A DNA stretch of 64,000 nucleotides, taken from contig JABWCF010000004.1 of NCBI GenBank assembly GCA_013359255.1, positions 62,001 through 126,000 of the forward strand. Reading direction: 5' to 3'. Shown one piece after another: positions 1-64,000 of this stretch. The position numbers were made by a program, and so were the translations under genes. A model generated the notes under the pieces. That model was not told the origin of the DNA, did not search any database, and worked only from the letters and a program-made list of their open reading frames with translations. The number at the start of each line of letters is the position of its first letter. The first letter of the stretch is position 1. The DNA comes from Flavobacteriales bacterium. Its GTDB lineage: Bacteria > Bacteroidota > Bacteroidia > Flavobacteriales_E > Vicingaceae.

Positions 1-334
1 ATTTTTTTATTTCTTCGGCAGTAATTAAAGAAACAATGTTGGGCGATTCTCTGTAACTCATTGGTTTTTGAGAAGCCGATATAATAAGTGAATTGATTAG
101 TTCTTCTAATTCACTTGAAGGGGTATAGGCTTTTAATTTAAGTAATTGTTCTAAAGACATCTCATAGATATCTACGCTATCAATCTTAACAGAATCTTTC
201 ACCGTTTGAGCCTTCGGTTCTGAAAGCGAAAATATAAACAGCAATAAGATTAAACAACAAACGAATTTTATATTAATAAGTTCTTTTTCCAATTTTTTAT
301 CTGAATTTTCAAATATAAATAAAGATTGATACAT
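1..334 (-). CDS. TonB-dependent receptor, N-terminal part (cut by window edge)
   Basis: About 111 codons are visible, running off the left edge. Translating the minus strand from the ATG at 332-334 gives a basic/hydrophobic export signal (LILLLFIFSLSEPKAQ) followed by EMSLEQLLKLKAY and then ASQKPMSYRESPNIVSLITA, then EEIK. The last part is the typical opening of a TonB plug domain in outer-membrane siderophore or metal-complex receptors. The barrel lies outside the window, so substrate cannot be judged. A TTG 14 codons downstream is an alternative start that would give a more conventional signal peptide. It is divergent from the nth gene, and the 62-bp gap must hold both promoters. Confidence 0.72.
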   Translation of the reverse strand, partial: MYQSLFIFENSDKKLEKELINIKFVCCLILLLFIFSLSEPKAQTVKDSVKIDSVDIYEMSLEQLLKLKAYTPSSELEELINSLIISASQKPMSYRESPNIVSLITAEEIKK

Positions 335-396
335 TCTTCGCAAATACACTTGTTTTGCCTAGAACAAAAAAAATAATTGACTGTTTAACAGGAATA

Positions 397-1065
397 ATGA
401 CTCTAAGCAAGAAACAAAGATACAAAAGGCTCATAGAACACTTCAGTTCTAAAATGCCCAATGCAGAAACAGAACTTAAATATAAAAATCCTTACCAATT
501 ATTGGTAGCTGTAATTCTTTCGGCACAGTGCACCGATAAAAGGGTAAATCTGGTAACCCCTATTTTCTTTAAACAATTTCCAACAGCAAAAATGTTGGCC
601 ACAGCAAAGCCGGAAGAAGTATATTCATTCATAAAAAGCATCAGCTACCCAAACAATAAAGCAAAGCACTTAGTATCAATGGCTAAAATGCTCGTAAATG
701 AATTTAAAAACAAAGTCCCTTCTGATATCGATTTGCTGCAAAAACTGCCTGGAGTAGGTCGTAAAACAGCCAATGTAATAGCATCTGTTGTTTACAACAA
801 ACCGGCTATGGCTGTAGATACACATGTTTTCAGGGTTTCCGCTCGTATTGGCTTAACAACCAATGCCAAAACTCCTCTTGAAACCGAAAAACAGCTAACT
901 ACTTATTTACCTGAAAAAATAATTGCAAAAGCTCACCATTGGTTAATCTTACACGGACGGTATGTGTGCGTAGCCCGTAATCCTAAATGTGCGATTTGCG
1001 AGTTAAAACCATTTTGCAAATACTACAGTGAAATTTTTCTGAAAAAACCGACTGTTGAAAACTAA
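397..1065 (+). CDS. nth: Endonuclease III (DNA glycosylase/AP lyase)
   Basis: Removes oxidised pyrimidines from DNA and nicks the abasic site in base-excision repair. The 222-residue product has the helix-hairpin-helix LPGVGRKTANVI with the catalytic lysine, the catalytic aspartate in VDTHVFRV, and a C-terminal [4Fe-4S] cluster site with the family spacing C-x6-C-x2-C-x5-C (CVARNPKCAICELKPFC). Length matches bacterial Nth (about 210-220). An in-frame TTG at 355 would add 14 residues with no family counterpart, so the ATG at 397 is preferred. It is followed after 64 bp by bcp and recA on the same strand, which makes a small oxidative-damage and repair cluster. Confidence 0.95.
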   Translation: MTLSKKQRYKRLIEHFSSKMPNAETELKYKNPYQLLVAVILSAQCTDKRVNLVTPIFFKQFPTAKMLATAKPEEVYSFIKSISYPNNKAKHLVSMAKMLVNEFKNKVPSDIDLLQKLPGVGRKTANVIASVVYNKPAMAVDTHVFRVSARIGLTTNAKTPLETEKQLTTYLPEKIIAKAHHWLILHGRYVCVARNPKCAICELKPFCKYYSEIFLKKPTVEN

Positions 1066-1129
1066 AAACCCATGTTTTCTTTAATCAAGAATAAACTTTT
1101 CGCTACTTTGTAATTGCTTCGTTATACCT

Positions 1130-1594
1130 ATGAAAAAACTATCCGAAGGAGAATCTATTCCCTCTATTTCGCTTTTGAATTCAAACGGAAAATTCGTTTC
1201 TCTTCAATCCTTTCGAGGCAAAAAAATAATTCTGTTTTTTTATCCAAAAGATATGACTCCTGGCTGCACTACTGAAGCATGTAATTTGCGGGATAATTAC
1301 GCGGTACTTCAAAGCAAAGGGTTTGAAATTATTGGCATCAGTACCGACAACGAAACCAGTCACACAAAATTTGCCAGTAAATACCAATTACCCTATTTCC
1401 TCCTTTCAGATATAAACAAAGATGCCGTAAATGCCTTTGGTGTTTGGGGCGAGAAAAAATTTATGGGCAAAACATACCACGGCACTTTCAGAACTACTTT
1501 TATTGTTGATGAAAATGGCGTAATTTTAAACCGAATTGATAAAGTAGATACAAAAAATCATTCCCAACAAATTTTAAAACTAATTAGTAACTAA
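1130..1594 (+). CDS. bcp: Thioredoxin-dependent thiol peroxidase (Bcp/PrxQ)
   Basis: Reduces hydrogen peroxide and organic hydroperoxides in the cytoplasm using thioredoxin. The 154-residue protein has the peroxiredoxin fold with FFYPKDMTPGCTTEACNLRD, giving a peroxidatic Cys46 and a resolving Cys51 five residues later, the hallmark of atypical 2-Cys BCP/PrxQ enzymes. Length is normal for the family. The stop is only 15 bp before the recA start, so the two are probably co-transcribed. This links peroxide defence with recombinational repair, an inference from spacing only. Confidence 0.95.
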   Translation: MKKLSEGESIPSISLLNSNGKFVSLQSFRGKKIILFFYPKDMTPGCTTEACNLRDNYAVLQSKGFEIIGISTDNETSHTKFASKYQLPYFLLSDINKDAVNAFGVWGEKKFMGKTYHGTFRTTFIVDENGVILNRIDKVDTKNHSQQILKLISN

Positions 1595-1609
1595 TAAACT
1601 AAATATACT

Positions 1610-2620
1610 ATGAGTGCCGAAACTAAAGAACTAAACAAAGAAAAATTAAAAGCCCTACAGCTTACTATGGATAAGCTGGAAAAAACATTCGGAAAAGGAA
1701 GTATTATGAAGTTGGGCGATGAAGTAGCGGTTGACCAATCTCTTGAAATTATCCCTACAGGTTCCCTTACTCTCGATATTGCACTAGGTATTGGAGGGCT
1801 TCCCAAAGGAAGAATAATTGAAATATACGGACCTGAATCATCGGGTAAAACTACCTTGGCCATACATGCCATTGCCGAAGCTCAAAAACGAGGAGGTATT
1901 GCCGCCATTATAGATGCAGAGCATGCATTCGATCGTTTTTATGCCGAAAAACTTGGGGTAGATACCGAAAATCTACTCATTTCTCAACCCGATAATGGAG
2001 AACAAGCCTTAGAAATAGCTGATAATCTAATTCGCTCCGGAGCCATCGATATCATTGTAATTGATTCGGTAGCCGCCCTTACGCCTAAGGCAGAAATTGA
2101 AGGAGAAATGGGCGATTCTCAAATGGGATTGCATGCCCGACTAATGTCTAAAGCCCTGCGAAAACTTACCGGAAGCATTAGTAAAGCAGGATGCGTATGC
2201 ATTTTTATAAATCAACTTCGCGAGAAAATTGGAGTAATGTTTGGTAATCCTGAAACCACTACAGGTGGAAACGCTTTAAAATTCTACGCTTCCATTCGTA
2301 TAGATATTCGCAGAACCGGACAAATAAAAGATGCAGAAAACGTAATAGGAAACAGAATTAAAGTGAAAGTAGTTAAAAATAAAGTAGCCCCCCCCTTCCG
2401 TACTGCCGAGTTCGATATTATGTATGGTGAAGGAATCTCTAAAGTGGGCGAAATTATTGATTTAGGTGCCGAGAAAGGAGTTATTAAAAAAAGTGGCAGT
2501 TGGTTTAGTTATGGCGATACAAAATTAGGACAAGGTAGAGATGCTGTAAAGCAAGTGCTGAAAGATAATCCCGAATTAATGGAAGAATTAGAGGTAAAAC
2601 TAAAAGAACTACTTAAATAA
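1610..2620 (+). CDS. recA: Recombinase RecA
   Basis: ATP-dependent strand-exchange protein for homologous recombination and SOS induction. The 336 residues carry Walker A GPESSGKT (about 74-81), Walker [11 protein letters not shown] (about 148-157), the MAW-type loop L1 region [20 protein letters not shown] and loop L2 [17 protein letters not shown]. Length fits short Bacteroidota RecA proteins, with a C-terminus ending in a charged ELKELLK tail. The ATG at 1610 gives the usual N-terminus. It lies 15 bp behind bcp and is closed by a clear hairpin terminator. I saw no LexA-like operator upstream, but did not search exhaustively. Confidence 0.98.
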
Positions 2621-2650
2621 ATCACTTCCCTATTATTTCATACCTTTATA

Positions 2651-2681
2651 GCCCGAATTTACAATTCGGGCTTCCTTTTTT
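2651..2681 (+). terminator. Intrinsic terminator after recA
   Basis: Inverted repeat gcccgaatt (2651-2659) / aattcgggc (2663-2671) with a 3-nt loop, followed by a T-rich run. It sits 30 bp after the recA stop and just before the TPR lipoprotein gene. Confidence 0.85.
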
Positions 2682-2693
2682 AATGTATTTAAA

Positions 2694-3716
2694 ATGAAAA
2701 AAATAATTTATTCTGCACTTCTGTTTGGTTCTATCTACTTTATTTCTTGTAGAAATCAAAACGAAGTAAAAAACGAACCTATTACAAAAACGGAAAATAC
2801 AAAAGATAGCTCTTTTGTTGTTATAAATCAGAAAATCAAAAATGATATTGCTAACCCCACCCTTTATATAGAAAGAGCCAAATTATATGCCAACCGACAA
2901 GATATACCCTCTGCACTTGCCGATGTTGACAGAGCCATTAAATTAGACTCACTTAAACCGGAGTATTACATACTAAAAGCGGATTACTTACTTTTTCAGA
3001 AAAAAATAGCAGAAGTAAAAGAAGTTCTAAATACTTCGTTGCGTTTAAACCCCAATAATGCCGAAACCAATTTAAAACTTGCAGAAGTATCCATGTTTTT
3101 AAGAGATAATAAACAGGCATTGGAGTATATCAATCATGTATTAAAAGCCGATGCCTATAATTTTCAGGCTTATTACATGAAAGGAATAATTTTTATGGAA
3201 AATGAAGATACTTTAAAAGCCATATCCAGTCTGCAAACAGCCATTGAACAAAACCCCGACTACTACGATGCGTATATACAACTAGGTGTATTGTTTGCAA
3301 ATAAAAGAAATCCATTAGCCAAGCAATATTATTTAAATGCTCTTAAATTGAAACCCAATAGCATAGAGGCAATGTATAACCTCGGTATGTACTGCCAAGA
3401 AAATAATTTATTCAACGAAGCAATAGAATTCTATAATCAAATTTTAATTATTGACCAACATAACGCATTAGCCTATTTTAATTTAGGTTACTTGCATTTA
3501 GTTCAACTACATTTACTACCCGAAGCGGTTAAGTATTTTTCTAAAGCCATTGAGGCACGTAGCAATTATTACGAAGCCTATTATAACAGAGGATACGCCT
3601 ATGAACTAATGAAAGACTGGTTAAATGCTGAAACAAATTACAGACAAGCTCTGTCTATTCAGCCTGATTACACCCTTGCGGCCGAAGGCTTGGGTAGAGT
3701 GTTAGAAAAAAAATAG
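2694..3716 (+). CDS. TPR-repeat lipoprotein
   Basis: The 340-residue product starts with a lipoprotein signal (MKKIIYSALLFGSIYFISC, lipid-anchored Cys19) and then consists almost wholly of tetratricopeptide repeats. About seven 34-residue units are visible, with repeated A..Y..RG.A / A..L..A motifs and prolines at unit junctions. TPR proteins scaffold protein complexes. The lipobox puts this one in the periplasm, on the inner or outer membrane. It stands between two terminators and appears to be a single-gene unit. Function is unknown. TPR lipoproteins of this size are common in Bacteroidota, including some linked to gliding/T9SS, but nothing here proves such a link. Confidence 0.85.
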   Translation: MKKIIYSALLFGSIYFISCRNQNEVKNEPITKTENTKDSSFVVINQKIKNDIANPTLYIERAKLYANRQDIPSALADVDRAIKLDSLKPEYYILKADYLLFQKKIAEVKEVLNTSLRLNPNNAETNLKLAEVSMFLRDNKQALEYINHVLKADAYNFQAYYMKGIIFMENEDTLKAISSLQTAIEQNPDYYDAYIQLGVLFANKRNPLAKQYYLNALKLKPNSIEAMYNLGMYCQENNLFNEAIEFYNQILIIDQHNALAYFNLGYLHLVQLHLLPEAVKYFSKAIEARSNYYEAYYNRGYAYELMKDWLNAETNYRQALSIQPDYTLAAEGLGRVLEKK

Positions 3717-3736
3717 AATTTTTATTAATAAATCAT

Positions 3737-3768
3737 AAAAAAAGGGCTGCACATGCAGCCCTTTTTTT
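3737..3768. terminator. Bidirectional terminator between convergent genes
   Basis: Seven A's, stem gggctgc / gcagccc (3744-3750 and 3755-3761), loop acat, seven T's. The A and T tracts on both sides let it stop both the TPR lipoprotein gene and the minus-strand T9SS cargo gene. Confidence 0.9.
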
Positions 3769-3788
3769 GTATTAAATTAATGTAACTA

Positions 3789-6700
3789 CTACTCAACAAT
3801 TACTTTAGAAATCATAGTTTGTTCGTTGGCAATAATTTTAACAAAGTACATACCGGTTGCATTGTTTAAGTGAATGTTTTTATTTATGCTTCCGTTTGCA
3901 CTTATTTTCTCTGTATAAACAACCTGTCCCTGAATGGTAGTAATTTCTATTTGTGCATTTGCTACCCCGTTCATACTAATGGTAAACTCGCCTTTATTCG
4001 GATTAGGGTAAATGCTTACTACGTTTTGCAAGAAGTTTTCATTTACACTATTGGCTAATACTGTTACCACTTGTGTGGTGGTATCACAGCCACAATCATT
4101 GCAAGCAATTAAGGTTACGGTATACGTTCCTGATTGATTGTAGATGTGGAAAGGGTTTTGTTGTGTACTGCTGTTTCCATCACCAAAATTCCATGTCCAC
4201 GAAGTGGCATTAGTAGAGGCATCGGCAAATACCGCTGTTAACTGATTAGTGGTGGTAATGTTGAAACTAGCAATGGGCAAAGGTTCATTTATTACCTCAA
4301 TAGAGTCTGTTGCTGAGCCACATGCTGTTGTTATGGTTACGTAGTACCAGCCTGCATTGCTTACACTAATACTTGGAGTGGTAAGGTTGCCTGGTGTCCA
4401 ACTATAGCTTAGAATTTGTGTACTATCGCCTTGTACTTCTAGGGTTACTGCATCTTGGGGGCATTTGCTTACTTCTGCTCCCAATAAGTCGGCAGATAAA
4501 TCAAAGAACACATCGGCACCTATGTATGGTTTATTGCTGTCTCTTTGTTCTCCGTCAATATCTTCGGTAATAGTTGCAATATCAACACCCGCTCCAACTA
4601 ATGTTTGCTCGCAGGTATGCAGGTCAGTATAACCGGCATAAATTGGGTCAATATTTAAAGAGGAAGCGTCAAAACCGGTATTTACTTGCCAGCTGTTTAA
4701 TGTTGTGTATGTAATACCGTTGTAGTATCCAATATTGCCATTAGGTGCAAACAAATTATTGTTATTGCTATTTGCTATATTAACGGTTCCGCCCACATAA
4801 ACGGCTGTACCCGATTTAGGTAAAACAATATTGTTGTTCAATAACTCATTATTACCGCCTCCTGTATAATAAATACCGTAGTTAGCTGCCGAATTATTTC
4901 TTGCATAAAAGTTATTATTATACACATTGGTATAAAGAGCCGAAGATAGATATATACCGTATGCAGAAGATGCGTTTAATGTATCACCTGTTAAAATAAA
5001 GTTATTGTATATCCAGCCTTTTTTGTTATTTAAATTATTTAGAGTACCTCCATAGATACCATAATGAGTGCCCATTGTTTTTTGCCAGTTCAGTTTATTC
5101 CCGCTTATGTCAAAACCATTGTTGCATGTAAACATATAAATCTGATAAGCTAGGCCGGTATAGGAAGAATTTGTTTTTATGTTATTATTACGTATTTTCA
5201 TATTCTCCTGATAGTATAAATTAAGTCCTCTGAAATACTGATTGTAAAAAATATTGTTTTCTACCAATAAGTTTTTAGCAAGGTTTGTTCCAGAAATACC
5301 GTACCAGTATATACCATAGCTTCCTCCTTGAATTTGATTATTCATAAAGGAGTTTGAATGGTTATTTACACCGGAAGGTGAATAAACAACACTCATTGTA
5401 GTAGAAGTCGAAAAGGTTAATGTATCAGAACGCAAAGTAGAGTTTGATACCATATTAGAATCGCTTCCTGCCAAAAACTCCAACACATAACCGTATGTGG
5501 TACCTGTATTTTCAATTATTAAGCTATCTATAATAAAATGGTCGGCATTATTAAAACGGATTACATAGTTGTCGGCAGGGGTTGTGCTGTTATATTGCAA
5601 TTTAGAATTGCTACCTGTACCACGGAATGTTACGGTATTTACTGCACTCATATTAGTTACATTAGACAAAATAATTTGCTCATTAAATGTTGTGTTATCA
5701 ACATTAAATACTACTGAACCGCAAACTCCTAAATTATTCAAATCATTTACTGCATCATTAAAAGAATTATAGTCCCCACCTGCACCAATAGTGTATGTTC
5801 CGGCTAAACCTGTAGCTACAACAACTTGCAAAGTGTCATTCATTGGTAATGCATCAAGCACTCCATTTGGGTTGCTTGTCCACACTTTAAGCACTTCTCC
5901 ACCTAAAAAATTATACGACCCAATAACTACTCCAGGTTGAGTGCCTCCAGGAGCAATACTTCCGATAAATGAGTATGGAGATTGCAACAGACCATTGACA
6001 GAATAATTTATAGTTGCTGTAGTTAGATTATTATTTCCCCAATTGTTTAGTGTTAAAGAAATATTCGAAAGGCCCACTAAGCAAGAAGGAATAATCGGAG
6101 AATCAATAGAAGTTATGCCGGCATCATCATCTGGGCCTGTTATATTTATTAAATAATCTTCTGTTTCGCCCCAGCTATAAGTTCCACAAGGCAACACTCC
6201 TGCTAATGAACCTGTTTCTGTGAGTACAACTCGCATACCTGTTAATCCTGTTAATGCACTACCAGCAATAAAAACATTTCCCAAAAAATTTTGCTGAGGT
6301 AATGTGGTTGGTCCAAATGAAAATACTAATTCCGCAGGGTCTGAAAAAATGCCATCATGATTATAATCGATAAAAACCTTTCCGTAGCGGGTGTAATTAC
6401 CACCACACGTTCCTGCCCGAACTTTAATAGGATAGGAATTACCCTTGCTTACGGTAGTGTTTAAATTATAATAATTTGTATAAGATTCGCACGAAGAAGG
6501 TAATGACCCCGAAATTATAGTGTTAAAATAAACAGAATCAATTTTAGAATCAGACGTACTAGTAGAATACGAAGGGCAGTAATTACAAACATAACCAGGT
6601 AGTACATTTTGTAACAGCACAGATGATGAGTCTGTACCCATTCCGCAAGTTACCATACAACGAAAATAAGTTGGATTAATTATAGTGCCCGTGTACATTG

Positions 6701-7484
6701 CATTTGTAGCTCCAGGAATATTAGACCAAACAGAGCCATTTGGCGAGTCCTGCCACTGATAGGTTTGTCCAATTCCTGTTGTTCCTCCTACTAAACTCAA
6801 ATTAAAATTTGTGCTAGGACATATAGGGTTTTTAGACGATACCGTTGTTCCCGCTGTAGGGGGGTCTATACACATACCGGTTGCTATATCAAAAAGCATT
6901 ACCGGGCGGTTAGCTAATACACCACTTGCCGTCATTGTACACCCTATTTGCCCATCTGCATTACGGTGTGTGTTGGCATTAAAACCCAGCGTGTTAAAAT
7001 GAACTCCGGAATTATTTGTGTAGGAAGCATTATCAAAACACACCTCTACAATAATATTATCAGAGCCATTCCATACAAAGGGGGAAGAAAAAATATAAGT
7101 ATTCCAACCTAATGAAGTACCATTTACTGTTGCCGAGTAACAAGTAGTAAAACCACCATTGGGTTGAAACGTGTTTGTTAGAGCTGTTAATGCAGTAGCT
7201 CCTATCTTAATGGTAAAACCATTCAGGGGTATTGCGTCTACAGTAGACACATTAAATGCTAAACTATTAATGTTACCGGCACTTCCTCCATTGGAAATAA
7301 TTTCGCTGGCTAATACAAGGTATTGGCTCCTCCCATCTTCCCAAAATGTTTTGTATGGGGTATTGGACGTTGTTGTAGTTGTTGTACCAAGGGTACCCAC
7401 TTGCACCATAACCGCATGAGCTGTTTGGTAAGCAAAAGCCTGAACAATCAACAGGCTAAGTAGTTTTAGGTATAAGTTTTTCAT
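3789..7484 (-). CDS. Large T9SS-secreted protein: GEVED, right-handed beta-helix and PKD domains
   Basis: A 1231-residue cell-surface or released protein. Order of parts: signal peptide (MKNLYLKLLSLLIVQAFA...AHA); a 180-residue N-domain; an Ig-like stretch with YQWQDSPNGS; a GEVED domain (VFIDYNHDGIFSDP ... WGETEDYLINI); a CARDB-like segment; about 400 residues of N-rich short repeats (SNSTLRSD, NNLLVENNIFYN, NNNFYARNN) typical of a right-handed parallel beta-helix; a PKD domain (WTWNFGDGNSS); and a type A T9SS sorting domain (VSIYPNPNKGEFTISM ... GMYFVKII). An upstream in-frame TTG would add nine residues before the signal, so the ATG at 7484 is chosen. A beta-helix of this kind suggests carbohydrate binding or lysis, but no catalytic residues are evident. 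Confidence 0.88.
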   Translation of the reverse strand: MKNLYLKLLSLLIVQAFAYQTAHAVMVQVGTLGTTTTTTSNTPYKTFWEDGRSQYLVLASEIISNGGSAGNINSLAFNVSTVDAIPLNGFTIKIGATALTALTNTFQPNGGFTTCYSATVNGTSLGWNTYIFSSPFVWNGSDNIIVEVCFDNASYTNNSGVHFNTLGFNANTHRNADGQIGCTMTASGVLANRPVMLFDIATGMCIDPPTAGTTVSSKNPICPSTNFNLSLVGGTTGIGQTYQWQDSPNGSVWSNIPGATNAMYTGTIINPTYFRCMVTCGMGTDSSSVLLQNVLPGYVCNYCPSYSTSTSDSKIDSVYFNTIISGSLPSSCESYTNYYNLNTTVSKGNSYPIKVRAGTCGGNYTRYGKVFIDYNHDGIFSDPAELVFSFGPTTLPQQNFLGNVFIAGSALTGLTGMRVVLTETGSLAGVLPCGTYSWGETEDYLINITGPDDDAGITSIDSPIIPSCLVGLSNISLTLNNWGNNNLTTATINYSVNGLLQSPYSFIGSIAPGGTQPGVVIGSYNFLGGEVLKVWTSNPNGVLDALPMNDTLQVVVATGLAGTYTIGAGGDYNSFNDAVNDLNNLGVCGSVVFNVDNTTFNEQIILSNVTNMSAVNTVTFRGTGSNSKLQYNSTTPADNYVIRFNNADHFIIDSLIIENTGTTYGYVLEFLAGSDSNMVSNSTLRSDTLTFSTSTTMSVVYSPSGVNNHSNSFMNNQIQGGSYGIYWYGISGTNLAKNLLVENNIFYNQYFRGLNLYYQENMKIRNNNIKTNSSYTGLAYQIYMFTCNNGFDISGNKLNWQKTMGTHYGIYGGTLNNLNNKKGWIYNNFILTGDTLNASSAYGIYLSSALYTNVYNNNFYARNNSAANYGIYYTGGGNNELLNNNIVLPKSGTAVYVGGTVNIANSNNNNLFAPNGNIGYYNGITYTTLNSWQVNTGFDASSLNIDPIYAGYTDLHTCEQTLVGAGVDIATITEDIDGEQRDSNKPYIGADVFFDLSADLLGAEVSKCPQDAVTLEVQGDSTQILSYSWTPGNLTTPSISVSNAGWYYVTITTACGSATDSIEVINEPLPIASFNITTTNQLTAVFADASTNATSWTWNFGDGNSSTQQNPFHIYNQSGTYTVTLIACNDCGCDTTTQVVTVLANSVNENFLQNVVSIYPNPNKGEFTISMNGVANAQIEITTIQGQVVYTEKISANGSINKNIHLNNATGMYFVKIIANEQTMISKVIVE

Positions 7485-7508
7485 TGTTATTTTTTTATGA
7501 TTTGAATG

Positions 7509-7516
7509 CAAATTTA
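7509..7516 (-). promoter_or_regulatory. Bacteroidota -7 promoter box for the T9SS cargo gene
   Basis: Reads TAAATTTG on the minus strand, an exact match to the phylum consensus TAnnTTTG, 24 bp upstream of the chosen ATG. No clear -33 TTTG was found. Confidence 0.5.
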
Positions 7517-7645
7517 TTTTAAAGCAAATTATTTGGTTTGATAAAAATAATGTAATTTTCCGAATAATTAATTATATTATTAATCCTTAATTACTGATTT
7601 GCAGAATATTAATATCACAAATACTCTGTTTTTTTTTCTAAGCAA

Positions 7646-9106
7646 ATGAATAGCAAGTTATCAACACTTTTAAGCAAAATGAACAAAAACGAGGTTCATT
7701 ACATAGAAAGTTTAATACTAAAAAAAACAACACCTGATTCTTTAGATAAATTCATTTTGGAAATATTGAGACCGATTAAAAAGAAAAGTAAGGCCTCGCC
7801 TAAAATGGAGAGTATTGCCTATTATAATTTAATTGAATTACTTACAGAATATTATATAAGAAACACACAAAATACCACACACCGTTTTGCTATTCAAACC
7901 CAATTATTGTACGAAAAAATGTTATTTAATGAGGCGTTTACCTTATTAGTAAAGAATAAAAAAAATGCGTCTGAACATGATAATTATTATTTAATACTAG
8001 AATTATTGGAATGGGAAGAAAAAGTAATCAATGCTATTAGTCCGCAAAATGCCGATGAACTGAGGAGAATTATAAAAGAACGGAACCACGCCATCTCTTG
8101 TGTTCAAAATATAAACGAGTATCATTCTCTCTCGAATGAATTAATGATCTTACTTAAAACGGGCTCTATTAGAAGCGAGGAGAATTTAAACGAATTAAAA
8201 CGCATCGTCTCATCAGAGCTTTTAGCAAACGAAGATAAAGCCACTTGCTTAACGGCCAAAATGTATTACTATGTTCTTAAGAGTGGTTTACAGTGGATGC
8301 AAAACGATTTTGAGCCTTCCATAAAAAACATGACCAAACTGCTCGGATTATTTGAAGAAAACGCAAAAGTATTTTCTAGCAACATACTGAGTTACATAAT
8401 AAGTTATCAAAACTATTTAATGCTGGCTATACACCAAAAAAAACACCTTTTAGTAGAAGACAAACTACTTTTTTTACGAAACGAGGTATCTAAAAAAATT
8501 CCGGAAAATTTTACGTATACACTTTGTAATTTAGAAATTACCATTGCTATAAATTTTTTACAAAACACCTTAAGTTCTAAAAACTATGAAAAAGGACTTA
8601 AACAAGCCAAGCAAATCGAAAAGAAAATACTAAAACTACCTGCAACAAATCTTGAACCTCAGTTAATTCTAGCCTATTATAACTTAGCCTATTTGTATTT
8701 TGTAACCGATAAATACAGCGAAGCTTTACATATTTTGAATTACATAAATCAAAATTTTAAAATAGACATTCGCACCCACTTACATGTTTTTGCTTCCGTA
8801 ATGCAAGTAATTATTCATTACGAAAGAGAGAATTACACCCTAATGAACCATATAATACGCTCAACCAAAAACCGATTGATGAAAAATGTAGGTTTAAAAT
8901 CTATTGAAAATACCATACTTAATGCGTTCTACACCAAAAAAAGTTTTCCGGAAAAAAGTGATTTTATTCCTGCATTTGTGAGCCTAAGAGAAAAAATTAC
9001 AGAATTAGAAAAAGACTTGGAAAATGCAAAATACCTGATGTCGTTCAATATTAAAGCTTGGCTTACCTCTAAAATAGAAGATAAAACATTAACAGAACTC
9101 TTGTAG
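7646..9106 (+). CDS. Cytoplasmic helical-repeat protein of unknown function
   Basis: 486 residues with no signal peptide or membrane segment. It is rich in Lys, Asn, Leu and Glu, with long predicted amphipathic helices throughout. A TPR-like patch lies near residues 345-375 (LAYYNLAYLYFVTDKYSEALHILNYI). I do not recognise a named family. Similar all-helical proteins of about 500 residues with a start like KMNKNEVHYIESLI occur in Bacteroidota as conserved hypotheticals. It starts with ATG 160 bp after the divergent T9SS cargo gene and lies 50 bp before the antiporter gene. A role as a protein scaffold is the only inference the sequence supports. Confidence 0.75.
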   Translation: MNSKLSTLLSKMNKNEVHYIESLILKKTTPDSLDKFILEILRPIKKKSKASPKMESIAYYNLIELLTEYYIRNTQNTTHRFAIQTQLLYEKMLFNEAFTLLVKNKKNASEHDNYYLILELLEWEEKVINAISPQNADELRRIIKERNHAISCVQNINEYHSLSNELMILLKTGSIRSEENLNELKRIVSSELLANEDKATCLTAKMYYYVLKSGLQWMQNDFEPSIKNMTKLLGLFEENAKVFSSNILSYIISYQNYLMLAIHQKKHLLVEDKLLFLRNEVSKKIPENFTYTLCNLEITIAINFLQNTLSSKNYEKGLKQAKQIEKKILKLPATNLEPQLILAYYNLAYLYFVTDKYSEALHILNYINQNFKIDIRTHLHVFASVMQVIIHYERENYTLMNHIIRSTKNRLMKNVGLKSIENTILNAFYTKKSFPEKSDFIPAFVSLREKITELEKDLENAKYLMSFNIKAWLTSKIEDKTLTELL

Positions 9107-9156
9107 ATAGTTTCAATTAAATTACTCTTAGTATCTTGCGACATATTTTTCATCAC

Positions 9157-10608
9157 ATGATGCATGAAGTTAAAATTTCCTTGTGGCTAGCTTTTTTACC
9201 CATCATAGTATTAATGTTGTTGTTGGCTACCAATGTTTTTCTTTTTGGTGATAATGCATTGGGAGGGGCAAATCAGATTGCTCTTTTAATGGCGGCATCG
9301 GTAGCTGCTATAATTTCCATCATAAAGGGTATTCATTGGAACCATTTATTTGATGGGGTATTAAAAAGTATAAGTTCAGCTTTGCCTGCCTTGCTAATTC
9401 TTCTTTTAATAGGGGCTTTAGCAGGAACATGGATGATAAGTGGAATTGTTCCGGCTATGGTTTATTACGGATTAAAAATACTTACTCCAACGATATTCTT
9501 ATTTGCCGCCTGTTTAGTTTGTGCCGTAGTTTCTGTAGCCACAGGAAGTTCTTGGAGTACAGTGGCTACTATTGGTGTTGCATTGCTTGCTATAGGAAAA
9601 GCGTTAGGCTTTCACGAAGGGCTAATTGCCGGAGCCATTATTTCGGGTGCTTATTTTGGAGATAAAATGTCGCCATTATCAGACACTACCAACCTTGCTC
9701 CCGCTATGGCAGGCACCGATTTATTTACCCATATCCGATATATGGCTATTACTACCATTCCGAGCATAGTTCTCACTCTTTTAATTTTTTTAATCATTGG
9801 TTTTACTCATCAAACATCTTCTCAAGATTTAGAAGTTGCTTCGCTAATGGAAGCAGTTAAAAATAAATTTTATATAAATCCTGTGTTATTTCTCGTTCCA
9901 ATAATAGTAATTATCTTAATTATTAAGCAAGTACCGGCCATTCTTGTACTGTTGTTAGGTAGTCTTTTGGGTGGTCTATGTGCAGTAATCTTTCAGCCAA
10001 GTATTGTAACCGAAATTGCCGGAGGCAGTTATTCTTATTATGAATCGGGATATATTGCCGTAATTAATGCCATGAGCAGTTCTACCGAAGTACTTACGAC
10101 TAACGAAAGCATTAACGAATTACTTAAAACAAAAGGAATGTATGGAATGCTAAATACCATATGGTTAATTATTTGTGCTATGGTATTTGGCGGAATTATG
10201 GAAAGTAGCGGTATGTTAGCTACAATTGCAAACCGCGTGGTGTTATTTGCAAAAAACACAACCTCGCTTATAGCCACTACCGCAGGAACATGTGTGTTTT
10301 TTAATGCTACTGCCTCCGACCAGTATTTGGCAATTATTGTTCCCGGAAGAATGTTTGCCCCTGTTTTTAAAAACAGGGGATTAAAACCAGAAAACCTAAG
10401 CCGCACCTTAGAAGATTCGGGCACGGTTACATCGGTACTTTTTCCGTGGAATACCTGCGGAGCCACACAAGCCTCTGTTTTGGGAGTAGCTACCGGAACG
10501 TATTGGATGTATTGCTTTTTTAATCTGATAAGTCCCTTAATGTCTGTACTAATTGCAGCTATTGGGTTTAAAATACGTAAAATGGATATCGATAAAAATT
10601 CGGCATGA
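9157..10608 (+). CDS. nhaC: NhaC-family Na+/H+ antiporter
   Basis: Inner-membrane secondary transporter, probably exchanging Na+ for H+ and so controlling pH and sodium. About 11-12 hydrophobic spans are visible. The NhaC signature GDKMSPLSDTTNLAPAMAGT lies at about residues 168-187, and a second conserved region FFNATASDQYLAIIVPGRMF lies in the C-terminal half. Length 483 agrees with the family. A TTG 21 bp upstream is in frame, but the ATG pair at 9157/9160 fits better. Relatives include malate/Na+-lactate antiporters, so the substrate is inferred from family. Upstream of the start only a weak TATCTTGC box is seen. Confidence 0.9.
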   Translation: MMHEVKISLWLAFLPIIVLMLLLATNVFLFGDNALGGANQIALLMAASVAAIISIIKGIHWNHLFDGVLKSISSALPALLILLLIGALAGTWMISGIVPAMVYYGLKILTPTIFLFAACLVCAVVSVATGSSWSTVATIGVALLAIGKALGFHEGLIAGAIISGAYFGDKMSPLSDTTNLAPAMAGTDLFTHIRYMAITTIPSIVLTLLIFLIIGFTHQTSSQDLEVASLMEAVKNKFYINPVLFLVPIIVIILIIKQVPAILVLLLGSLLGGLCAVIFQPSIVTEIAGGSYSYYESGYIAVINAMSSSTEVLTTNESINELLKTKGMYGMLNTIWLIICAMVFGGIMESSGMLATIANRVVLFAKNTTSLIATTAGTCVFFNATASDQYLAIIVPGRMFAPVFKNRGLKPENLSRTLEDSGTVTSVLFPWNTCGATQASVLGVATGTYWMYCFFNLISPLMSVLIAAIGFKIRKMDIDKNSA

Positions 10609-10626
10609 AAATTTCTTAGCAATTAG

Positions 10627-10634
10627 TATATTTG
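10627..10634 (+). promoter_or_regulatory. Promoter box TATATTTG before the MORN-like gene
   Basis: Exact TAnnTTTG match only 9 bp before the ATG at 10644. Transcription would start a few bases before the start codon, giving a nearly leaderless mRNA. Confidence 0.5.
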
Positions 10635-10643
10635 AAAAATTTT

Positions 10644-11393
10644 ATGAGAAAAAATAAATTTTTAATCATCGTCTTTTGCTTATCTAGTTTCCTCTCCGGT
10701 TATTCTCAAAATAACCTATTAAGCAAAAAATTATATCACGAGGTTTACGAGCCTTCACAGGTTATAGACTCGGTGTATGGCATTATGCGTTATGAAAAAT
10801 TAAACTTTTACTTGGGAGGCGATTCGGTTCGCAATTGTACAGGTTATGCTTGCACCGGATGGGTTAGCGATTTTTATACTAACGATCAATTATTACACAA
10901 AGGTTTTTATGCCGAGGGTAAATTAAAAATGTATAAAAATTATTACCCTGATGGCAAACTGGAAAGAGATTTTAGGGCCATAGATGATTACCGTAGTAAA
11001 CTCATCTTATATCACTCTAACGGCACCCTGAAAGCTGAAATTGAATACAGAGAAGGCAACCCTATAAAGTACGATGAATACTACGATAATGGGAAACCCG
11101 AGTCGAGTGAAATAATGGACAAAAATGGGGAATACTATACTAAAAAAATTTCTTGGTATAAAAATGGGCAAATAGAATCTCAAATGATAATGACAAACAA
11201 AAAAGATTACATTTATTCTCAAAAAGATTATCACGAAAACGGAAATGTTATTGCAGAAGGAAATGTAAAGTACTCCCCCATTCTTAACGATTATGTAAAA
11301 ATAGATACTTGGAAATATTTTGATGCTAATAGCAAACAAATAAGAGAAGAAGAGTACTTAAACGGAAAATTACATAGTTCAAAAAGTAATTAA
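10644..11393 (+). CDS. Exported MORN/YwqK-type repeat protein
   Basis: 249 residues: a Sec signal peptide (MRKNKFLIIVFCLSSFLSGYSQ) followed by repeats of the form YYxDGKLExxxx / YYDNGKPESSE / WYKNGQIESQM / YHENGNVIAEG, that is the MORN-variant repeat of the YwqK family. These repeats are often labelled 'toxin-antitoxin system YwqK family antitoxin', but no toxin gene is next to it and the signal peptide places it outside the cytoplasm, so an antitoxin role is unlikely. Its function is unknown. The upstream in-frame TTG at 10632 lies inside the promoter box and was rejected as start. Confidence 0.85.
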   Translation: MRKNKFLIIVFCLSSFLSGYSQNNLLSKKLYHEVYEPSQVIDSVYGIMRYEKLNFYLGGDSVRNCTGYACTGWVSDFYTNDQLLHKGFYAEGKLKMYKNYYPDGKLERDFRAIDDYRSKLILYHSNGTLKAEIEYREGNPIKYDEYYDNGKPESSEIMDKNGEYYTKKISWYKNGQIESQMIMTNKKDYIYSQKDYHENGNVIAEGNVKYSPILNDYVKIDTWKYFDANSKQIREEEYLNGKLHSSKSN

Positions 11394-11413
11394 TAGGAAT
11401 TTGTTTTAATCCA

Positions 11414-11451
11414 CAATAAAGCCAACTGTAAAGTTGGCTTTATTGTTTTTT
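11414..11451. terminator. Terminator between convergent genes
   Basis: Thirteen-bp perfect stem caataaagccaac / gttggctttattg (11414-11426, 11433-11445) with loop tgtaaa and a T run. It separates the MORN-like gene from the minus-strand YciO gene. The T tract favours the plus direction. Confidence 0.9.
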
Positions 11452-11467
11452 AGGTGTACCGAAATTA

Positions 11468-12088
11468 TTATAAATCTATTATTCCTGCACCCTGCCTAAC
11501 GATAGTGGGCTCTTCCTGAGTACAGTCAATAACAGTAGATGGTATATTTTTGCCGTATCCTCCGTCTATAACCATTTCTACAGTACCGGAGAAACGCTCA
11601 AATAAAATCGCAGGGTCTGATGTATAATCAATGATGTCATCGTCATCGTGTATAGAAGTGGTAAGTAATGGATTGCCTAAGCTAGCAATTATTTCTTTTA
11701 CAATATTGTTTTCCGGAACACGAATTCCTATGGTCTTTTTATTTTGAAACATCTTTAATACCTTGCTATTTGCGTTCAAAATAAAAGTAAACGGCCCGGG
11801 TAAATTATTTTTCATTAAACGGAAAATAGAGTTATTGAAAGGCAATGTATATTCTGCCAAATTGCTTAAATCGCTGCATAGCATAGAAAAATTAGCCTTC
11901 TCAGCTTTAACTCCTTTTAGTTTAGCCATTTTTTCAATAGCGTTTTTGTTTTTTAAATCGCACATAAATGCATAAACGGTATCCGTAGGGCATATTACCA
12001 CTCCTCCTTTCTCTAAGAATTCGCATACTTTGGCAATGACTCGCTTGTCCGGATTGTCTGGAAAAATTTCTAAAAATGCAGCCGACAT
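11468..12088 (-). CDS. YciO-type Sua5/YrdC/TsaC family protein
   Basis: 206 residues with the Sua5/YrdC fold: GGVVICPTDTVYAFMCD at about residues 29-45 and GIRVPEN followed by NPLLTTSI. The stretch ANFSMLCSDLSNLAEYT and the tail STVIDCTQEEPTIVRQGAG match E. coli YciO rather than the true L-threonylcarbamoyladenylate synthase TsaC, whose KxR...SxN substrate residues are not preserved here. It may have little or no t6A activity, and family annotation as 'threonylcarbamoyladenylate synthase' should be read with care. It is the second gene of a two-gene operon, starting 2 bp after the transaldolase stop. Confidence 0.88.
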   Translation of the reverse strand: MSAAFLEIFPDNPDKRVIAKVCEFLEKGGVVICPTDTVYAFMCDLKNKNAIEKMAKLKGVKAEKANFSMLCSDLSNLAEYTLPFNNSIFRLMKNNLPGPFTFILNANSKVLKMFQNKKTIGIRVPENNIVKEIIASLGNPLLTTSIHDDDDIIDYTSDPAILFERFSGTVEMVIDGGYGKNIPSTVIDCTQEEPTIVRQGAGIIDL

Positions 12089-12090
12089 TT

Positions 12091-12747
12091 CTACCCGTTT
12101 ACCTTTTTATAATCTGCTAAAAAAGTTGCCAAACCAATATCGGTTAGAGGGTGTTTCAGTAATCCGGTAATGGCACTTAAGGGGCAAGTAGCCACATCGG
12201 CACCTATTTCGGCACACTTTACAATATGCATCGTATGCCTGATAGATGCTGCTAAAATTTGAGTTTGATAACCATAGTTATCATAAATGATTCTAATTTT
12301 TTCAATTAACTCCAATCCATCGGTTGAGGCATCATCTAACCTTCCTAAAAATGGAGAAACGTAAGTAGCTCCGGCTTTTGCAGCCAATAAAGCCTGACCT
12401 GGAGAAAACACTAACGTACAGTTGGTTTTAATTCCTTTTGAGGAAAAATATTTTATGGCTTTTATCCCTTCTTTAATCATAGGTACTTTTACCACAATTT
12501 GTTTATGCAATGAAGCTAGTTTTTCGCCTTCCTCTATAATGCCTTTAAAATCGGTGGCTATTACTTCTGCACTTACGTCTCCATCAACTAAATTGCAAAT
12601 AGTTACATAATGGTTTAAAATGTTTTCCTGGCCTTTTATTCCTTCCTTAGCCATTAACGAAGGATTGGTGGTAACTCCATCAAGCACTCCTAAATCTTGA
12701 GCTTCTTTAATTTGTTCGAGGTTTGCGGTATCAATAAAAAATTTCAT
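12091..12747 (-). CDS. Small transaldolase / fructose-6-phosphate aldolase family (TalC type)
   Basis: 218 residues, the length of the decameric TalC/FSA subfamily. It begins [20 protein letters not shown] with [13 protein letters not shown]. The Schiff-base lysine lies in [16 protein letters not shown] and is followed by [20 protein letters not shown] and [11 protein letters not shown]. It acts in the non-oxidative pentose phosphate pathway, or cleaves fructose 6-phosphate. Family members split between transaldolase and FSA activity and the sequence alone does not settle which this is. An open frame extends 26 codons upstream, but family proteins start at this methionine. It leads the operon with the YciO-type gene. 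Confidence 0.93.
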
Positions 12748-12856
12748 TGGCTTACATTTAATTTCGTGTAAAAGTAACCACAGGTTTTGGGTAAGAGGTT
12801 CAATAAGAAATAAAGAAATGAACATTTTATCTACACAAATGCTAAAAAAATATAAT

Positions 12857-12864
12857 TATATTTG
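12857..12864 (+). promoter_or_regulatory. Promoter box TATATTTG
   Basis: Exact TAnnTTTG match 20 bp upstream of the lipoprotein ATG at 12885. Confidence 0.55.
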
Positions 12865-12884
12865 TGTTTAAAATAATTAGTGCC

Positions 12885-13706
12885 ATGAAAAAAATATTAC
12901 TATTATTCTTCTCCGTTCTATTTGTTCTTACAGGTTCTCAATCTTGCAGTAAAAAGAAGGGGGAGAAACCAACGGTTCCGCCATTGAATACTTTTGTAAT
13001 GGAAAGTTCCGATTTTGAATCTTCAAATGGCCCTCAACGATTAGACCAAACTGCCTCGTATGATAATTGGACGCACTCTTCGGTAAATGTGCTTTTTTGG
13101 CAAGCCATTTTAACTATCAACTTAGTGGTTCCTGTTGCAGCTTACAAAGAAGCATTAAACCAAACCCCAAAATGGAAAGGAGCCAAAAAAGGATGGGTTT
13201 GGGCATTTACTACTACAGTAGGAAATTTTAAATACACCTGCAAGCTTCATGCAAAGCACCAAAATAACGGAGAAGTAAAGTGGGAAATGTTTTTAACTCA
13301 AGATGGAGGGTTTAAGGATTTTAAATGGTTTGAGGGAACTTCCGATTTTAATAATACTTATGGAAATTGGCTTTTATATAAGGAACCCAAGAGTGCACAA
13401 GAATATATTAAAATTGAGTGGAAAAAGAACCCCACCACCGGATATGAGGATATTAAATATACCAATGTGTTGAAAGAGGATAATGGAAAAGATAGTTATA
13501 TACACTACGGGCATCATAACAACATTATTTATAATAGTTTTTACAACATTTCACTAACCAATAAAAAACAGAATACCGTTAATGATATAAATATTGAATG
13601 GCACGATAAAAACAAAGAAGGCAGAGTAAAAGACCCCGTTAAATACTTAGATTCCGATTGGCACTGCTGGGGAGTAAATCTCCTTGATGAACAATGTTTT
13701 CAATAA
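12885..13706 (+). CDS. Lipoprotein of unknown function
   Basis: 273 residues with a lipoprotein signal peptide (MKKILLLFFSVLFVLTGSQSC, lipid-anchored Cys21) and a KKKGEK tether. The mature part is Trp- and Lys-rich and all-beta in appearance (WVWAFTTTVGNFKYTCKLHA, VKWEMFLTQDGGFKDFKWFEG). I do not recognise a named domain. The pattern of paired beta-strands could be a lipocalin-like or jelly-roll fold, but that is a guess. A GTG at 12864 is in frame but lies inside the promoter box. The gene ends just before a strong terminator, so it is probably monocistronic. Confidence 0.78.
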   Translation: MKKILLLFFSVLFVLTGSQSCSKKKGEKPTVPPLNTFVMESSDFESSNGPQRLDQTASYDNWTHSSVNVLFWQAILTINLVVPVAAYKEALNQTPKWKGAKKGWVWAFTTTVGNFKYTCKLHAKHQNNGEVKWEMFLTQDGGFKDFKWFEGTSDFNNTYGNWLLYKEPKSAQEYIKIEWKKNPTTGYEDIKYTNVLKEDNGKDSYIHYGHHNNIIYNSFYNISLTNKKQNTVNDINIEWHDKNKEGRVKDPVKYLDSDWHCWGVNLLDEQCFQ

Positions 13707-14377
13707 AAACATACTTTTTTTTCTTAAAGCAAGAGAATAATTTCTCTTGCTTTTTTTATTTCGTAAAATTTATTTTCTCTTTTTATGTTTCTTTCTTATT
13801 TGTTTCTTGTAATCAAGCCGACTCAAAAAAACATAACGATTCAAGCCACCTTTCTTCGCATAAAAAAAGGGAAATAGACAGCTCTCTTTTTAAAAGCGGA
13901 GATATTATTTTAAAAAAGGGAAATGGTATGATTAGCTCTCAAATTGCTAATGTTTTAAATGAACCTATTCCTTTCTCTCATTGCGGAATTTTTATAAAAA
14001 CCGATTCAGGTAATATTGTTATTCAATCGGTAGCTAAAGAAATTAACGGAAAAGATGGAGTTCAATCTACCCTTTACTCTGAATTTATTAAAGACATTAA
14101 TTACCCACACTTTTACGTAGTACGTTTAAAAGATAAAAAAATACACGATTTTTTTGTTCAGGGAGCAAACGAAAAACTTTTAGAAAAAGCACCCTTCGAT
14201 TATGATTTTAATTTTACCGATAATAGCCGAATTTATTGTACCGAATTACTTTACATTATTCTTAAAGAAAAATGCAACACCGATATCTTTAAAACAAAAA
14301 AGGTGCAGAAAAATGAATTTTTATTATTTAACAGTTTACTCGATAAAAACACGTTCGAAATTGTATTTCATCTTTAA
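13694..14377 (+). CDS. YiiX/YebB-like NlpC/P60-superfamily lipoprotein hydrolase
   Basis: 227 residues. After a hydrophobic signal ending SFLFVSCNQ (lipid-anchored Cys39) comes a YiiX-type permuted papain-like domain: FKSGDIILKKGNGMIS, FSHCGIFIKTDSG with the catalytic-type His, and DYDFNFTDNSRIYCTELLY with the nucleophile-type Cys. Related enzymes cleave peptides or acyl groups in cell-wall or lipid substrates, but no activity is proven for this one. The start is uncertain: the only in-frame ATG (13694) overlaps the preceding gene by 13 bp, and a strong terminator hairpin at 13726-13757 falls inside the first codons. A non-ATG start after the hairpin is possible. Confidence 0.8.
   Translation: MFSIKTYFFFLKQENNFSCFFYFVKFIFSFYVSFLFVSCNQADSKKHNDSSHLSSHKKREIDSSLFKSGDIILKKGNGMISSQIANVLNEPIPFSHCGIFIKTDSGNIVIQSVAKEINGKDGVQSTLYSEFIKDINYPHFYVVRLKDKKIHDFFVQGANEKLLEKAPFDYDFNFTDNSRIYCTELLYIILKEKCNTDIFKTKKVQKNEFLLFNSLLDKNTFEIVFHL
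13726..13757 (+). terminator. Strong intrinsic terminator after the 12885-13706 lipoprotein gene
   Basis: Twelve-bp perfect stem aaagcaagagaa / ttctcttgcttt (13726-13737, 13742-13753) with a 4-nt loop and seven T's. It lies inside the 5' end of the YiiX-like reading frame. Confidence 0.85.
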
Positions 14378-14385
14378 TTTTTTCT

Positions 14386-14393
14386 TATATTCG
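14386..14393 (+). promoter_or_regulatory. Promoter-like box TATATTCG
   Basis: One-base variant (TTCG for TTTG) of the TAnnTTTG box, 22 bp before the next lipoprotein ATG. The same variant recurs elsewhere in the window. Confidence 0.4.
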
Positions 14394-14415
14394 CTTAACT
14401 TTTAAAACAAAACCC

Positions 14416-14838
14416 ATGAAAAGCAATTTACTTTTTACACTACTTATCTCTACTATCTTAGTGCTTTCGTGTAGTAAAGACCAAAAGGTGGTAAGACAAT
14501 TAGAAGGAGATTGGAAAGTTACAAACTATACCATTAACGGAGTAGCCCAAGATAAATCGGCTTGGGATGGCCAAGTATACAGTTTTAATAAATGCAAGGT
14601 TAAAAAAGAATGGTGTACAGGAACCGTATCTGTACCAGATTCTACCAAAGGAACCATTACTATGGAATTTAAATATAAAATTCGCGAAAAAGGGAAGAAA
14701 TTTGATTTACAAGTAAACTTTCTAGGAATTGTAAGTGAAACGCAAACTAGCGATATTAAAGAACATTCAAAGTCTAAATTTGTATATGCATACAAGGATA
14801 ACGGCTCAGAGCATGAAATGACTATGACCAAAAAGTAA
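14416..14838 (+). CDS. Lipocalin-like lipoprotein
   Basis: 140 residues with the signal MKSNLLFTLLISTILVLSC (lipid-anchored Cys19). The mature part opens with VVRQLEGDWKVTNYTINGVA, the usual first strand of Bacteroidota lipocalin-like lipoproteins, followed by alternating strands and two cysteines (KCKVKKEWC) that could form a disulfide. Such proteins are thought to bind small hydrophobic ligands in the periplasm or at the outer membrane. No ligand can be inferred here. It has its own promoter-like box and terminator and so looks monocistronic. Confidence 0.75.
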   Translation: MKSNLLFTLLISTILVLSCSKDQKVVRQLEGDWKVTNYTINGVAQDKSAWDGQVYSFNKCKVKKEWCTGTVSVPDSTKGTITMEFKYKIREKGKKFDLQVNFLGIVSETQTSDIKEHSKSKFVYAYKDNGSEHEMTMTKK

Positions 14839-14860
14839 CTTCTTGTTCTTATAATTTTCA

Positions 14861-14900
14861 GAAAAAGGGATTGATTTTTATAAAAATCAATCCCTTTTTC
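14861..14900. terminator. Bidirectional terminator, perfect 20-bp palindrome
   Basis: gaaaaagggattgattttta (14861-14880) is followed at once by its exact reverse complement (14881-14900). The flanking A and T tracts let it serve both the lipocalin-like gene and the minus-strand SpoIIE gene, whose stop is 2 bp away. Confidence 0.9.
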
Positions 14901-14902
14901 TG

Positions 14903-16999
14903 TTAAACCTTCACCCCTATTATACACACATCATCTACTTGTTCGTTTTTACCTTTCCAAGTTTCAAACACGGTATTTATTACGGATTCTTGTTCTTTAA
15001 GGGTTTTATGATTGATACTTAGCAGCAACTCTTTTAACTGAGCCGCTTTAAATTTCTTTCCATTCTCCCCACCAAATTGGTCGGCATACCCATCTGTAAA
15101 AATGTAAATAATATCGTTTTTACTAAGTGGAATTAACTGAGTTATAAAAGGACTTGGATTTTCTGTTTTACCAATAGGTTGCTTATCGGGTTTGTACTCT
15201 ATTAGTTTATTATTCCTTATTATCCAAAGCGGATTATTAGCACCCGCCCATTTTAATGTAATTTGGTTTTTACTAGATACGTCTAAATTACAAATAGAAA
15301 TATCCATTCCGTCTTTTACATCTTCATCGCTTTTAGAGAATTCTTGCACAACTAATTCTCTGGTTTTATCCAAAATTTTTCCAGGTTCTGTAATATTAAA
15401 TTCTCTTACACTTCTATTCAACGCATTGTTACAAACCACGCTTACCATGGCTCCTGGAACGCCATGCCCGGTACAATCAGCAGCTGCGTATAATACCGAA
15501 TTTTCATTTTTTTCAAACCAATAAAAATCTCCGGCCACAATGTCTTTGGGTTTGTATAAAATAAAACATTCAGGCAGTACCAATTCTACTGATTTTAGAG
15601 AGGGTAATATAGCACTTTGTATTCTTTTTGCATAATTAATGCTATCGGTAATACTTTTGTTTTTTTCTTCAATTAACCTGTTTTTATCGTTCAAAATTTT
15701 ATTTATTCTTTTACTCTTAATTTGTTGTGCTATAATTAAAAGAACAATACAAATAAGTAAAGCAGAAGCTCCTATAGAAAAAATAAATTTCTGTTTTTGT
15801 TTGTTCAATTCCAATTCACTGTTTTTTAATTTTATGTTGGTTAACTCTAACTCCCGCTCATTTTTCTCTTTATCCAATTTGTTTTTAAGAAGCTCTATTG
15901 TTTTCAGGTTTTCTGTATTAAAAAGCGAATCTTTTATAATAAGATAATTGTTTAAACTCTGCAAAGCCGATTGATAATCTTTTGTTTCTTTATAAATTTT
16001 ATAAAGAAGGTTGTGCGATTCTTTTTCTAATTCCAACAACGAAAATTCCTTAGCCATGCTAATTGCTTTTTCTAAAATAGGAATAGCCAATTGAAATTGT
16101 TTTTGTTTAAAATAAAAATTCCCTAAACGACCATACGATTCGGCAATTCCTCTTCGATTATTTAATGCCGTGCGTATCTCTAATGATTTGTTCAAATATT
16201 TAAATGCATTTTTATCATCTCCCATTGCATCATAGATATCAGCCAAACAACTATATGTTTCTCCAATAGCCGCTTTTTTATCCATTTTTACCCAAATTTC
16301 CATGGCTTCATTAGTCATTTCTAATGCTTTGTTATATTCTTTTTTATGAGTGTAGATAATGGCTGTATTTACCAATAACTTGGCATAGTTAGTTTTATTT
16401 ACATCTTTTTTATAAATTTCTATGGCGTACTTAAAATATTCTAAGGCTTTACTAGTATCTCCTTGCGAATTATAGATGATTGCAATATTATTATATGAAC
16501 CAGCAGCGTCATATTCTCTACCTATTTCCTCTGCAATTTTTATTGCTTTTGTGAGATATTTCATGGCTTCAGAGAAATTAGAGGTCTGACGATGTAAAAC
16601 TCCACACTGATTATATATCGAAGCCAATAAACTTGAATCGTTATACGCTTCCGCCTCTTTAATCACTTTCTCCATTTCTTTAAAAGCATTATCGGTTTCG
16701 CCCATATCAAAAATAGATACCACTCTTTTTAATTTTCCGAAAATAGCAAAATGCATATTGTTTATCTGATTTGCGTGAAAAATCGTTTTATTTGAATAAA
16801 ACAATTGCTTTTCGGCATTAATACCCCTGTAGAATTCAGATAATCTTGAATAACACATCATTTTTATACTGTCGGAATTCGATTGTTCGGCAACCCGCAA
16901 GATTGAGTCGGCCAGTTGGTAATTCTGCGAACATATCCGCTCCGAATAAAAAAATAAAATCAATAACAATAGAACTATACGGATACAGAATTTGCTCAT
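14903..16999 (-). CDS. Membrane TPR protein with cytoplasmic SpoIIE-type PP2C phosphatase
   Basis: 698 residues: signal peptide (about 1-24), about seven periplasmic TPR units (about 30-340) with recurrent YNNIAIIYNSQGDTSKALEY-type motifs, a coiled coil rich in Lys/Glu/Leu, one membrane span (FIFSIGASALLICIVLLIIA, about 400-420), a second short coiled coil with ITDSINYAKRIQSAILP, and a SpoIIE domain to the end. The SpoIIE part has KDIVAGDFYW, AAADCTGHGVPGAMVS, DGMDIS and FTDGYADQFGG, the metal-binding aspartates of this PPM family. The layout suggests that periplasmic protein contacts control dephosphorylation of a cytoplasmic target, for example an anti-sigma antagonist, but no such partner is next door. 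Confidence 0.92.
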   Translation of the reverse strand: MSKFCIRIVLLLLILFFYSERICSQNYQLADSILRVAEQSNSDSIKMMCYSRLSEFYRGINAEKQLFYSNKTIFHANQINNMHFAIFGKLKRVVSIFDMGETDNAFKEMEKVIKEAEAYNDSSLLASIYNQCGVLHRQTSNFSEAMKYLTKAIKIAEEIGREYDAAGSYNNIAIIYNSQGDTSKALEYFKYAIEIYKKDVNKTNYAKLLVNTAIIYTHKKEYNKALEMTNEAMEIWVKMDKKAAIGETYSCLADIYDAMGDDKNAFKYLNKSLEIRTALNNRRGIAESYGRLGNFYFKQKQFQLAIPILEKAISMAKEFSLLELEKESHNLLYKIYKETKDYQSALQSLNNYLIIKDSLFNTENLKTIELLKNKLDKEKNERELELTNIKLKNSELELNKQKQKFIFSIGASALLICIVLLIIAQQIKSKRINKILNDKNRLIEEKNKSITDSINYAKRIQSAILPSLKSVELVLPECFILYKPKDIVAGDFYWFEKNENSVLYAAADCTGHGVPGAMVSVVCNNALNRSVREFNITEPGKILDKTRELVVQEFSKSDEDVKDGMDISICNLDVSSKNQITLKWAGANNPLWIIRNNKLIEYKPDKQPIGKTENPSPFITQLIPLSKNDIIYIFTDGYADQFGGENGKKFKAAQLKELLLSINHKTLKEQESVINTVFETWKGKNEQVDDVCIIGVKV

Positions 17000-17060
17000 T
17001 CTTTCTTATTTTTCATAAAGTTATTAATTATTAAGTCAATCGTAAATAAAAAAATAAAAT

Positions 17061-17068
17061 TACCTTTG
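17061..17068 (+). promoter_or_regulatory. Promoter box TACCTTTG before TPP riboswitch 1
   Basis: Exact TAnnTTTG match placed immediately upstream of the riboswitch aptamer, which is where the transcript should begin. Confidence 0.6.
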
Positions 17069-17071
17069 GCC

Positions 17072-17150
17072 ACACTTTAGGGGTGTTTGCAAAAGCAGAC
17101 TGAGAGAAACCCTTTTACCTGATGCCGGTAATGCGGACGAAGGGAAAAGT
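17072..17150 (+). ncRNA. TPP riboswitch 1 (THI element)
   Basis: Carries the conserved THI-box blocks in order: GGGGTG (17080-17085), gcagaCTGAGAgaaACCC (17095-17111), acCTGATgccggTAATGC (17117-17134) and gacgaAGGGA (17136-17145). P1 can be formed by acttt (17074-17078) with aaagt (17146-17150). Downstream, cacccct (17173-17179) is complementary to aggggtg (17079-17085) and lies 16 bp before the start codon, so it may be the expression platform. It heads the 82-residue protein / PnuT / kinase operon. Confidence 0.93.
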
Positions 17151-17194
17151 AAATTCTTCTTCTCTTTTTTTGCACCCCTATAAAATTTTATTCC

Positions 17195-17443
17195 ATGAAA
17201 ACGACTATTGAAATTAGCATGTATCCGCTCAATGCCGAGTACATTCCCATTATCTCTGAATTTATTGAAAGACTAAATATATACCAAAATATAAAAATAA
17301 AAACCAATGCCACCAGCACACAAATAGTGGGCGAATATGATGAGGTAATGGATTTATTGAAAAAAGAAATTAAATTATCGTTTAAAAAACACGGTAAAGC
17401 TATTATGGTAATGAAAGTGCTAAATGGTGAACTGGATATTTAA
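17195..17443 (+). CDS. Small YkoF/MTH1187-like putative thiamine-binding protein
   Basis: 82 residues, with no signal peptide. The sequence ISMYPLNAEYIPIISEFIER ... TNATSTQIVGEYDEVMDLL resembles the ferredoxin-like thiamine-binding/MTH1187 (DUF77, COG0011) domain, including the Y-P-L, STQI and GEYDEVM landmarks. In Bacillus, YkoF of this superfamily binds thiamine and works with a HMP/thiamine transporter. It is the first gene after a TPP riboswitch and overlaps the PnuT gene by 20 bp, which supports a thiamine-related role. Whether it binds thiamine or a precursor, and why a cytoplasmic binder is needed, is not known from sequence. Confidence 0.75.
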   Translation: MKTTIEISMYPLNAEYIPIISEFIERLNIYQNIKIKTNATSTQIVGEYDEVMDLLKKEIKLSFKKHGKAIMVMKVLNGELDI

Positions 17444-18017
17444 CAATGCCTCTCTCCTTCTAGAAATAATGGCCGTAATTTTTGGAATTCTTTATGTTAT
17501 TCTTGCAGCACGCTTAAATATTTACTGTTGGATTTTTGGCATTATTGGTTCATTAATCAGTATTTACATTTTTATATTTTATGCAAAGCTCTATTCAGAA
17601 GCCCTTCTTTATCTGTTTTACGTTATTGCCGGAGTTTACGGCTGGATAAACTGGGCTAATAAAAAAAAGAACATATCGGAAGTATACTCAGACTCTGTTC
17701 CTAAAAATCTTCTTATTATTTTGGGTGGAATAATTTTTTCTTTAATTCTTTACAAGGTAATAACCTACTTTTTTCATGACGCACAAAAACCCCTTATAGA
17801 TTCGTTTACAACGGTATTTAGCATTATTGCCACCTATTTAACCGCAAAAAAACGGATAGAAAACTGGTTATACTGGATAGCAATTGATGCCCTTACCACT
17901 TATCTCTATTATTCAAGAGAATTAGAAATTTATGCCCTTTTAATGCTCTGCTATACATTAATGGCTGCCTATGGATTTATGAAATGGAAAAAACTAAAAG
18001 TAATTAAGGTTGTTTAA
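17424..18017 (+). CDS. pnuT: PnuC-family transporter, probable thiamine importer PnuT
   Basis: 197 residues with seven or so hydrophobic spans and PnuC landmarks: a Y-x-x-x-GVYGWINWANKK stretch and, near the C-terminus, NWLYWIAIDALTTYLYY. PnuC proteins take up nicotinamide riboside by facilitated diffusion driven by later phosphorylation. The subset under TPP riboswitch control in Bacteroidota is called PnuT and is assigned to thiamine. The riboswitch and its partner genes are the reason for the thiamine call here. It overlaps both neighbours (20 bp upstream, 8 bp downstream), which implies translational coupling. Confidence 0.88.
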   Translation: MVNWIFNNASLLLEIMAVIFGILYVILAARLNIYCWIFGIIGSLISIYIFIFYAKLYSEALLYLFYVIAGVYGWINWANKKKNISEVYSDSVPKNLLIILGGIIFSLILYKVITYFFHDAQKPLIDSFTTVFSIIATYLTAKKRIENWLYWIAIDALTTYLYYSRELEIYALLMLCYTLMAAYGFMKWKKLKVIKVV

Positions 18018-18528
18018 TAAAATTGTTATAACAGGGCCTGAATCAACAGGAAAATCTACGCTTTCAAAGGCTTTGGCCATACATTATAAAACATTATGGG
18101 TAAAGGAATATGCACGCGAATACCTTTCAACCTTATACAAACCATATACTTTTGAAGATGTAATAGAAATGGCTAAAATGCAACTTTTTTCTGAAAAAAA
18201 AATAAGTCATAAACCACCTCCGTTTATTTTTTTCGATACTGATTTAACTGTGTATAAAATTTGGATAGAAGAAAAATACCACACCGAGGTAGATTGGATT
18301 AATCAAGAGTTAAAAAATACCAGAGATAAACTCTACCTGCTTTGCAATATCGATTTGCCATGGTTTCCGGATCCTCTAAGAGAGCATCCCAATATTACCG
18401 ATAGGCAACGTATTTTTAGTAAATACATTGCCTTGTTGAATGAATACCAATTTAATTTTCACATTATAAGCGGAAAAGAAGATGAACGATTAAAAAAGTC
18501 AATTCAAATTATTTCAAATCAAAAATAA
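18010..18528 (+). CDS. NadR-like P-loop kinase, candidate thiamine-trapping kinase
   Basis: 172 residues resembling the ribosylnicotinamide-kinase domain of NadR without its adenylyltransferase or DNA-binding parts. Walker A is GPESTGKST (about 9-17). VKEYAREYL, FIFFDTDLTVYKIW and LCNIDLPWFPDPLREHP are the NadR-kinase counterparts. The start is a TTG that overlaps the PnuT stop by 8 bp, and no ATG exists before the P-loop. In a TPP-riboswitch operon with PnuT the natural substrate is thiamine: phosphorylation would trap the imported vitamin, as NadR traps nicotinamide riboside behind PnuC. This substrate is inference. Nicotinamide riboside kinase is the alternative. Confidence 0.82.
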   Translation: MFNKIVITGPESTGKSTLSKALAIHYKTLWVKEYAREYLSTLYKPYTFEDVIEMAKMQLFSEKKISHKPPPFIFFDTDLTVYKIWIEEKYHTEVDWINQELKNTRDKLYLLCNIDLPWFPDPLREHPNITDRQRIFSKYIALLNEYQFNFHIISGKEDERLKKSIQIISNQK

Positions 18529-18533
18529 GGGCA

Positions 18534-18541
18534 TACATTTG
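18534..18541 (+). promoter_or_regulatory. Promoter box TACATTTG before TPP riboswitch 2
   Basis: Exact TAnnTTTG match 6 bp after the kinase stop codon and just before the second aptamer, so the TonB receptor has its own promoter. Confidence 0.6.
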
Positions 18542-18548
18542 TCCCGTC

Positions 18549-18650
18549 TCACATAGGGGTGCTCTGTTAAAAGGGCTGAGATTATACCCGTTTTTTCTGT
18601 CTTATAACAGAAAAAGGAACCTGATCCAGATAATGCTGGCGTAGGGAGTT
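18549..18650 (+). ncRNA. TPP riboswitch 2 (THI element with extended P3a)
   Basis: Conserved blocks: aGGGGTGC (18555-18562), gggCTGAGAttatACCC (18573-18589), ggaacCTGATCCAGATAATGC (around 18616-18636) and tggcGTAGGGA (18637-18647). Between the CTGAGA and CTGAT blocks is an extra hairpin tttttctgt/acagaaaaa, the optional P3a arm of this class. P1 is weak. A short hairpin at 18663-18685 and a gcccct (18677-18682) able to pair with aggggt (18555-18560) precede the receptor start. Confidence 0.94.
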
Positions 18651-18708
18651 TAAAAGGAATAACCAAGCAAGTGTTTGCCCCTTGGCATTTGTCAAAAAAA
18701 ATAGTATC

Positions 18709-21150
18709 ATGAAAAAAATTACTTTTTTGACAGCAACATGGCTTCTTTCGTTTTACAGCTACTCTCAGTACAACCTTAGCGGTACAGTATTAGACTCACT
18801 CAATAAACCATTGGTTGGAGCAACCGTTAGAATTTTAAACAGTTTTAGAGGAATCGCAACAGACAATAATGGCTCATTCAAATTTACTAATTTAAAACAG
18901 CAAGAATACCTTATTGAAGCAAGTTTTATTGGATATGAAACGCAACAAAAACAAATTTCCAATCTTTCGGAAAATACTGAAATTCATTTTATACTACAGG
19001 AATCAAAAAATACTTTAGACGAATTAATTGTAACCGCCACCCGAGTAGAAGAAAATTCACCCATTGTACATACCAATATTTCGTATTCCGAAATTGAGAA
19101 AAACAACTTGGCTCAAGATGTTCCGGTATTACTTCAAAACTCTGTTTCTATGGTATCAACCAGCGATGCCGGTGCGGGTGTGGGTTATACTTCTTTCCGC
19201 CTGAGAGGTTCCGATGCCACCCGCATTAATGTTACCATTAACAGTATTCCTGTAAACGATGCCGAATCTCAAGGGGTGTGGTGGGTTAATATGCCCGATT
19301 TTATTTCAAGTACCGAAAACATACAAATTCAAAGAGGTGTTGGAGCCTCTACAAATGGAGCCGGAGCTTTTGGCGGAACCGTAAACCTGCAAACTACTAC
19401 ATTAAAAGAAAAAGCGTATGCAGAGATAGCCTCTTCGGCAGGTTCTTTTAATACTCAAAAATATACCTTTAAAACAGGCACAGGACTTATTAATAATCAT
19501 TTCACCTTCGATGCAAGAGCCTCTAAAATCAGTTCTGATGGCTATATAGACCGTGCCAGTTCCGATTTAAAAAGCTATTACCTATCGGCCGGATACTACG
19601 ATAAAAAAACTTCATTAAAAATTATTCAGTTTTCAGGAAAAGAAATTACTTATCAGGCGTGGTGGGGCACTCCGGAAAGCCGTATTAAAGGGAACCAAGA
19701 CGAAATGCTTACTCATGCCATGAACAATGGATTAGATTCTGCCGAAACAGAAAATCTCATAAACTCAGGCAGAACCTATAATTATTATCAATATAAAAAC
19801 GAAATAGACCACTACACTCAAGATCATTTTCAGTTACATTTTACACATCAGATTAATGAATATTTTTCGGCTAATGTTGCTTTGCATTACACATACGGAA
19901 GAGGTTATTATGAACAATACCGAAAAAAAGATGAATTCTCTAAGTACGCATTGCCCGATGTTGTTATAGGAAACGATACCATCAAATCAAGTGATTTTAT
20001 TAGAAGACGATGGCTCGATAACCATTTCTATGGTACGGTTTATAATATAAATTACAAAAACAATTTGCTTTCAATGACAGCAGGTGGAGGTTATAATATT
20101 TACGATGGAACTCATTTTGGAGAACTTATTTGGGCCGAATTTGCCAGCAATTCTAAACTAAACCAACGATATTACCAGAGCAACGCTTTAAAAACCGATT
20201 TAAATCACTTTTTAAAAATAGATTATTCCCTTACTGATAAATGGCTATTATACGCAGATATGCAGGTGAGAAATATCGCTTATAACACAAAGGGTTCCGA
20301 TAATGATTTAAGTCTGATTCATATTGATACCACTTTTGTTTTTATTAACCCAAAAGGAGGAATCAGTTTTCAGCCCAATAAAAAAATAAGAACTTATGCA
20401 TCAGTTAGCGTAGGAAACAGAGAGCCTGTTCGAAGCGATTTTATTGATAATCCAAAAAACAAACAACCTAAACACGAAACCCTTATCGACTATGAAGCAG
20501 GTTTGAATTTCAATGCCAAGAAAATTTCTTTGCAAACAAATTTTTATTTTATGGATTATAAAAACCAGCTGATACTTACCGGAGAGTTAAACGATGTAGG
20601 CACTCCTATTCGCAGCAATGTGAATTCGAGTTACAGGGCAGGTATTGAACTTTCGGGCAAAATACTACTAAGCAAAAAACTGAATATGAATTTTAATACG
20701 ACATTATCTCAAAATAAAATAAAAAAATTCACCGAAATTATCTACGACTACACTAACGGGTTTGATGTAGTTGAAAACATCTATTCCAACACTGATATTG
20801 CGTACTCGCCCAATATCATTGCCGCATTTGGCTTAGATTATTCTCCCATAAAATCTCTTACCTTGGCCATGCAGTCAAAATATGTAGGTAATCAATTTCT
20901 TGATAATACTTCGAACACAAAAAGAATATTAGCCCCTTATTACACCACCGATGCACGAATAACGTATCTACTTTACGCCAAAAAGGTAAAAGAGATTTCT
21001 GTATCGCTTATGGCTTATAATATTTTCAATGCACTCTACAGCAGCAACGGATACACTTTTAGTTATATTTATGGCGAATTAATTACTGAAAATTTTTACT
21101 ATCCACAGGCAGGAACAAACTTTATGGCAGGGATATCTGTAAAGTTTTAA
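18709..21150 (+). CDS. TonB-dependent outer-membrane receptor for thiamine (compounds)
   Basis: 813 residues: signal peptide (MKKITFLTATWLLSFYSYSQ), a carboxypeptidase-regulatory-like N-domain (YNLSGTVLDSLNKPLVGATV ... GIATDNNGSFKFTNL), a TonB plug (TLDELIVTATRVEENSPIV; FRLRGSDATRINVTINSIPVN) and a long barrel ending in an aromatic residue (AGISVKF), as beta-barrels usually do. The TPP riboswitch directly upstream argues that it imports thiamine, TPP or a precursor across the outer membrane, corresponding to the OMR1-type receptors of Bacteroidota thiamine regulons. An upstream in-frame TTG would add nine residues to the signal peptide, so the ATG is preferred. Confidence 0.9.
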   Translation: MKKITFLTATWLLSFYSYSQYNLSGTVLDSLNKPLVGATVRILNSFRGIATDNNGSFKFTNLKQQEYLIEASFIGYETQQKQISNLSENTEIHFILQESKNTLDELIVTATRVEENSPIVHTNISYSEIEKNNLAQDVPVLLQNSVSMVSTSDAGAGVGYTSFRLRGSDATRINVTINSIPVNDAESQGVWWVNMPDFISSTENIQIQRGVGASTNGAGAFGGTVNLQTTTLKEKAYAEIASSAGSFNTQKYTFKTGTGLINNHFTFDARASKISSDGYIDRASSDLKSYYLSAGYYDKKTSLKIIQFSGKEITYQAWWGTPESRIKGNQDEMLTHAMNNGLDSAETENLINSGRTYNYYQYKNEIDHYTQDHFQLHFTHQINEYFSANVALHYTYGRGYYEQYRKKDEFSKYALPDVVIGNDTIKSSDFIRRRWLDNHFYGTVYNINYKNNLLSMTAGGGYNIYDGTHFGELIWAEFASNSKLNQRYYQSNALKTDLNHFLKIDYSLTDKWLLYADMQVRNIAYNTKGSDNDLSLIHIDTTFVFINPKGGISFQPNKKIRTYASVSVGNREPVRSDFIDNPKNKQPKHETLIDYEAGLNFNAKKISLQTNFYFMDYKNQLILTGELNDVGTPIRSNVNSSYRAGIELSGKILLSKKLNMNFNTTLSQNKIKKFTEIIYDYTNGFDVVENIYSNTDIAYSPNIIAAFGLDYSPIKSLTLAMQSKYVGNQFLDNTSNTKRILAPYYTTDARITYLLYAKKVKEISVSLMAYNIFNALYSSNGYTFSYIYGELITENFYYPQAGTNFMAGISVKF

Positions 21151-21176
21151 AGAAAACAACTACTCGGTAAAAAAAC

Positions 21177-21184
21177 TAAATTTG
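21177..21184 (+). promoter_or_regulatory. Promoter box TAAATTTG
   Basis: Exact TAnnTTTG match 16 bp before the TTG start of the GT-C-like gene. Confidence 0.5.
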
Positions 21185-21200
21185 AGCATTTTATGACACT

Positions 21201-22514
21201 TTGTATTTACTAAAAGAACGCATACCACACCTTACCATTCTGCTTACGGCAATTATACTCGTATTTGCATCATCTAATATTAATTGGGGTCGCCAACATT
21301 GGAAAAATATTATTAAAGCCGATGGAAAAGGTTACTATGCATGGCTTCCAGCATTTTTTATTTACAATGATTTGCATTTTGACTTTTTCAATCAAATAGA
21401 GAAAGAAAAGTACTTTAGCGAAGAACTTTATTACGATTACAGAGTAGTTGTAAATAATAAAACTACCAACAAATACTTTGTGGGAACCGCTCTATTGCAG
21501 GCTCCTTTTTTTCTTGTAGCCCATCTCATTTCTAATATTACCAACAACGATACTGATGGCTACTCTAAATGGTATGCTATTTTTATAAACATAGCAGCTA
21601 TATTTTACGCATTAGCCGGATTGCTATTTACCAATCAATTGCTCAAAACCTTTAGTATTAACAGCATTAACAGAGGTATTACCCTATTATTATTTTCATT
21701 TGCTACCAACCTCTTTTACTATGTAGTGGGCGAACCAGCCATGTCTCACATCTACTCTTTTGCCTGCATTAGTGCGTTTTTACACTATGCTTCTAAATTA
21801 AAAGAGGGTAAAAACGCCATGTATATTTTATCTGTTCTTTTAGCTCTTATTGTGCTAGTGAGGCCTGTAAATATAATTATAGTAGGTATTCTACCATTCT
21901 TTTTTTCTGGATTCAAAGATTTTTTTATTACCATCTTATCTCCTATAAAAAGGATTTTTCTTTCGGTCATTATTTTTATTGCAATAACAAGCACTCAGCC
22001 TTTGCTGTATTTTTATCAAACCGGCATGTTTTTTCCGGATACCTATCCAGGTGAACATTTTAATTTTTTAAATCCACACATTATTTCTTTTCTATTTAGT
22101 TTTAAAAAAGGTTTATTTCTGTACTCTCCTATTATCCTGATTAGTTTAATAGGAATTTATATAATATTCCATCAAAATAAATTTAAGGGGTTCTCTATAA
22201 TGTTTTTCATTTCCATTTTAATTTATGTATTGTCTTCGTGGTGGAACTGGTGGTATGGCGGAAGTTTTTCTGCCCGTGTTATCTTAGATTATTTAAGTGT
22301 GTTTATGCTTGTTTTTTCGGCAACTTTAGAAAACTCAAAAAAATCATTACGATATTCTCTAATAACATTTTCTGCATTTTGTCTTATTCTATGTCAAATA
22401 CAAACCTACCAGTACCGATACTATATAATACATTGGGAAAACATGAATTTAGAACTCTATTTGAAATCTATTCATTCTATTTTTTTTCTTAACTTTGACT
22501 TGTGCTTTTTATAA
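21201..22514 (+). CDS. Polytopic membrane protein, GT-C glycosyltransferase-like
   Basis: 437 residues with roughly ten hydrophobic spans. After the first span comes an acidic/aromatic loop with ADGKGYYAWLPAFFIYNDLH, reminiscent of the first periplasmic loop of lipid-dependent GT-C glycosyltransferases (PMT/ArnT-like). Another loop reads WWNWWYGGSFSARVI, found in many Bacteroidota relatives annotated only as 'hypothetical'. It starts with TTG, since the ATG 8 bp upstream is out of frame and soon hits a stop. Its 3' end overlaps the next gene by 13 bp and contains that gene's promoter box. Glycosyl transfer is inferred from fold likeness only. Confidence 0.7.
   Translation: MYLLKERIPHLTILLTAIILVFASSNINWGRQHWKNIIKADGKGYYAWLPAFFIYNDLHFDFFNQIEKEKYFSEELYYDYRVVVNNKTTNKYFVGTALLQAPFFLVAHLISNITNNDTDGYSKWYAIFINIAAIFYALAGLLFTNQLLKTFSINSINRGITLLLFSFATNLFYYVVGEPAMSHIYSFACISAFLHYASKLKEGKNAMYILSVLLALIVLVRPVNIIIVGILPFFFSGFKDFFITILSPIKRIFLSVIIFIAITSTQPLLYFYQTGMFFPDTYPGEHFNFLNPHIISFLFSFKKGLFLYSPIILISLIGIYIIFHQNKFKGFSIMFFISILIYVLSSWWNWWYGGSFSARVILDYLSVFMLVFSATLENSKKSLRYSLITFSAFCLILCQIQTYQYRYYIIHWENMNLELYLKSIHSIFFLNFDLCFL
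22490..22497 (+). promoter_or_regulatory. Promoter box TAACTTTG for the metal-efflux genes
   Basis: Exact TAnnTTTG match inside the last codons of the GT-C-like gene and only 4 bp before the GTG start at 22502, so the transcript would be almost leaderless. Confidence 0.45.
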
Positions 22515-22885
22515 AACCCATATCTGTTTTTTTACTTATTAGCAGTTTACTGCTTCCTAAGCAGATACTCCATTTTGCTGTTCATTTGCCAGATATTATT
22601 GAACATTTTGAGGAACATAAAAGAGCGGAACACTCCGATATTATTGAATTTATTTCGTCTCATCTAACCACCAATAAAAAAGAATCTAAAGAGCACTCTA
22701 ATTTACCATTAAATCACGAGCACTCAAACCTTCCCGATTTACAAATTAGTATGTTCAATATTTGCTTGTCCCAATCGTTCAATCTTATTATTCCCAATAA
22801 TAGAACTATTAAAATACCTGCCTTAGTAGTTTTTAAATATTCAAACTTTCTGAAAACCATATTTCAACCACCAAAAGAGTTGTAA
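22502..22885 (+). CDS. Small His-rich exported protein preceding metal efflux genes
   Basis: 127 residues. An N-terminal hydrophobic segment (VFLLISSLLLPKQILHFAV) suggests export or a membrane anchor. It is followed by a charged, His-rich stretch (HFEEHKRAEH ... KEHSNLPLNHEHSNLPD), with about nine histidines in the first 75 residues. Small His-rich proteins often precede CzcA-type pumps in Bacteroidota and in the czc system of Cupriavidus (CzcI). A periplasmic metal-sensing or buffering role is a reasonable inference, not shown. The GTG start overlaps the preceding gene. No named domain was recognised. Confidence 0.68.
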   Translation: MLFIKPISVFLLISSLLLPKQILHFAVHLPDIIEHFEEHKRAEHSDIIEFISSHLTTNKKESKEHSNLPLNHEHSNLPDLQISMFNICLSQSFNLIIPNNRTIKIPALVVFKYSNFLKTIFQPPKEL

Positions 22886-22963
22886 ATTCTCCTTTCGTTA
22901 AAACATGCAGGAGGAAAAATCCTCCTTGGTATTTTCATTTTCATACATTTTAATTAATTTTTT

Positions 22964-25900
22964 ATGCTGGATAAAATAATAAACTTTTCAGTAAACAATA
23001 AATTCATTATAGGGCTGTTTTTAATGGGTTTAATAGGCTTTGGCACGTACCAACTTACTAAACTCCCTATAGATGCTGTACCAGATATTACGAATAATCA
23101 GGTACAAGTTATATCGGTAGCTCCTGCACTAGGAGCCACAGATATAGAACGCTTAATTACTTTTCCAATAGAATTAGCCAATAGCAACATTCCAGGCATG
23201 CACGAAATACGGAGTTTTTCTCGTTTCGGATTATCTATTGTTACCATTGTTTTTGATGATGACATTGATGTTTATTGGGCAAGGCAACAAGTAGCAGAAC
23301 GTTTGTTGCAGGTGCAAACCGAGTTGCCTGATGGAGTTCAATCTGTTTCGATGGGGCCTGTAACCACAGGATTGGGCGAAATTTACCAATATACGCTGAG
23401 GGCTAAAGAGGGTTATGAAAACAAGTTTAGCACCACCGATTTACGAACCATTCAAGACTGGATTGTACGCAGGCAACTGTTGGGAGTAAAAGGTGTAGCC
23501 GATGTAAGTAGTTTCGGTGGCAAATTAAAACAATATGAAATTGCTGTTGAGCCTAATAAACTCAAAGCCTTCGGAATTACAATAAACGATGTTTTTACCG
23601 CACTAGAAAATAACAATCAAAATACAGGTGGTGCGTATATAGAAAAAGGTCCAACTGCCCTTTTTATTAAAAGCGAAGGGTTAATTGGTAACGAAGAAGA
23701 TGTAAAATCCATTTTTATTAAAAACACTTCGAATGGAACTCCTTTACTTATTCGCGATGTGGCCGAAATAAACATAGGGCATGCTACACGATATGGAGCA
23801 ATAACCTATAACGACCAAGGTGAAGTGGCCGGAGCGGTTGTTATGATGCTCAAAGGAGAAAATAGCAACAAAGTAATTGAAAATGTAAAAGAACGCATTG
23901 AGGTAATTAAGAAAACACTGCCGGAAGGCATTCTTCTTGAACCATTTCTAGACCGAACAAAAATGGTGAATAATGCCATTAGCACAGTAAAAACAAACTT
24001 AATGGAAGGGGCGTTAATTGTTCTTTTTGTATTAATTCTTTTTCTTGGAAATTTCAGAGCCGGATTTTTGGTAGCTTCTATTATTCCTTTAGCCATGTTG
24101 TTTGCAGTTATCATGATGAACTTGTTTGGAGTAAGCGGAAACTTAATGAGCCTTGGAGCTTTAGATTTTGGTTTAATTATAGATGGGGCTGTAATTATTG
24201 TAGAGTCATTTTTACACAACCTAAGGCATCATCAATCTTTTTCAGCAAACACCCTGCTTACAAACCGGCAAATGGACACAGAAATAAAACACTCGGCCAG
24301 CAAAATGATGAATAGTGCGGTATTCGGCCAAATCATTATACTGGTAGTGTACTTGCCTATTTTCTTTTTAGAGGGTATTGAAGGTAAAATGTTTAAGCCT
24401 ATGGTTCAAACGGTTGTGTTTGCACTTTTAGGGGCATTTATTCTCTCTTTAACATACGTACCTATGATGAGTGCCCTTATAATGAGTAAACGTATTTCTC
24501 ATAAACAAACCCTTTCCGACCAAATGATGGCATTTATCGAAAAGCACTATGAACGAATGTTAAATCGCGTACTGCGTTTCCCTAAACTAGTAATATCTTC
24601 TGCGTTTTCCTTATTTATTATTGCTGTTTTTATTCTTAGCCAATTAGGCGGAGAATTTATTCCTACATTAGAAGAAGGAGATTTTGCAGTAGAAACTCGT
24701 GTTTTAACCGGAAGTAATTTAAACACTGCTGTAGAAAAAATAAAAAAAGCGGCTCATATTCTTTTAAAAGATTTTCCCGAAGTAGAACAAGTGGTTTCTA
24801 AAATAGGTAGCGGAGAAATTCCAACCGACCCTATGCCCATGGAAGCCGCAGATATGATGATTATCCTTAAGCATAAAAGCGAATGGACATCAGCTAGTAC
24901 GTTTCCTGAGCTTTCGGAAAAAATGGGTGCTGCCCTTGAAGCAGTTCCTGGCATCACTACCGGATTTCAATACCCCGTTCAAATGCGGTTTAATGAATTA
25001 ATGACCGGAGCCAAACAAGATGTAGTATGTAAAATATTTGGCGAAAACATAGACACTCTTGCCTATTATGCCCAGCAATTAGGCACTTTAGCCACAAGTG
25101 TAGAAGGTTCTAATAGCATTTATGTAGAACCCGTGGCCGGTATGCCACAAATTACAATCCGGTATAAAAGAGAAGCTTTTTCGCAATATGGCTTAGATAT
25201 AAAAGAGGTAAATAAAGTAGTGAATACTGGACTAGCTGGCCAAGTTGCGGGTTCGCTTTACGAAGATGAAAAAAGATTTGACATTGTAGTTCGTTTAAAC
25301 AGAAATCAACTAAACCACGTAGAAGATATTAAAAACTTGTTAATTCCAACAGAAAGCGGATTGCAAATTCCTCTTTACCAAATTGCCGATGTAGAACTAA
25401 ATGAGGGGCCTAATCAAATACAACGCGAAGATGCAAAACGGAGAATTATAGTTGGGTTTAATGTAATTGGTAGAGATGTGCAATCTATTGTAGAAGAATT
25501 GAAAATAAAAGAAAAGAAAAACATTAAACTACCTGCCGGTTACTATATTACTTATGGTGGTGCATTCGAAAATTTAAACGCAGCAAAAAAGAGATTAAGC
25601 ATTACCGTTCCTATCTCGCTCCTGCTTATTTTTATCTTGCTTTATTTCGCATTTCAATCTGTAAAACATGGTTTACTAATCTATTCGGCCATTCCGCTTT
25701 CGGCTATTGGCGGTGTATTTGCCTTGTTGTTAAGAGGTATGCCTTTTAGCATATCGGCAGGTATTGGTTTTATTGCATTGTTTGGGGTAGCGGTGCTAAA
25801 TGGTATTGTGCTCATTGCCGAATTTAACCGCCTAAAAAACGAAGGCATTACCGACAAGAAAAAAATTGTGCTTAAAGGCACAAAAGTGCGATTACGCCCA

Positions 25901-27325
25901 GTGTTAATGACCGCTTTTGTGGCCTCCCTTGGTTTTTTACCCATGGCATTAAGTAACGGTTCTGGAGCCGAAGTACAACGCCCCTTAGCCACTGTAGTTA
26001 TTGGCGGATTATTAATGGCTACTTTTTTAACCTTATTTGTGCTTCCTGTTTTGTATATTCTTTTTGAAAAAGGTTTTACTAAAAAAGTAAAGCCTTCGTT
26101 TCAAACACCGATAATTTTGCTTTTAGTATTTACTTCCCTTTTTGCAAAAAACAACGCTTCGGCCCAAACGCCAATTAATTTAAATGCGGCTATAGACTCT
26201 GCCATTGTAAATAATTTACTCCTAAAATCGGAAAGATTAAATGTGGAAGCTTCTGCAAAACTTAAAAAATCGGCATGGGATTTACCTCAAACAAGTGTTA
26301 ATGCCGAATATGGTCAGTTTAACAGCATTTATAACGACAATAAAATAGGTGTTACGCAAAATATTAAATTCCCCACGGTTTACCAAAAACAAAAAAAAAT
26401 ACTTAGCAACGAATGGAAAAATGCTCAGTTAAGTTTAGAAATAAGAAAACAAGAATTAAAAAAAGAGGTGAGTTTTACCTTTTTTAATATTCTTTATTTG
26501 CAACAACAACAAAACTTATTATTGGGTTTAGATAGTCTGTTTACAGGTTTTCTCAAAAAAGCAGAATTAAAACTCGCTAAAGGAGAAAGTAATCTTTTAG
26601 AAAAGAATTCAGCCATTTCGCAGCAAGGCCAGATAAAAATTCAGCTAATTCAAACCATGCAGGAACTGCAAAATGAATTACTAGAATTTAATGTGTTATT
26701 GCATTCCTCTCTTTTCTACACGCCCGATACTTCATTAAAAAAAATGCTTCCTCCTATTTATTCTGATTCAGGTTTTGTTAATACTAATCCTATCATTAAG
26801 CAATTAGAAGTAAAACACCAGCTAAGTATTTACAAAACAAAACTAGAAAAGAACCTGCTTTTACCAGAATTATTTGTTGGATATAACAATTTAAGCATAA
26901 CTGGTATGGGAGCAGACGATATCATTTACACTACTTCTAAAAGATTTCAGTTTATTCAGGCAGGAGTTGGAATACCTTTGTTTTTTGGCTCGCAAACGGC
27001 AAAAATAAAAGCCTTAAAAATTAACACGCAAATAGCCGAAAATAATCTCAATTCCGAAAAAGAGCAATTACAAATGCGACATCAAAAAGCCCTAAACGAA
27101 TACAAAGTACATTTAGAAAGTATTCTTTATTTCGAAAACATAGCCTTGCTTAGTGCACATCAAATGTCAGAAGCGGCACAAAAGCAATATTTAAGTGGAG
27201 AAATAAATTACCTAGAATGGATGATGCTTTTAAACCAAGCCATTTCGGTAAAATCAGATTATTTAAAAACATTAAACCAATACAATTACAGCATCATTGA
27301 ATTAAATTACATTACAAACAAATAA
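22964..27325 (+). CDS. czcA: CzcA-type heavy-metal RND pump fused to a TolC-family channel
   Basis: 1453 residues. Residues 1 to about 1040 form a full RND exporter: first span NKFIIGLFLMGLIGFGTYQL, DAVPDITNNQVQV, and TM4 motif LGALDFGLIIDGAVIIVES with D401, D407 and E414, equivalent to the proton-relay residues D402/D408/E415 of CzcA. That motif marks the Zn/Co/Ni (HME1) group rather than Cu/Ag CusA. After a signal-like hydrophobic stretch (IILLLVFTSLFAKNNASAQ, about 1047-1065) residues to 1453 match a TolC/CzcC outer-membrane factor (LNAAIDSAIVNNLLLKSERL, paired long helices). Such fusions occur in Bacteroidota. The internal signal-like segment may be cleaved to release the channel. The adaptor gene follows after 10 bp. 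Confidence 0.93.
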   Translation: MLDKIINFSVNNKFIIGLFLMGLIGFGTYQLTKLPIDAVPDITNNQVQVISVAPALGATDIERLITFPIELANSNIPGMHEIRSFSRFGLSIVTIVFDDDIDVYWARQQVAERLLQVQTELPDGVQSVSMGPVTTGLGEIYQYTLRAKEGYENKFSTTDLRTIQDWIVRRQLLGVKGVADVSSFGGKLKQYEIAVEPNKLKAFGITINDVFTALENNNQNTGGAYIEKGPTALFIKSEGLIGNEEDVKSIFIKNTSNGTPLLIRDVAEINIGHATRYGAITYNDQGEVAGAVVMMLKGENSNKVIENVKERIEVIKKTLPEGILLEPFLDRTKMVNNAISTVKTNLMEGALIVLFVLILFLGNFRAGFLVASIIPLAMLFAVIMMNLFGVSGNLMSLGALDFGLIIDGAVIIVESFLHNLRHHQSFSANTLLTNRQMDTEIKHSASKMMNSAVFGQIIILVVYLPIFFLEGIEGKMFKPMVQTVVFALLGAFILSLTYVPMMSALIMSKRISHKQTLSDQMMAFIEKHYERMLNRVLRFPKLVISSAFSLFIIAVFILSQLGGEFIPTLEEGDFAVETRVLTGSNLNTAVEKIKKAAHILLKDFPEVEQVVSKIGSGEIPTDPMPMEAADMMIILKHKSEWTSASTFPELSEKMGAALEAVPGITTGFQYPVQMRFNELMTGAKQDVVCKIFGENIDTLAYYAQQLGTLATSVEGSNSIYVEPVAGMPQITIRYKREAFSQYGLDIKEVNKVVNTGLAGQVAGSLYEDEKRFDIVVRLNRNQLNHVEDIKNLLIPTESGLQIPLYQIADVELNEGPNQIQREDAKRRIIVGFNVIGRDVQSIVEELKIKEKKNIKLPAGYYITYGGAFENLNAAKKRLSITVPISLLLIFILLYFAFQSVKHGLLIYSAIPLSAIGGVFALLLRGMPFSISAGIGFIALFGVAVLNGIVLIAEFNRLKNEGITDKKKIVLKGTKVRLRPVLMTAFVASLGFLPMALSNGSGAEVQRPLATVVIGGLLMATFLTLFVLPVLYILFEKGFTKKVKPSFQTPIILLLVFTSLFAKNNASAQTPINLNAAIDSAIVNNLLLKSERLNVEASAKLKKSAWDLPQTSVNAEYGQFNSIYNDNKIGVTQNIKFPTVYQKQKKILSNEWKNAQLSLEIRKQELKKEVSFTFFNILYLQQQQNLLLGLDSLFTGFLKKAELKLAKGESNLLEKNSAISQQGQIKIQLIQTMQELQNELLEFNVLLHSSLFYTPDTSLKKMLPPIYSDSGFVNTNPIIKQLEVKHQLSIYKTKLEKNLLLPELFVGYNNLSITGMGADDIIYTTSKRFQFIQAGVGIPLFFGSQTAKIKALKINTQIAENNLNSEKEQLQMRHQKALNEYKVHLESILYFENIALLSAHQMSEAAQKQYLSGEINYLEWMMLLNQAISVKSDYLKTLNQYNYSIIELNYITNK

Positions 27326-27335
27326 ATTATACCTC

Positions 27336-28460
27336 ATGAAAAATATCATCTTATGGGCAACAATACTCCTTATTTCAGTTTCTTGCTCCAACAACAATAA
27401 ATCAGAATCAGAGCAATCATCGCCTTCTGAATCTATCATTCAATTAAGTGATGAGCAGTTAAAAAACACATCGGTTGAAATTGGTATACCTGAAACGAAA
27501 ACCATTTTAACAACTTTAAAAGTAAACGGAACAATAGATGTGCCTCCGCAAAATATGATTTCTGTTAGCGTTCCAATGGGTGGATACCTTAAGTACACTC
27601 AATTGTTACCTGGTATGCATATTTATAAAGGCGAAGTAATTGCACTTATCGAAGACCAACAATACATTCAGTTGCAACAAGAATATTTAATGGCAGTTGA
27701 AAATTTAAAATTAAAAGAATTGGATTTTCTGCGTCAAAAAGAATTAAATGTAGAAAAAGCAAGTAGCGACAAAGTTTTACAGCAATCGCAAGCCGATTAT
27801 ATAAATCAGAAAATTGGAGTTAAATCACTAGAAGAAAAACTAAAACTCATAGGTATTAATCCTGAAAAGTTAAATGAAAATACTATTTCTAGAAGCATTT
27901 CAGTATTGTCGCCTATTGATGGATATGTTACTTCTGTAAATGTAAATATCGGAAAGTACGTGAACCCGTCCGATGTGCTTTTTGAACTAGTAAACCCCGA
28001 AGATATACATTTGAATTTAACGGTGTTCGAAAAAGATTTAGATCAACTTTTTATTGGACAAAAAGTAATGGCTTACACCAATCACCTGCCCAATAAAAAA
28101 TACGAATGTGATATTATTTTAATTGGCAAAAGTTTATCGAACGAACGAAATGTTGAAGTGCACTGCCACTTTAAAAGCTACGATAAAAATCTAATTCCAG
28201 GAATGTTTATAAATGCAGATATTGAACTAAAAACGCATCAGGCATTGGTGCTACCCAATGAAGCTATTGTTCGTTTCGAAAATAAAAGCTACGCTTTTTT
28301 AGCTGTAAATAAAAATACGTTCGAAATGATTGAGGTTTCAATAGGCAATTCTTATGAAGGATACACAGAAATAATGATAGAAGATAAATATTCTTCGAAA
28401 AATTTTGTAATTAAAGATGCTTACACTCTGTTAATGGCTATAAAAAACAAAGAAGAATAA
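27336..28460 (+). CDS. czcB: RND periplasmic adaptor lipoprotein (CzcB/HlyD type)
   Basis: 374 residues. Signal MKNIILWATILLISVSC gives lipid-anchored Cys17. There follow the barrel-sandwich/lipoyl half-motif (SVPMGGYLKYTQLLPGMHIY KG region), a helical hairpin (QLQQEYLMAVENLKLKELD ...), the second lipoyl half (SPIDGYVTSVNVNIGKYVNP) and a beta-barrel/membrane-proximal domain. This is the membrane-fusion protein that joins the RND pump to the outer-membrane channel. It lies 10 bp after the pump-channel fusion gene, completing a three-part efflux machine encoded by two genes. No terminator is evident downstream. Confidence 0.92.
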   Translation: MKNIILWATILLISVSCSNNNKSESEQSSPSESIIQLSDEQLKNTSVEIGIPETKTILTTLKVNGTIDVPPQNMISVSVPMGGYLKYTQLLPGMHIYKGEVIALIEDQQYIQLQQEYLMAVENLKLKELDFLRQKELNVEKASSDKVLQQSQADYINQKIGVKSLEEKLKLIGINPEKLNENTISRSISVLSPIDGYVTSVNVNIGKYVNPSDVLFELVNPEDIHLNLTVFEKDLDQLFIGQKVMAYTNHLPNKKYECDIILIGKSLSNERNVEVHCHFKSYDKNLIPGMFINADIELKTHQALVLPNEAIVRFENKSYAFLAVNKNTFEMIEVSIGNSYEGYTEIMIEDKYSSKNFVIKDAYTLLMAIKNKEE

Positions 28461-28463
28461 AAT

Positions 28464-28768
28464 TTACTTTAGAGCTTTAGCACTGTAACTGTACCCTGCA
28501 AAAATGCCTATGCCATTTTTAATATTTGAATAAATAATTACCGGCTCGACAAAGGGATTTCCCTGCGTTGCATCGTATTTATTTTTGGATATTTTTGCAA
28601 GTAATATTCCTTACTTAACGATACAAACAACAGGGTTATTGCAGCATATTCACTATGCTGAAATAAAAAATAATTTATATATAAATCAATTTCTGAGGTT
28701 TTTCCATTAATCAAATTGTCTTTAACAGACAACTCTATTCCTTTCGAAATAACTATTTTTGCAACACT
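28464..28768 (-). pseudogene. C-terminal remnant of a DUF4249-family lipoprotein gene, frameshifted
   Basis: This gap has no intact gene, but the minus strand keeps coding character in two frames. One frame (about 28768 down to 28590) reads ISKGIELSVKDNLINGKTSE ... LLFVSLSKEYYLQK. The other (about 28600 down to the stop at 28464) reads ISKNKYDATQGNPFVEPV, IIYSNIKNGIGIFAGYSYS and so on. Joined by a 1-nt shift in the A-rich stretch near 28590-28610, they reproduce the end of a DUF4249 protein, a Bacteroidota lipoprotein usually encoded next to a TonB receptor. A stop bounds the 5' side, so only the last ~100 codons survive. The family call is by recognition of the GNPFxEPV...NIxNGxGIFAGY ending. 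Confidence 0.7.
28754..28761 (+). promoter_or_regulatory. Promoter box TATTTTTG before the DUF493 gene
   Basis: Exact TAnnTTTG match 60 bp before the ATG at 28822. It overlaps the decayed DUF4249 sequence, so it could be coincidental. Confidence 0.35.
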
Positions 28769-28821
28769 TTAAATTCAAAATCTTTTAACAACAAGATACC
28801 ATTTTCTTTTAAATAAAAAAA

Positions 28822-29091
28822 ATGAACGAGATAAACTTTAACACTTTAAGGGAAAAATTAGAAAAACAAGAATGGCCTTCGGTGTATATGTTTAAATTTA
28901 TTATCGAATCCGGAAATAAAAATCTGGCATTGCTCGAAGCATTATTTAGTGAAACAAGCAAAATAAATTTAAAAGAATCGTCCAATGGAAAATACATTAG
29001 TTTAACGGCTACTGAACTTATGCTTAGTGCCAACGATGTAGTGGATGTTTATAAAAATGCTTCGAAAATTGAAGGGATCATTTCATTGTAA
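28822..29091 (+). CDS. DUF493 (YbeD-like) small protein
   Basis: 89 residues matching the DUF493/YbeD family in its Bacteroidota form: EKQEWPSVYMFKFIIES, a short variable loop, then SNGKYISLTATELMLSANDV and a closing YKNASKIEGIISL. The fold is an ACT-like alpha/beta sandwich, suggesting allosteric or binding function. No biochemical role is established for the family. It ends 7 bp before the WD40 gene and heads what looks like a three-gene operon. Confidence 0.85.
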   Translation: MNEINFNTLREKLEKQEWPSVYMFKFIIESGNKNLALLEALFSETSKINLKESSNGKYISLTATELMLSANDVVDVYKNASKIEGIISL

Positions 29092-29098
29092 CCCCATC

Positions 29099-30022
29099 AT
29101 GAAAACGGTAACCTCTCTATATATAAAACATTCCGGACATACCGGCCCCTTATACACGATAGCTAATGCTGATAAAGAAAATTTTATATTTTCGGGCGGA
29201 AGCGATAAAACAGTTGCCAAATGGAACTTGGATGTTTCGGAACCAGAGAATTTTTCTATAAAACTACAACACACCATCTACTCTATCCTTTACATCAAAG
29301 AAAGTAATCAACTTTGGATTGGGCAGTCTCAAGGCGGAATACATGTGGTTGATTTAGAAAATAAAAAAGAAATAAAATGGTTGCAATCACATACCAAAGG
29401 AGTGTTCGATTTACTTTATAATTCAAATAACCACACGGTCATTTCTTGTTCGGCCGATGGAACTCTTGCAATTTGGGATGCTGAAAATTTTTCACTTCTT
29501 TCTTTATTTCACCTTACTAAAGAGAAGGTAAGAAAAGCCTCTCTCTATTTAGAAAAAAATTTGCTAGCCGTAGCCTTAGGCAATGGAGATATTCGCCTGA
29601 TAGATATGGATAACTACAAAGAAGTGCACTCCTTTCATGCACATAACTTATCTGCAAACGTGGTAGTATTTCACCCTTCTTTTCCTTTGCTTATAAGCGG
29701 AGGAAGAGATGCTCATTTAAACATTTGGGATATAAAAAACAATTACAAAATTATAGACAGCATTCCTGCCCATAATTTTGCCATATATGATATTGCTTTT
29801 CATCCCTCGCTTCCTCTTTTTGCTACTGCAAGCAGAGACAAATCTATAAAAATATGGAGTGCCGAAAACGGAACTTTTCTTGAAAAAGTAGAAAGAAAAA
29901 CACATCAGGCACATACCCATTCTGTTAACAAAATTTTGTGGGTAAAATTTAAGGACTTACTTATTAGCACAGGTGATGATTCTGCTATTATTTCATGGAA
30001 TACTCAATTAATAAACCAATGA
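29099..30022 (+). CDS. WD40-repeat protein
   Basis: 307 residues forming about seven WD40 blades: HTGPLYTIANAD...FIFSGGSDKTVAKWNL, TKGVFDLLY...VISCSADGTLAIWDAE, SANVVVFHP...ISGGRDAHLNIWDIK, FAIYDIAFHP...ATASRDKSIKIWSAE and HSVNKILWV...STGDDSAIISWN. There is no signal peptide, so it is a cytoplasmic beta-propeller, presumably a protein-binding platform. An open frame extends 18 codons upstream into the DUF493 gene, but the ATG at 29099 begins the first blade cleanly. It overlaps the following lipoprotein gene by 4 bp (ATGA), indicating coupled translation. Confidence 0.88.
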   Translation: MKTVTSLYIKHSGHTGPLYTIANADKENFIFSGGSDKTVAKWNLDVSEPENFSIKLQHTIYSILYIKESNQLWIGQSQGGIHVVDLENKKEIKWLQSHTKGVFDLLYNSNNHTVISCSADGTLAIWDAENFSLLSLFHLTKEKVRKASLYLEKNLLAVALGNGDIRLIDMDNYKEVHSFHAHNLSANVVVFHPSFPLLISGGRDAHLNIWDIKNNYKIIDSIPAHNFAIYDIAFHPSLPLFATASRDKSIKIWSAENGTFLEKVERKTHQAHTHSVNKILWVKFKDLLISTGDDSAIISWNTQLINQ

Positions 30023-30507
30023 AGAATATTTTATTTGCTCTTGCATTTCTTTCTTTTATACTTGCTATTTCCTGCCAAAGTGAAAAAGCAAAGGCTACGA
30101 AATACCACGATTTTGTTGTTTTAACGGTAAATAAAGTTTTTGATGTGGTTACCCAAACCGAAGAAGTCTTTGAGCAAACCGATACGTTGTTGGTAGATAA
30201 ACAACTGATAACCCTTGAATTTTCACTAAACAAAGCCTTAACGGATTTAAATAAAACACCTGCATACCAAAACGACACAACCCTTATAGCAGCAGCTAAA
30301 GAATTGGTTTTTTATTACCAACATACGGTTATGCATCACTATCAAAATGCACTATCAAGAATGAAAGAAACTCAATCTACTTCAAAGAAAGACATGATTT
30401 TAGGTTTATCTATTTTTTCTACCTACAATAAAGAAGATAGTCTTAGTGCTGTATTCGAAGAAAAACTGACCCTCTTCAGAAAAAAATATATGAAAGAAGA
30501 AAAATAA
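30019..30507 (+). CDS. Small helical lipoprotein of unknown function
   Basis: 162 residues. Signal MKNILFALAFLSFILAISC makes Cys19 the lipidated residue. The mature part is strongly helical and looks like a four-helix bundle (FVVLTVNKVFDVVTQTEEVF; AAAKELVFYYQHTVMHHYQN; EEKLTLFRKKYMKEEK). No named domain was recognised. The start is the ATG of an ATGA overlap with the WD40 gene. An in-frame ATG eight codons earlier is less likely because it would put extra residues before the signal peptide. It converges with the flavoprotein gene (5-bp gap). Confidence 0.75.
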   Translation: MKNILFALAFLSFILAISCQSEKAKATKYHDFVVLTVNKVFDVVTQTEEVFEQTDTLLVDKQLITLEFSLNKALTDLNKTPAYQNDTTLIAAAKELVFYYQHTVMHHYQNALSRMKETQSTSKKDMILGLSIFSTYNKEDSLSAVFEEKLTLFRKKYMKEEK

Positions 30508-30512
30508 TTTAG

Positions 30513-31754
30513 TTATTCGTGTTTCATTCTTTCGGCTATAGATTCCGAGGCTATAAAAGCGGTTGTCCATGCGGCCTGAAAATTAAACCCTCCTGTTAAT
30601 CCATCAATATCAAGCACCTCTCCGGCAAAAAAAAGATTTCCTATTTTTTTACTTTCCATGGTTTTAAAATTTACTTCCTTAAGCGAAACTCCTCCGGCTG
30701 TAACAAACTCTTCTTTAAAAGTGGTTTTGCCACTTACCTCGTAATTATCATTGGTTAGTATTTCCGATAGTTTTTCTATTTCTTCTTTACAAAAATCTGC
30801 ATATTTTTTACTCTGAGGAATTGCCGCTTTAAGAGTTAAAAACATCCATAAACGGGCTGGAATATGAAAAGGATTAGTTGAGGAAATTGTTTTACCCGAC
30901 ATTTGTTTTTTAAATAACTTCAATTCATTGCTTGCATCTGTGCTTTTTTCCTCATTAAGCCAGTTTATTGAAAATATAAAACAGTATTTTTTTTCGGCAA
31001 GATAACGTGCAGCAATGGCCGACAATTTTAATACCACAGGACCACTTACTCCCCAGTGTGTAATTAACAGAGGGCCGGTTGAAACAAAAGGTGTGTCTTT
31101 TATTTGTAAACAAACTTCGGGCATACTTAAGCCCATTAATGAAGTAATTATGTTTTGCGGCAAATTAAAGGTAAACAGCGAAGGAACAGGATGTATTATT
31201 TGGTGCTGAAAATAATTAAGAAAAGAATAGGCAGATAGGTGAGGGTTGCCTCCGATAGCTAACAACAGGATGGTGCTTGAATAATTAATGCCCTGTTTTG
31301 TATTTAAAATAAATAAATTGTTTTCTTTTTTTATTTCTGTAATCTGAGTGTTAAGTTGTAGTTGTATTTTGTACTTTTCGGCTTGTTTTAAAAAGCAATC
31401 TATTATGGTTTGTGAAGAATTGCTTTTAGGAAAAACCCTTCCATCATCTTGTGCATAAAGTAACACTCCTTTTTGTAAAAACCAATTAATAGTATCGGCC
31501 GTATTAAACCTGTAAAATGCCGATAGCAACTCTTTTTGTCCTCTCGGATAAAATTCTATAAGCTCTTGAGGTTCGGTGCAAGTATTGGTAAGGTTACACC
31601 TTCCCCCTCCTGAAATTTTCACTTTGGAAAGCACCTGACTCGTTTTTTCAATAATGGCAACGCGAATGCCTAAATGTTTTTCGGCTGTATGAATAGCTGC
31701 AAAAAAACCGGCTGCTCCTCCGCCCACAATAATCAAGTCGAACCGATTGCGCAT
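30513..31754 (-). CDS. BaiN/HI0933-family FAD-dependent oxidoreductase
   Basis: 413 residues of the HI0933/YhiN flavoprotein family. N-terminal FAD motif DLIIVGGGAAGFFAAIHTAE, then KVKISGGGRCNLTN (a family signature), FPKSNSSQTIIDCF, and a C-terminal GNLFFAGEVLDIDGLTGGFNFQAAWTTA that closes the FAD site. Members bind FAD and probably reduce an unsaturated substrate. BaiN acts on bile-acid intermediates, but most members are uncharacterised. It lies 18 bp downstream of the biotin carboxylase gene on the same strand and may share its transcript. Confidence 0.9.
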   Translation of the reverse strand: MRNRFDLIIVGGGAAGFFAAIHTAEKHLGIRVAIIEKTSQVLSKVKISGGGRCNLTNTCTEPQELIEFYPRGQKELLSAFYRFNTADTINWFLQKGVLLYAQDDGRVFPKSNSSQTIIDCFLKQAEKYKIQLQLNTQITEIKKENNLFILNTKQGINYSSTILLLAIGGNPHLSAYSFLNYFQHQIIHPVPSLFTFNLPQNIITSLMGLSMPEVCLQIKDTPFVSTGPLLITHWGVSGPVVLKLSAIAARYLAEKKYCFIFSINWLNEEKSTDASNELKLFKKQMSGKTISSTNPFHIPARLWMFLTLKAAIPQSKKYADFCKEEIEKLSEILTNDNYEVSGKTTFKEEFVTAGGVSLKEVNFKTMESKKIGNLFFAGEVLDIDGLTGGFNFQAAWTTAFIASESIAERMKHE

Positions 31755-31772
31755 GGAATGAAGTATATAAAA

Positions 31773-33257
31773 CTAACTTCTATTTTTCTTCCAGTTGGAG
31801 GCGGTTGTAACATTTTCTTTATACTTCTTTTGCTTCACTGCTGCTTTTTCATTAAATAGTTTTGCAGTAAATAAAGAGGCTACCATCTCTTCCTCGGCAT
31901 TTTCGCACTCCAACAATTCCGGTTTAAAATACTTACTTACAAAATGAGTATCGAAATTTCCCTCCACAAAAGCCTCGTGCTGCAACGCAAATTTGCAGAA
32001 AGAAAGTGTGGTTTCTACTCCATTTATATGGTATTCTTCTATGGCCCTTACCATTCTTTGAATGGCCTCTGTGCGGTCTTTTCCGTGCGTAATCAACTTC
32101 GCAATCATTGGGTCATAGTAAATAGGAATATCCATTCCTTCTTCAAATCCGTCATCAACACGCACTCCCGGTCCTTTCGGAATCTTATATGTGCTTAATT
32201 TGCCAATGTCCGGTAAAAAATTATTTTTGGGGTCTTCGGCATAAACGCGTACTTCTATAGAATGTCCGTTTATTTTTAAATCGTTTTGAGTAAAACTCAA
32301 TTTTTCTCCGCGAGCTACTTTAATTTGTTCCTTTACTAAATCAATACCGGTAATCATTTCCGTAACAGGATGCTCAACCTGAAGGCGAGTATTCATTTCC
32401 AAAAAATAAAAATTTTTATCTTCATCAAGTAAAAATTCAACTGTGCCTGCTCCTACATAGTTGCACGAACGAGCCACATCTACCGCACATTTTCCCATTG
32501 CTTCGCGTATTTCAGGCGTAAGCACCGATGAAGGTGCTTCTTCTATTACTTTCTGATGCCTGCGTTGTATTGAACATTCCCTCTCAAACAAGTATAGAAT
32601 ATTTCCATGTGTATCAGCCAGCACTTGAATTTCTATGTGGCGAGGCGAACCCACGTAACGTTCTATAAATACCGATCCATCGCCAAAAGCCGACAGAGCT
32701 TCGCTAATGGCTCTGTTCATTTGTTCTTCTAATTCTTGTTCGGCTTCTACAATTCGCATTCCCTTTCCGCCACCACCTGCCGAAGCTTTTATAAGAATTG
32801 GAAAACCTACTGATTTTGCTACCTTTTTTGCCTCTTCCACATCGGATACAGCCCCTTCGGTACCGGGAACCATGGGTATATTAAATTTTTTGGCCGCTGC
32901 CTTGGCTGCAAGTTTGCTGCCCATGGTTTCCATCGCCTCTGGCGTGGGCCCTATAAAAATAAGACCGGAAGCCTTTACTTTTCTTGTAAATTCTGCATTT
33001 TCCGACAAAAATCCATACCCCGGATGTATCCCTTCTGCTCCGGATTTCTTTGCTGCTTCAATTATTTTTTCGCCTACCAAATAAGATTGGTTAGAGGGCG
33101 ATGCCCCAATGCATATGGCTTCATTGGCATATCGTACAAAAGGGGCATTGCGGTCCGCTTCCGAATAAACTGCCACGGTTTGTATTCCCATCTCTTTGCA
33201 ACTTCTCATTATTCGTAAGGCAATCTCTCCACGATTTGCTATTAGAATTTTTTTCAT
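31773..33257 (-). CDS. accC: Acyl-CoA carboxylase biotin carboxylase subunit (AccC-like)
   Basis: 494 residues. It carboxylates biotin on a carrier protein using ATP and bicarbonate. Domains: N-terminal MKKILIANRGEIALRIMRSC; ATP-grasp with KASAGGGGKGMRIVEAEQE; catalytic FLEMNTRLQVEHPVTEMITG; and the biotin carboxylase C-domain (SIEVRVYAEDP ... YDPMIAKLITHGKDR). About 45 residues follow the usual end at ~450, ending in a Lys-rich tail; this tail is common in Bacteroidota subunits that serve propionyl- or other acyl-CoA carboxylases. There is no biotin-carrier domain, and no carboxyltransferase gene in the window, so the acyl-CoA specificity is open. Confidence 0.93.
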   Translation of the reverse strand: MKKILIANRGEIALRIMRSCKEMGIQTVAVYSEADRNAPFVRYANEAICIGASPSNQSYLVGEKIIEAAKKSGAEGIHPGYGFLSENAEFTRKVKASGLIFIGPTPEAMETMGSKLAAKAAAKKFNIPMVPGTEGAVSDVEEAKKVAKSVGFPILIKASAGGGGKGMRIVEAEQELEEQMNRAISEALSAFGDGSVFIERYVGSPRHIEIQVLADTHGNILYLFERECSIQRRHQKVIEEAPSSVLTPEIREAMGKCAVDVARSCNYVGAGTVEFLLDEDKNFYFLEMNTRLQVEHPVTEMITGIDLVKEQIKVARGEKLSFTQNDLKINGHSIEVRVYAEDPKNNFLPDIGKLSTYKIPKGPGVRVDDGFEEGMDIPIYYDPMIAKLITHGKDRTEAIQRMVRAIEEYHINGVETTLSFCKFALQHEAFVEGNFDTHFVSKYFKPELLECENAEEEMVASLFTAKLFNEKAAVKQKKYKENVTTASNWKKNRS

Positions 33258-33363
33258 ATTGAAACTGTGATTATTAGTAATACTTTTATTCTTTTATAAA
33301 AAATAATTTGATAAATATAAACATTTCAATTACTTTCCACATTCAAAATTCGATATACCTGTT

Positions 33364-35766
33364 ATGTGTAAAAACTTTCTTTTGGCCCTATTCATTATGT
33401 TTCTTCCCTTGCTTATTTTTTCGCAAAAGAAAGCAAAAGACCAAACAAAAGTAAATGAAACCTCTATATTTAACCGAGAAAAACTTCAACAACTTATTCT
33501 TTTTGAAATAAACAAAATTAGAGTCGGAGCTAATTTAGACACACTGCTTCCAAATGATATCCTTTTTAAAGCAGCCGATTTTCAGGCAGCACAAATGTCT
33601 GAAAACGGAAAAGCCGAACTGCTGGGAAGCGGAAAATATGCTACCACAGGCAAACGCATCGAGGCAGCCGGTGGCACACAAAACGGTGAAGAAATTGTAA
33701 TTTCTGTTGCTGCGATGAAAGGCAAAAATTTCTTAACAGAAAAAGAAATTTGTGATGCCATTTTTTTAAAATGGAAAGTGGGAAAAAAAGAATTACCTAT
33801 TATTAAAAATGTAAAACACATTTATGCTTCGGCCTCGGCATGGGCAGACGAAGGTGGTAAAAAAACATTTGTTTCGGTAGTTTTTGGAGGGTTTGATTCA
33901 TTTAAAGCGGCAGCCGATAAGCGAAAAGAATTACCTGTTCCTTTTACCAAAAAAAATAAAAAAGTAAAAGCACCCGATGCTCGTGCATGTAAAAATTGTG
34001 CAAAATTTAAGGATTACGATGGTCTTCAGGAAGGATTATATATTGAAAATGATAAAATATATTTAAAATACGATAATTTAAAAGCCCTGCTTCGATTAAT
34101 AAAAAAACCAAAAGATGGGTTTGCGATAGATATAGTACAACGCAGCCAATACAACAATCCGAACTACAACATCTATAATAATAATCTGCAAAGCAGGGGG
34201 ATTTTACTTAAAACAATAAACAAAAATAAACTTCTTAGTAAAAACCGAATTAAACCCGAAAAGAAAAATAAAAAAGTAAATAAATTAGATGTAGAATTAG
34301 GCAAACTGCCTAAGAAACTACAGGGAGAATATGAAATGAATTTACTGGTAATAATAGACGGAAAACTCTGCAAAACTATTCGAAAAACTAACCTAGAGAT
34401 TACAGATCAGGAATCGAATACTCCTTTAGAAATGTTATTGATGCCTGATAGCAATGCCTATTTTAACCCTATGTTTACTCCTGTTTCCGAATCTTCCTTG
34501 TTACTTTTTAATGTACCTTTCGATAAAGGTAAATTTGATTACAAAGAAGAAGATATGAACCCATTTCTTGAAACGCTGCAAGAACCTGATTTTTTTATAG
34601 AAGGCCTCTATATTACCGCCTACTCCTCCATAGAAGGCGATTCTGCGGCCAATGCCAAACTTCAACGTCAGCGGGCAGAAAGCATCATTTCTGCACTCTC
34701 AAAACTACATAAATCAGGTTTAGCCACTCAGGTTAAAACTAGCGATTCATGGCAACTTTTTCAAATGGAAATGGAAGACGGTAAGTTCGATTATCTTACC
34801 AAATTACCCAAGAAAAAAGCCATTCAAACTATTAATGCCGATCAAAACTTACAAAACGAACTGGAACCTTTTTTATCTAAACAACGCTTCGCTCAAATTA
34901 TTATGGATGTAAGCTATGATACCCGAGGCCCAAAAGAAGAGAAGTTCTGTATCGTTCAATTCAATAAAGCAGCCAAAAAAGGCGATGTAAAACAGTGCCT
35001 GAAAATACAGTACTTTATCGAAAAACAAATTACAGAAGGAAAATATTCTCCTGAAACACCTTTTAAACTCGATATTCCCTTTCAGGCAAAGTTCTCGGGA
35101 GTATTAAATAACCGAATAGCATTCCGATACCTTAGAAACAAAGAAGTTTTTGAAGATGATTTAATGGAATTAAATAAAATATCGCAGTTAGACCCCATAA
35201 ACAATTACATTAAGTTTAACCAGCTTTTTGCCGAAATTAAACTAGATACCATTGTAGGGAACCAAAAACAGCGAGATGCCAAACAGGCCCGCATCGATGC
35301 CCTATACAATACCGAAATTCCTAAAAAGTATACAGATGCCCTAAATATTGAGTGGCAATTTAAAGTAATAGAATCCGTAGACACCTTAGATGATGCAGAA
35401 CCGATTATTGAAGCATGTATAAACAAAATAAAATCGTTCTATAATTTTAAAGAGGCCAGTTGGGAAAATGCTCTTAAATTATCGTATGTTTTTGCCCGTT
35501 TTAAAGATTATAAGTTTGCGGCCCACTTGCTAGCCCCTTACATAAAAGGAAACAAACCCGATGAAAATCTTCTGTTTGCCTTTGTATCGTACTGTGCCAA
35601 AGAAATTGAATTAAGCAATACCCGTATGTTTGTTTCCGGAATGAACAAAGCTCGCGAAGTCAATCCTGAACGCTATTGTAAACTGTTTGGCCAACCAGGC
35701 CTAACTTTCCAGGTATTGGAAAACCCTTTGGTAAAAGAAGAATTTATTAAAGCAAACTGTAAGTAG
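33364..35766 (+). CDS. Exported CAP-like plus OmpA-like-helix protein of unknown function
   Basis: 800 residues. Signal peptide MCKNFLLALFIMFLPLLIFSQ. Residues about 35-175 resemble a CAP/SCP domain (EINKIRVGANLDTLLPNDIL; AADFQAAQMSENGKAELLG; HIYASASAWADEGGKKTFVS), although the catalytic-type histidines are not obvious. A CKNC pair follows at about 215. The middle (about 415-460) has LYITAYSSIEGDSAANAKLQ followed by RQRAESIISAL, which looks like the peptidoglycan-binding-type OmpA helix/strand with its SxxEG...N..L...RA pattern. The last ~250 residues are helical repeats. No family name fits the whole. A cell-envelope role is likely but unproven. It is divergent from accC and probably monocistronic. 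Confidence 0.75.
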   Translation: MCKNFLLALFIMFLPLLIFSQKKAKDQTKVNETSIFNREKLQQLILFEINKIRVGANLDTLLPNDILFKAADFQAAQMSENGKAELLGSGKYATTGKRIEAAGGTQNGEEIVISVAAMKGKNFLTEKEICDAIFLKWKVGKKELPIIKNVKHIYASASAWADEGGKKTFVSVVFGGFDSFKAAADKRKELPVPFTKKNKKVKAPDARACKNCAKFKDYDGLQEGLYIENDKIYLKYDNLKALLRLIKKPKDGFAIDIVQRSQYNNPNYNIYNNNLQSRGILLKTINKNKLLSKNRIKPEKKNKKVNKLDVELGKLPKKLQGEYEMNLLVIIDGKLCKTIRKTNLEITDQESNTPLEMLLMPDSNAYFNPMFTPVSESSLLLFNVPFDKGKFDYKEEDMNPFLETLQEPDFFIEGLYITAYSSIEGDSAANAKLQRQRAESIISALSKLHKSGLATQVKTSDSWQLFQMEMEDGKFDYLTKLPKKKAIQTINADQNLQNELEPFLSKQRFAQIIMDVSYDTRGPKEEKFCIVQFNKAAKKGDVKQCLKIQYFIEKQITEGKYSPETPFKLDIPFQAKFSGVLNNRIAFRYLRNKEVFEDDLMELNKISQLDPINNYIKFNQLFAEIKLDTIVGNQKQRDAKQARIDALYNTEIPKKYTDALNIEWQFKVIESVDTLDDAEPIIEACINKIKSFYNFKEASWENALKLSYVFARFKDYKFAAHLLAPYIKGNKPDENLLFAFVSYCAKEIELSNTRMFVSGMNKAREVNPERYCKLFGQPGLTFQVLENPLVKEEFIKANCK

Positions 35767-35803
35767 CATTTTTAACATTTAAAATACACGATAAAAAACT
35801 AAG

Positions 35804-35811
35804 TAACTTCG
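35804..35811 (+). promoter_or_regulatory. Promoter-like box TAACTTCG before mtaB
   Basis: TTCG variant of TAnnTTTG, 7 bp upstream of the ATG at 35819, giving a very short leader. Confidence 0.4.
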
Positions 35812-35818
35812 CAGCCTT

Positions 35819-37132
35819 ATGAATCCGGGTAAAAAAGTACACTTTTACACCTTAGGCTGTAAACTAAATTTCTCCGAAAGCTCTACCATTGCTAGAATGT
35901 TTGAAGAGGCCGGTTACGCCCGTGTCGATTTTTCAGAACAACCTGATGTTTTTATCATTAATACCTGCTCGGTTACCGAAAATGCAGATAAAAAATGTAA
36001 ACAAATTGTAAAAAAAGCCCTTCAGCACAACCCCAATGCATTTATTGCTATTATTGGTTGCTATGCTCAACTTAAACCCGAAGAAATAGCCCGTATTTAT
36101 GGAGTAGATATAGTACTGGGAGCCAATGAAAAATTTAAACTATTAGAAAAACTAAATGGATTAGAGAAAAAACAAGAAACTTTAATTTGGAACTCTGATA
36201 TAAGAACAGTAAACACCTTTACACCCTCTTTTTCCAAGGGAGACCGTACCCGTTCTTTTCTAAAAATCCAAGATGGATGCGATTACTTTTGCAGTTTTTG
36301 CACCATTCCCTTGGCTCGTGGAAAAAGCAGAAGCAATTCCATTCAACAAACCCTAAACACAGCCCAACAAGTGGCTAACACCGGAGCAAAAGAAGTGGTA
36401 TTAACTGGTGTAAACATTGGCGACTTTGGAAAACAACACAAACAAACTTTTTTAGAGTTGATAATGCAACTGGATACCCTTGAAAGCATTGAACGGTATC
36501 GTATCTCTTCGATTGAACCCAATTTATTAACCAACGAAATCGTTGAATTTGTGGCAAACTCCAAAAAATTTGCTCCTCATTTTCATATTCCGCTACAATC
36601 AGGCTCTGATAAAATACTAGAGGCGATGCGAAGAAAATATAAACGAGAAATATTTACAAGCAGGGTAGAATATATAAAACAGCTTCTGCCAGATGCCTGC
36701 ATTGGAGTAGATGTAATAGTTGGTTTTCCGGGCGAAACCGAAACCGATTTTTTAGAAACCTACCACTATCTAAATGAACTAGATATTTCTTACTTGCACG
36801 TATTTACTTATTCCGAAAGAGAAAATACGGGTGCCATTAAAATGAAAGAAACCGTTTTGCCCGAAAAAAGGGGTGAGCGAAGCAAAATGCTGCATATCCT
36901 TTCCGAAAAGAAAAAAAGAGCATTTTATCAAACTCAGTTAGGTAAAACAAAAAATGTACTTTTTGAAATAGAACACAGCGATTCTGTAATGCAGGGTTTT
37001 ACCGAAAACTACATAAAAGTAGATTATCCTTACCACCCCGAACTCGTTAATAAAATAGTTTCTCTAAAATTATTACATATAAATTCCGATGGCAATGTTG
37101 CCGCAGAACTTTTACTTCAATCTACTTACTAA
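35819..37132 (+). CDS. mtaB: tRNA t6A37 methylthiotransferase MtaB
   Basis: 437 residues. A radical-SAM enzyme that converts t6A37 of tRNA to ms2t6A37. The N-terminal UPF0004 domain has the auxiliary-cluster cysteines Cys14 (TLGCKLN), Cys50 (IINTCSVT) and Cys81 (IIGCYAQ). The radical-SAM CxxxCxxC is Cys154/158/161 (DGCDYFCSFC). The Bacteroidota MtaB features LKIQDGCDYFCSFCTIPLAR and HFHIPLQSGSDKILEAMRRK are clear. The C-terminal TRAM-like part is short. It heads a plus-strand run mtaB-lgt-MOSC-IMPase with gaps of 3, 9 and 11 bp, almost certainly one transcript. Confidence 0.95.
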   Translation: MNPGKKVHFYTLGCKLNFSESSTIARMFEEAGYARVDFSEQPDVFIINTCSVTENADKKCKQIVKKALQHNPNAFIAIIGCYAQLKPEEIARIYGVDIVLGANEKFKLLEKLNGLEKKQETLIWNSDIRTVNTFTPSFSKGDRTRSFLKIQDGCDYFCSFCTIPLARGKSRSNSIQQTLNTAQQVANTGAKEVVLTGVNIGDFGKQHKQTFLELIMQLDTLESIERYRISSIEPNLLTNEIVEFVANSKKFAPHFHIPLQSGSDKILEAMRRKYKREIFTSRVEYIKQLLPDACIGVDVIVGFPGETETDFLETYHYLNELDISYLHVFTYSERENTGAIKMKETVLPEKRGERSKMLHILSEKKKRAFYQTQLGKTKNVLFEIEHSDSVMQGFTENYIKVDYPYHPELVNKIVSLKLLHINSDGNVAAELLLQSTY

Positions 37133-37135
37133 TTT

Positions 37136-38287
37136 ATGTACCCTACCATTTCGTATTTTATAAAAGATATTTTTGGAGTAAACATTCCTCTACCCTTTCC
37201 CACCTTTGGTTTTCTTGTGGCATTAGCTTTTTTTGCAGCAGCCTATTTCTTTGCAAAAGAACTTAAAAGAAAAGAATACGAAGGGCTGCTTTTTGCCTCT
37301 CTTAAAACAACTACTTTCGGAAAACCTTTTCCTATACAAGAATACATTAGCAGTGCATTAATGGGATTTATTATTGCTTGGAAACTTTTTTATGCCATTG
37401 GTAATTATTCCGAATTTGCTTCCGATCCTCAAAAAATAATTCTCTCAACTAATGGGAGTATTTTAGGTGGAATACTTGGAGCTGCCGTGATGTTGCTTTT
37501 CAAATTTTTAGAAGATAAAAAACAACGTTTGCCAGAACCAGAAACAAAAGAAGTCGAGTTTCATCCTTATCAGCATGTTGGCAACATGACCATGATTGCT
37601 GCGGTTGGAGGAATACTAGGAGCTAAATTGTTTCATAATTTAGAAGAGTGGAATGATTTTGTTAACAACCCCATTGAAGCCTTGCTATCCTTTAGCGGTT
37701 TAAGCATATACGGAGGCTTAATTATTGGCGGAGCTTCCGTAGTATTTTACGCATGGAAAAACAAACTTCACCCTATTCATGTAATGGATGCTTGTGCTCC
37801 TGCTCTTATGATGGCCTATGCAATAGGTCGTATAGGTTGTCATTTATCGGGCGATGGAGATTGGGGTATTATAAATACGTTAGATACTCCCTCTTTTATT
37901 CCAAACTGGTTATGGGCATACAATTATCCAAACAATGTGGTATCTGAAGGAATTCCAATAGAAGGATGCACAGGATTGTACTGCCATGTGTTGCCTCAAT
38001 CGGTGTATCCTACTCCTTTGTACGAAAGTATAATTAGTTTACTTTTTTTTGCCATGCTATGGTACTTTCGTAAGAAAATAACCGTGCCTGGAGTAATGTT
38101 TTGCTCCTACATGATAATGAATGGTGTAGAACGTTTTTTTGTAGAAAAAATACGCATTAATCCTCCATACCATATTGGGAACTTTAAAGCCACGCAAGCC
38201 GAAATTATTTCAGTATTATTAGTTGTTGTTGGAATAATAGGTATTTGGCTACTGACTAAAAAATATAAAATAGCCAAACCAAATTAA
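37136..38287 (+). CDS. lgt: Prolipoprotein diacylglyceryl transferase
   Basis: 383 residues, multi-pass inner-membrane enzyme that adds diacylglycerol to the lipobox cysteine, the first step in making the many lipoproteins seen in this window. The Lgt signature region reads YAIGRIGCHLSGDGDWGI (about 226-243), with GLSIYGGLIIGGASVVFYAW before it and PLYESIISLLFFAMLWY and MNGVERFFVEKIRINP after it. The protein is longer than E. coli Lgt (291), mainly through loops around residues 60-150, typical for the phylum. It lies 3 bp after mtaB. Confidence 0.93.
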   Translation: MYPTISYFIKDIFGVNIPLPFPTFGFLVALAFFAAAYFFAKELKRKEYEGLLFASLKTTTFGKPFPIQEYISSALMGFIIAWKLFYAIGNYSEFASDPQKIILSTNGSILGGILGAAVMLLFKFLEDKKQRLPEPETKEVEFHPYQHVGNMTMIAAVGGILGAKLFHNLEEWNDFVNNPIEALLSFSGLSIYGGLIIGGASVVFYAWKNKLHPIHVMDACAPALMMAYAIGRIGCHLSGDGDWGIINTLDTPSFIPNWLWAYNYPNNVVSEGIPIEGCTGLYCHVLPQSVYPTPLYESIISLLFFAMLWYFRKKITVPGVMFCSYMIMNGVERFFVEKIRINPPYHIGNFKATQAEIISVLLVVVGIIGIWLLTKKYKIAKPN

Positions 38288-38296
38288 ATAAACACA

Positions 38297-39088
38297 TTGG
38301 AAGTTAGCGGTATTTACATCTATCCAATCAAATCATTGGGTGCTGTTACAGCTCAGGAATGGGAGGTAAATCGAAACGGTTTTAAATATGATAGGAAATG
38401 GATGCTGATAGATGAATGCCATCGTTTTTTAAGTCAACGAGAACACGCAGAGATGACTTTGCTTGCCGTTGAAATAAAAAAAGATACGTTATGGGTTTAC
38501 CATAAACGTAAACCCGAATTAAACATTTCCATACCTATTGAAACGCCCGATAATCAACCTATAACTGTGCAAATATGGAATGATGAGTGCAAAGCGATTC
38601 CTTATAATCAAGAATATAATAAATGGTTTTCGGATATCTTAAAACAAAAGTGCACCTTAGTTAAAATGCCCGATACTACACAAAGAAAAGTAGATACCCT
38701 CTACGCATTTGAAAACGAAACGGTAAATTTTTCCGATGGTTATCCGTTTATGTTGATAGGTTCCGCTTCTTTAGAAAAATTAAATACTATGCTGCATACA
38801 GAGGTTGATATGCTACAATTTCGCCCAAGCATTGTAATAAAAACCAACATTCCCTTTGTAGAAGACTCATTCCTTGAGTTTAAAATAAACCAAATATCTT
38901 TCCGTGTTGCAAAACCATGTGCTCGTTGTGTAGTGCCAAGTATCAACCTTTTAGATGGCAGTAAAAATCCGGAAATTTTAGAGGTTTTGTCTTCTTTTAG
39001 AAAACAAAATAACAAAATACTGTTTGGTCAAAACCTACTACATAATGGATTAGGAAAAATAAGAATAGGCTATAAAATTGAACGATAA
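38297..39088 (+). CDS. MOSC-domain protein (YcbX/mARC-like)
   Basis: 263 residues. The N-terminal beta-barrel (VSGIYIYPIKSLGAVTAQEW; KYDRKWMLIDE) is followed by a MOSC domain with LQFRPSIVIKTN and PCARCVVPSINLLDG, where the conserved cysteine would ligate a molybdenum cofactor. This resembles YcbX/mARC enzymes that reduce N-hydroxylated compounds, but the C-terminal 2Fe-2S domain of YcbX is absent, as is usual for short Bacteroidota members, so a separate electron donor is needed. The start is a TTG 9 bp after lgt. The next in-frame ATG would remove the first conserved strand. Confidence 0.88.
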   Translation: MEVSGIYIYPIKSLGAVTAQEWEVNRNGFKYDRKWMLIDECHRFLSQREHAEMTLLAVEIKKDTLWVYHKRKPELNISIPIETPDNQPITVQIWNDECKAIPYNQEYNKWFSDILKQKCTLVKMPDTTQRKVDTLYAFENETVNFSDGYPFMLIGSASLEKLNTMLHTEVDMLQFRPSIVIKTNIPFVEDSFLEFKINQISFRVAKPCARCVVPSINLLDGSKNPEILEVLSSFRKQNNKILFGQNLLHNGLGKIRIGYKIER

Positions 39089-39099
39089 AAGCAAGCATT

Positions 39100-39891
39100 A
39101 TGAATTACGAAGAAATGTGCAAAAAAGTAATAAAAATAGCCCAAAATGCAGGAAATTTCATTTCATCGCAACGCATTATAGCTACTGATATTGAAGAAAA
39201 ATCGAAAAACAGCTTAGTAACATTTGTAGATAAACAAACCGAAAAAATAATCGTAGATGCACTTTCAAATTTGTTACCAGAAGCCGGTTTTATAACAGAA
39301 GAAGGCACCTCTAAGAAAAAAGGTGAAAAATTCAACTGGATAATAGACCCCTTAGACGGAACTACTAATTTTATCCATGGCATTCCTTGCTACGCGGTTA
39401 GTATTGCATTAACCGAAAATGAGAATATTATACTAGGCGTAGTGTATGAGATAAACCTTAAAGAGTGTTTTTACGCATGGAAAAACAGTAAGGCCTATTT
39501 AAACGGAAAAGAAATCGAGGTTTCCAAAACCTCACATTTGAAAAACGCCTTAATTGCTACCGGCTTTCCGTATTATAATTTCAGTAAGCTAACTGAATAC
39601 CTCGGTTTATTTAAAAATCTACTTCAGGAAACAAGGGGTATCAGACGCCCCGGAGCCGCCTCTGTAGATTTAGTGTATGTAGCTTGTGGCCGTTTCGATG
39701 GGTTTTATGAAATTACATTACACCCATGGGATGTGGCTGCCGGAGCTTTTATAATACAACAAGCAGGTGGTTTTGTGAGCGATTTTAGCGGAAACAACAA
39801 ATGGCTATACGGAGAAGAAATTGTGGTAGGCAACAAAGCAATACACCACGAACTTATCGAGAAGATTAAAAACCACTTTCCTACTCTCTAG
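39100..39891 (+). CDS. Inositol monophosphatase family protein (SuhB-like)
   Basis: 263 residues. Mg2+-dependent phosphatase fold with the three metal-site motifs: FITEEG (about 65-70), WIIDPLDGTTNFIHGIP (about 79-95) and HPWDVAAGAFIIQQAGG (about 207-223). Substrates in this family include myo-inositol 1-phosphate, histidinol phosphate and 3'-phosphoadenosine phosphate, and the sequence does not separate them. It is the last gene of the mtaB-lgt-MOSC run. Its stop overlaps the convergent E1 gene stop by 4 bp, with no terminator between. Confidence 0.92.
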   Translation: MNYEEMCKKVIKIAQNAGNFISSQRIIATDIEEKSKNSLVTFVDKQTEKIIVDALSNLLPEAGFITEEGTSKKKGEKFNWIIDPLDGTTNFIHGIPCYAVSIALTENENIILGVVYEINLKECFYAWKNSKAYLNGKEIEVSKTSHLKNALIATGFPYYNFSKLTEYLGLFKNLLQETRGIRRPGAASVDLVYVACGRFDGFYEITLHPWDVAAGAFIIQQAGGFVSDFSGNNKWLYGEEIVVGNKAIHHELIEKIKNHFPTL

Positions 39892-42314
39892 TACAATGCG
39901 GGATATTTTGAGGGATTTGATTCATGCATTATTTCGTATGCAGCTTCAAAAATATCTTCTGCACTTGGCTTTGAAAAATAATCACCATCGCTCCCATAAG
40001 CAGGCCTATGGCTTTTTCCTGTTAAGGTTTTTGGACTGGAATCCAAATAGTTATATCCACTTTGTTCTTCTAATACTTTTTGTAAAATATAAGCACTTGC
40101 CCCTCCAGGTACATCCTCATCTACAATAAGTAAGCGATTTGTTTTTTGAAGGGATTTGGCAATAATATGATTGATATCAAAAGGTAATAATGTTCTGCAA
40201 TCTATTAATTCTGCCGATATTCCATTATACATAAGTTTTTGATTAACAGGAAATAAAATATTACTTGTTGAACCATAACTTAAAATAGTTAAATCATTCC
40301 CTTCGGCTAAAATTTCAGGTACTCCGAGCGGGGTATAAAACTGCCCAATATTTTCGGGCAATTTCTCTTTTGAACGATATGCGTTTAATGGCTCTATGAT
40401 TAAAGCGGGGTCATCACCTTGCATTAATGTATTGTAAAACCCGGCTGCATCGGTCATATTTCGGGGTACACACACATGCATACCTCTTACCGAGTTAATA
40501 ATCATGCCCATGGGCGAACCCGAATGCCAAATACCTTCTAACCTATGCCCTCTGGTACGAATAATAAGGGGGGCCATTTGCCCTCCTTTAGTCCTCCAAC
40601 GTGTAGTGGCAAGGTCATCACTCATTAATTGAATGCAGTAAGCCAAATAATCAAGATACTGAATTTCAGCAATTGGACGAAGACCTCTTAATGCCAAACC
40701 TATACCCTGACCAAGTATTGTTGCTTCTCTAATACCCGTATCAAATACTCTTAATTCTCCGTGTTTGGTCTGTAAGCCTTCTAAACCCTGGTTTACGCCA
40801 CCAATTTTTCCCGAATCTTCGCCAAAAATGAGTACACTCGGATTATTGGTAAGCAAGTAATCAAAGTTTTCCCTAAGAATAATTCTGCCGTCAACCATCT
40901 CGTTTGGTGACGAATAAATAGGTTTAATAGGGCTCATATTTAGAGGCGAGTTTTTTGTTTCGCTGTACAAATGAGATGCATAAAGTTCGGAGACTTTACT
41001 TTTTTGCTCTTTATACCAACTTATCAATTTGCTCTTTGCACTATTTCTATTTTCGTTTTTAAGTAGGTAAATAGCTCTTCTTACTATCTCGTGTATTTCT
41101 TTTCTACCAGGTTCTTTTAAACTTTTTAACTCTGTTAGCTGATTTCTTAGCTCATCGTTTTTTGCTTCATTGAGTACTTCTGAAAGTAAAAAAACAGCCT
41201 CATTTTGTTCTAATTTAATTGGTGCTAAATAGGCTTCCCAAGCTGCTTTTTTTGCTTCCCTAACTTCTTTTTTTGCTTCTTCTTGAATGGTGTTTAATTC
41301 CTCTTCTGTGGCTATCCTTTTATCTACTAACCATTCACCCATCTTTTTTATACAACAAAAATCGGTTTCCCATTGCAAACGTTCGGCCGATTTATAACGC
41401 TCATGAGAGCCTGAAGTGGAATGACCTTGAGGTTGCGTAACCTCCTCAACGTGAATAACTACCGGAATATGTTGCTCACGAGAAATTTCTACCGCTTTTT
41501 GATAAGTGGCTATTAAATCAGGGTATTTCCAAGCTTTTACTGTAAATATTTCTAAACCGTTTTTTTTGTCTTTATCTCGTTGAAAACCTTTCAACACCTC
41601 CGAAATGCTTTCTTTGGTAGTTTGATATTTTTTAGGAACCGATATTCCGTGTCCATCGTCCCATACAGAAAGGACCAAAGGCACTTGTAAAACACCGGCA
41701 GCATTTATGGTTTCCCACACCATTCCTTCAGAGGTACTAGCGTCACCAATGGTACCAAAAGCTACCTCATTGCCTTTGTTAGAGAATTTTGCATAAGAAG
41801 CTAGTAAAGGATTTTCTCGGTACATTTTTGAGGCTAGGGCTAAACCCAGCAAACGAGGCATCTGACTTCCGGTGGGGGAAATATCTGAAGCAGAATTTTT
41901 TTGCTGCATCAGGTTTTTCCATTCTCCATCTTCGTTTAAATTGCGAGTAGCAAAGTGTCCGTTCATAGAACGTCCTGCAGAACTAGGCTCGGCTATTACA
42001 TCGGTGTGTGCATATAATTGAGCAAAAAACTCTTGAACCGTAAGGTTGCCCACGGCCATCATAAAAGTTTGGTCGCGATAATAACCCGAACGAAAATCGC
42101 CCTCTTTAAAAAACTTAGCCATGGCAATTTGTGGGATTTCTTTTCCATCGCCAAAAATGCCAAATTTGGCTTTGCCTGTAAGAACTTCCTTTCTTCCTAA
42201 TAAGGAGGCTTCTCTGCTAATATTTGCCAACTTATAATCGGATAGTAATTCATTTCTCATTTCTTCAAACGAAATTTTAGTTCCTAATTTTTCTGATACT
42301 GTTTCTGCTGCCAT
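39888..42314 (-). CDS. Fused 2-oxoacid dehydrogenase E1 (alpha and beta subunits in one chain)
   Basis: 808 residues. The TPP-dependent decarboxylase of a branched-chain 2-oxoacid (or pyruvate) dehydrogenase complex. The N-terminal half is the alpha subunit (FFKEGDFRSGYYRDQTFMMA; SPTGSQMPRLLGLALASKMY; TPP site around 186-222). A helical linker (about 335-440) leads to the beta subunit (MVDGRIILRENFDYLL; VLIFGEDSGKIGGVNQGLEG; FDTGIREATILGQGIGLALRG). The TPP site reads GDASTSEG ... VWDDGHGIS, with Asp-Asp where most E1 proteins have Asn-Asn. Related fused E1 proteins are widespread in Bacteroidota. E2/E3 genes are not in the window. It needs TPP, the product of the uptake locus at 17-21 kb. Confidence 0.92.
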   Translation of the reverse strand: MAAETVSEKLGTKISFEEMRNELLSDYKLANISREASLLGRKEVLTGKAKFGIFGDGKEIPQIAMAKFFKEGDFRSGYYRDQTFMMAVGNLTVQEFFAQLYAHTDVIAEPSSAGRSMNGHFATRNLNEDGEWKNLMQQKNSASDISPTGSQMPRLLGLALASKMYRENPLLASYAKFSNKGNEVAFGTIGDASTSEGMVWETINAAGVLQVPLVLSVWDDGHGISVPKKYQTTKESISEVLKGFQRDKDKKNGLEIFTVKAWKYPDLIATYQKAVEISREQHIPVVIHVEEVTQPQGHSTSGSHERYKSAERLQWETDFCCIKKMGEWLVDKRIATEEELNTIQEEAKKEVREAKKAAWEAYLAPIKLEQNEAVFLLSEVLNEAKNDELRNQLTELKSLKEPGRKEIHEIVRRAIYLLKNENRNSAKSKLISWYKEQKSKVSELYASHLYSETKNSPLNMSPIKPIYSSPNEMVDGRIILRENFDYLLTNNPSVLIFGEDSGKIGGVNQGLEGLQTKHGELRVFDTGIREATILGQGIGLALRGLRPIAEIQYLDYLAYCIQLMSDDLATTRWRTKGGQMAPLIIRTRGHRLEGIWHSGSPMGMIINSVRGMHVCVPRNMTDAAGFYNTLMQGDDPALIIEPLNAYRSKEKLPENIGQFYTPLGVPEILAEGNDLTILSYGSTSNILFPVNQKLMYNGISAELIDCRTLLPFDINHIIAKSLQKTNRLLIVDEDVPGGASAYILQKVLEEQSGYNYLDSSPKTLTGKSHRPAYGSDGDYFSKPSAEDIFEAAYEIMHESNPSKYPALY

Positions 42315-42337
42315 TTTATAGGATTAAAATACGTTTG

Positions 42338-42345
42338 CGAAGTTA
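42338..42345 (-). promoter_or_regulatory. Promoter-like box TAACTTCG for the E1 gene
   Basis: TTCG variant of TAnnTTTG on the minus strand, 23 bp upstream of the ATG and just after the terminator of the upstream operon. Confidence 0.4.
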
Positions 42346-42380
42346 ATAAAAAAGGGGTAAACTTTTTTGTTACCCCTTTT
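42346..42380 (-). terminator. Terminator closing the SprB-like/PorP/PorE operon
   Basis: Stem aaaaggggtaa / ttacccctttt (42350-42360, 42370-42380) with a 9-nt loop. The A run on its left becomes the U tract in the minus-strand transcript. Confidence 0.85.
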
Positions 42381-42404
42381 CTACTATTATGAAAAACTCT
42401 TTGG

Positions 42405-44294
42405 TTAATGAATTATCTTTATAACCTTAAATTCTGTTCGTCTATTTTTCTGGTGTTCTTCGTCTGTGCAGTCTATGTTGTTTTTACAATGATTTACTAG
42501 TTTTGTTTCTCCATACCCTTTCGCTATAATTCTATCCTTGGCAATTCCCTGTGTTAAGATATATTCTACTGCTGCATGGGCTCTTTTATCGGATAATACC
42601 ATATTGTACCTATCGCTTGCTCTAGAATCGGTGTGTGAACTTAATTCCACCACTATAGTCGGATTGTCTTTCAGCAACTTGACTAATTTATCTAATTCGG
42701 GCTTAGCGTCTTCTCTTATAAACCATTTATCATAATCGTAGTATATATTTTCTATTACAATGGGTTTTTCTATTATCAACTCTTCTAGCATAAGATCTTT
42801 TACCATTTTTTCTGATATTTTTTTTCCTTCGGTGGATACCTTATCGGTAACAGTAAAAAAATCTTTCTTTTCGCCTTTTATTGAATAGGATGTTTGAGGA
42901 GAGAGTTTAAAACTATACTGTCCGTTTTTATCTGTTTTAAATTGTTCGGGCTTTCCTGTATATTGGTTAATTAAGGTTACTAAGGCTTCTGGCAATTTTG
43001 CACCCGTTTTTTTATTTTTAACTGTTCCGCTAAGCATAAAAGTAGGTGGATTTTTTGCAAATTCATAAATCCTGTCGTTTCCTTCTCCCCTACTCGATGA
43101 GAGAAATCCGGAGGAATCGCCAGGAAGTAATGAAAATCCAAAATCATCGCCTGATGAATTGAGCGGATAATTGAGGTTTTCTGGCGTAAGCCAACGGTTG
43201 TTTACTTTAGAAGTTATAAAAATGTCTAATCCGCCCATACTATTGTGGGCATCGGAAGAAAAATACAATGATTCATCGGAATGCATGTAGGGAAACATTT
43301 CGTTGCCGGGAGTATTTACTTCTTTGCCTAAGTTTACGGGCGTTCCCCATTTTCCATCTTCGAAGTACGATACCCATATATCGGTTCCTCCAATCCCACC
43401 GTGCATATCAGATATAAAATACATGGCATTATCATCGTGCGATAAGGTGGGATGGCCAACCGAATAGCTGTTGCTGTTGAAAGGCATTTCTGTAATATTT
43501 TTCCAGACACCGTTTACTAATTCCGCCCTATATATTTTTAAGTTATTTTCGTTGTGTTCGTTTTTATGCAGTTTTTTTCCCAGATAATTATTGCGTGTAA
43601 AATAAACTACGTTGCCGTCTTTGTTAAATACTGCAGGGCCTTCGTGGTATTTCCCATTAATATCCCCTTTCAGCAGAGTGGGTGAAATCCATTTCCCATC
43701 GGTATTTTTTTGGGTAAAATATAAGTCGAGATAAGAGTTGCCTGTCCAACTATTCGCTTTGGCTCCTGCACCCGCCTTTCTATCTCCGGAAAAAACAATA
43801 CCTTCATCAAGTGGAGTTGGACTGTAAATATTGGTAAAATCTTCTATTTTTATTTCGTTTAAAGTATAAAGTGTTGTATCTACATATCTATCGTTTACAG
43901 AGGCACACGAAGCATATAACATTCTTGCCACTACGTCTTCCGGATGGTTTTCCAGAAATTTTTTAAACCATGCTTTGGCTTCTTTATAATCTTGTTTTTG
44001 CATAAGAATGCGGGCGTAATTAAAAATATCGCCACAGTTGCTTTCTTCCAACAACACGGCATCAATGTAATGCTTTTCTGCATTGTTTATATCGTTAACG
44101 TAAACGTAGGTTCTGGCTAAATTTACCTTTGCCTGAGGAATAAATTTTTTTTCCAATGCCTTATTGTAGTGTGTTATAGCTGCTTGATATTCTTTTCTAT
44201 CAAATGCTTTATTTCCTTTTTTTAAGTGCATGTTTGCACACGATACCAATAATAAGCAAATGGCTAATAACCCTAATTTATTTTTTTTCGTCAT
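42405..44294 (-). CDS. PorE-like OmpA-family lipoprotein (T9SS-associated)
   Basis: 629 residues in the PorE layout: signal MTKKNKLGLLAICLLLVSC (lipid-anchored Cys19); TPR units (about 22-135); a PD40-type beta-propeller (about 150-420) with repeats such as GNVVYFTRNNYLGKK, NAMYFISDMHGGIGGTDIWV and ESLYFSSDAHNSMGGLDIFI; a carboxypeptidase-regulatory-like fold (about 430-510); and an OmpA_C domain (ELSSHTDSRASDRYNMVLSD; KNRRTEFKV) that binds peptidoglycan. PorE anchors the T9SS outer-membrane machinery and works with PorP. Here it is the last gene of an operon with a PorP/SprF-like gene (2-bp gap) and a T9SS cargo. Confidence 0.92.
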   Translation of the reverse strand: MTKKNKLGLLAICLLLVSCANMHLKKGNKAFDRKEYQAAITHYNKALEKKFIPQAKVNLARTYVYVNDINNAEKHYIDAVLLEESNCGDIFNYARILMQKQDYKEAKAWFKKFLENHPEDVVARMLYASCASVNDRYVDTTLYTLNEIKIEDFTNIYSPTPLDEGIVFSGDRKAGAGAKANSWTGNSYLDLYFTQKNTDGKWISPTLLKGDINGKYHEGPAVFNKDGNVVYFTRNNYLGKKLHKNEHNENNLKIYRAELVNGVWKNITEMPFNSNSYSVGHPTLSHDDNAMYFISDMHGGIGGTDIWVSYFEDGKWGTPVNLGKEVNTPGNEMFPYMHSDESLYFSSDAHNSMGGLDIFITSKVNNRWLTPENLNYPLNSSGDDFGFSLLPGDSSGFLSSSRGEGNDRIYEFAKNPPTFMLSGTVKNKKTGAKLPEALVTLINQYTGKPEQFKTDKNGQYSFKLSPQTSYSIKGEKKDFFTVTDKVSTEGKKISEKMVKDLMLEELIIEKPIVIENIYYDYDKWFIREDAKPELDKLVKLLKDNPTIVVELSSHTDSRASDRYNMVLSDKRAHAAVEYILTQGIAKDRIIAKGYGETKLVNHCKNNIDCTDEEHQKNRRTEFKVIKIIH

Positions 44295-44296
44295 AA

Positions 44297-45220
44297 CTAA
44301 AAGAATCTTGGTGTTTTAACTGTAATAAAATCTTTGCCGAAATCGTAGCCTATCATAATTTCATGGCTACCCATATTATAATTTTTCATTTTTGAAACGG
44401 TAAAATCGTAGGCATATCCTACTCTGAATCGTTGGTTTGCCTGATACTCAATAATTCCAACAACTGCATCGTTGCTTCTGTAAGAAACTCCAATCCATAT
44501 CATATCCTTAAACATAGAACTCATGGTTATATCAACTTCGGCCGGAGCGTTTGTAACATATTTAACCAACATAGATGGTTTAAATTTAACTGTTTCACTA
44601 ACTTCAAACACGTAGCCGGTTGTAAAAAACAGATGCCGCCTAAGAAATGAAGCTTTATTTAAATCTACATTAAAAGAATAGGCATGATCGTAGGCCAACA
44701 ACGTAGGAATTGAAAGTCCTGCATAAAATTTTTCGGTATAGTAGTAAGAACCGAATCCAAAACGGGGCACAAACTGGCTAACTGCTCCTTGCAGATATAC
44801 CTGATCGTTTTTATCCCAATATTTTAAATCACCAAAATCTGCGTTGTAATTAGAAAAACCCGCTTTTATTCCAAAAGATAATTTAGCATTTTCACTTACT
44901 TGCAAATGATAGGCATAATTTCCATACACATCGGTTTTATTGGTAATTCCAATTCGGTCATTAACTGCCACAAGTCCTATTCCCATTTTATTATTTGCAA
45001 TAGGACCATCTACTGAAACTATTCCGGTTTTGGGTGCTCCTTCAAAATTTACCCATTGATTTCTGTAAAGCAACGAAGCACTAAAGTACTTGTGGCTTCC
45101 GGCATAGGCCGGATTAATAAACAAGCCATTAAACATATACTGGCTTATCATGGTTTCCTGCTGGGCATTGGTTTTCAGTGCAAAAATGCTAAGCAGAATA
45201 AATAAAATTTTTGTTTTCAT
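44297..45220 (-). CDS. PorP/SprF-family outer-membrane protein
   Basis: 307 residues: signal peptide MKTKILFILLSIFALKTNA, then the family opening QQETMISQYMFNGLFINPAY followed by AGSHKYFSASLLYRNQWVNF, and a series of amphipathic beta-strands ending in VKTPRFF. Family members are outer-membrane barrels. SprF is needed for delivery of the adhesin SprB in Flavobacterium, and PorP for T9SS function in Porphyromonas. Placed 40 bp after a SprB-repeat gene with a type B sorting domain, this is most likely the dedicated partner for its surface display. Confidence 0.93.
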   Translation of the reverse strand: MKTKILFILLSIFALKTNAQQETMISQYMFNGLFINPAYAGSHKYFSASLLYRNQWVNFEGAPKTGIVSVDGPIANNKMGIGLVAVNDRIGITNKTDVYGNYAYHLQVSENAKLSFGIKAGFSNYNADFGDLKYWDKNDQVYLQGAVSQFVPRFGFGSYYYTEKFYAGLSIPTLLAYDHAYSFNVDLNKASFLRRHLFFTTGYVFEVSETVKFKPSMLVKYVTNAPAEVDITMSSMFKDMIWIGVSYRSNDAVVGIIEYQANQRFRVGYAYDFTVSKMKNYNMGSHEIMIGYDFGKDFITVKTPRFF

Positions 45221-45260
45221 AGTGTATGTTTTGTATTATCTATGTGTATTACTATATCTA

Positions 45261-48200
45261 TTATCTTCTCAAATCTATGTAACCTGTTAAAGTAATATCT
45301 TCTCCATTAATTTTTAAAATGGCGAAATACGTTCCATCAGGCAATGGTTTTCCATTATTGTTTACTCCATTCCACTGATTGGCGTATCCACTAATGCTGT
45401 ACACCTGATTACCCCATCTGTTAAAAATGGTCAGCACATTATCCGGATAGGCTTCTATTCCTTTGATTACAAAATAATCGTTACTACCATCAGCGTTTGG
45501 AGTAAAACCGGTGGGCATTTCTAAAATATTTGGCTCTGTTAATGTAAAGGTACGTGCCAGTATACATCCCTTACTATCGGTTACGGTTAGTGTATATGCC
45601 CCTGCATATAAGTTAAAGAGATCTTCTTTCGTTTCTCCATTCGACCATACGTAGGTGTATGAAGGTGTACCACCGGTTACTGTTATCTCAATAAATCCAT
45701 CACTAGCCCCTGTTGCCGATATATTAAACTGATTGAAATAAGATGAAATATTTGCATCAATCGATAAAGAATCTGGTTCTCCAACAGTAAATGTGTCGGA
45801 AAAAGTGCAATTATTAGCATCGGTAACAAGCACAAAATATTTTCCGGCATTAATCTGTAATAAATCTTCGGTAGTTGCCCCGTTAGACCATAGATATTGA
45901 TAAGGTTCTTTACCTTGAGATATACTTAAATTAATTCCTCCTGTATAAGATTCAAAACAGAGTGCATTATACACTTCTGTTGAAACAGTTAAATTAGAAG
46001 ACCAAACAATGGTATAAGAATCTGATTTAACACATCCATTTAAGTCTGTTACAATTACAGAGTAAGTACCGGCAAGAAGACCCGACAAATCTTCGGTGGT
46101 TGCAGAAGTACTCCACAGATAGTTGTATGGTAATGTTCCACCAGTAACTGTAATATCTATGCTTCCGCTATCTACTCCGTTGCATGTAATGTTACTTACG
46201 GAAGCAACTATAAATAAAGAATCAGGTTGGGTTATGTTTATGCTTGCCGTATCTGAACAACCATTTACATCGGTTATGGTAACGATGTACACCCCTGCAG
46301 AAATATTGCTTAAAGCAGGTGTAGTTGCGTTATTATTCCACAAATACGTATATCCTCCAGTTCCGCCTACAGCAGAAGAATTGGCACTACCATTATTGCT
46401 GCCGTAACAACTTATATGCTGCCCATTATAATTGGAAGTTATTATAGCACTAGCAACTAGCGAATCGGGTTGTGTTAATGTTACGGAAGATGTATCGGCA
46501 CAACCATTAGCATCAGTTACAGTAACAAGATAAGTACCGGCCCCTATAGCATTTAAACTACTTTGTGTAGAACCGTTATTCCATAAATAAGTATATGCCA
46601 AAGTACCCCCTAATGTTAAAGTTGATACGCTACCATCAGATAGACCAAAACAACTAATATGCTGCCCGTTATAATTTGAAGTAATGGTTGCTGTAATCGT
46701 TAAGGTATCGGGTTGTGTTAAAACAATGAAAGAAGAATCTATACACCCATTTACATCTGTTACAATTACTTTAAATAAGCCTGTATCAAGAGAATTTATG
46801 GCAGGCGTGGTAGCACCATTACTCCAACTGTATGAATAGGCTTGTGTTCCTCCTATAACCGTTACATTGGCCGAGCCATCTTTGAATCCATAACATGAAA
46901 TATTTTTCCCGTTATAGTTTGATGTGATTGTGGCTATAGCAACCAACGAATCGGGCTGGGTAATGACAACCGAGGCGGAGTCTACACAATTATTTGCATC
47001 GGCAACAAGCACTATATATGTTCCGGTCAGCACACCGGTTAACGTATCTAAGGTAGTTCCGTTACTCCATAAATAACTATACGGTTGTGTGCCATCGGAA
47101 ACTACTACATCTGCACTACCATCAGCGTTTCCAAAGCAACTAATGGTTTGGCCATTATAATTTGAAGTTACCCATGCCGACACGTTCAGTTTAGTTGGCG
47201 AAGTAATTGTTATGGAAGTTGTATCTTCACATCCGTTAACATCTGTTACCGTTAAAAGATATGTTCCGCTACCTACATTGGTTAAAGTATCCATTGTGCT
47301 TCCGTTCGACCATAGATAGGAATAAGGTTCAGTTCCTCCGATGGTTACTGACCCGGCAGAACCATTTGAAGAACCAAAACAAGCCACTCCGTACCCATTA
47401 AAATTACTCGTAACAAAAGCAGCAACCTGCAAAGAATCGGGCTGCTTTACCAGTTCCATAATATTTGCCGTACAAGCGTTTAAGTCTGTAATTTGTAAAG
47501 TGTATTGTCCGCTTGGAATATTTAATAAATCTTGTGTAGTTGCACCTGTATTCCATAGATAGTTGTACGGAGGCATGCCACCTGCAACCGATACATCAAT
47601 ATTCCCGTCAGATAATCCAAAACAAGAAACATCATTCTTAAAACTTGAGGCCGTTAACAATGTTGGTTGTAAAATAGTTGTGTTTCCGCCCATCTGACAT
47701 CCATTGGCATCTGTTACTACTACAGCATACAAACCTGTGTCAAGCCCAATTAAATCTTCAGCATTGCTTCCATTACTCCAACTGAACTGATAAGGAAAAG
47801 TGCCGCCAAGCACAGTCAATTCAATCGTTCCATTCAGGTATCCAAAACAAGTTACATGTTTAGGCGATAAACCGATACTTAAAGGCGATGGAGCGGTAAT
47901 GGTAAAAGTTTTTAGTGTTATACAATTTCTGTTGTCTGTAACCTGAACCCAATAGTTGCCTGCCGAAAGATTTGTTACAAAAGAAGATGTGCTGCCCGTA
48001 CTCCATAAAAAAGTATAAGGGGGCAAGCCAAAAGAAGGTAAGGCAACTGCCGAACCCGTAGACGAACCCGCACAAGTTACATGATTAACGGCAATATCTA
48101 CAATTAAATTCGGACATGGAGGTTCTAATATGGTTACACTATCTATAGCAGTGCAATTATTAAAATCGGTAACCACAACCGAGTACGTTCCTGCAAATAG

Positions 48201-50273
48201 ATTGCTCGCTGTTTGATTGGTAGAACCATTGCTCCATAAAAAATTATAAACAGGTGTTCCTCCAAAGGGGTTTACTGTAGCTGAACCATCGTTTCCGCCT
48301 TGTGTAGTTACATTGGTAGAGGTTATTACATTATACAATTTGCTGGGTTGGGTTATGGTTGCCGTGCCGGTCTGAATACAACCATTGGCATCAATAACGG
48401 TTACGGTGTAGGTTCCAACTCCTAAATATTTTATGGTGTCGGTAGTTTGTCCACCCGGCTGCCATAAATAGTTGTATGGGGCCAATCCTCCGGAAGGAAC
48501 AGCCGCAGCATACGTACCCATATCGCCAATGCCTCCATAACAAGCAATGTTTGTATTGGTTACGGATAAACTAAAACCATTGCACGCCAAATTATTTACT
48601 ACCACACTACCGGTTATTACACATCCATTAGCATCGGTTACACTTACCGTATGTATTCCGTAACAAAGATTTGTTGCAGTTGCTGTTACTTTTCCAGATG
48701 GCATCCATAAGTAAGAATATGGTGACACTCCCCCAGTTATAATAGCTGTTGCAGAACCATTACATGTTCCATTATCTAACGTAGTGCTAAACGAAAGCGT
48801 AAGAGGTGAAGGTTCAATAACAACCGAAGTAGCTGTTTTTGATACACAACCATTTACATCGGTAACGTAAACGCTATATACCCCTTGCAAAACGTTAATT
48901 GAACTGCTCGTTTCACCCGTATTCCACGAATAGACATAAGGAGCATTACCTCCATTTATAGTAGGTGTAAGCGATACGCTATCTCCGGTACAGGCAAGCG
49001 ATACATTTCCAAGCGATACATCTATTGTATCCATTATTGTTACAAGTAATGTATCAGATTTATTAGTACATCCTCCTCCGCTTCCGGTTGATGTAAGTAT
49101 AAGCGAAACTGAGCCATTAGATATATCGTTGATAGAAGGCATATAACTAGCATTTAAAAAAGAAGGACCGGGGTTAAACACCCCGCTACCGGTACTTGCC
49201 CAAATCCCCGTATTAGAATTTTGTATGTTTCCATTTAGATACACCAATGGATTGTTGGCACATTTCAATTGGTCTGCACCTGCATTAACTATAGGTATTT
49301 GCCCTTGTGTTACAGGAATAGAAATTTGATACCCGGGGCAAGAATTGGAGTTGTATAAGCCATCTCTTACCTCAAGTGTATATGTTGTTGGTGTGGTAGC
49401 AAAATATGTGCTACCGGTTGCTAAAACTGTTCCTCCACTGTTTTTCCAATAATAAGTGTAATTTCCATCTCCACCTATTCCTGTGGCAGTTAACATTACT
49501 CCGCTGCCCGGACCTATGTTACAAAATGAAGCAGGATTAGGATTAGCACTTACTTTTAATGAGTCGTAAATAAAAACTCTTACCGTATCTTTTACTTGTA
49601 AAAGAAAACCACAAAAAGAGGCTAAAGGAAAACCTGTTATTTCATAATCTACATACGAAGGGGCATTAGAATCCGGGGTTACAACGGGTTCCAAACAATT
49701 TGTATTACAACTTAAATATCCGTTGTATTGCCCTTGTGTACCAGGAAACACAGATGTCCAAGACACCGTATTTTGTTCAAAACCGATGGCTTCCAACTTT
49801 GCAGAGCATCCTTTTCTTACAGAAACATCTTGCAACGGCAGGGGCTTAGATATCGATTTGATTCTATATATATTGGCATTGTTACCCGGTTTACAAAAAG
49901 TAACAATGTGAGGCCCTACACCGGTTAAACATACAGGTTTACCCACTGGAGTTTGATTACCGCAATTTACAAAGTAATATTCCGAACCATATGCAATAGC
50001 CCCGGTTACCATGTCTAACTCAATGGCTACCGCTGCTGTATCAAGTGTTACCTCAAAGGTTATGCATTGTGTATTTTGAGGAACACCGCAGCATTGGCTA
50101 TTTCTACTTAAATTGGGCGAATACCAAACACTATCAGGTGTGCCACTTAAATTGACTACATAATACGTTGAGTTTGTATTACACTGCGGGTAAGGGTTTA
50201 CCGGAAGTAATTGCCCGAAAGAAAAATGGTTTAAACCAACCAATAAAACGAATAAAATTGCTACTTTCCTCAT
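45261..50273 (-). CDS. Giant SprB-repeat surface protein with type B T9SS sorting domain
   Basis: 1670 residues: signal peptide MRKVAILFVLLVGLNHFSFG; an N-terminal region of about 400 residues with paired cysteines; then about 15 tandem SprB-type repeats of 72-81 residues (DNA about 45530-49035), each with an xSCFGxxDGSxxV half, a GGTxPYxYLWSNGxTT core and a GTYxVTVTDxNGC end. The chain closes with the gliding-motility-associated C-terminal domain (PTGFTPNADGSNDYFVIKGI; LTIFNRWGNQVY; LPDGTYFAIL), the type B T9SS signal. SprB-like adhesins move along the surface during gliding or mediate attachment. ATG 50273 is chosen over an upstream TTG because it begins the signal peptide. It heads the operon with PorP/SprF-like and PorE-like genes. 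Confidence 0.92.
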   Translation of the reverse strand: MRKVAILFVLLVGLNHFSFGQLLPVNPYPQCNTNSTYYVVNLSGTPDSVWYSPNLSRNSQCCGVPQNTQCITFEVTLDTAAVAIELDMVTGAIAYGSEYYFVNCGNQTPVGKPVCLTGVGPHIVTFCKPGNNANIYRIKSISKPLPLQDVSVRKGCSAKLEAIGFEQNTVSWTSVFPGTQGQYNGYLSCNTNCLEPVVTPDSNAPSYVDYEITGFPLASFCGFLLQVKDTVRVFIYDSLKVSANPNPASFCNIGPGSGVMLTATGIGGDGNYTYYWKNSGGTVLATGSTYFATTPTTYTLEVRDGLYNSNSCPGYQISIPVTQGQIPIVNAGADQLKCANNPLVYLNGNIQNSNTGIWASTGSGVFNPGPSFLNASYMPSINDISNGSVSLILTSTGSGGGCTNKSDTLLVTIMDTIDVSLGNVSLACTGDSVSLTPTINGGNAPYVYSWNTGETSSSINVLQGVYSVYVTDVNGCVSKTATSVVIEPSPLTLSFSTTLDNGTCNGSATAIITGGVSPYSYLWMPSGKVTATATNLCYGIHTVSVTDANGCVITGSVVVNNLACNGFSLSVTNTNIACYGGIGDMGTYAAAVPSGGLAPYNYLWQPGGQTTDTIKYLGVGTYTVTVIDANGCIQTGTATITQPSKLYNVITSTNVTTQGGNDGSATVNPFGGTPVYNFLWSNGSTNQTASNLFAGTYSVVVTDFNNCTAIDSVTILEPPCPNLIVDIAVNHVTCAGSSTGSAVALPSFGLPPYTFLWSTGSTSSFVTNLSAGNYWVQVTDNRNCITLKTFTITAPSPLSIGLSPKHVTCFGYLNGTIELTVLGGTFPYQFSWSNGSNAEDLIGLDTGLYAVVVTDANGCQMGGNTTILQPTLLTASSFKNDVSCFGLSDGNIDVSVAGGMPPYNYLWNTGATTQDLLNIPSGQYTLQITDLNACTANIMELVKQPDSLQVAAFVTSNFNGYGVACFGSSNGSAGSVTIGGTEPYSYLWSNGSTMDTLTNVGSGTYLLTVTDVNGCEDTTSITITSPTKLNVSAWVTSNYNGQTISCFGNADGSADVVVSDGTQPYSYLWSNGTTLDTLTGVLTGTYIVLVADANNCVDSASVVITQPDSLVAIATITSNYNGKNISCYGFKDGSANVTVIGGTQAYSYSWSNGATTPAINSLDTGLFKVIVTDVNGCIDSSFIVLTQPDTLTITATITSNYNGQHISCFGLSDGSVSTLTLGGTLAYTYLWNNGSTQSSLNAIGAGTYLVTVTDANGCADTSSVTLTQPDSLVASAIITSNYNGQHISCYGSNNGSANSSAVGGTGGYTYLWNNNATTPALSNISAGVYIVTITDVNGCSDTASINITQPDSLFIVASVSNITCNGVDSGSIDITVTGGTLPYNYLWSTSATTEDLSGLLAGTYSVIVTDLNGCVKSDSYTIVWSSNLTVSTEVYNALCFESYTGGINLSISQGKEPYQYLWSNGATTEDLLQINAGKYFVLVTDANNCTFSDTFTVGEPDSLSIDANISSYFNQFNISATGASDGFIEITVTGGTPSYTYVWSNGETKEDLFNLYAGAYTLTVTDSKGCILARTFTLTEPNILEMPTGFTPNADGSNDYFVIKGIEAYPDNVLTIFNRWGNQVYSISGYANQWNGVNNNGKPLPDGTYFAILKINGEDITLTGYIDLRR
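46209..47423 (-). repeat. Five tandem 243-bp coding repeats in the SprB-like gene
   Basis: Within the repeat array, five consecutive units (81 codons each) have identical length. The marker encoding NGQH/NGKN before the conserved cysteine recurs at 46422, 46665, 46908, 47151 and 47394, exactly 243 bp apart. Each unit starts near TSNYNGQxISC and ends QPDSL. The other ten repeats are 72-80 residues long and more diverged, so these five look like recent duplications. Confidence 0.9.
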
Positions 50274-50391
50274 ATACTCCAAATTAATATGGGACAAATT
50301 ACGCTTAATGGATTTTAGAAATAACTGATATTTTTCAGAAATGGCTATGTTTTTTCACAAACGCAAATATGATTGTTATCAAGAGTATGTA

Positions 50392-50949
50392 TTAAATATT
50401 GCTTTTCTTCTTATTTAAATAGGAAAACATAATTACATCAAAAGTAAAGTGGGCAGATGTTGCAGCCCAAATACCAAAATTCGAAAATAAGTATCCAAAA
50501 CCAGCCGAGATAAAAACCATGTATATGCCATAAATACTAAGTTTCCAATCAAAAGGATTTAAATAACCGTGTATTGCCACAAAAACAATTGCCACCGGCC
50601 ATAAACCAAACAAAGGTTGCAAAGCTCCCCTAAACAGTATTTCTTCTCCAATGCCGGCACAAAAGGATAGAAATACTATTTCTTTTTTGCTAAGATTGAT
50701 GGAATTTATTAATTCCGAATAATAATTATTGGTTTCTATTAGAAAAGGTAAACGAACTATTGTCACAGCTAGTAAGCCTGCTCCTGCACCAAAACTCAAT
50801 CCAAACATTAATTGTGTTGCCGCTGTAGCACACCCCATAAAATGCTGTTCAACCGATGGATTAACCCACCAGTAGATAAACAAACATCCGATAGTACTGA
50901 AAACCAAAAGAGTAAACCAACCCAATAATATAATAGTTCTTCTATTCAT
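50392..50949 (-). CDS. CPBP-family intramembrane glutamic endopeptidase
   Basis: 185 residues with five or six hydrophobic spans. The CPBP (CAAX protease and bacteriocin-processing) motifs are present: GEEILFRGALQ (EExxxR, about 95-105), then FVAIHGYL with the first conserved His, and ATSAHFTFDVIMF with the second. The family cleaves within membranes; eukaryotic Rce1 processes CAAX proteins, while bacterial members have varied or unknown substrates. It stands alone between the SprB-like operon and the tandem lipoproteins, and no bacteriocin gene is adjacent. Confidence 0.87.
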   Translation of the reverse strand: MNRRTIILLGWFTLLVFSTIGCLFIYWWVNPSVEQHFMGCATAATQLMFGLSFGAGAGLLAVTIVRLPFLIETNNYYSELINSINLSKKEIVFLSFCAGIGEEILFRGALQPLFGLWPVAIVFVAIHGYLNPFDWKLSIYGIYMVFISAGFGYLFSNFGIWAATSAHFTFDVIMFSYLNKKKSNI

Positions 50950-51057
50950 ATTGCTAAATTATCTGTTTTTTTACACGGAAAATATTCTTCAGTAATTTAA
51001 ATTCTACTCTATAATTATAGAGAATTATTATTATTTTTTTATCTTTACAATCTACAT

Positions 51058-51065
51058 TACCTTTG
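51058..51065 (+). promoter_or_regulatory. Promoter box TACCTTTG before lipoprotein paralog 1
   Basis: Exact TAnnTTTG match followed by C, 24 bp upstream of the ATG at 51090. Confidence 0.6.
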
Positions 51066-51089
51066 CTTTAAACTAAAAATATTTTAAAC

Positions 51090-51857
51090 ATGAAAAAATT
51101 AATTATTTCTGCAATTGCTATTATTGTCGTTGCAACCACTTTTACAGCTTGTAAAAAAGGAAGTGGAGACCCTGGACTCTCTTTAAAATCAAGAAAAGGT
51201 CGTGTAACCGGAGAATGGAAAGCCACTAAAATTGAAGTTAAATCCAACTCAAATAACACCTATTCTTCAGGAGGAAATTCTGACAACATGTCTTCCAACT
51301 CTACCATGAAGGCTGAAAACGGAACAGCAACCTATTCTTCTACTGAAAATGACAATGGAGATATTACTACTGTAAATCTAACAGGTACCGTTGAATATAC
51401 AATTACCTTTGAAAAAGACGGAAGTTACAAAGCAAAATTTACTCGTAATTTAAACGGCACCACAGTAAATAGTGGTAACAGCATTAACACAAAAGTAAAC
51501 TCAACAGAAGAAACGACCGGAGGGTGGAACTTTATTGGTGGACAGGAAAAAGATTACAAAAACAAAGAACGAATTCTGTTAAATATTTTAACTATTAAAG
51601 GATCTACTACAACCGACTATGATATACCTGGTACAGGTGTTTATTCTTCAAAAAGTGAAACAGACGAAACTACATCCAGTGGTGAAAATACTGAAATTTG
51701 GGTGCTTACTTCTTTAAAAAATAAATCAATTGAAGCTACCGGCTCAGGAAAATCTACCTACAAATACACAGACTCATATTCTTATATGGGTAACAATGGT
51801 TCCGGTACAGGCAACAATACCAGCGACTTTACTTTTACCATTACACTAGAACAATAA
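51090..51857 (+). CDS. Tandem lipoprotein paralog 1 (beta-rich, unknown function)
   Basis: 255 residues. Signal MKKLIISAIAIIVVATTFTA gives lipid-anchored Cys21, followed by KKGSGDPGLSLKSRKGRVTG, then EW. The mature part is Ser/Thr/Asn-rich with alternating strands (VEYTITFEKDGSYKAKF; GGWNFIGGQEKDYKNKERIL), resembling lipocalin-like lipoproteins of the phylum. It is paralogous to the gene at 52163: signal, tether and the WNFxG...DxKNKERIxLN block are shared, while the rest differs in length and sequence. It has its own promoter and terminator. Function unknown. Confidence 0.8.
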   Translation: MKKLIISAIAIIVVATTFTACKKGSGDPGLSLKSRKGRVTGEWKATKIEVKSNSNNTYSSGGNSDNMSSNSTMKAENGTATYSSTENDNGDITTVNLTGTVEYTITFEKDGSYKAKFTRNLNGTTVNSGNSINTKVNSTEETTGGWNFIGGQEKDYKNKERILLNILTIKGSTTTDYDIPGTGVYSSKSETDETTSSGENTEIWVLTSLKNKSIEATGSGKSTYKYTDSYSYMGNNGSGTGNNTSDFTFTITLEQ

Positions 51858-51888
51858 TACCCTAAGTAAAGCATATAAACATCTTTTA

Positions 51889-51920
51889 AAAAAAACTCCG
51901 GCAATACCGGAGTTTTTTTA
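51889..51920 (+). terminator. Terminator after lipoprotein paralog 1
   Basis: Stem aaaaactccgg / ccggagttttt (51891-51901, 51907-51917), loop caata, T run. Confidence 0.9.
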
Positions 51921-52086
51921 TTACCTACTAAAGGGTACGCATTGATTGGTATTTTAAATATCATGCAGTTGATTGTTAATAAAATTAAATTGTTTTATTT
52001 TATTAATAGACAACACATTAACATCAATATAAACAATTAATAAACAAAAAATAACTACAAAATTGTTCATAAACATTCCGTTTTTT
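51921..52086. other. AT-rich spacer between the paralogous lipoproteins
   Basis: The 305-bp gap holds the terminator above, this spacer and the promoter below. The spacer is very AT-rich and has no reading frame worth calling. It contains an inverted repeat ttaataaaat (51976-51985) / attttattaa (51997-52006), which may be chance in such sequence. Confidence 0.5.
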
Positions 52087-52116
52087 TTTGGAATAAAGAA
52101 AAAATAATTACTTTTG
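52087..52116 (+). promoter_or_regulatory. Promoter TTTG-N18-TACTTTTG before lipoprotein paralog 2
   Basis: Both elements of the Bacteroidota consensus are present: TTTG at 52087-52090 and TACTTTTG at 52109-52116, 18 bp apart. The ATG follows 46 bp downstream. One of the two clearest promoters in the window. Confidence 0.72.
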
Positions 52117-52162
52117 CCGCACTTAAAATTTAAAAACCAATAAAAACTAAAATTTGAACACT

Positions 52163-52870
52163 ATGAAAAAATTAATTCTATCAGCTATTGCTATTGCTGT
52201 GGTAGCTTCAACTTTCACAAGTTGTAAAAAAGGTTCTGGAGACCCTGGTATTTCTTTTAAATCAAGAAAAGGCCGTGTTGAAGGCTCTTGGAAAATTACT
52301 GAATGGATACAAAATGTAACTATCAACAATGGAGGTAACACTTCTACAGAAGAAACCAAAATAACTGATGCCGCTTACACCATGACTGAAAAAGAAGATG
52401 GAGATACTTATGTAACTAATGGTACAGTACAAGCTCATACTATCAATTTCGATAAAAAAGGAGCATATGATTTAACACAAAATATCACTTTAACTTCTTC
52501 TTCTTTAAACGGTGGTACTCCAAACACTTATACCGAAGCTAACACAAGAACCTATTCTGAAAAAGGAACTTGGAACTTCTTAGGTAAAGTAGATGACTTC
52601 AAAAATAAAGAAAGAATTGTTCTTAATGTAACTGAGTCTGTTTCTAACACATGGTCTTGGGAGTTAGTAGGAGGAAACATTAAATGGACAGAGTACAAAA
52701 ACACTCAAAAATATGCTAATGGAGAAAGATCTAATGTTATGCATATAACTACTCTTAGAGGCAAAGAAATGGAACTTGACGGAGAGATTGATTCTTCTTC
52801 TTCTTCTACTGTTCCTGGTTCTAACACAAATTCTACAAAAGGAACTTGGTCTGCTAAATTAGCTCAATAG
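52163..52870 (+). CDS. Tandem lipoprotein paralog 2 (beta-rich, unknown function)
   Basis: 235 residues. Signal MKKLILSAIAIAVVASTFTS gives lipid-anchored Cys21, followed by KKGSGDPGISFKSRKGRVEG, then SW. The first ~40 residues are nearly identical to the protein at 51090, while the mature domain has diverged (VQAHTINFDKKGAYDLTQNI; KGTWNFLGKVDDFKNKERIV) and ends with a Ser run. The complete promoter and perfect terminator suggest strong independent expression. An in-frame TTG three codons upstream was rejected because the ATG starts a normal lipoprotein signal. No function assigned. Confidence 0.8.
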   Translation: MKKLILSAIAIAVVASTFTSCKKGSGDPGISFKSRKGRVEGSWKITEWIQNVTINNGGNTSTEETKITDAAYTMTEKEDGDTYVTNGTVQAHTINFDKKGAYDLTQNITLTSSSLNGGTPNTYTEANTRTYSEKGTWNFLGKVDDFKNKERIVLNVTESVSNTWSWELVGGNIKWTEYKNTQKYANGERSNVMHITTLRGKEMELDGEIDSSSSSTVPGSNTNSTKGTWSAKLAQ

Positions 52871-52888
52871 TAAAATCTTTAAATAAAA

Positions 52889-52920
52889 TAAAAAAGCCCC
52901 GAATATTCGGGGCTTTTTTA
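52889..52920 (+). terminator. Terminator after lipoprotein paralog 2
   Basis: Palindrome centred on gaatattc with stem aaaaagccccgaa / ttcggggcttttt, followed by T's. Confidence 0.9.
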
Positions 52921-52927
52921 TTTTATT

Positions 52928-52935
52928 TAATTTCG
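52928..52935 (+). promoter_or_regulatory. Promoter-like box TAATTTCG
   Basis: TTCG variant of TAnnTTTG, 17 bp before the DUF4920 ATG. Confidence 0.4.
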
Positions 52936-52952
52936 CTGCAAAGAGATAAACT

Positions 52953-53450
52953 ATGAAAAAAATAGCCGGCATAATAATCATCATTTTTTTCTTTTCTTGT
53001 GCTAACGAAACAAACAAAGAACAAGAGGCAACATCCAAAACCGACCTTAACGAATACTTTGGAGACACGATAAACCCTGCTGGAGCAATAACTACAAGTG
53101 AATTTCTTTCTAAAATAAAAGAAGTCGATTCTTTAGAAGTAAAGTTGGAAGCCAAAATATCTGAAGTATGCCAAAAGAAAGGATGTTGGATGGATTTGGA
53201 TTTAGAAAACGGTGAAACAATGACGGTTCGCTTTAAAGATTACGGCTTTTTTGTACCTAAAAATGCTGATGGCAGAATGGCTGTTGTAGAAGGTTGGGCA
53301 AAAAAAGATACGACTACGGTAGAATTGCTTCGCCATTATGCAGAAGATGCCGGAAAATCGAAAGAAGAAGTAGAAGCCATAACAGAACCCGAAATAGGCT
53401 ATTCATTTGAAGCTCACGGTGTAGTAATTAAACCCAAGCCCGTTGAATAA
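52953..53450 (+). CDS. DUF4920 lipoprotein
   Basis: 165 residues. Signal MKKIAGIIIIIFFFSC gives lipid-anchored Cys16. The mature domain matches DUF4920: YFGDTINPAGAITTSEFLSK, then KISEVCQKKGCWMDLDL with two conserved cysteines five apart, MTVRFKDYGFFVPKNADGR and ITEPEIGYSFEAHGVVIK. The fold resembles small OB-type periplasmic domains, and the C-x4-CW pair may bind a metal or form a disulfide. No function is established for the family. It overlaps the next gene by 8 bp, so the two are translated together. Confidence 0.87.
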   Translation: MKKIAGIIIIIFFFSCANETNKEQEATSKTDLNEYFGDTINPAGAITTSEFLSKIKEVDSLEVKLEAKISEVCQKKGCWMDLDLENGETMTVRFKDYGFFVPKNADGRMAVVEGWAKKDTTTVELLRHYAEDAGKSKEEVEAITEPEIGYSFEAHGVVIKPKPVE

Positions 53451-53889
53451 AGTCCTGTTTTACCCATTACTTTATTTTGCTTCTTTTTTCGTTTTATTAT
53501 CTTGCAATAGTCATAAAACAGAAGAAAATTGTAGTTCAACACCCATTATTAACCCAAACGGAGATAGTGAATTAGCTTTATTAATGAGGGCCTTGTATAA
53601 TGCTGCCGACTCTATTAAAACACAAACTGCACAAAACCGCCCGGTTGATTTAGAAAAATTAAAAGCACTATTAACAAATTTAAAAACGGCCACTCCTACC
53701 GACCCCAATGTTCACGGAGAAGTATTTAACGGCTTTGCCGAGAAAATGAGTTTGCAAATAAATAACCTAAAAGCCGACAGCAGTTTTGTAGTTACCTTTA
53801 ATAACTTAGTAAATTCTTGTGTGGATTGCCATAACGAGTTTTGTCCGGGACCTATTAAAAAGATAAATAAATTAAGAGTTTCTGAATAA
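53443..53889 (+). CDS. Cytochrome c'-like monoheme lipoprotein
   Basis: 148 residues. The hydrophobic signal ends FFVLLSC (lipid-anchored Cys21). The mature part is helical and ends with NSCVDCHNEFCPGPIKKI. CVDCH is a c-type heme attachment motif (CxxCH) located near the C-terminus, as in cytochrome c' four-helix bundles. A heme lipoprotein facing the periplasm could carry electrons or bind a gas. A methionine axial ligand is not obvious, which agrees with a c' type. The start is a TTG overlapping the DUF4920 stop by 8 bp; the next ATG would remove the signal peptide. Confidence 0.72.
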   Translation: MNKVLFYPLLYFASFFVLLSCNSHKTEENCSSTPIINPNGDSELALLMRALYNAADSIKTQTAQNRPVDLEKLKALLTNLKTATPTDPNVHGEVFNGFAEKMSLQINNLKADSSFVVTFNNLVNSCVDCHNEFCPGPIKKINKLRVSE

Positions 53890-53899
53890 TTGATAAGAC

Positions 53900-55771
53900 T
53901 TAATATTCATCAAGTTTTTCGTAAACAGAATTTTTGCTCTTAAACTCCGGTACTATTTTTTTCATCTTACCTACAATATCCATATTGTTTTGTTGATTGA
54001 ATAACGCAATCAAATCCTCTATTTCTTTTGAGATTTCTTCAAAAGAATAAGACTGCACTTTTCCTATCATTATTTGCGGGTGATGGGTGGGTATTGTATT
54101 TTCTTTATCGGTTAATAACTCTTCGTAAAGTTTTTCGCCAGGTCGTAGACCTGTATAAACAATTTGAATATCCTTTCCCAGTGTTAATCCCGAAATGCGA
54201 ATCATTTTTTTTGCTAAATCAATAATTTTGACCGAATGTCCCATATCAAAAACAAAAATTTCTCCTCCCCTACCCATCGCTCCTGCTTCCAGAACTAGTT
54301 GGCAGGCTTCGGGAATCGTCATAAAAAAACGGGTTACCTCAGGGTGTGTAACTGTAATGGGCCCTCCATGTTCTATCTGTTTTTTAAATAAAGGAATTAC
54401 CGAACCATTAGACCCCAACACGTTTCCGAAGCGAGTAGTAATAAAATTGGTAGCCGATTTTTCGTTTAATGATTGTGTATATATCTCTGCTATTCTTTTC
54501 GATGCCCCCATTACGTTTGTTGGATTTACTGCTTTATCTGTAGAAATCATTACAAAAGTTTCTACTCCGTATTTGCTTGCTAAATCGGCTGTATTTTTTG
54601 TGCCCAATACATTGGTAATAATAGATTCTGATGGATTATTTTCCATTAGTGGCACGTGCTTGTATGCAGCCGCATGAAAAACGACTTTGGGGCAAAAGGT
54701 TTTAAAAACATTTTCTAATCGGGCATAATTTCGAACATCACCAATAATGGTTTCACAAATTTTGTTAAGTCCTTTTTCTTGCAGTTCAAATTCTAGTTCA
54801 TACAAAGCCGATTCAGCTTGGTCTAGCATCAGAATTTTTTTTGGATTATAATGAGCTACTTGCCTTACTATTTCACTACCAATAGAACCAGCCGCACCTG
54901 TAATTAAAATCACCTTGTTTTGAAGTTGTTGTTTTATTTTATTTTCATCAAGTTTAATGGGCTCTCTGCCCAATAAATCTTCTATTCTTACTTTTTTTAT
55001 TTGTTTAAAGCTAAGTTCTCCGTTTATCCACTTGGTAACCGGAGGCACATTTAACACTTTGGTATTGTAGTGTAAACACAAGTCGGTAATTTCTGCTATT
55101 TTAGATTTATTTAGCCTCTGAACAGATATAATAATATGGGCAATACTTTCTTTTTGCAGAATAGATTCTAATTTGGAAGAGTGTTCGATACGTATGCCTT
55201 CTAATTTTTTTCCCACCTTTTTTTCATCATCATCAATAAAGGCAAGCACTTTATACTTAGAGCCGGCATCTCGGTCTAGAGTTCGCTTCGCAATAAGTCC
55301 TGATTCCCCTGCACCATATATTAAAACATATTGTTTTTCTCGTGAGGGGTTTTTAAGTTCAAAGTATAATATTTTTACTAAAATTCTAAAGGCAATTAAA
55401 CCAAAGGTACTCGCCATAAACTCTATTACAATAATAGAAAACGGGATAATATATCTTTCATTCCAACTATTATAGCTGATTAAATTAGCTATAACAAACA
55501 GCATACTGCCAGCAGTAATGGTTAAAAAAATTCTTTCAGCATCTTTTGTGCTCGTGTATCTTATTATGCCTGCATAGGTACGTGCTATTAAAAAAGTAAG
55601 AGCACGCACCCCAATAACAATGGGAAAAACAATAGAAAATGTTTTATACTCTACTTCGGGAATTGAAAAATTAAACCTTAGTAAATAGGCTAATACAAGA
55701 GTAAATAAACAGATAAAAATATCTATGAAATAGATTATCCAACGGGGAGTATTACCAACGGGAAAAAACAT
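53900..55771 (-). CDS. CapD/PglF-type nucleotide-sugar 4,6-dehydratase, membrane-bound
   Basis: 623 residues: four N-terminal membrane spans (about 8-130), a CoA-binding-like Rossmann domain (VLIYGAGESGLIAKRTLDRD) and a catalytic SDR domain with ILITGAAGSIGSEIVRQVAH for NAD+, VVFHAAAYKHVPLMENNPSE, and STDKAVNPTNVMGASKR, where Met replaces the usual SDR tyrosine, as in PglF/WbpM/FlaA1-type UDP-GlcNAc 4,6-dehydratases. These make the first intermediate of bacillosamine and other deoxy-sugars for capsule, O-antigen or protein glycans. It stands apart from other glycan genes, with an O-antigen ligase-like gene 6.5 kb away. Confidence 0.93.
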   Translation of the reverse strand: MFFPVGNTPRWIIYFIDIFICLFTLVLAYLLRFNFSIPEVEYKTFSIVFPIVIGVRALTFLIARTYAGIIRYTSTKDAERIFLTITAGSMLFVIANLISYNSWNERYIIPFSIIVIEFMASTFGLIAFRILVKILYFELKNPSREKQYVLIYGAGESGLIAKRTLDRDAGSKYKVLAFIDDDEKKVGKKLEGIRIEHSSKLESILQKESIAHIIISVQRLNKSKIAEITDLCLHYNTKVLNVPPVTKWINGELSFKQIKKVRIEDLLGREPIKLDENKIKQQLQNKVILITGAAGSIGSEIVRQVAHYNPKKILMLDQAESALYELEFELQEKGLNKICETIIGDVRNYARLENVFKTFCPKVVFHAAAYKHVPLMENNPSESIITNVLGTKNTADLASKYGVETFVMISTDKAVNPTNVMGASKRIAEIYTQSLNEKSATNFITTRFGNVLGSNGSVIPLFKKQIEHGGPITVTHPEVTRFFMTIPEACQLVLEAGAMGRGGEIFVFDMGHSVKIIDLAKKMIRISGLTLGKDIQIVYTGLRPGEKLYEELLTDKENTIPTHHPQIMIGKVQSYSFEEISKEIEDLIALFNQQNNMDIVGKMKKIVPEFKSKNSVYEKLDEY

Positions 55772-55889
55772 ATTACAGTTTACGCAAATATAGAATTTTA
55801 CCTTAGTTTACAGTAGTATTATCTGAATTTAGTTGACAAGACTTATAACCAAATCTTCTCAGTAGCTTTCTATTTCAAATAAAAACTTC

Positions 55890-55919
55890 TTTGCAGTTTT
55901 ACTTCTTTTGATACCTTTG
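55890..55919 (+). promoter_or_regulatory. Promoter TTTG-N18-TACCTTTG before gcvT
   Basis: TTTG at 55890-55893 and TACCTTTG at 55912-55919 match both parts of the Bacteroidota promoter with 18-bp spacing; the ATG is 25 bp downstream. Confidence 0.75.
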
Positions 55920-55944
55920 TTGGCTCATTTAAATCCAAACCAAC

Positions 55945-57030
55945 ATGAAAGATATTGCCTTAAAAAACAAACATATTGCCTTGGGAGCGAAAATGCTTCC
56001 CTTTGCCGGTTATAATATGCCCATTCAATACTCAGGAGTAACAGACGAACACCTAACCGTAAGAAACGGAGTAGGCGTTTTTGATGTTTCTCATATGGGC
56101 GAATTTCTAATTAAAGGCGAGAAAGCCCTCGATTTAATTCAGTATGTTACCAGCAACGATGCATCAAAATTAATAGATGGAAAAATTCAGTATTCTTGTT
56201 TACCCAACGGGAAAGGCGGAATTATTGATGATTTATTGGTATATCGATACAAAGCAGACGAATACTATTTAGTGGTAAATGCTTCGAATATAGAAAAAGA
56301 CTGGAATTGGATTTCTAAAAACAACACCTTTGGAGCAGAAATGCAGAATCTATCTGACCAGCTTAGTTTATTGGCGGTACAAGGGCCAAAAGCCATAAAC
56401 ACATTGCAAAAACTTACCGATGTAAATCTTTCAGAAATTGAATATTACAGTTTTAAAGTAGGCCGATTTGCAGGAGTAGACGGAGTTATTTTATCAAGCA
56501 CCGGCTACACGGGAGCCGGAGGGTTCGAAATTTATTTCGAAAATGCCGTTGCAGAAAAAATGTGGAACGCTGTATTTGAAGCCGGAAAAGAATTTAACAT
56601 CAAACCCATTGGTTTAGGTGCACGAGATACCCTTCGCTTGGAAATGGGATTTTGCTTGTACGGAAATGATATTGACGATACTACATCTCCTATTGAAGCA
56701 GGGCTAGGTTGGATAACTAAGTTTACTAAAAATTTTATCGACTCGGAGTATCTGAAAAAACAAAAAGAAAACGGAGTTTCAAAAAAATTAGTTGGCTTTA
56801 TTATGACGGAAAAAGGCGGTATTCCTCGCCATGACCATAACATTACGGATGCCAGTGGAAATTATATAGGTAAAGTTACCTCCGGCACCATGTCGCCTAG
56901 CTTAAAAGAAGCTATTGGAATGGGTTATGTTCCTAGTAATCTTTCAAAACCGGATTCTGAAATTTATATCGAAATACGCGAAAAAAAATTGAAAGCCAAA
57001 GTCGTAAGACTTCCCTTTCTTTCAAAATAA
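55945..57030 (+). CDS. gcvT: Aminomethyltransferase (glycine cleavage T protein)
   Basis: 361 residues. Transfers the methylene group from the lipoyl H-protein to tetrahydrofolate, releasing ammonia. Family marks: [41 protein letters not shown], a folate-binding [18 protein letters not shown], and [20 protein letters not shown] (which includes the conserved Arg and Glu), ending with the GcvT C-terminal barrel ([18 protein letters not shown]). Length is normal. gcvH and gcvP are not in the window. It is transcribed from the promoter above together with comB, 3 bp downstream. Confidence 0.96.
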
Positions 57031-57033
57031 AAT

Positions 57034-57753
57034 ATGCGAAAAATTGAAGTAGGATTTTCTCCTGTATTTTTTAATGTTTACGATAGCCCAAATGATAGCA
57101 TCGTAGTTATTATAGATGTGTTGCGTGCTACAACTGCCATTTGTACAGCCTTTAAATTTGGAGTAAAAGAAATTATTCCGGTAGCCACCATAGAAGAAGC
57201 TCTCTCGTATAAGCAAAAAGGTTATTTAGTAGGGGCCGAAAGAAACGGTTTAAAATTGGATGGTTTTGATTTTGGAAACTCTCCCTACCATTACATGGGA
57301 AGTAATATAAAAGACCAAACCATTGTTTTAACCACCACCAACGGAACTCAAGCCATAGAAACTGCTAAAAATGCCTACAAAGTTGTTATAGGAGCATTTA
57401 CTAATTTATCGGCACTTTGTAATTGGCTTGCCAAACAAGATAAGAGTGTATTGCTTTTGTGCTCCGGATGGAAAAATAAATTAAACTTGGAAGACTCCCT
57501 ATTTGCTGGTGCAGTAGTAAACGAAATAACCAAACTGAGCGAATACGATGAGATATCCGACTCGGCTCTATGTGCCAAATACCTTTACAATATGGCCAAA
57601 GAAGATCCTGATCGTTTTTTACATCATTCATCGCACAGAAGACGGTTGGCAAAACTTAATTTAAAACAAGATATTAAATACAGCTTAACATTAGACCTTA
57701 CCGATATTATACCTATTCTTATTGATAACAAATTGGTAAAAATGAAAATCTGA
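57034..57753 (+). CDS. comB: 2-phosphosulfolactate phosphatase family protein
   Basis: 239 residues of the ComB family: VVIIDVLRATTAICTAFKFG near the N-terminus (metal-binding Asp), GAERNGLKLDGFDFGNSPYH, TTTNGTQAIETA and LLCSGWKNKLNLEDSLFAGA. ComB removes phosphate from 2-phosphosulfolactate to give sulfolactate, an early step of coenzyme M synthesis in archaea. Bacteria with ComB but no coenzyme M use it for other sulfonates or have an unknown substrate. ComA and ComC are not in the window. It follows gcvT by 3 bp. Confidence 0.9.
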   Translation: MRKIEVGFSPVFFNVYDSPNDSIVVIIDVLRATTAICTAFKFGVKEIIPVATIEEALSYKQKGYLVGAERNGLKLDGFDFGNSPYHYMGSNIKDQTIVLTTTNGTQAIETAKNAYKVVIGAFTNLSALCNWLAKQDKSVLLLCSGWKNKLNLEDSLFAGAVVNEITKLSEYDEISDSALCAKYLYNMAKEDPDRFLHHSSHRRRLAKLNLKQDIKYSLTLDLTDIIPILIDNKLVKMKI

Positions 57754-57784
57754 TTTTTATGTAAATTGGCTAAAAATTATAGTC

Positions 57785-58777
57785 GTGCGAAAAATTATCT
57801 TACTCTTTACTCTCCTGCTTTTTCTTTCGCTTCTTTTCGATTTCAATAAAACAGCCTATACTTGGGGCTTTTTTGCCCATAAAAAAATTAATCGTATGGC
57901 CGTGTTTACACTGCCTCCAGAAATGATTGGCTTTTACAAAAAAAATATCGAATTTGTTACTGAACATGCGGTTGACCCTGATAAAAGAAGGTATGCAGTA
58001 GAAGGAGAAGCTCAACGGCATTTTATAGACTTAGACCATTATGTAAATAAAAACGAAAATATTTTTGAAGTAATGCCCAAAAAATGGGCAGATGCCGTTT
58101 TAAAGTTTACCGAAGATACACTTCAAACATACGGTATTGTTCCATGGCATATCGATGTAATGGTAAAAAAGTTAACCTATGCATTCAAAGAAAAAAATAT
58201 AGATAGGATACTTTCTCTCTCGGCCGATTTAGGGCACTACGTAGGAGACGCCCATGTGCCACTTCATACCACAAAAAATTACAATGGACAGTATACCAAC
58301 CAACGCGGCATACACGGTTTTTGGGAATCACGCATTCCTGAATTACTTTCGGAAGACTATGATTATTTTGTAGGAAAGGCCAAATACATTTCTTATCCCC
58401 TAGAGTTATCATGGAAAGCGGTAGAACAAAGTTTCAATGCTAAAGACTCTGTGTTAGAATTAGAAAAAACACTAAACGAAATTTTTCCGAGCGACCAAAA
58501 ATACTCTATTGAAGACCGAGGTAGAACTACGATGAAAGTATACTCTAAAGAATATTCTTTAAAATACAACGACATGCTGAATGGGATGGTTGAAAGAAGA
58601 ATGAGAGAAACCATTATTGCCATTGGTAGTTTGTGGTACACCGCTTGGGTTAATGCGGGTCAACCTAATTTGAATGAATTGATTGGACTAAAACCCTCTG
58701 AAGAATTTGAAAAAGAACAAGCCGAATTAGAAAAATTATACCAAAATAGCAAAATTAAGGGTAGAGGCTGCGATTAA
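57785..58777 (+). CDS. Zinc-dependent phospholipase C-like exported protein
   Basis: 330 residues. Signal peptide MRKIILLFTLLLFLSLLFDF...AYTW, then WGFFAHKKINRMAVF. In zinc phospholipase C the mature chain starts with a tryptophan whose amino group binds zinc, and the TW-G-x-x-x-H arrangement here fits cleavage before or near that Trp. Further ligand-type motifs: QRHFIDLDHY, LSADLGHYVGDAHVPLHTTK and GIHGFWESRIPE. These give the His/Asp set of the S1/P1-nuclease and phospholipase C fold. Substrate (phospholipid or nucleic acid) is not settled. GTG start; it may follow gcvT-comB in the same transcript (31-bp gap). Confidence 0.82.
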   Translation: MRKIILLFTLLLFLSLLFDFNKTAYTWGFFAHKKINRMAVFTLPPEMIGFYKKNIEFVTEHAVDPDKRRYAVEGEAQRHFIDLDHYVNKNENIFEVMPKKWADAVLKFTEDTLQTYGIVPWHIDVMVKKLTYAFKEKNIDRILSLSADLGHYVGDAHVPLHTTKNYNGQYTNQRGIHGFWESRIPELLSEDYDYFVGKAKYISYPLELSWKAVEQSFNAKDSVLELEKTLNEIFPSDQKYSIEDRGRTTMKVYSKEYSLKYNDMLNGMVERRMRETIIAIGSLWYTAWVNAGQPNLNELIGLKPSEEFEKEQAELEKLYQNSKIKGRGCD

Positions 58778-58958
58778 TATAAACATGCTAATAATCAACT
58801 AATTAAATTTTTCTGCCAAATTTTCACCCTACTTTGTCGTATTTTTTTAAAAATTTAACATTTTATGTTATCTGTTGATTTACAATAAATAAGACTCGTT
58901 TTTAAAAAAATATTTCTTAGCCCCACCATGCTCATAAATAAGAGCAAAAAAATTACCT

Positions 58959-58966
58959 TAAATTTG
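58959..58966 (+). promoter_or_regulatory. Promoter box TAAATTTG before the orphan gene
   Basis: Exact TAnnTTTG match followed by G, 37 bp upstream of the ATG at 59004. The rest of the 226-bp gap upstream is AT-rich and shows no other feature. Confidence 0.55.
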
Positions 58967-59003
58967 GCTGTACATTAGATATAACAACCCTTTTAATAAA
59001 ACC

Positions 59004-59402
59004 ATGAATATGAAATTTGAAACTGAAAATACACCAAGTGTAGTTATAAAAAAGAAGAATATTCCTCTACTTCTAGATTATTGTTTAGAAAATAAAATTG
59101 AATTTACCGTTGTACCCAAACTAACCGCTGATGATTTTGAAATCTCTTTTAATTTAAAAGATTTTAAAATGGCTATTGCTTTAGGAATGTGCCTAAAAGA
59201 ACTGAAGTTAGATTTACTAGGCACACAAAATATTACTTCTTTAAATGCCATTAAAGCAACTAAAAATCCGATTGAAATAAAAGCAAACAAAAAAAACAAA
59301 GAAGTAAAAGTTGAAAATATACTCGCTGAGAAAATTCAAGATTCAAAAGAGGCACAACTAATCGAAAACAGTAGCAGCCTGGCTTTCGACTTAGAAAATT
59401 AG
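59004..59402 (+). CDS. Orphan small protein of unknown function
   Basis: 132 residues, no signal peptide. The first 75 residues look like a compact alpha/beta domain (VVIKKKNIPLLLDYCLENKI; FTVVPKLTADDFEISFNLKD; FKMAIALGMCLKELKLDLLG). The last 50 are a Lys/Glu/Asn-rich, probably disordered or helical tail. No family recognised. The gene has its own TAnnTTTG promoter and a GC-rich terminator, which supports it as real. Two ATGs (59004 and 59010) are equally usable. The soluble acidic/basic tail would suit a binding protein, but nothing more can be claimed. Confidence 0.72.
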   Translation: MNMKFETENTPSVVIKKKNIPLLLDYCLENKIEFTVVPKLTADDFEISFNLKDFKMAIALGMCLKELKLDLLGTQNITSLNAIKATKNPIEIKANKKNKEVKVENILAEKIQDSKEAQLIENSSSLAFDLEN

Positions 59403-59420
59403 CGTGCTTATTTTGCCATG

Positions 59421-59456
59421 GAAAAACCCCTCCCTTGCAGTGCGGAGGGGTTTTCT
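59421..59456 (+). terminator. Terminator after the orphan gene
   Basis: Stem aaaacccctcc / ggaggggtttt (59423-59433, 59444-59454) with a 10-nt loop and trailing T's. The 5' A tract may let it act in both directions. Confidence 0.85.
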
Positions 59457-59543
59457 GTTTTAACACACCTCCATTTCTTTTCTTTTTTCCTTCCTTCTTT
59501 TTTCTAAAATGTAATACTGTTGCATTATTCGTTTTAATAAACC

Positions 59544-59551
59544 TACTTTTG
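59544..59551 (+). promoter_or_regulatory. Promoter box TACTTTTG before the methyltransferase gene
   Basis: Exact TAnnTTTG match 11 bp upstream of the ATG at 59563. Confidence 0.55.
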
Positions 59552-59562
59552 TAATTATCAAA

Positions 59563-60306
59563 ATGAGCTCTACAAACAAAATAGACTGGTGTAGTGGTTG
59601 GTTTAATACAGATTATTACCACCTATTGTATGCACACCGAAATAGTGATGAGGCAGAATTATTTATTAAAAATCTAATTTCAAATTTGAGAATACCCGAA
59701 GGGGCAAAAGTATTGGATATAGCCTGCGGCAAAGGTAGGCATGCCTGCACTCTATTTAAATACAATCTTAAAGTTTGGGGAATTGATATTGCTCCCAATA
59801 ACATTGCGGAAGCAAAAAACAACTCTCATCCGGCTATAATCTTTGAGGTATTTGATATGCGAAATGTTTACAAAAAAGAATATTTCGACTACGCATTTAA
59901 TCTGTTTACCAGTTTTGGCTATTTTGAAAATGAACAAGAAAATGATGCGACCATTAAATCTATTTCAGAAAACCTTAAGAAACACGGCCTGCTTATTCTC
60001 GATTTTTTTAATACCAACTTTGTAAAGGAAACGATAAAAGAAAAAGAGCAAATTATAATAAACAAAGTTGAATTTAATATTACACGCAAAATATCTAAAA
60101 ACAGGGTTGTTAAAAAAATCCAGATAAACGACCATGGCCAACAGTATTTATTCGAAGAAAATGTGAGGCTCTATACCTTAGATGAACTAACTACTCTCCT
60201 AAAAAAATTCGGGCTATCAGTAATAAAAACATTTGGCGATTACCATCTGAATTCTCTCAACGAAACAAATTCTCCGAGAGTTATATTGGTTGCTCAAAAA
60301 ATATAA
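59563..60306 (+). CDS. Class I SAM-dependent methyltransferase
   Basis: 247 residues. SAM-binding motif I VLDIACGKGRHACTLF (about 50-65), WGIDIAPNNIAEA (motif II acidic residue), FDMRNVYKKEYFDYAFNLFT and a later LLILDFFNTNFV strand follow the Rossmann order of class I enzymes. The N-terminal DWCSGWFNTDYYHLLYAHRN is typical of a Bacteroidota methyltransferase subgroup of unknown substrate. It lies 1 bp before the ZIP transporter gene, so the two form an operon. Whether the methyl transfer relates to metal handling is unknown. Confidence 0.9.
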   Translation: MSSTNKIDWCSGWFNTDYYHLLYAHRNSDEAELFIKNLISNLRIPEGAKVLDIACGKGRHACTLFKYNLKVWGIDIAPNNIAEAKNNSHPAIIFEVFDMRNVYKKEYFDYAFNLFTSFGYFENEQENDATIKSISENLKKHGLLILDFFNTNFVKETIKEKEQIIINKVEFNITRKISKNRVVKKIQINDHGQQYLFEENVRLYTLDELTTLLKKFGLSVIKTFGDYHLNSLNETNSPRVILVAQKI

Positions 60307-60307
60307 A

Positions 60308-61054
60308 ATGAACGAAGAACTGCTAAATTACATCATTCTCTTTTCAACCCCTGTAATAGTGGGTGCTGCTGTATTTTTGCTAAAATTAAATATTAGCAAA
60401 AATTTAAAACTGTTACTATCCTTTAGCGGAGCATTTTTATTTACTATATGTATCTTACACCTTATACCCGAACTTTATTTTAACTGGAACAAAACCATTG
60501 GATTTTTTATAATGGGTGGATTTTTTCTGCAATTAATTTTAGAGAATTTTTCAAAAGGCATTGAACACGGACATGCCCATACACATACTCACTTAGGCAT
60601 TTTCCCCTTTTCTGTTTTTTTTAGTTTACTTATTCATTCTTTTGTAGAAGGTATGGCTCTTATAGAAGTACATCATGCCTCGGAGGTAAACCACTCACAC
60701 TCTTATAATATGCCTCTATTAATAGGCATCTCTATACACAATATACCAGTTACCATGGTTCTTTTAGGACTTATGTTTCGCCAACAAATTAAATTGAGAA
60801 CGCAACTTTATTCACTACTCATCTTTGCTTTAAGTGCTCCTATTGGTTTATTTTTTGCTAACCATTTCAACGAAAAAATTTTTTCTACAGGTTTAAACTT
60901 TAATTTTTTATTAGCCATATCGGTCGGTATTTTTTTGCACATTTCCACTACTATTCTTTTTGAAACCAGCGAGCAACATCACCACTATAATTACAAAAAA
61001 ATGGCGGCTATTATTATTGGAGTGTTTATTGCCGGTTTAACACTATTATTATAA
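60308..61054 (+). CDS. ZIP-family divalent metal transporter
   Basis: 248 residues, about eight membrane spans. TM4 carries LLIHSFVEGMAL (H-x3-EG) and TM5 ISIHNIPVTMVLL, the histidine- and glutamate-bearing metal path of ZIP proteins. Cytoplasmic or periplasmic loops are His-rich (IEHGHAHTHTHLG; VHHASEVNHSHSYN; SEQHHHYNYKK), as in zinc transporters. It probably imports zinc or iron into the cytoplasm. An upstream in-frame ATG at 60290 overlaps the methyltransferase, but the ATG at 60308 fits the family start better. Together with the CzcA/CzcB exporter elsewhere in the window it suggests active divalent-metal balance. Confidence 0.9.
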   Translation: MNEELLNYIILFSTPVIVGAAVFLLKLNISKNLKLLLSFSGAFLFTICILHLIPELYFNWNKTIGFFIMGGFFLQLILENFSKGIEHGHAHTHTHLGIFPFSVFFSLLIHSFVEGMALIEVHHASEVNHSHSYNMPLLIGISIHNIPVTMVLLGLMFRQQIKLRTQLYSLLIFALSAPIGLFFANHFNEKIFSTGLNFNFLLAISVGIFLHISTTILFETSEQHHHYNYKKMAAIIIGVFIAGLTLLL

Positions 61055-61143
61055 TTGCATATTTCTTTAAACAAATACCCAACATGGGTGTTTTACCATT
61101 AACTTAGCAAACAACAAATTTATAACTATTAAACTTTACAATT

Positions 61144-61776
61144 ATGGCAGTACTTGTCGGGAAAAAAGCTCCCCTATTTAAAGCAAAAGCAGTAATAAAC
61201 GGTGAAGAAATTGTAGCCGATTATTCCTTAGAACAATTTCTTGGAAAAAAACATGTAATCCTTTTCTTTTATCCTAAAGATTTTACCTTCGTTTGTCCTA
61301 CAGAATTACACGCCTTTCAGGCACGGTTAAAAGAGTTTGAACAACGCAATGTGGCTGTTGTAGCGGTGTCAACAGATACCGAACAATCACATTGGGGTTG
61401 GCTTCAACTATCAAAAGACCATGGAGGCATTCAAGGCGTTACTTATCCCATTGTTGCCGATACCAATAAAACCATTTCTCATAACTACGATGTACTGGCA
61501 GGAGAATGGGATTATAATGACGAAGGCGAGATGACGGCTCGTGGAGAATTAGTAGCTTACCGCGGCTTATTTTTAATTGATAAAAACGGAGTCGTTCGTC
61601 ATCAGCTGGTTAACGATTTGCCTCTAGGAAGAAGCGTTGATGAAGCAATACGCATTATAGATGCTCTTCAATTTTTGGAAGAAAAAGGTGAAGTTTGCCC
61701 CGCTAACTGGAAAAAAGGAGAAGAAGGACTAAAGGCTACCCACACCGGAGTGGCTGATTATCTTGCAAAACATTAA
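61144..61776 (+). CDS. Peroxiredoxin, typical 2-Cys (AhpC/Prx1 type)
   Basis: 210 residues. Reduces peroxides with peroxidatic Cys51 in FYPKDFTFVCPTELHAF and resolving Cys185 in GEVCPANWKKGEEG, in the Prx1/AhpC layout. GGIQGVTYPIVADTNKTISH and DNNGV-like DKNGVVRHQ are typical. Length 210 is slightly longer than E. coli AhpC (187), as in Prx1-type bacterial members. No ahpF reductase is adjacent, so a thioredoxin system is the likely reductant. Preceded by a weak TAACTTAG box and closed by a bidirectional terminator. Confidence 0.94.
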   Translation: MAVLVGKKAPLFKAKAVINGEEIVADYSLEQFLGKKHVILFFYPKDFTFVCPTELHAFQARLKEFEQRNVAVVAVSTDTEQSHWGWLQLSKDHGGIQGVTYPIVADTNKTISHNYDVLAGEWDYNDEGEMTARGELVAYRGLFLIDKNGVVRHQLVNDLPLGRSVDEAIRIIDALQFLEEKGEVCPANWKKGEEGLKATHTGVADYLAKH

Positions 61777-61791
61777 CTAATTTCAATTTAT

Positions 61792-61820
61792 AAAAAAAGG
61801 GGCTTGTGGCCCCTTTTTTT
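61792..61820. terminator. Bidirectional terminator after the peroxiredoxin gene
   Basis: Stem aaaaaaaggggc / gccccttttttt (61792-61803, 61809-61820) with loop ttgtg. It separates the peroxiredoxin gene from the convergent DUF4293 gene, whose stop codon touches it. Confidence 0.9.
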
Positions 61821-62277
61821 ATCTCAAACGGTTAGCCGCCCTTACTAACATTTCATCTTTTCTTATATACCTTAATGCAATATAAATGAATATGGCATTA
61901 ATAATAGGAATAAACAAGCCATAAGAATAATTTACACTCTCAACACCCAATTTAGAAGAATATGCCTCTGCATAAAAAAAAACAGATGCGATAATTCCTG
62001 TATTTAAAAGAATAGCCAGCCCACAGAATTTCATTTGAATATTTCTTTTTTTGTATAAAAAAATAATACCCAAAAGAACAAGCACCAACAGAGTATTTAG
62101 AATACTATTCCCGTATGGAAAAAAAAGAAAATCGTTTTCTACCCCATCTGTTTTTAAAAAACACAACTTATATATGTAATTAGCTTTAGCAGTCATTTCT
62201 GCTAAAGGTAAAAAATACAGCACTACAGCCAAAATAAGTGCCGCTACTAAAAACAAGGTTTGTTTACGCTGAATCAT
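61819..62277 (-). CDS. DUF4293 membrane protein
   Basis: 152 residues. Starts MIQRKQTLFLVAALILAVVL, the fixed opening of the Bacteroidota DUF4293 family, and has four membrane spans ending with a basic DEMLVRAANRLR tail, also characteristic. In many relatives this gene lies near rho, but here it is directly after the O-antigen ligase-like gene with no gap (stop/start at 62278/62277). Function is unknown. Confidence 0.88.
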   Translation of the reverse strand: MIQRKQTLFLVAALILAVVLYFLPLAEMTAKANYIYKLCFLKTDGVENDFLFFPYGNSILNTLLVLVLLGIIFLYKKRNIQMKFCGLAILLNTGIIASVFFYAEAYSSKLGVESVNYSYGLFIPIINAIFIYIALRYIRKDEMLVRAANRLR

Positions 62278-63498
62278 CTATTTAATTTTATTTAAATGGG
62301 GGTTATTTTGATTATGCCAAAATAACAAAGAATTTACAAATGAAATAAATACAACACCTGCCTGTGTTTCTAACATTGATTCTACCAAAAAATTAAAAAA
62401 AACAAGCCCCAAAAAAAATATATAAATTATGTTGTTGTTCTGAACAGCAAGCCTCGTATAAGAAAATAAAATTATGAGTAAAAACAACGCTGCAAAACTA
62501 CCCAAGGACAAGGCTGTTTGGAAGAACTGATTATGTGCATTTAATTTTTTTTCACCGGCAATTTTTATATCATGAGTATCGTAATATGCTAGCAAAACTT
62601 CTTTTGCATCGCCATTTCCGTACCCAACAAAAGGCTTTTCCGAAATGAGGGTAACAGAGGCTTTCCAAACAAAAGATCGTAATGAAGTTCCACCAACATC
62701 ATCATGATTACTAAAAACAACAGAATTGGCAAACTCCTTTACCCGATTAGAAATTACCTCCGACTTAATTACAATGGCTGTAAAAAGAAAAAGTGCAATA
62801 CCAATCCAAATTAGTTTAAATAAACTCTTCTTATTAGAAAGGTACCACCTGAATAAATAATAAAAAATAAGAATACCCGAAAGAATAACGGCTATTTTCG
62901 AAAACAGGAAAAGAATAAAAACAAATAAGCATCCAATCAGAATAAAAGATTTTTTTTCATTAAATAGAGCTAACGAATCATCAAAAAAACTTTCTGCTAA
63001 TAGTACAATAGCAAACATAGCATAAAGCGATGCATAACTGGGGTGATGAAAATAAGATAATTCGGTGTAAAAAAAAGAAGAGATTTGTTGGGTATAAAAG
63101 TAAATATATGAGGCATGAAGAATACATATCAATATAGCCACCATACACCCTTCAATAAATGCTTTAAGACTTTGAATAAAAACAACTTTATTATAGGGTA
63201 TTGCAATAAAAAAAAGAGGCAGTATACATAAACTCAACTTTACTTCTAAATCAAATAATGCTGCCTCTTTATTATTAGAATAAAGCACTCCGATAAAATG
63301 CCAAAAATAAAATAATACAAATAATAGCAAAAAGCGATTACTTTTGAATTGACTTTTTAGGGCAGAAAAATCCAATAAGGGTAATACACTTATAATCCAT
63401 ACCACTACCATTGTCGGAACTAGGTGCTTGTGTAAAGGAATTAGAAATGCCAACAATGGCGTAGTATACAAATGAATATGTTGCAGTCTTTTAATCAA
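62278..63498 (-). CDS. O-antigen ligase-like membrane protein (Wzy/WaaL family)
   Basis: 406 residues with about ten membrane spans and the large periplasmic loop of the Wzy_C/O-antigen ligase family, including FVWKASVTLISEKPFVGYGN and EKKLNAHNQFFQTALSLG, the H-N-x-x-x-x-x-L pattern shared by O-antigen ligases and polymerases. It probably joins glycan chains to a lipid or protein acceptor, and may relate functionally to the CapD-type dehydratase at 54-56 kb. A minus-strand promoter box lies 23 bp upstream. DUF4293 follows without a gap. Confidence 0.88.
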   Translation of the reverse strand: MIKRLQHIHLYTTPLLAFLIPLHKHLVPTMVVVWIISVLPLLDFSALKSQFKSNRFLLLFVLFYFWHFIGVLYSNNKEAALFDLEVKLSLCILPLFFIAIPYNKVVFIQSLKAFIEGCMVAILICILHASYIYFYTQQISSFFYTELSYFHHPSYASLYAMFAIVLLAESFFDDSLALFNEKKSFILIGCLFVFILFLFSKIAVILSGILIFYYLFRWYLSNKKSLFKLIWIGIALFLFTAIVIKSEVISNRVKEFANSVVFSNHDDVGGTSLRSFVWKASVTLISEKPFVGYGNGDAKEVLLAYYDTHDIKIAGEKKLNAHNQFFQTALSLGSFAALFLLIILFSYTRLAVQNNNIIYIFFLGLVFFNFLVESMLETQAGVVFISFVNSLLFWHNQNNPHLNKIK

Positions 63499-63502
63499 AA
63501 TA

Positions 63503-64000
63503 ATGACAGATACTAAAAACGCAAAGTTAAAGCTAATTAAATTGGGGTTAATATTCTCCTTGATTATTTACATTTTTTCAACCCTTGAATTTAATTCTAC
63601 TCCTATTATTGATGGCTACACAAACAAGCCCTCTTACTTTCCGAAAGAAAATTGCAAACTATTCATAAACGATGTAGTAGATAACCATAAAAGAACTATT
63701 GAACTTAAAAACATTGCAACCCACCATTCCCTATCTTTTACTATACTTGGCATAAGGCAAAACACGCTGAAAAAAGCATGGAAAAATGGTTTCGGTTATA
63801 AAATATCCGGCAGCATCGATTTAAGAGGACAAGAAAGTGGAATTTATCAAATAGACAACAAAATTCCGATTATAATAAAACCACCCATAAACGAGCAAAC
63901 CGATTTACTTATTGTGGTGCCCTATTTAAACTACCAAGCACATTCTAATGCCGGAGGAAAAAGTTTCTTTGCCCACAATTCCCTAAAAAACGAAGCAGCT
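63503..64000 (+). CDS. Membrane-anchored or exported protein with DUF6605-like N-region (cut by window edge)
   Basis: 166 codons are open from the ATG at 63503 to the right edge, with no stop. One hydrophobic segment (LIKLGLIFSLIIYIFS, about 12-27) is followed by a soluble region containing ESGIYQIDNKIPIIIKPPIN, LLIVVPYLNYQAHSNAGGKS and FF. The latter resembles the WPxxTWQAYNxWGGxS core of DUF6605 / N,N-dimethylformamidase large-subunit-like proteins. This is a tentative match. The start is only 4 bp from the divergent ligase-like gene, and that gene's promoter lies inside this frame, so the true start may be further downstream. Confidence 0.6.
   Translation, partial: MTDTKNAKLKLIKLGLIFSLIIYIFSTLEFNSTPIIDGYTNKPSYFPKENCKLFINDVVDNHKRTIELKNIATHHSLSFTILGIRQNTLKKAWKNGFGYKISGSIDLRGQESGIYQIDNKIPIIIKPPINEQTDLLIVVPYLNYQAHSNAGGKSFFAHNSLKNEAA
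63522..63529 (-). promoter_or_regulatory. Promoter box TAACTTTG for the O-antigen ligase-like gene
   Basis: Exact TAnnTTTG match on the minus strand, followed by C, 23 bp upstream of the ATG at 63498. It lies inside the 5' end of the opposing partial gene. Confidence 0.55.

Follow-up and report, generated by a model that had tools for sequence, protein, structure and literature searches.

Gene content of the locus

In the 64,000-nucleotide stretch of Flavobacteriales DNA analyzed here (the window), a TPP riboswitch leads an operon that encodes a small Thiamine_BP/YkoF-like protein, a PnuT-type transporter and a stand-alone NadR-type kinase that is predicted to act on thiamine, and a second TPP riboswitch leads the gene of a TonB-dependent receptor that follows (Table 1). 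The operon described in an earlier note on this DNA is confirmed: aptamer 1 stands at its head, and the 5′ end of the kinase gene overlaps the 3′ end of the PF04973 transporter gene by 8 bases. Aptamer 2, the Thiamine_BP/YkoF-like gene and the receptor gene were absent from that note's finding. The Thiamine_BP/YkoF-like protein is probably a thiamine-binding accessory protein, judging from its two Pfam matches.

Table 1. Features of the locus and its immediate neighbors, in window coordinates
Feature	Coordinates	Strand	Evidence or remark
TPR-SpoIIE phosphatase protein (neighbor)	14903..16999	−	
TPP riboswitch aptamer 1, leader of the ThiBP-PnuT-kinase operon	17069..17162	+	Rfam RF00059, 64.6 bits
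Candidate expression platform, CACCCCT able to pair with aptamer 1 5′ strand AGGGGTG	17163..17194	+	Minimum-energy fold
Thiamine_BP/YkoF-like protein, 82 aa	17195..17443	+	PF01910, 29.4 bits (cut-off 24.9); PF07615, 26.3 (cut-off 21)
PnuT-type (PnuC-family) inner-membrane transporter, 197 aa	17424..18017	+	PF04973, 160 bits; groups with PnuT in tree
Predicted thiamine kinase, NadR-type P-loop, stand-alone, 172 aa	18010..18528	+	PF13521; pLDDT 96; NadR nearest fold
TPP riboswitch aptamer 2, enlarged P3, leader of receptor gene	18549..18664	+	RF00059, 46.5 bits, E 3.8e-8
TonB-dependent outer-membrane receptor, thiamine type (OMthi-like)	18682..21150	+	PF00593/PF07715/PF13715
437-aa protein (neighbor)	21201..22514		No Pfam match

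Aptamer 1 scores above and aptamer 2 below the RF00059 gathering score of 54.3, and aptamer 2 was recovered again in a genome-wide TPP riboswitch search. That search of the 2.92-Mb genome turned up no TPP riboswitch beyond these two, which lie on either side of the operon; their placement is therefore not chance. Receptors of the window type also stand behind TPP riboswitches in related genomes. Several relatives share an enlarged-P3 TPP riboswitch that scores under the Rfam cut-off, and riboswitches of this class will therefore escape automatic annotation. The minimum-energy fold of positions 17069–17210 adopts the alternative CACCCCT/AGGGGTG pairing (z −2.96), and the segment that directly follows aptamer 1 is a candidate expression platform whose predicted function comes from this folding.

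Family and predicted structure of the kinase

The kinase reading frame starts with TTG, and its 172-residue product contains the Walker A sequence GPESTGKST (residues 9–17), DTD (76–78) and WFPDPLREHP (118–127). It matches Pfam AAA_28 (PF13521) with 103.3 bits (cut-off 27) over profile positions 1–164 of 164, and it matches the NCBIfam NadR model TIGR01526 with 72.8 bits (cut-off 341) at profile positions 161–324, the kinase half only; the NMN adenylyltransferase part is therefore absent. Judged by that domain together with a family-level score the protein is not a NadR, and it is the stand-alone homologue of the NadR kinase that the earlier note had described. All clear relatives in a sequence search of solved structures are NadR proteins (best E 5e-7), and a scan of genome contigs gave a single near relative, 87% identical. 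That the kinase stands apart from the ThiK and ThiN families, as had also been proposed, agrees with the profile searches: TIGR01378 (thiamine pyrophosphokinase, TPK) gave no match at E up to 1, and the NCBIfam and Pfam scans reported no ThiK match, only AAA_28/NadR and other P-loop families. The stand-alone kinase family has no NCBIfam model of its own.

Structure prediction, one of the checks suggested at the outset, gave an AlphaFold2 model (mean pLDDT 96) whose nearest solved folds are NadR kinase domains, 8x7f_A (Z 21.6, rmsd 2.0 over 170 residues), 6gye (Z 20.5) and 1lw7 (Z 18.5), followed by thymidylate and deoxynucleoside kinases with Z of about 15 to 17. Since the closest folds all transfer a single phosphate, TMP is favored over TPP as the product by an argument from family.

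Phylogeny and residues that differ from NadR

A tree of 102 kinase domains, with E. coli NadR as the root, places 87 kinases, the window kinase among them, in one clade (SH-aLRT 99) with every NadR domain outside, and in a slower tree of 56 rows the core stand-alone clade, in which the window kinase sits apart from the NadR grouping, has support of 99/99. The earlier note had asked whether the copies linked to TPP riboswitches form one clade. The stand-alone kinases as a whole do form a clade separate from the NadR domains, but the TPP-linked copies by themselves do not; a division into one linked and one unlinked clade was rejected, as both kinds are interspersed within the stand-alone clade. 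In the transporter tree the partners of the kinase group with the partners of TPK, and the partners of NadR group with E. coli PnuC (support 99). The window transporter thus falls with PnuT, and E. coli PnuC and six NadR-linked PnuC proteins lie across that split.

Gly9, Glu11, Lys15, Asp76, Asp121 and Arg124 of the active site are common to the kinase and NadR. Residue 85 is Trp in 98% of the clade and Tyr or Phe in all NadR domains, and Tyr38, Tyr46, Glu62, Glu125 and Pro127 likewise differ from the NadR domains; Trp85 and the other differing residues may contact the substrate.

One locus has a different kind of stand-alone kinase. At L161:6043-6618 (G353) a 191-aa protein stands beside a TPP riboswitch and receptor, nests within the NadR kinase clade and carries NadR-type residues; it may mark an independent second recruitment of such a kinase to thiamine salvage.

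Loci of kinase homologues in related genomes

Are relatives of the kinase also tied to thiamine genes elsewhere? The comparison covered about 100 loci, most of them 12–13 kb long, with roughly one from each genus. In the majority a PnuC-family transporter gene lies immediately upstream of the kinase gene. Near the kinase, about 40 loci have a thiamine-type receptor as well as a TPP riboswitch, which nearly always heads the receptor gene. About half of the inspected loci have no TPP riboswitch within ~6 kb, so the TPP link is often indirect; among 45 genomes picked mostly for having no riboswitch near the kinase, 43 have one somewhere, most of them just one, and 26 of 30 such riboswitches checked directly precede a receptor gene of the window type. 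Our in-house TPP covariance model, with just 7 pairs, failed to detect at least one aptamer (L100/G198, recovered by Rfam), and the counts of TPP-linked loci are therefore lower bounds, to which a pattern scan for further TPP riboswitches made almost no additions. An absence of TPP riboswitches from the homologues of other genomes had been named in the earlier note as a result that would speak against thiamine; what was found is linkage, locally in ~40 of the ~100 loci and somewhere in the genome in 43 of 45.

True NadR loci have a different setting. Full NadR (NMNAT plus kinase) is present together with the stand-alone kinase in genomes G026, G044, G081, G161, G202, G335 and G361. A TPP riboswitch lies near none of the eight NadR loci inspected, six of which have a PnuC gene of their own immediately upstream.

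Three TPK loci (L207–L209) have the order TPP riboswitch, receptor, PnuT, TPK, the same as the OMthi-pnuT-tnr3 layout of Bacteroides described in PMC5613172, in which PnuT and OMthi serve thiamine acquisition by B. thetaiotaomicron. Because these loci share the receptor and PnuT with those of the kinase, TPK and the NadR-type kinase occupy an equivalent slot.

Several relatives of the kinase are parts of fusion proteins. A PnuT-type transporter and the kinase form one 392-aa protein at L122:5384-6562 (G259), and the kinase is joined to an aldose-epimerase-like domain at L160:5163-6608 and to a GNAT acetyltransferase-like domain at L125:6021-7007.

Thiamine pathway of the source genome and distribution across the class

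The source genome, whose completeness is listed as 100%, encodes ThiL (314.6 bits in a profile search). ThiE was not found by profile search, TIGR01378 had no match at E up to 1, no full NadR was found, and exactly one AAA_28 gene is present, that of the window kinase. Without ThiE thiamine phosphate cannot be made from its precursors, and without TPK imported thiamine cannot be pyrophosphorylated; another enzyme must therefore phosphorylate thiamine, and the window kinase is the only candidate for this missing activity within the TPP regulon. TPK was found in none of the 32 genomes sampled from the same order, and a kinase homologue in 27.

The same relation was examined in an even sample of 376 genomes from the class, each at least 95% complete, in which strong kinase matches were found in 227, TPK in 83, ThiE in 125 and ThiL in 372 (G226, G253, G352, G357, G365 and G030, with marginal kinase scores, were scored as being without it). 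The kinase and TPK are largely mutually exclusive: nine genomes have both, 218 the kinase only and 74 TPK only (Fisher p 2e-26). One or the other is present in 244 of 251 genomes without ThiE, compared with 57 of 125 that have it (p 1e-31). Related genomes are not independent, and the test was therefore repeated within families. In the 14 families that include some kinase-less genomes, ThiE or TPK is present in 32 of 35 kinase-less genomes and in 22 of 133 that bear the kinase; genomes that have none of the three number 7, and in 20,000 within-family permutations their number averaged 24 with a minimum of 16, so that 7 was never reached. The distribution relative to TPK and ThiE thus bears out the idea that the kinase replaces a known thiamine kinase.

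The co-occurrence of the kinase and ThiE in 40 genomes, notably of family f35, counts against the function proposed below. This family (for example, loci L135, L136, L162 and L167) is unlike the others in having the kinase in all 19 of its genomes and ThiE in 17. The overlap with TPK is smaller than it appears, as the kinase match of G221 is a bifunctional NadR, which leaves at most eight genomes with both. Seven of the nine come from a single genus, in which the kinase lies within a long reading frame, shown in one of these genomes to be a fusion with a DUF4301 domain, so that lineage may differ. There the kinase is fused to DUF4301 (L149:6269-8389 and L150:11163-13484, genomes G088 and G207; PF14134 at 670 bits in L149), a TPP riboswitch and receptor follow, and TPK is encoded elsewhere in the genome; the fusion suggests a thiamine-related role for DUF4301.

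Proposed function and alternatives

We conclude, with a probability of roughly 0.84, that the locus forms a complete system for thiamine salvage in which the NadR-type kinase phosphorylates imported thiamine to TMP for use by ThiL. The receptor would carry thiamine across the outer membrane, the small ThiBP-like protein may bind it, and the PnuT-type carrier would equilibrate it across the inner membrane; the kinase would then use ATP to convert thiamine to TMP and so trap it, ThiL would convert the trapped TMP to TPP, and TPP would close both riboswitches and turn the system off. Thiamine as the substrate, TMP as the product and trapping as the drive for uptake are the steps of this scheme that we infer. 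The kinase belongs to the NadR ribosylnicotinamide-kinase superfamily and would have changed its substrate, as PnuT, a relative of PnuC, has done; very probably, imported vitamin B1 is phosphorylated by this hitherto unnamed enzyme.

Could the enzyme instead make TPP in one step, by transferring pyrophosphate from ATP to thiamine as TPK does? It replaces TPK both in the operon and in the distribution, and ThiL, being almost universal and present also in TPK genomes that have no ThiE, does not by itself prove a TMP product; its presence was dropped as such a proof. However, the nearest folds (NadR, thymidylate kinase and deoxynucleoside kinases) are γ-phosphate transferases, the Walker A and DTD motifs are like those of NadR, a monophosphate kinase, and the retained ThiL would be idle in genomes without ThiE, so we regard a pyrophosphokinase as improbable. 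Less probable still are two readings in which thiamine is not the substrate. Action on a precursor or breakdown product such as HMP or hydroxyethylthiazole, imported by PnuT, would give an identical regulon, and TenI-like genes adjoin the kinase in some relatives, but the source genome, without ThiE, cannot join the two halves of thiamine, and across the class the kinase is found preferentially in genomes that lack ThiE. An ordinary nicotinamide riboside kinase, with a transporter for nicotinamide riboside and TPP riboswitches that are incidental, would explain the resemblance to the NadR and PnuC families and the many locally unlinked copies that adjoin PnuC-family genes only. We consider it very unlikely nonetheless: the kinase lies between the two TPP riboswitches found in the genome, true NadR is encoded at separate, riboswitch-free loci that mostly have their own PnuC, the kinase and transporter clades lie apart from NadR and its PnuC, and this reading does not predict a distribution that tracks TPK and ThiE.

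Relation to known systems

The window kinase can be compared with three known types of enzyme. With the NadR kinase domains of E. coli, H. influenzae and L. lactis it has in common the fold, Walker A, DTD, the D-x-L-R region and a PnuC-family partner; it differs in having no NMN adenylyltransferase part, in sharing about 20% identity, in Trp85 for Tyr/Phe, in its TPP-riboswitch control and in forming a separate clade. ThiK is the thiamine kinase of enterobacteria and belongs to the aminoglycoside-phosphotransferase family; the predicted reaction, thiamine + ATP to TMP, is the same, whereas the window kinase belongs to the P-loop AAA_28 superfamily. TPK (ThiN, tnr3) has the same predicted place in the pathway and, in some genomes, the same operon slot behind PnuT and OMthi (as in PMC5613172), but its sequence family is unrelated, the predicted product of the window kinase is TMP and not TPP, and the two are rarely in the same genome. 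The Bacteroides OMthi-pnuT-tnr3 system resembles the window in its TPP riboswitch, outer-membrane receptor and PnuT; it has TPK where the window has the NadR-type kinase, and the excerpted text of that paper (PMC5613172) does not mention a ThiBP-like gene.

It is likely, if somewhat less so than the assignment of the locus itself, that the kinase represents a third independent thiamine-phosphorylating family, derived from NadR and serving as the main thiamine kinase of most auxotrophs of the class, and that transporter and kinase both switched from nicotinamide riboside to thiamine, with the second recruitment perhaps visible at L161. The fold is known and the predicted vitamin substrate is what is new; our search of the openly licensed literature turned up no account of a NadR-like thiamine kinase, and an earlier prediction may exist elsewhere.

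Calls of vitamin B1 auxotrophy and salvage from genomes rest on the known enzymes, and with this unnamed kinase overlooked, genomes without ThiE or TPK now appear unable to use thiamine. The kinase is present in about 60% of the 376 genomes, and if the prediction is true it is through this enzyme that imported thiamine would become usable there. The transporter and the kinase that traps its substrate would, moreover, have shifted jointly from one vitamin, nicotinamide riboside, to another, thiamine, a clear example of such a move, and a small set of residues, Trp85 foremost, stands out as the candidate substrate switch.
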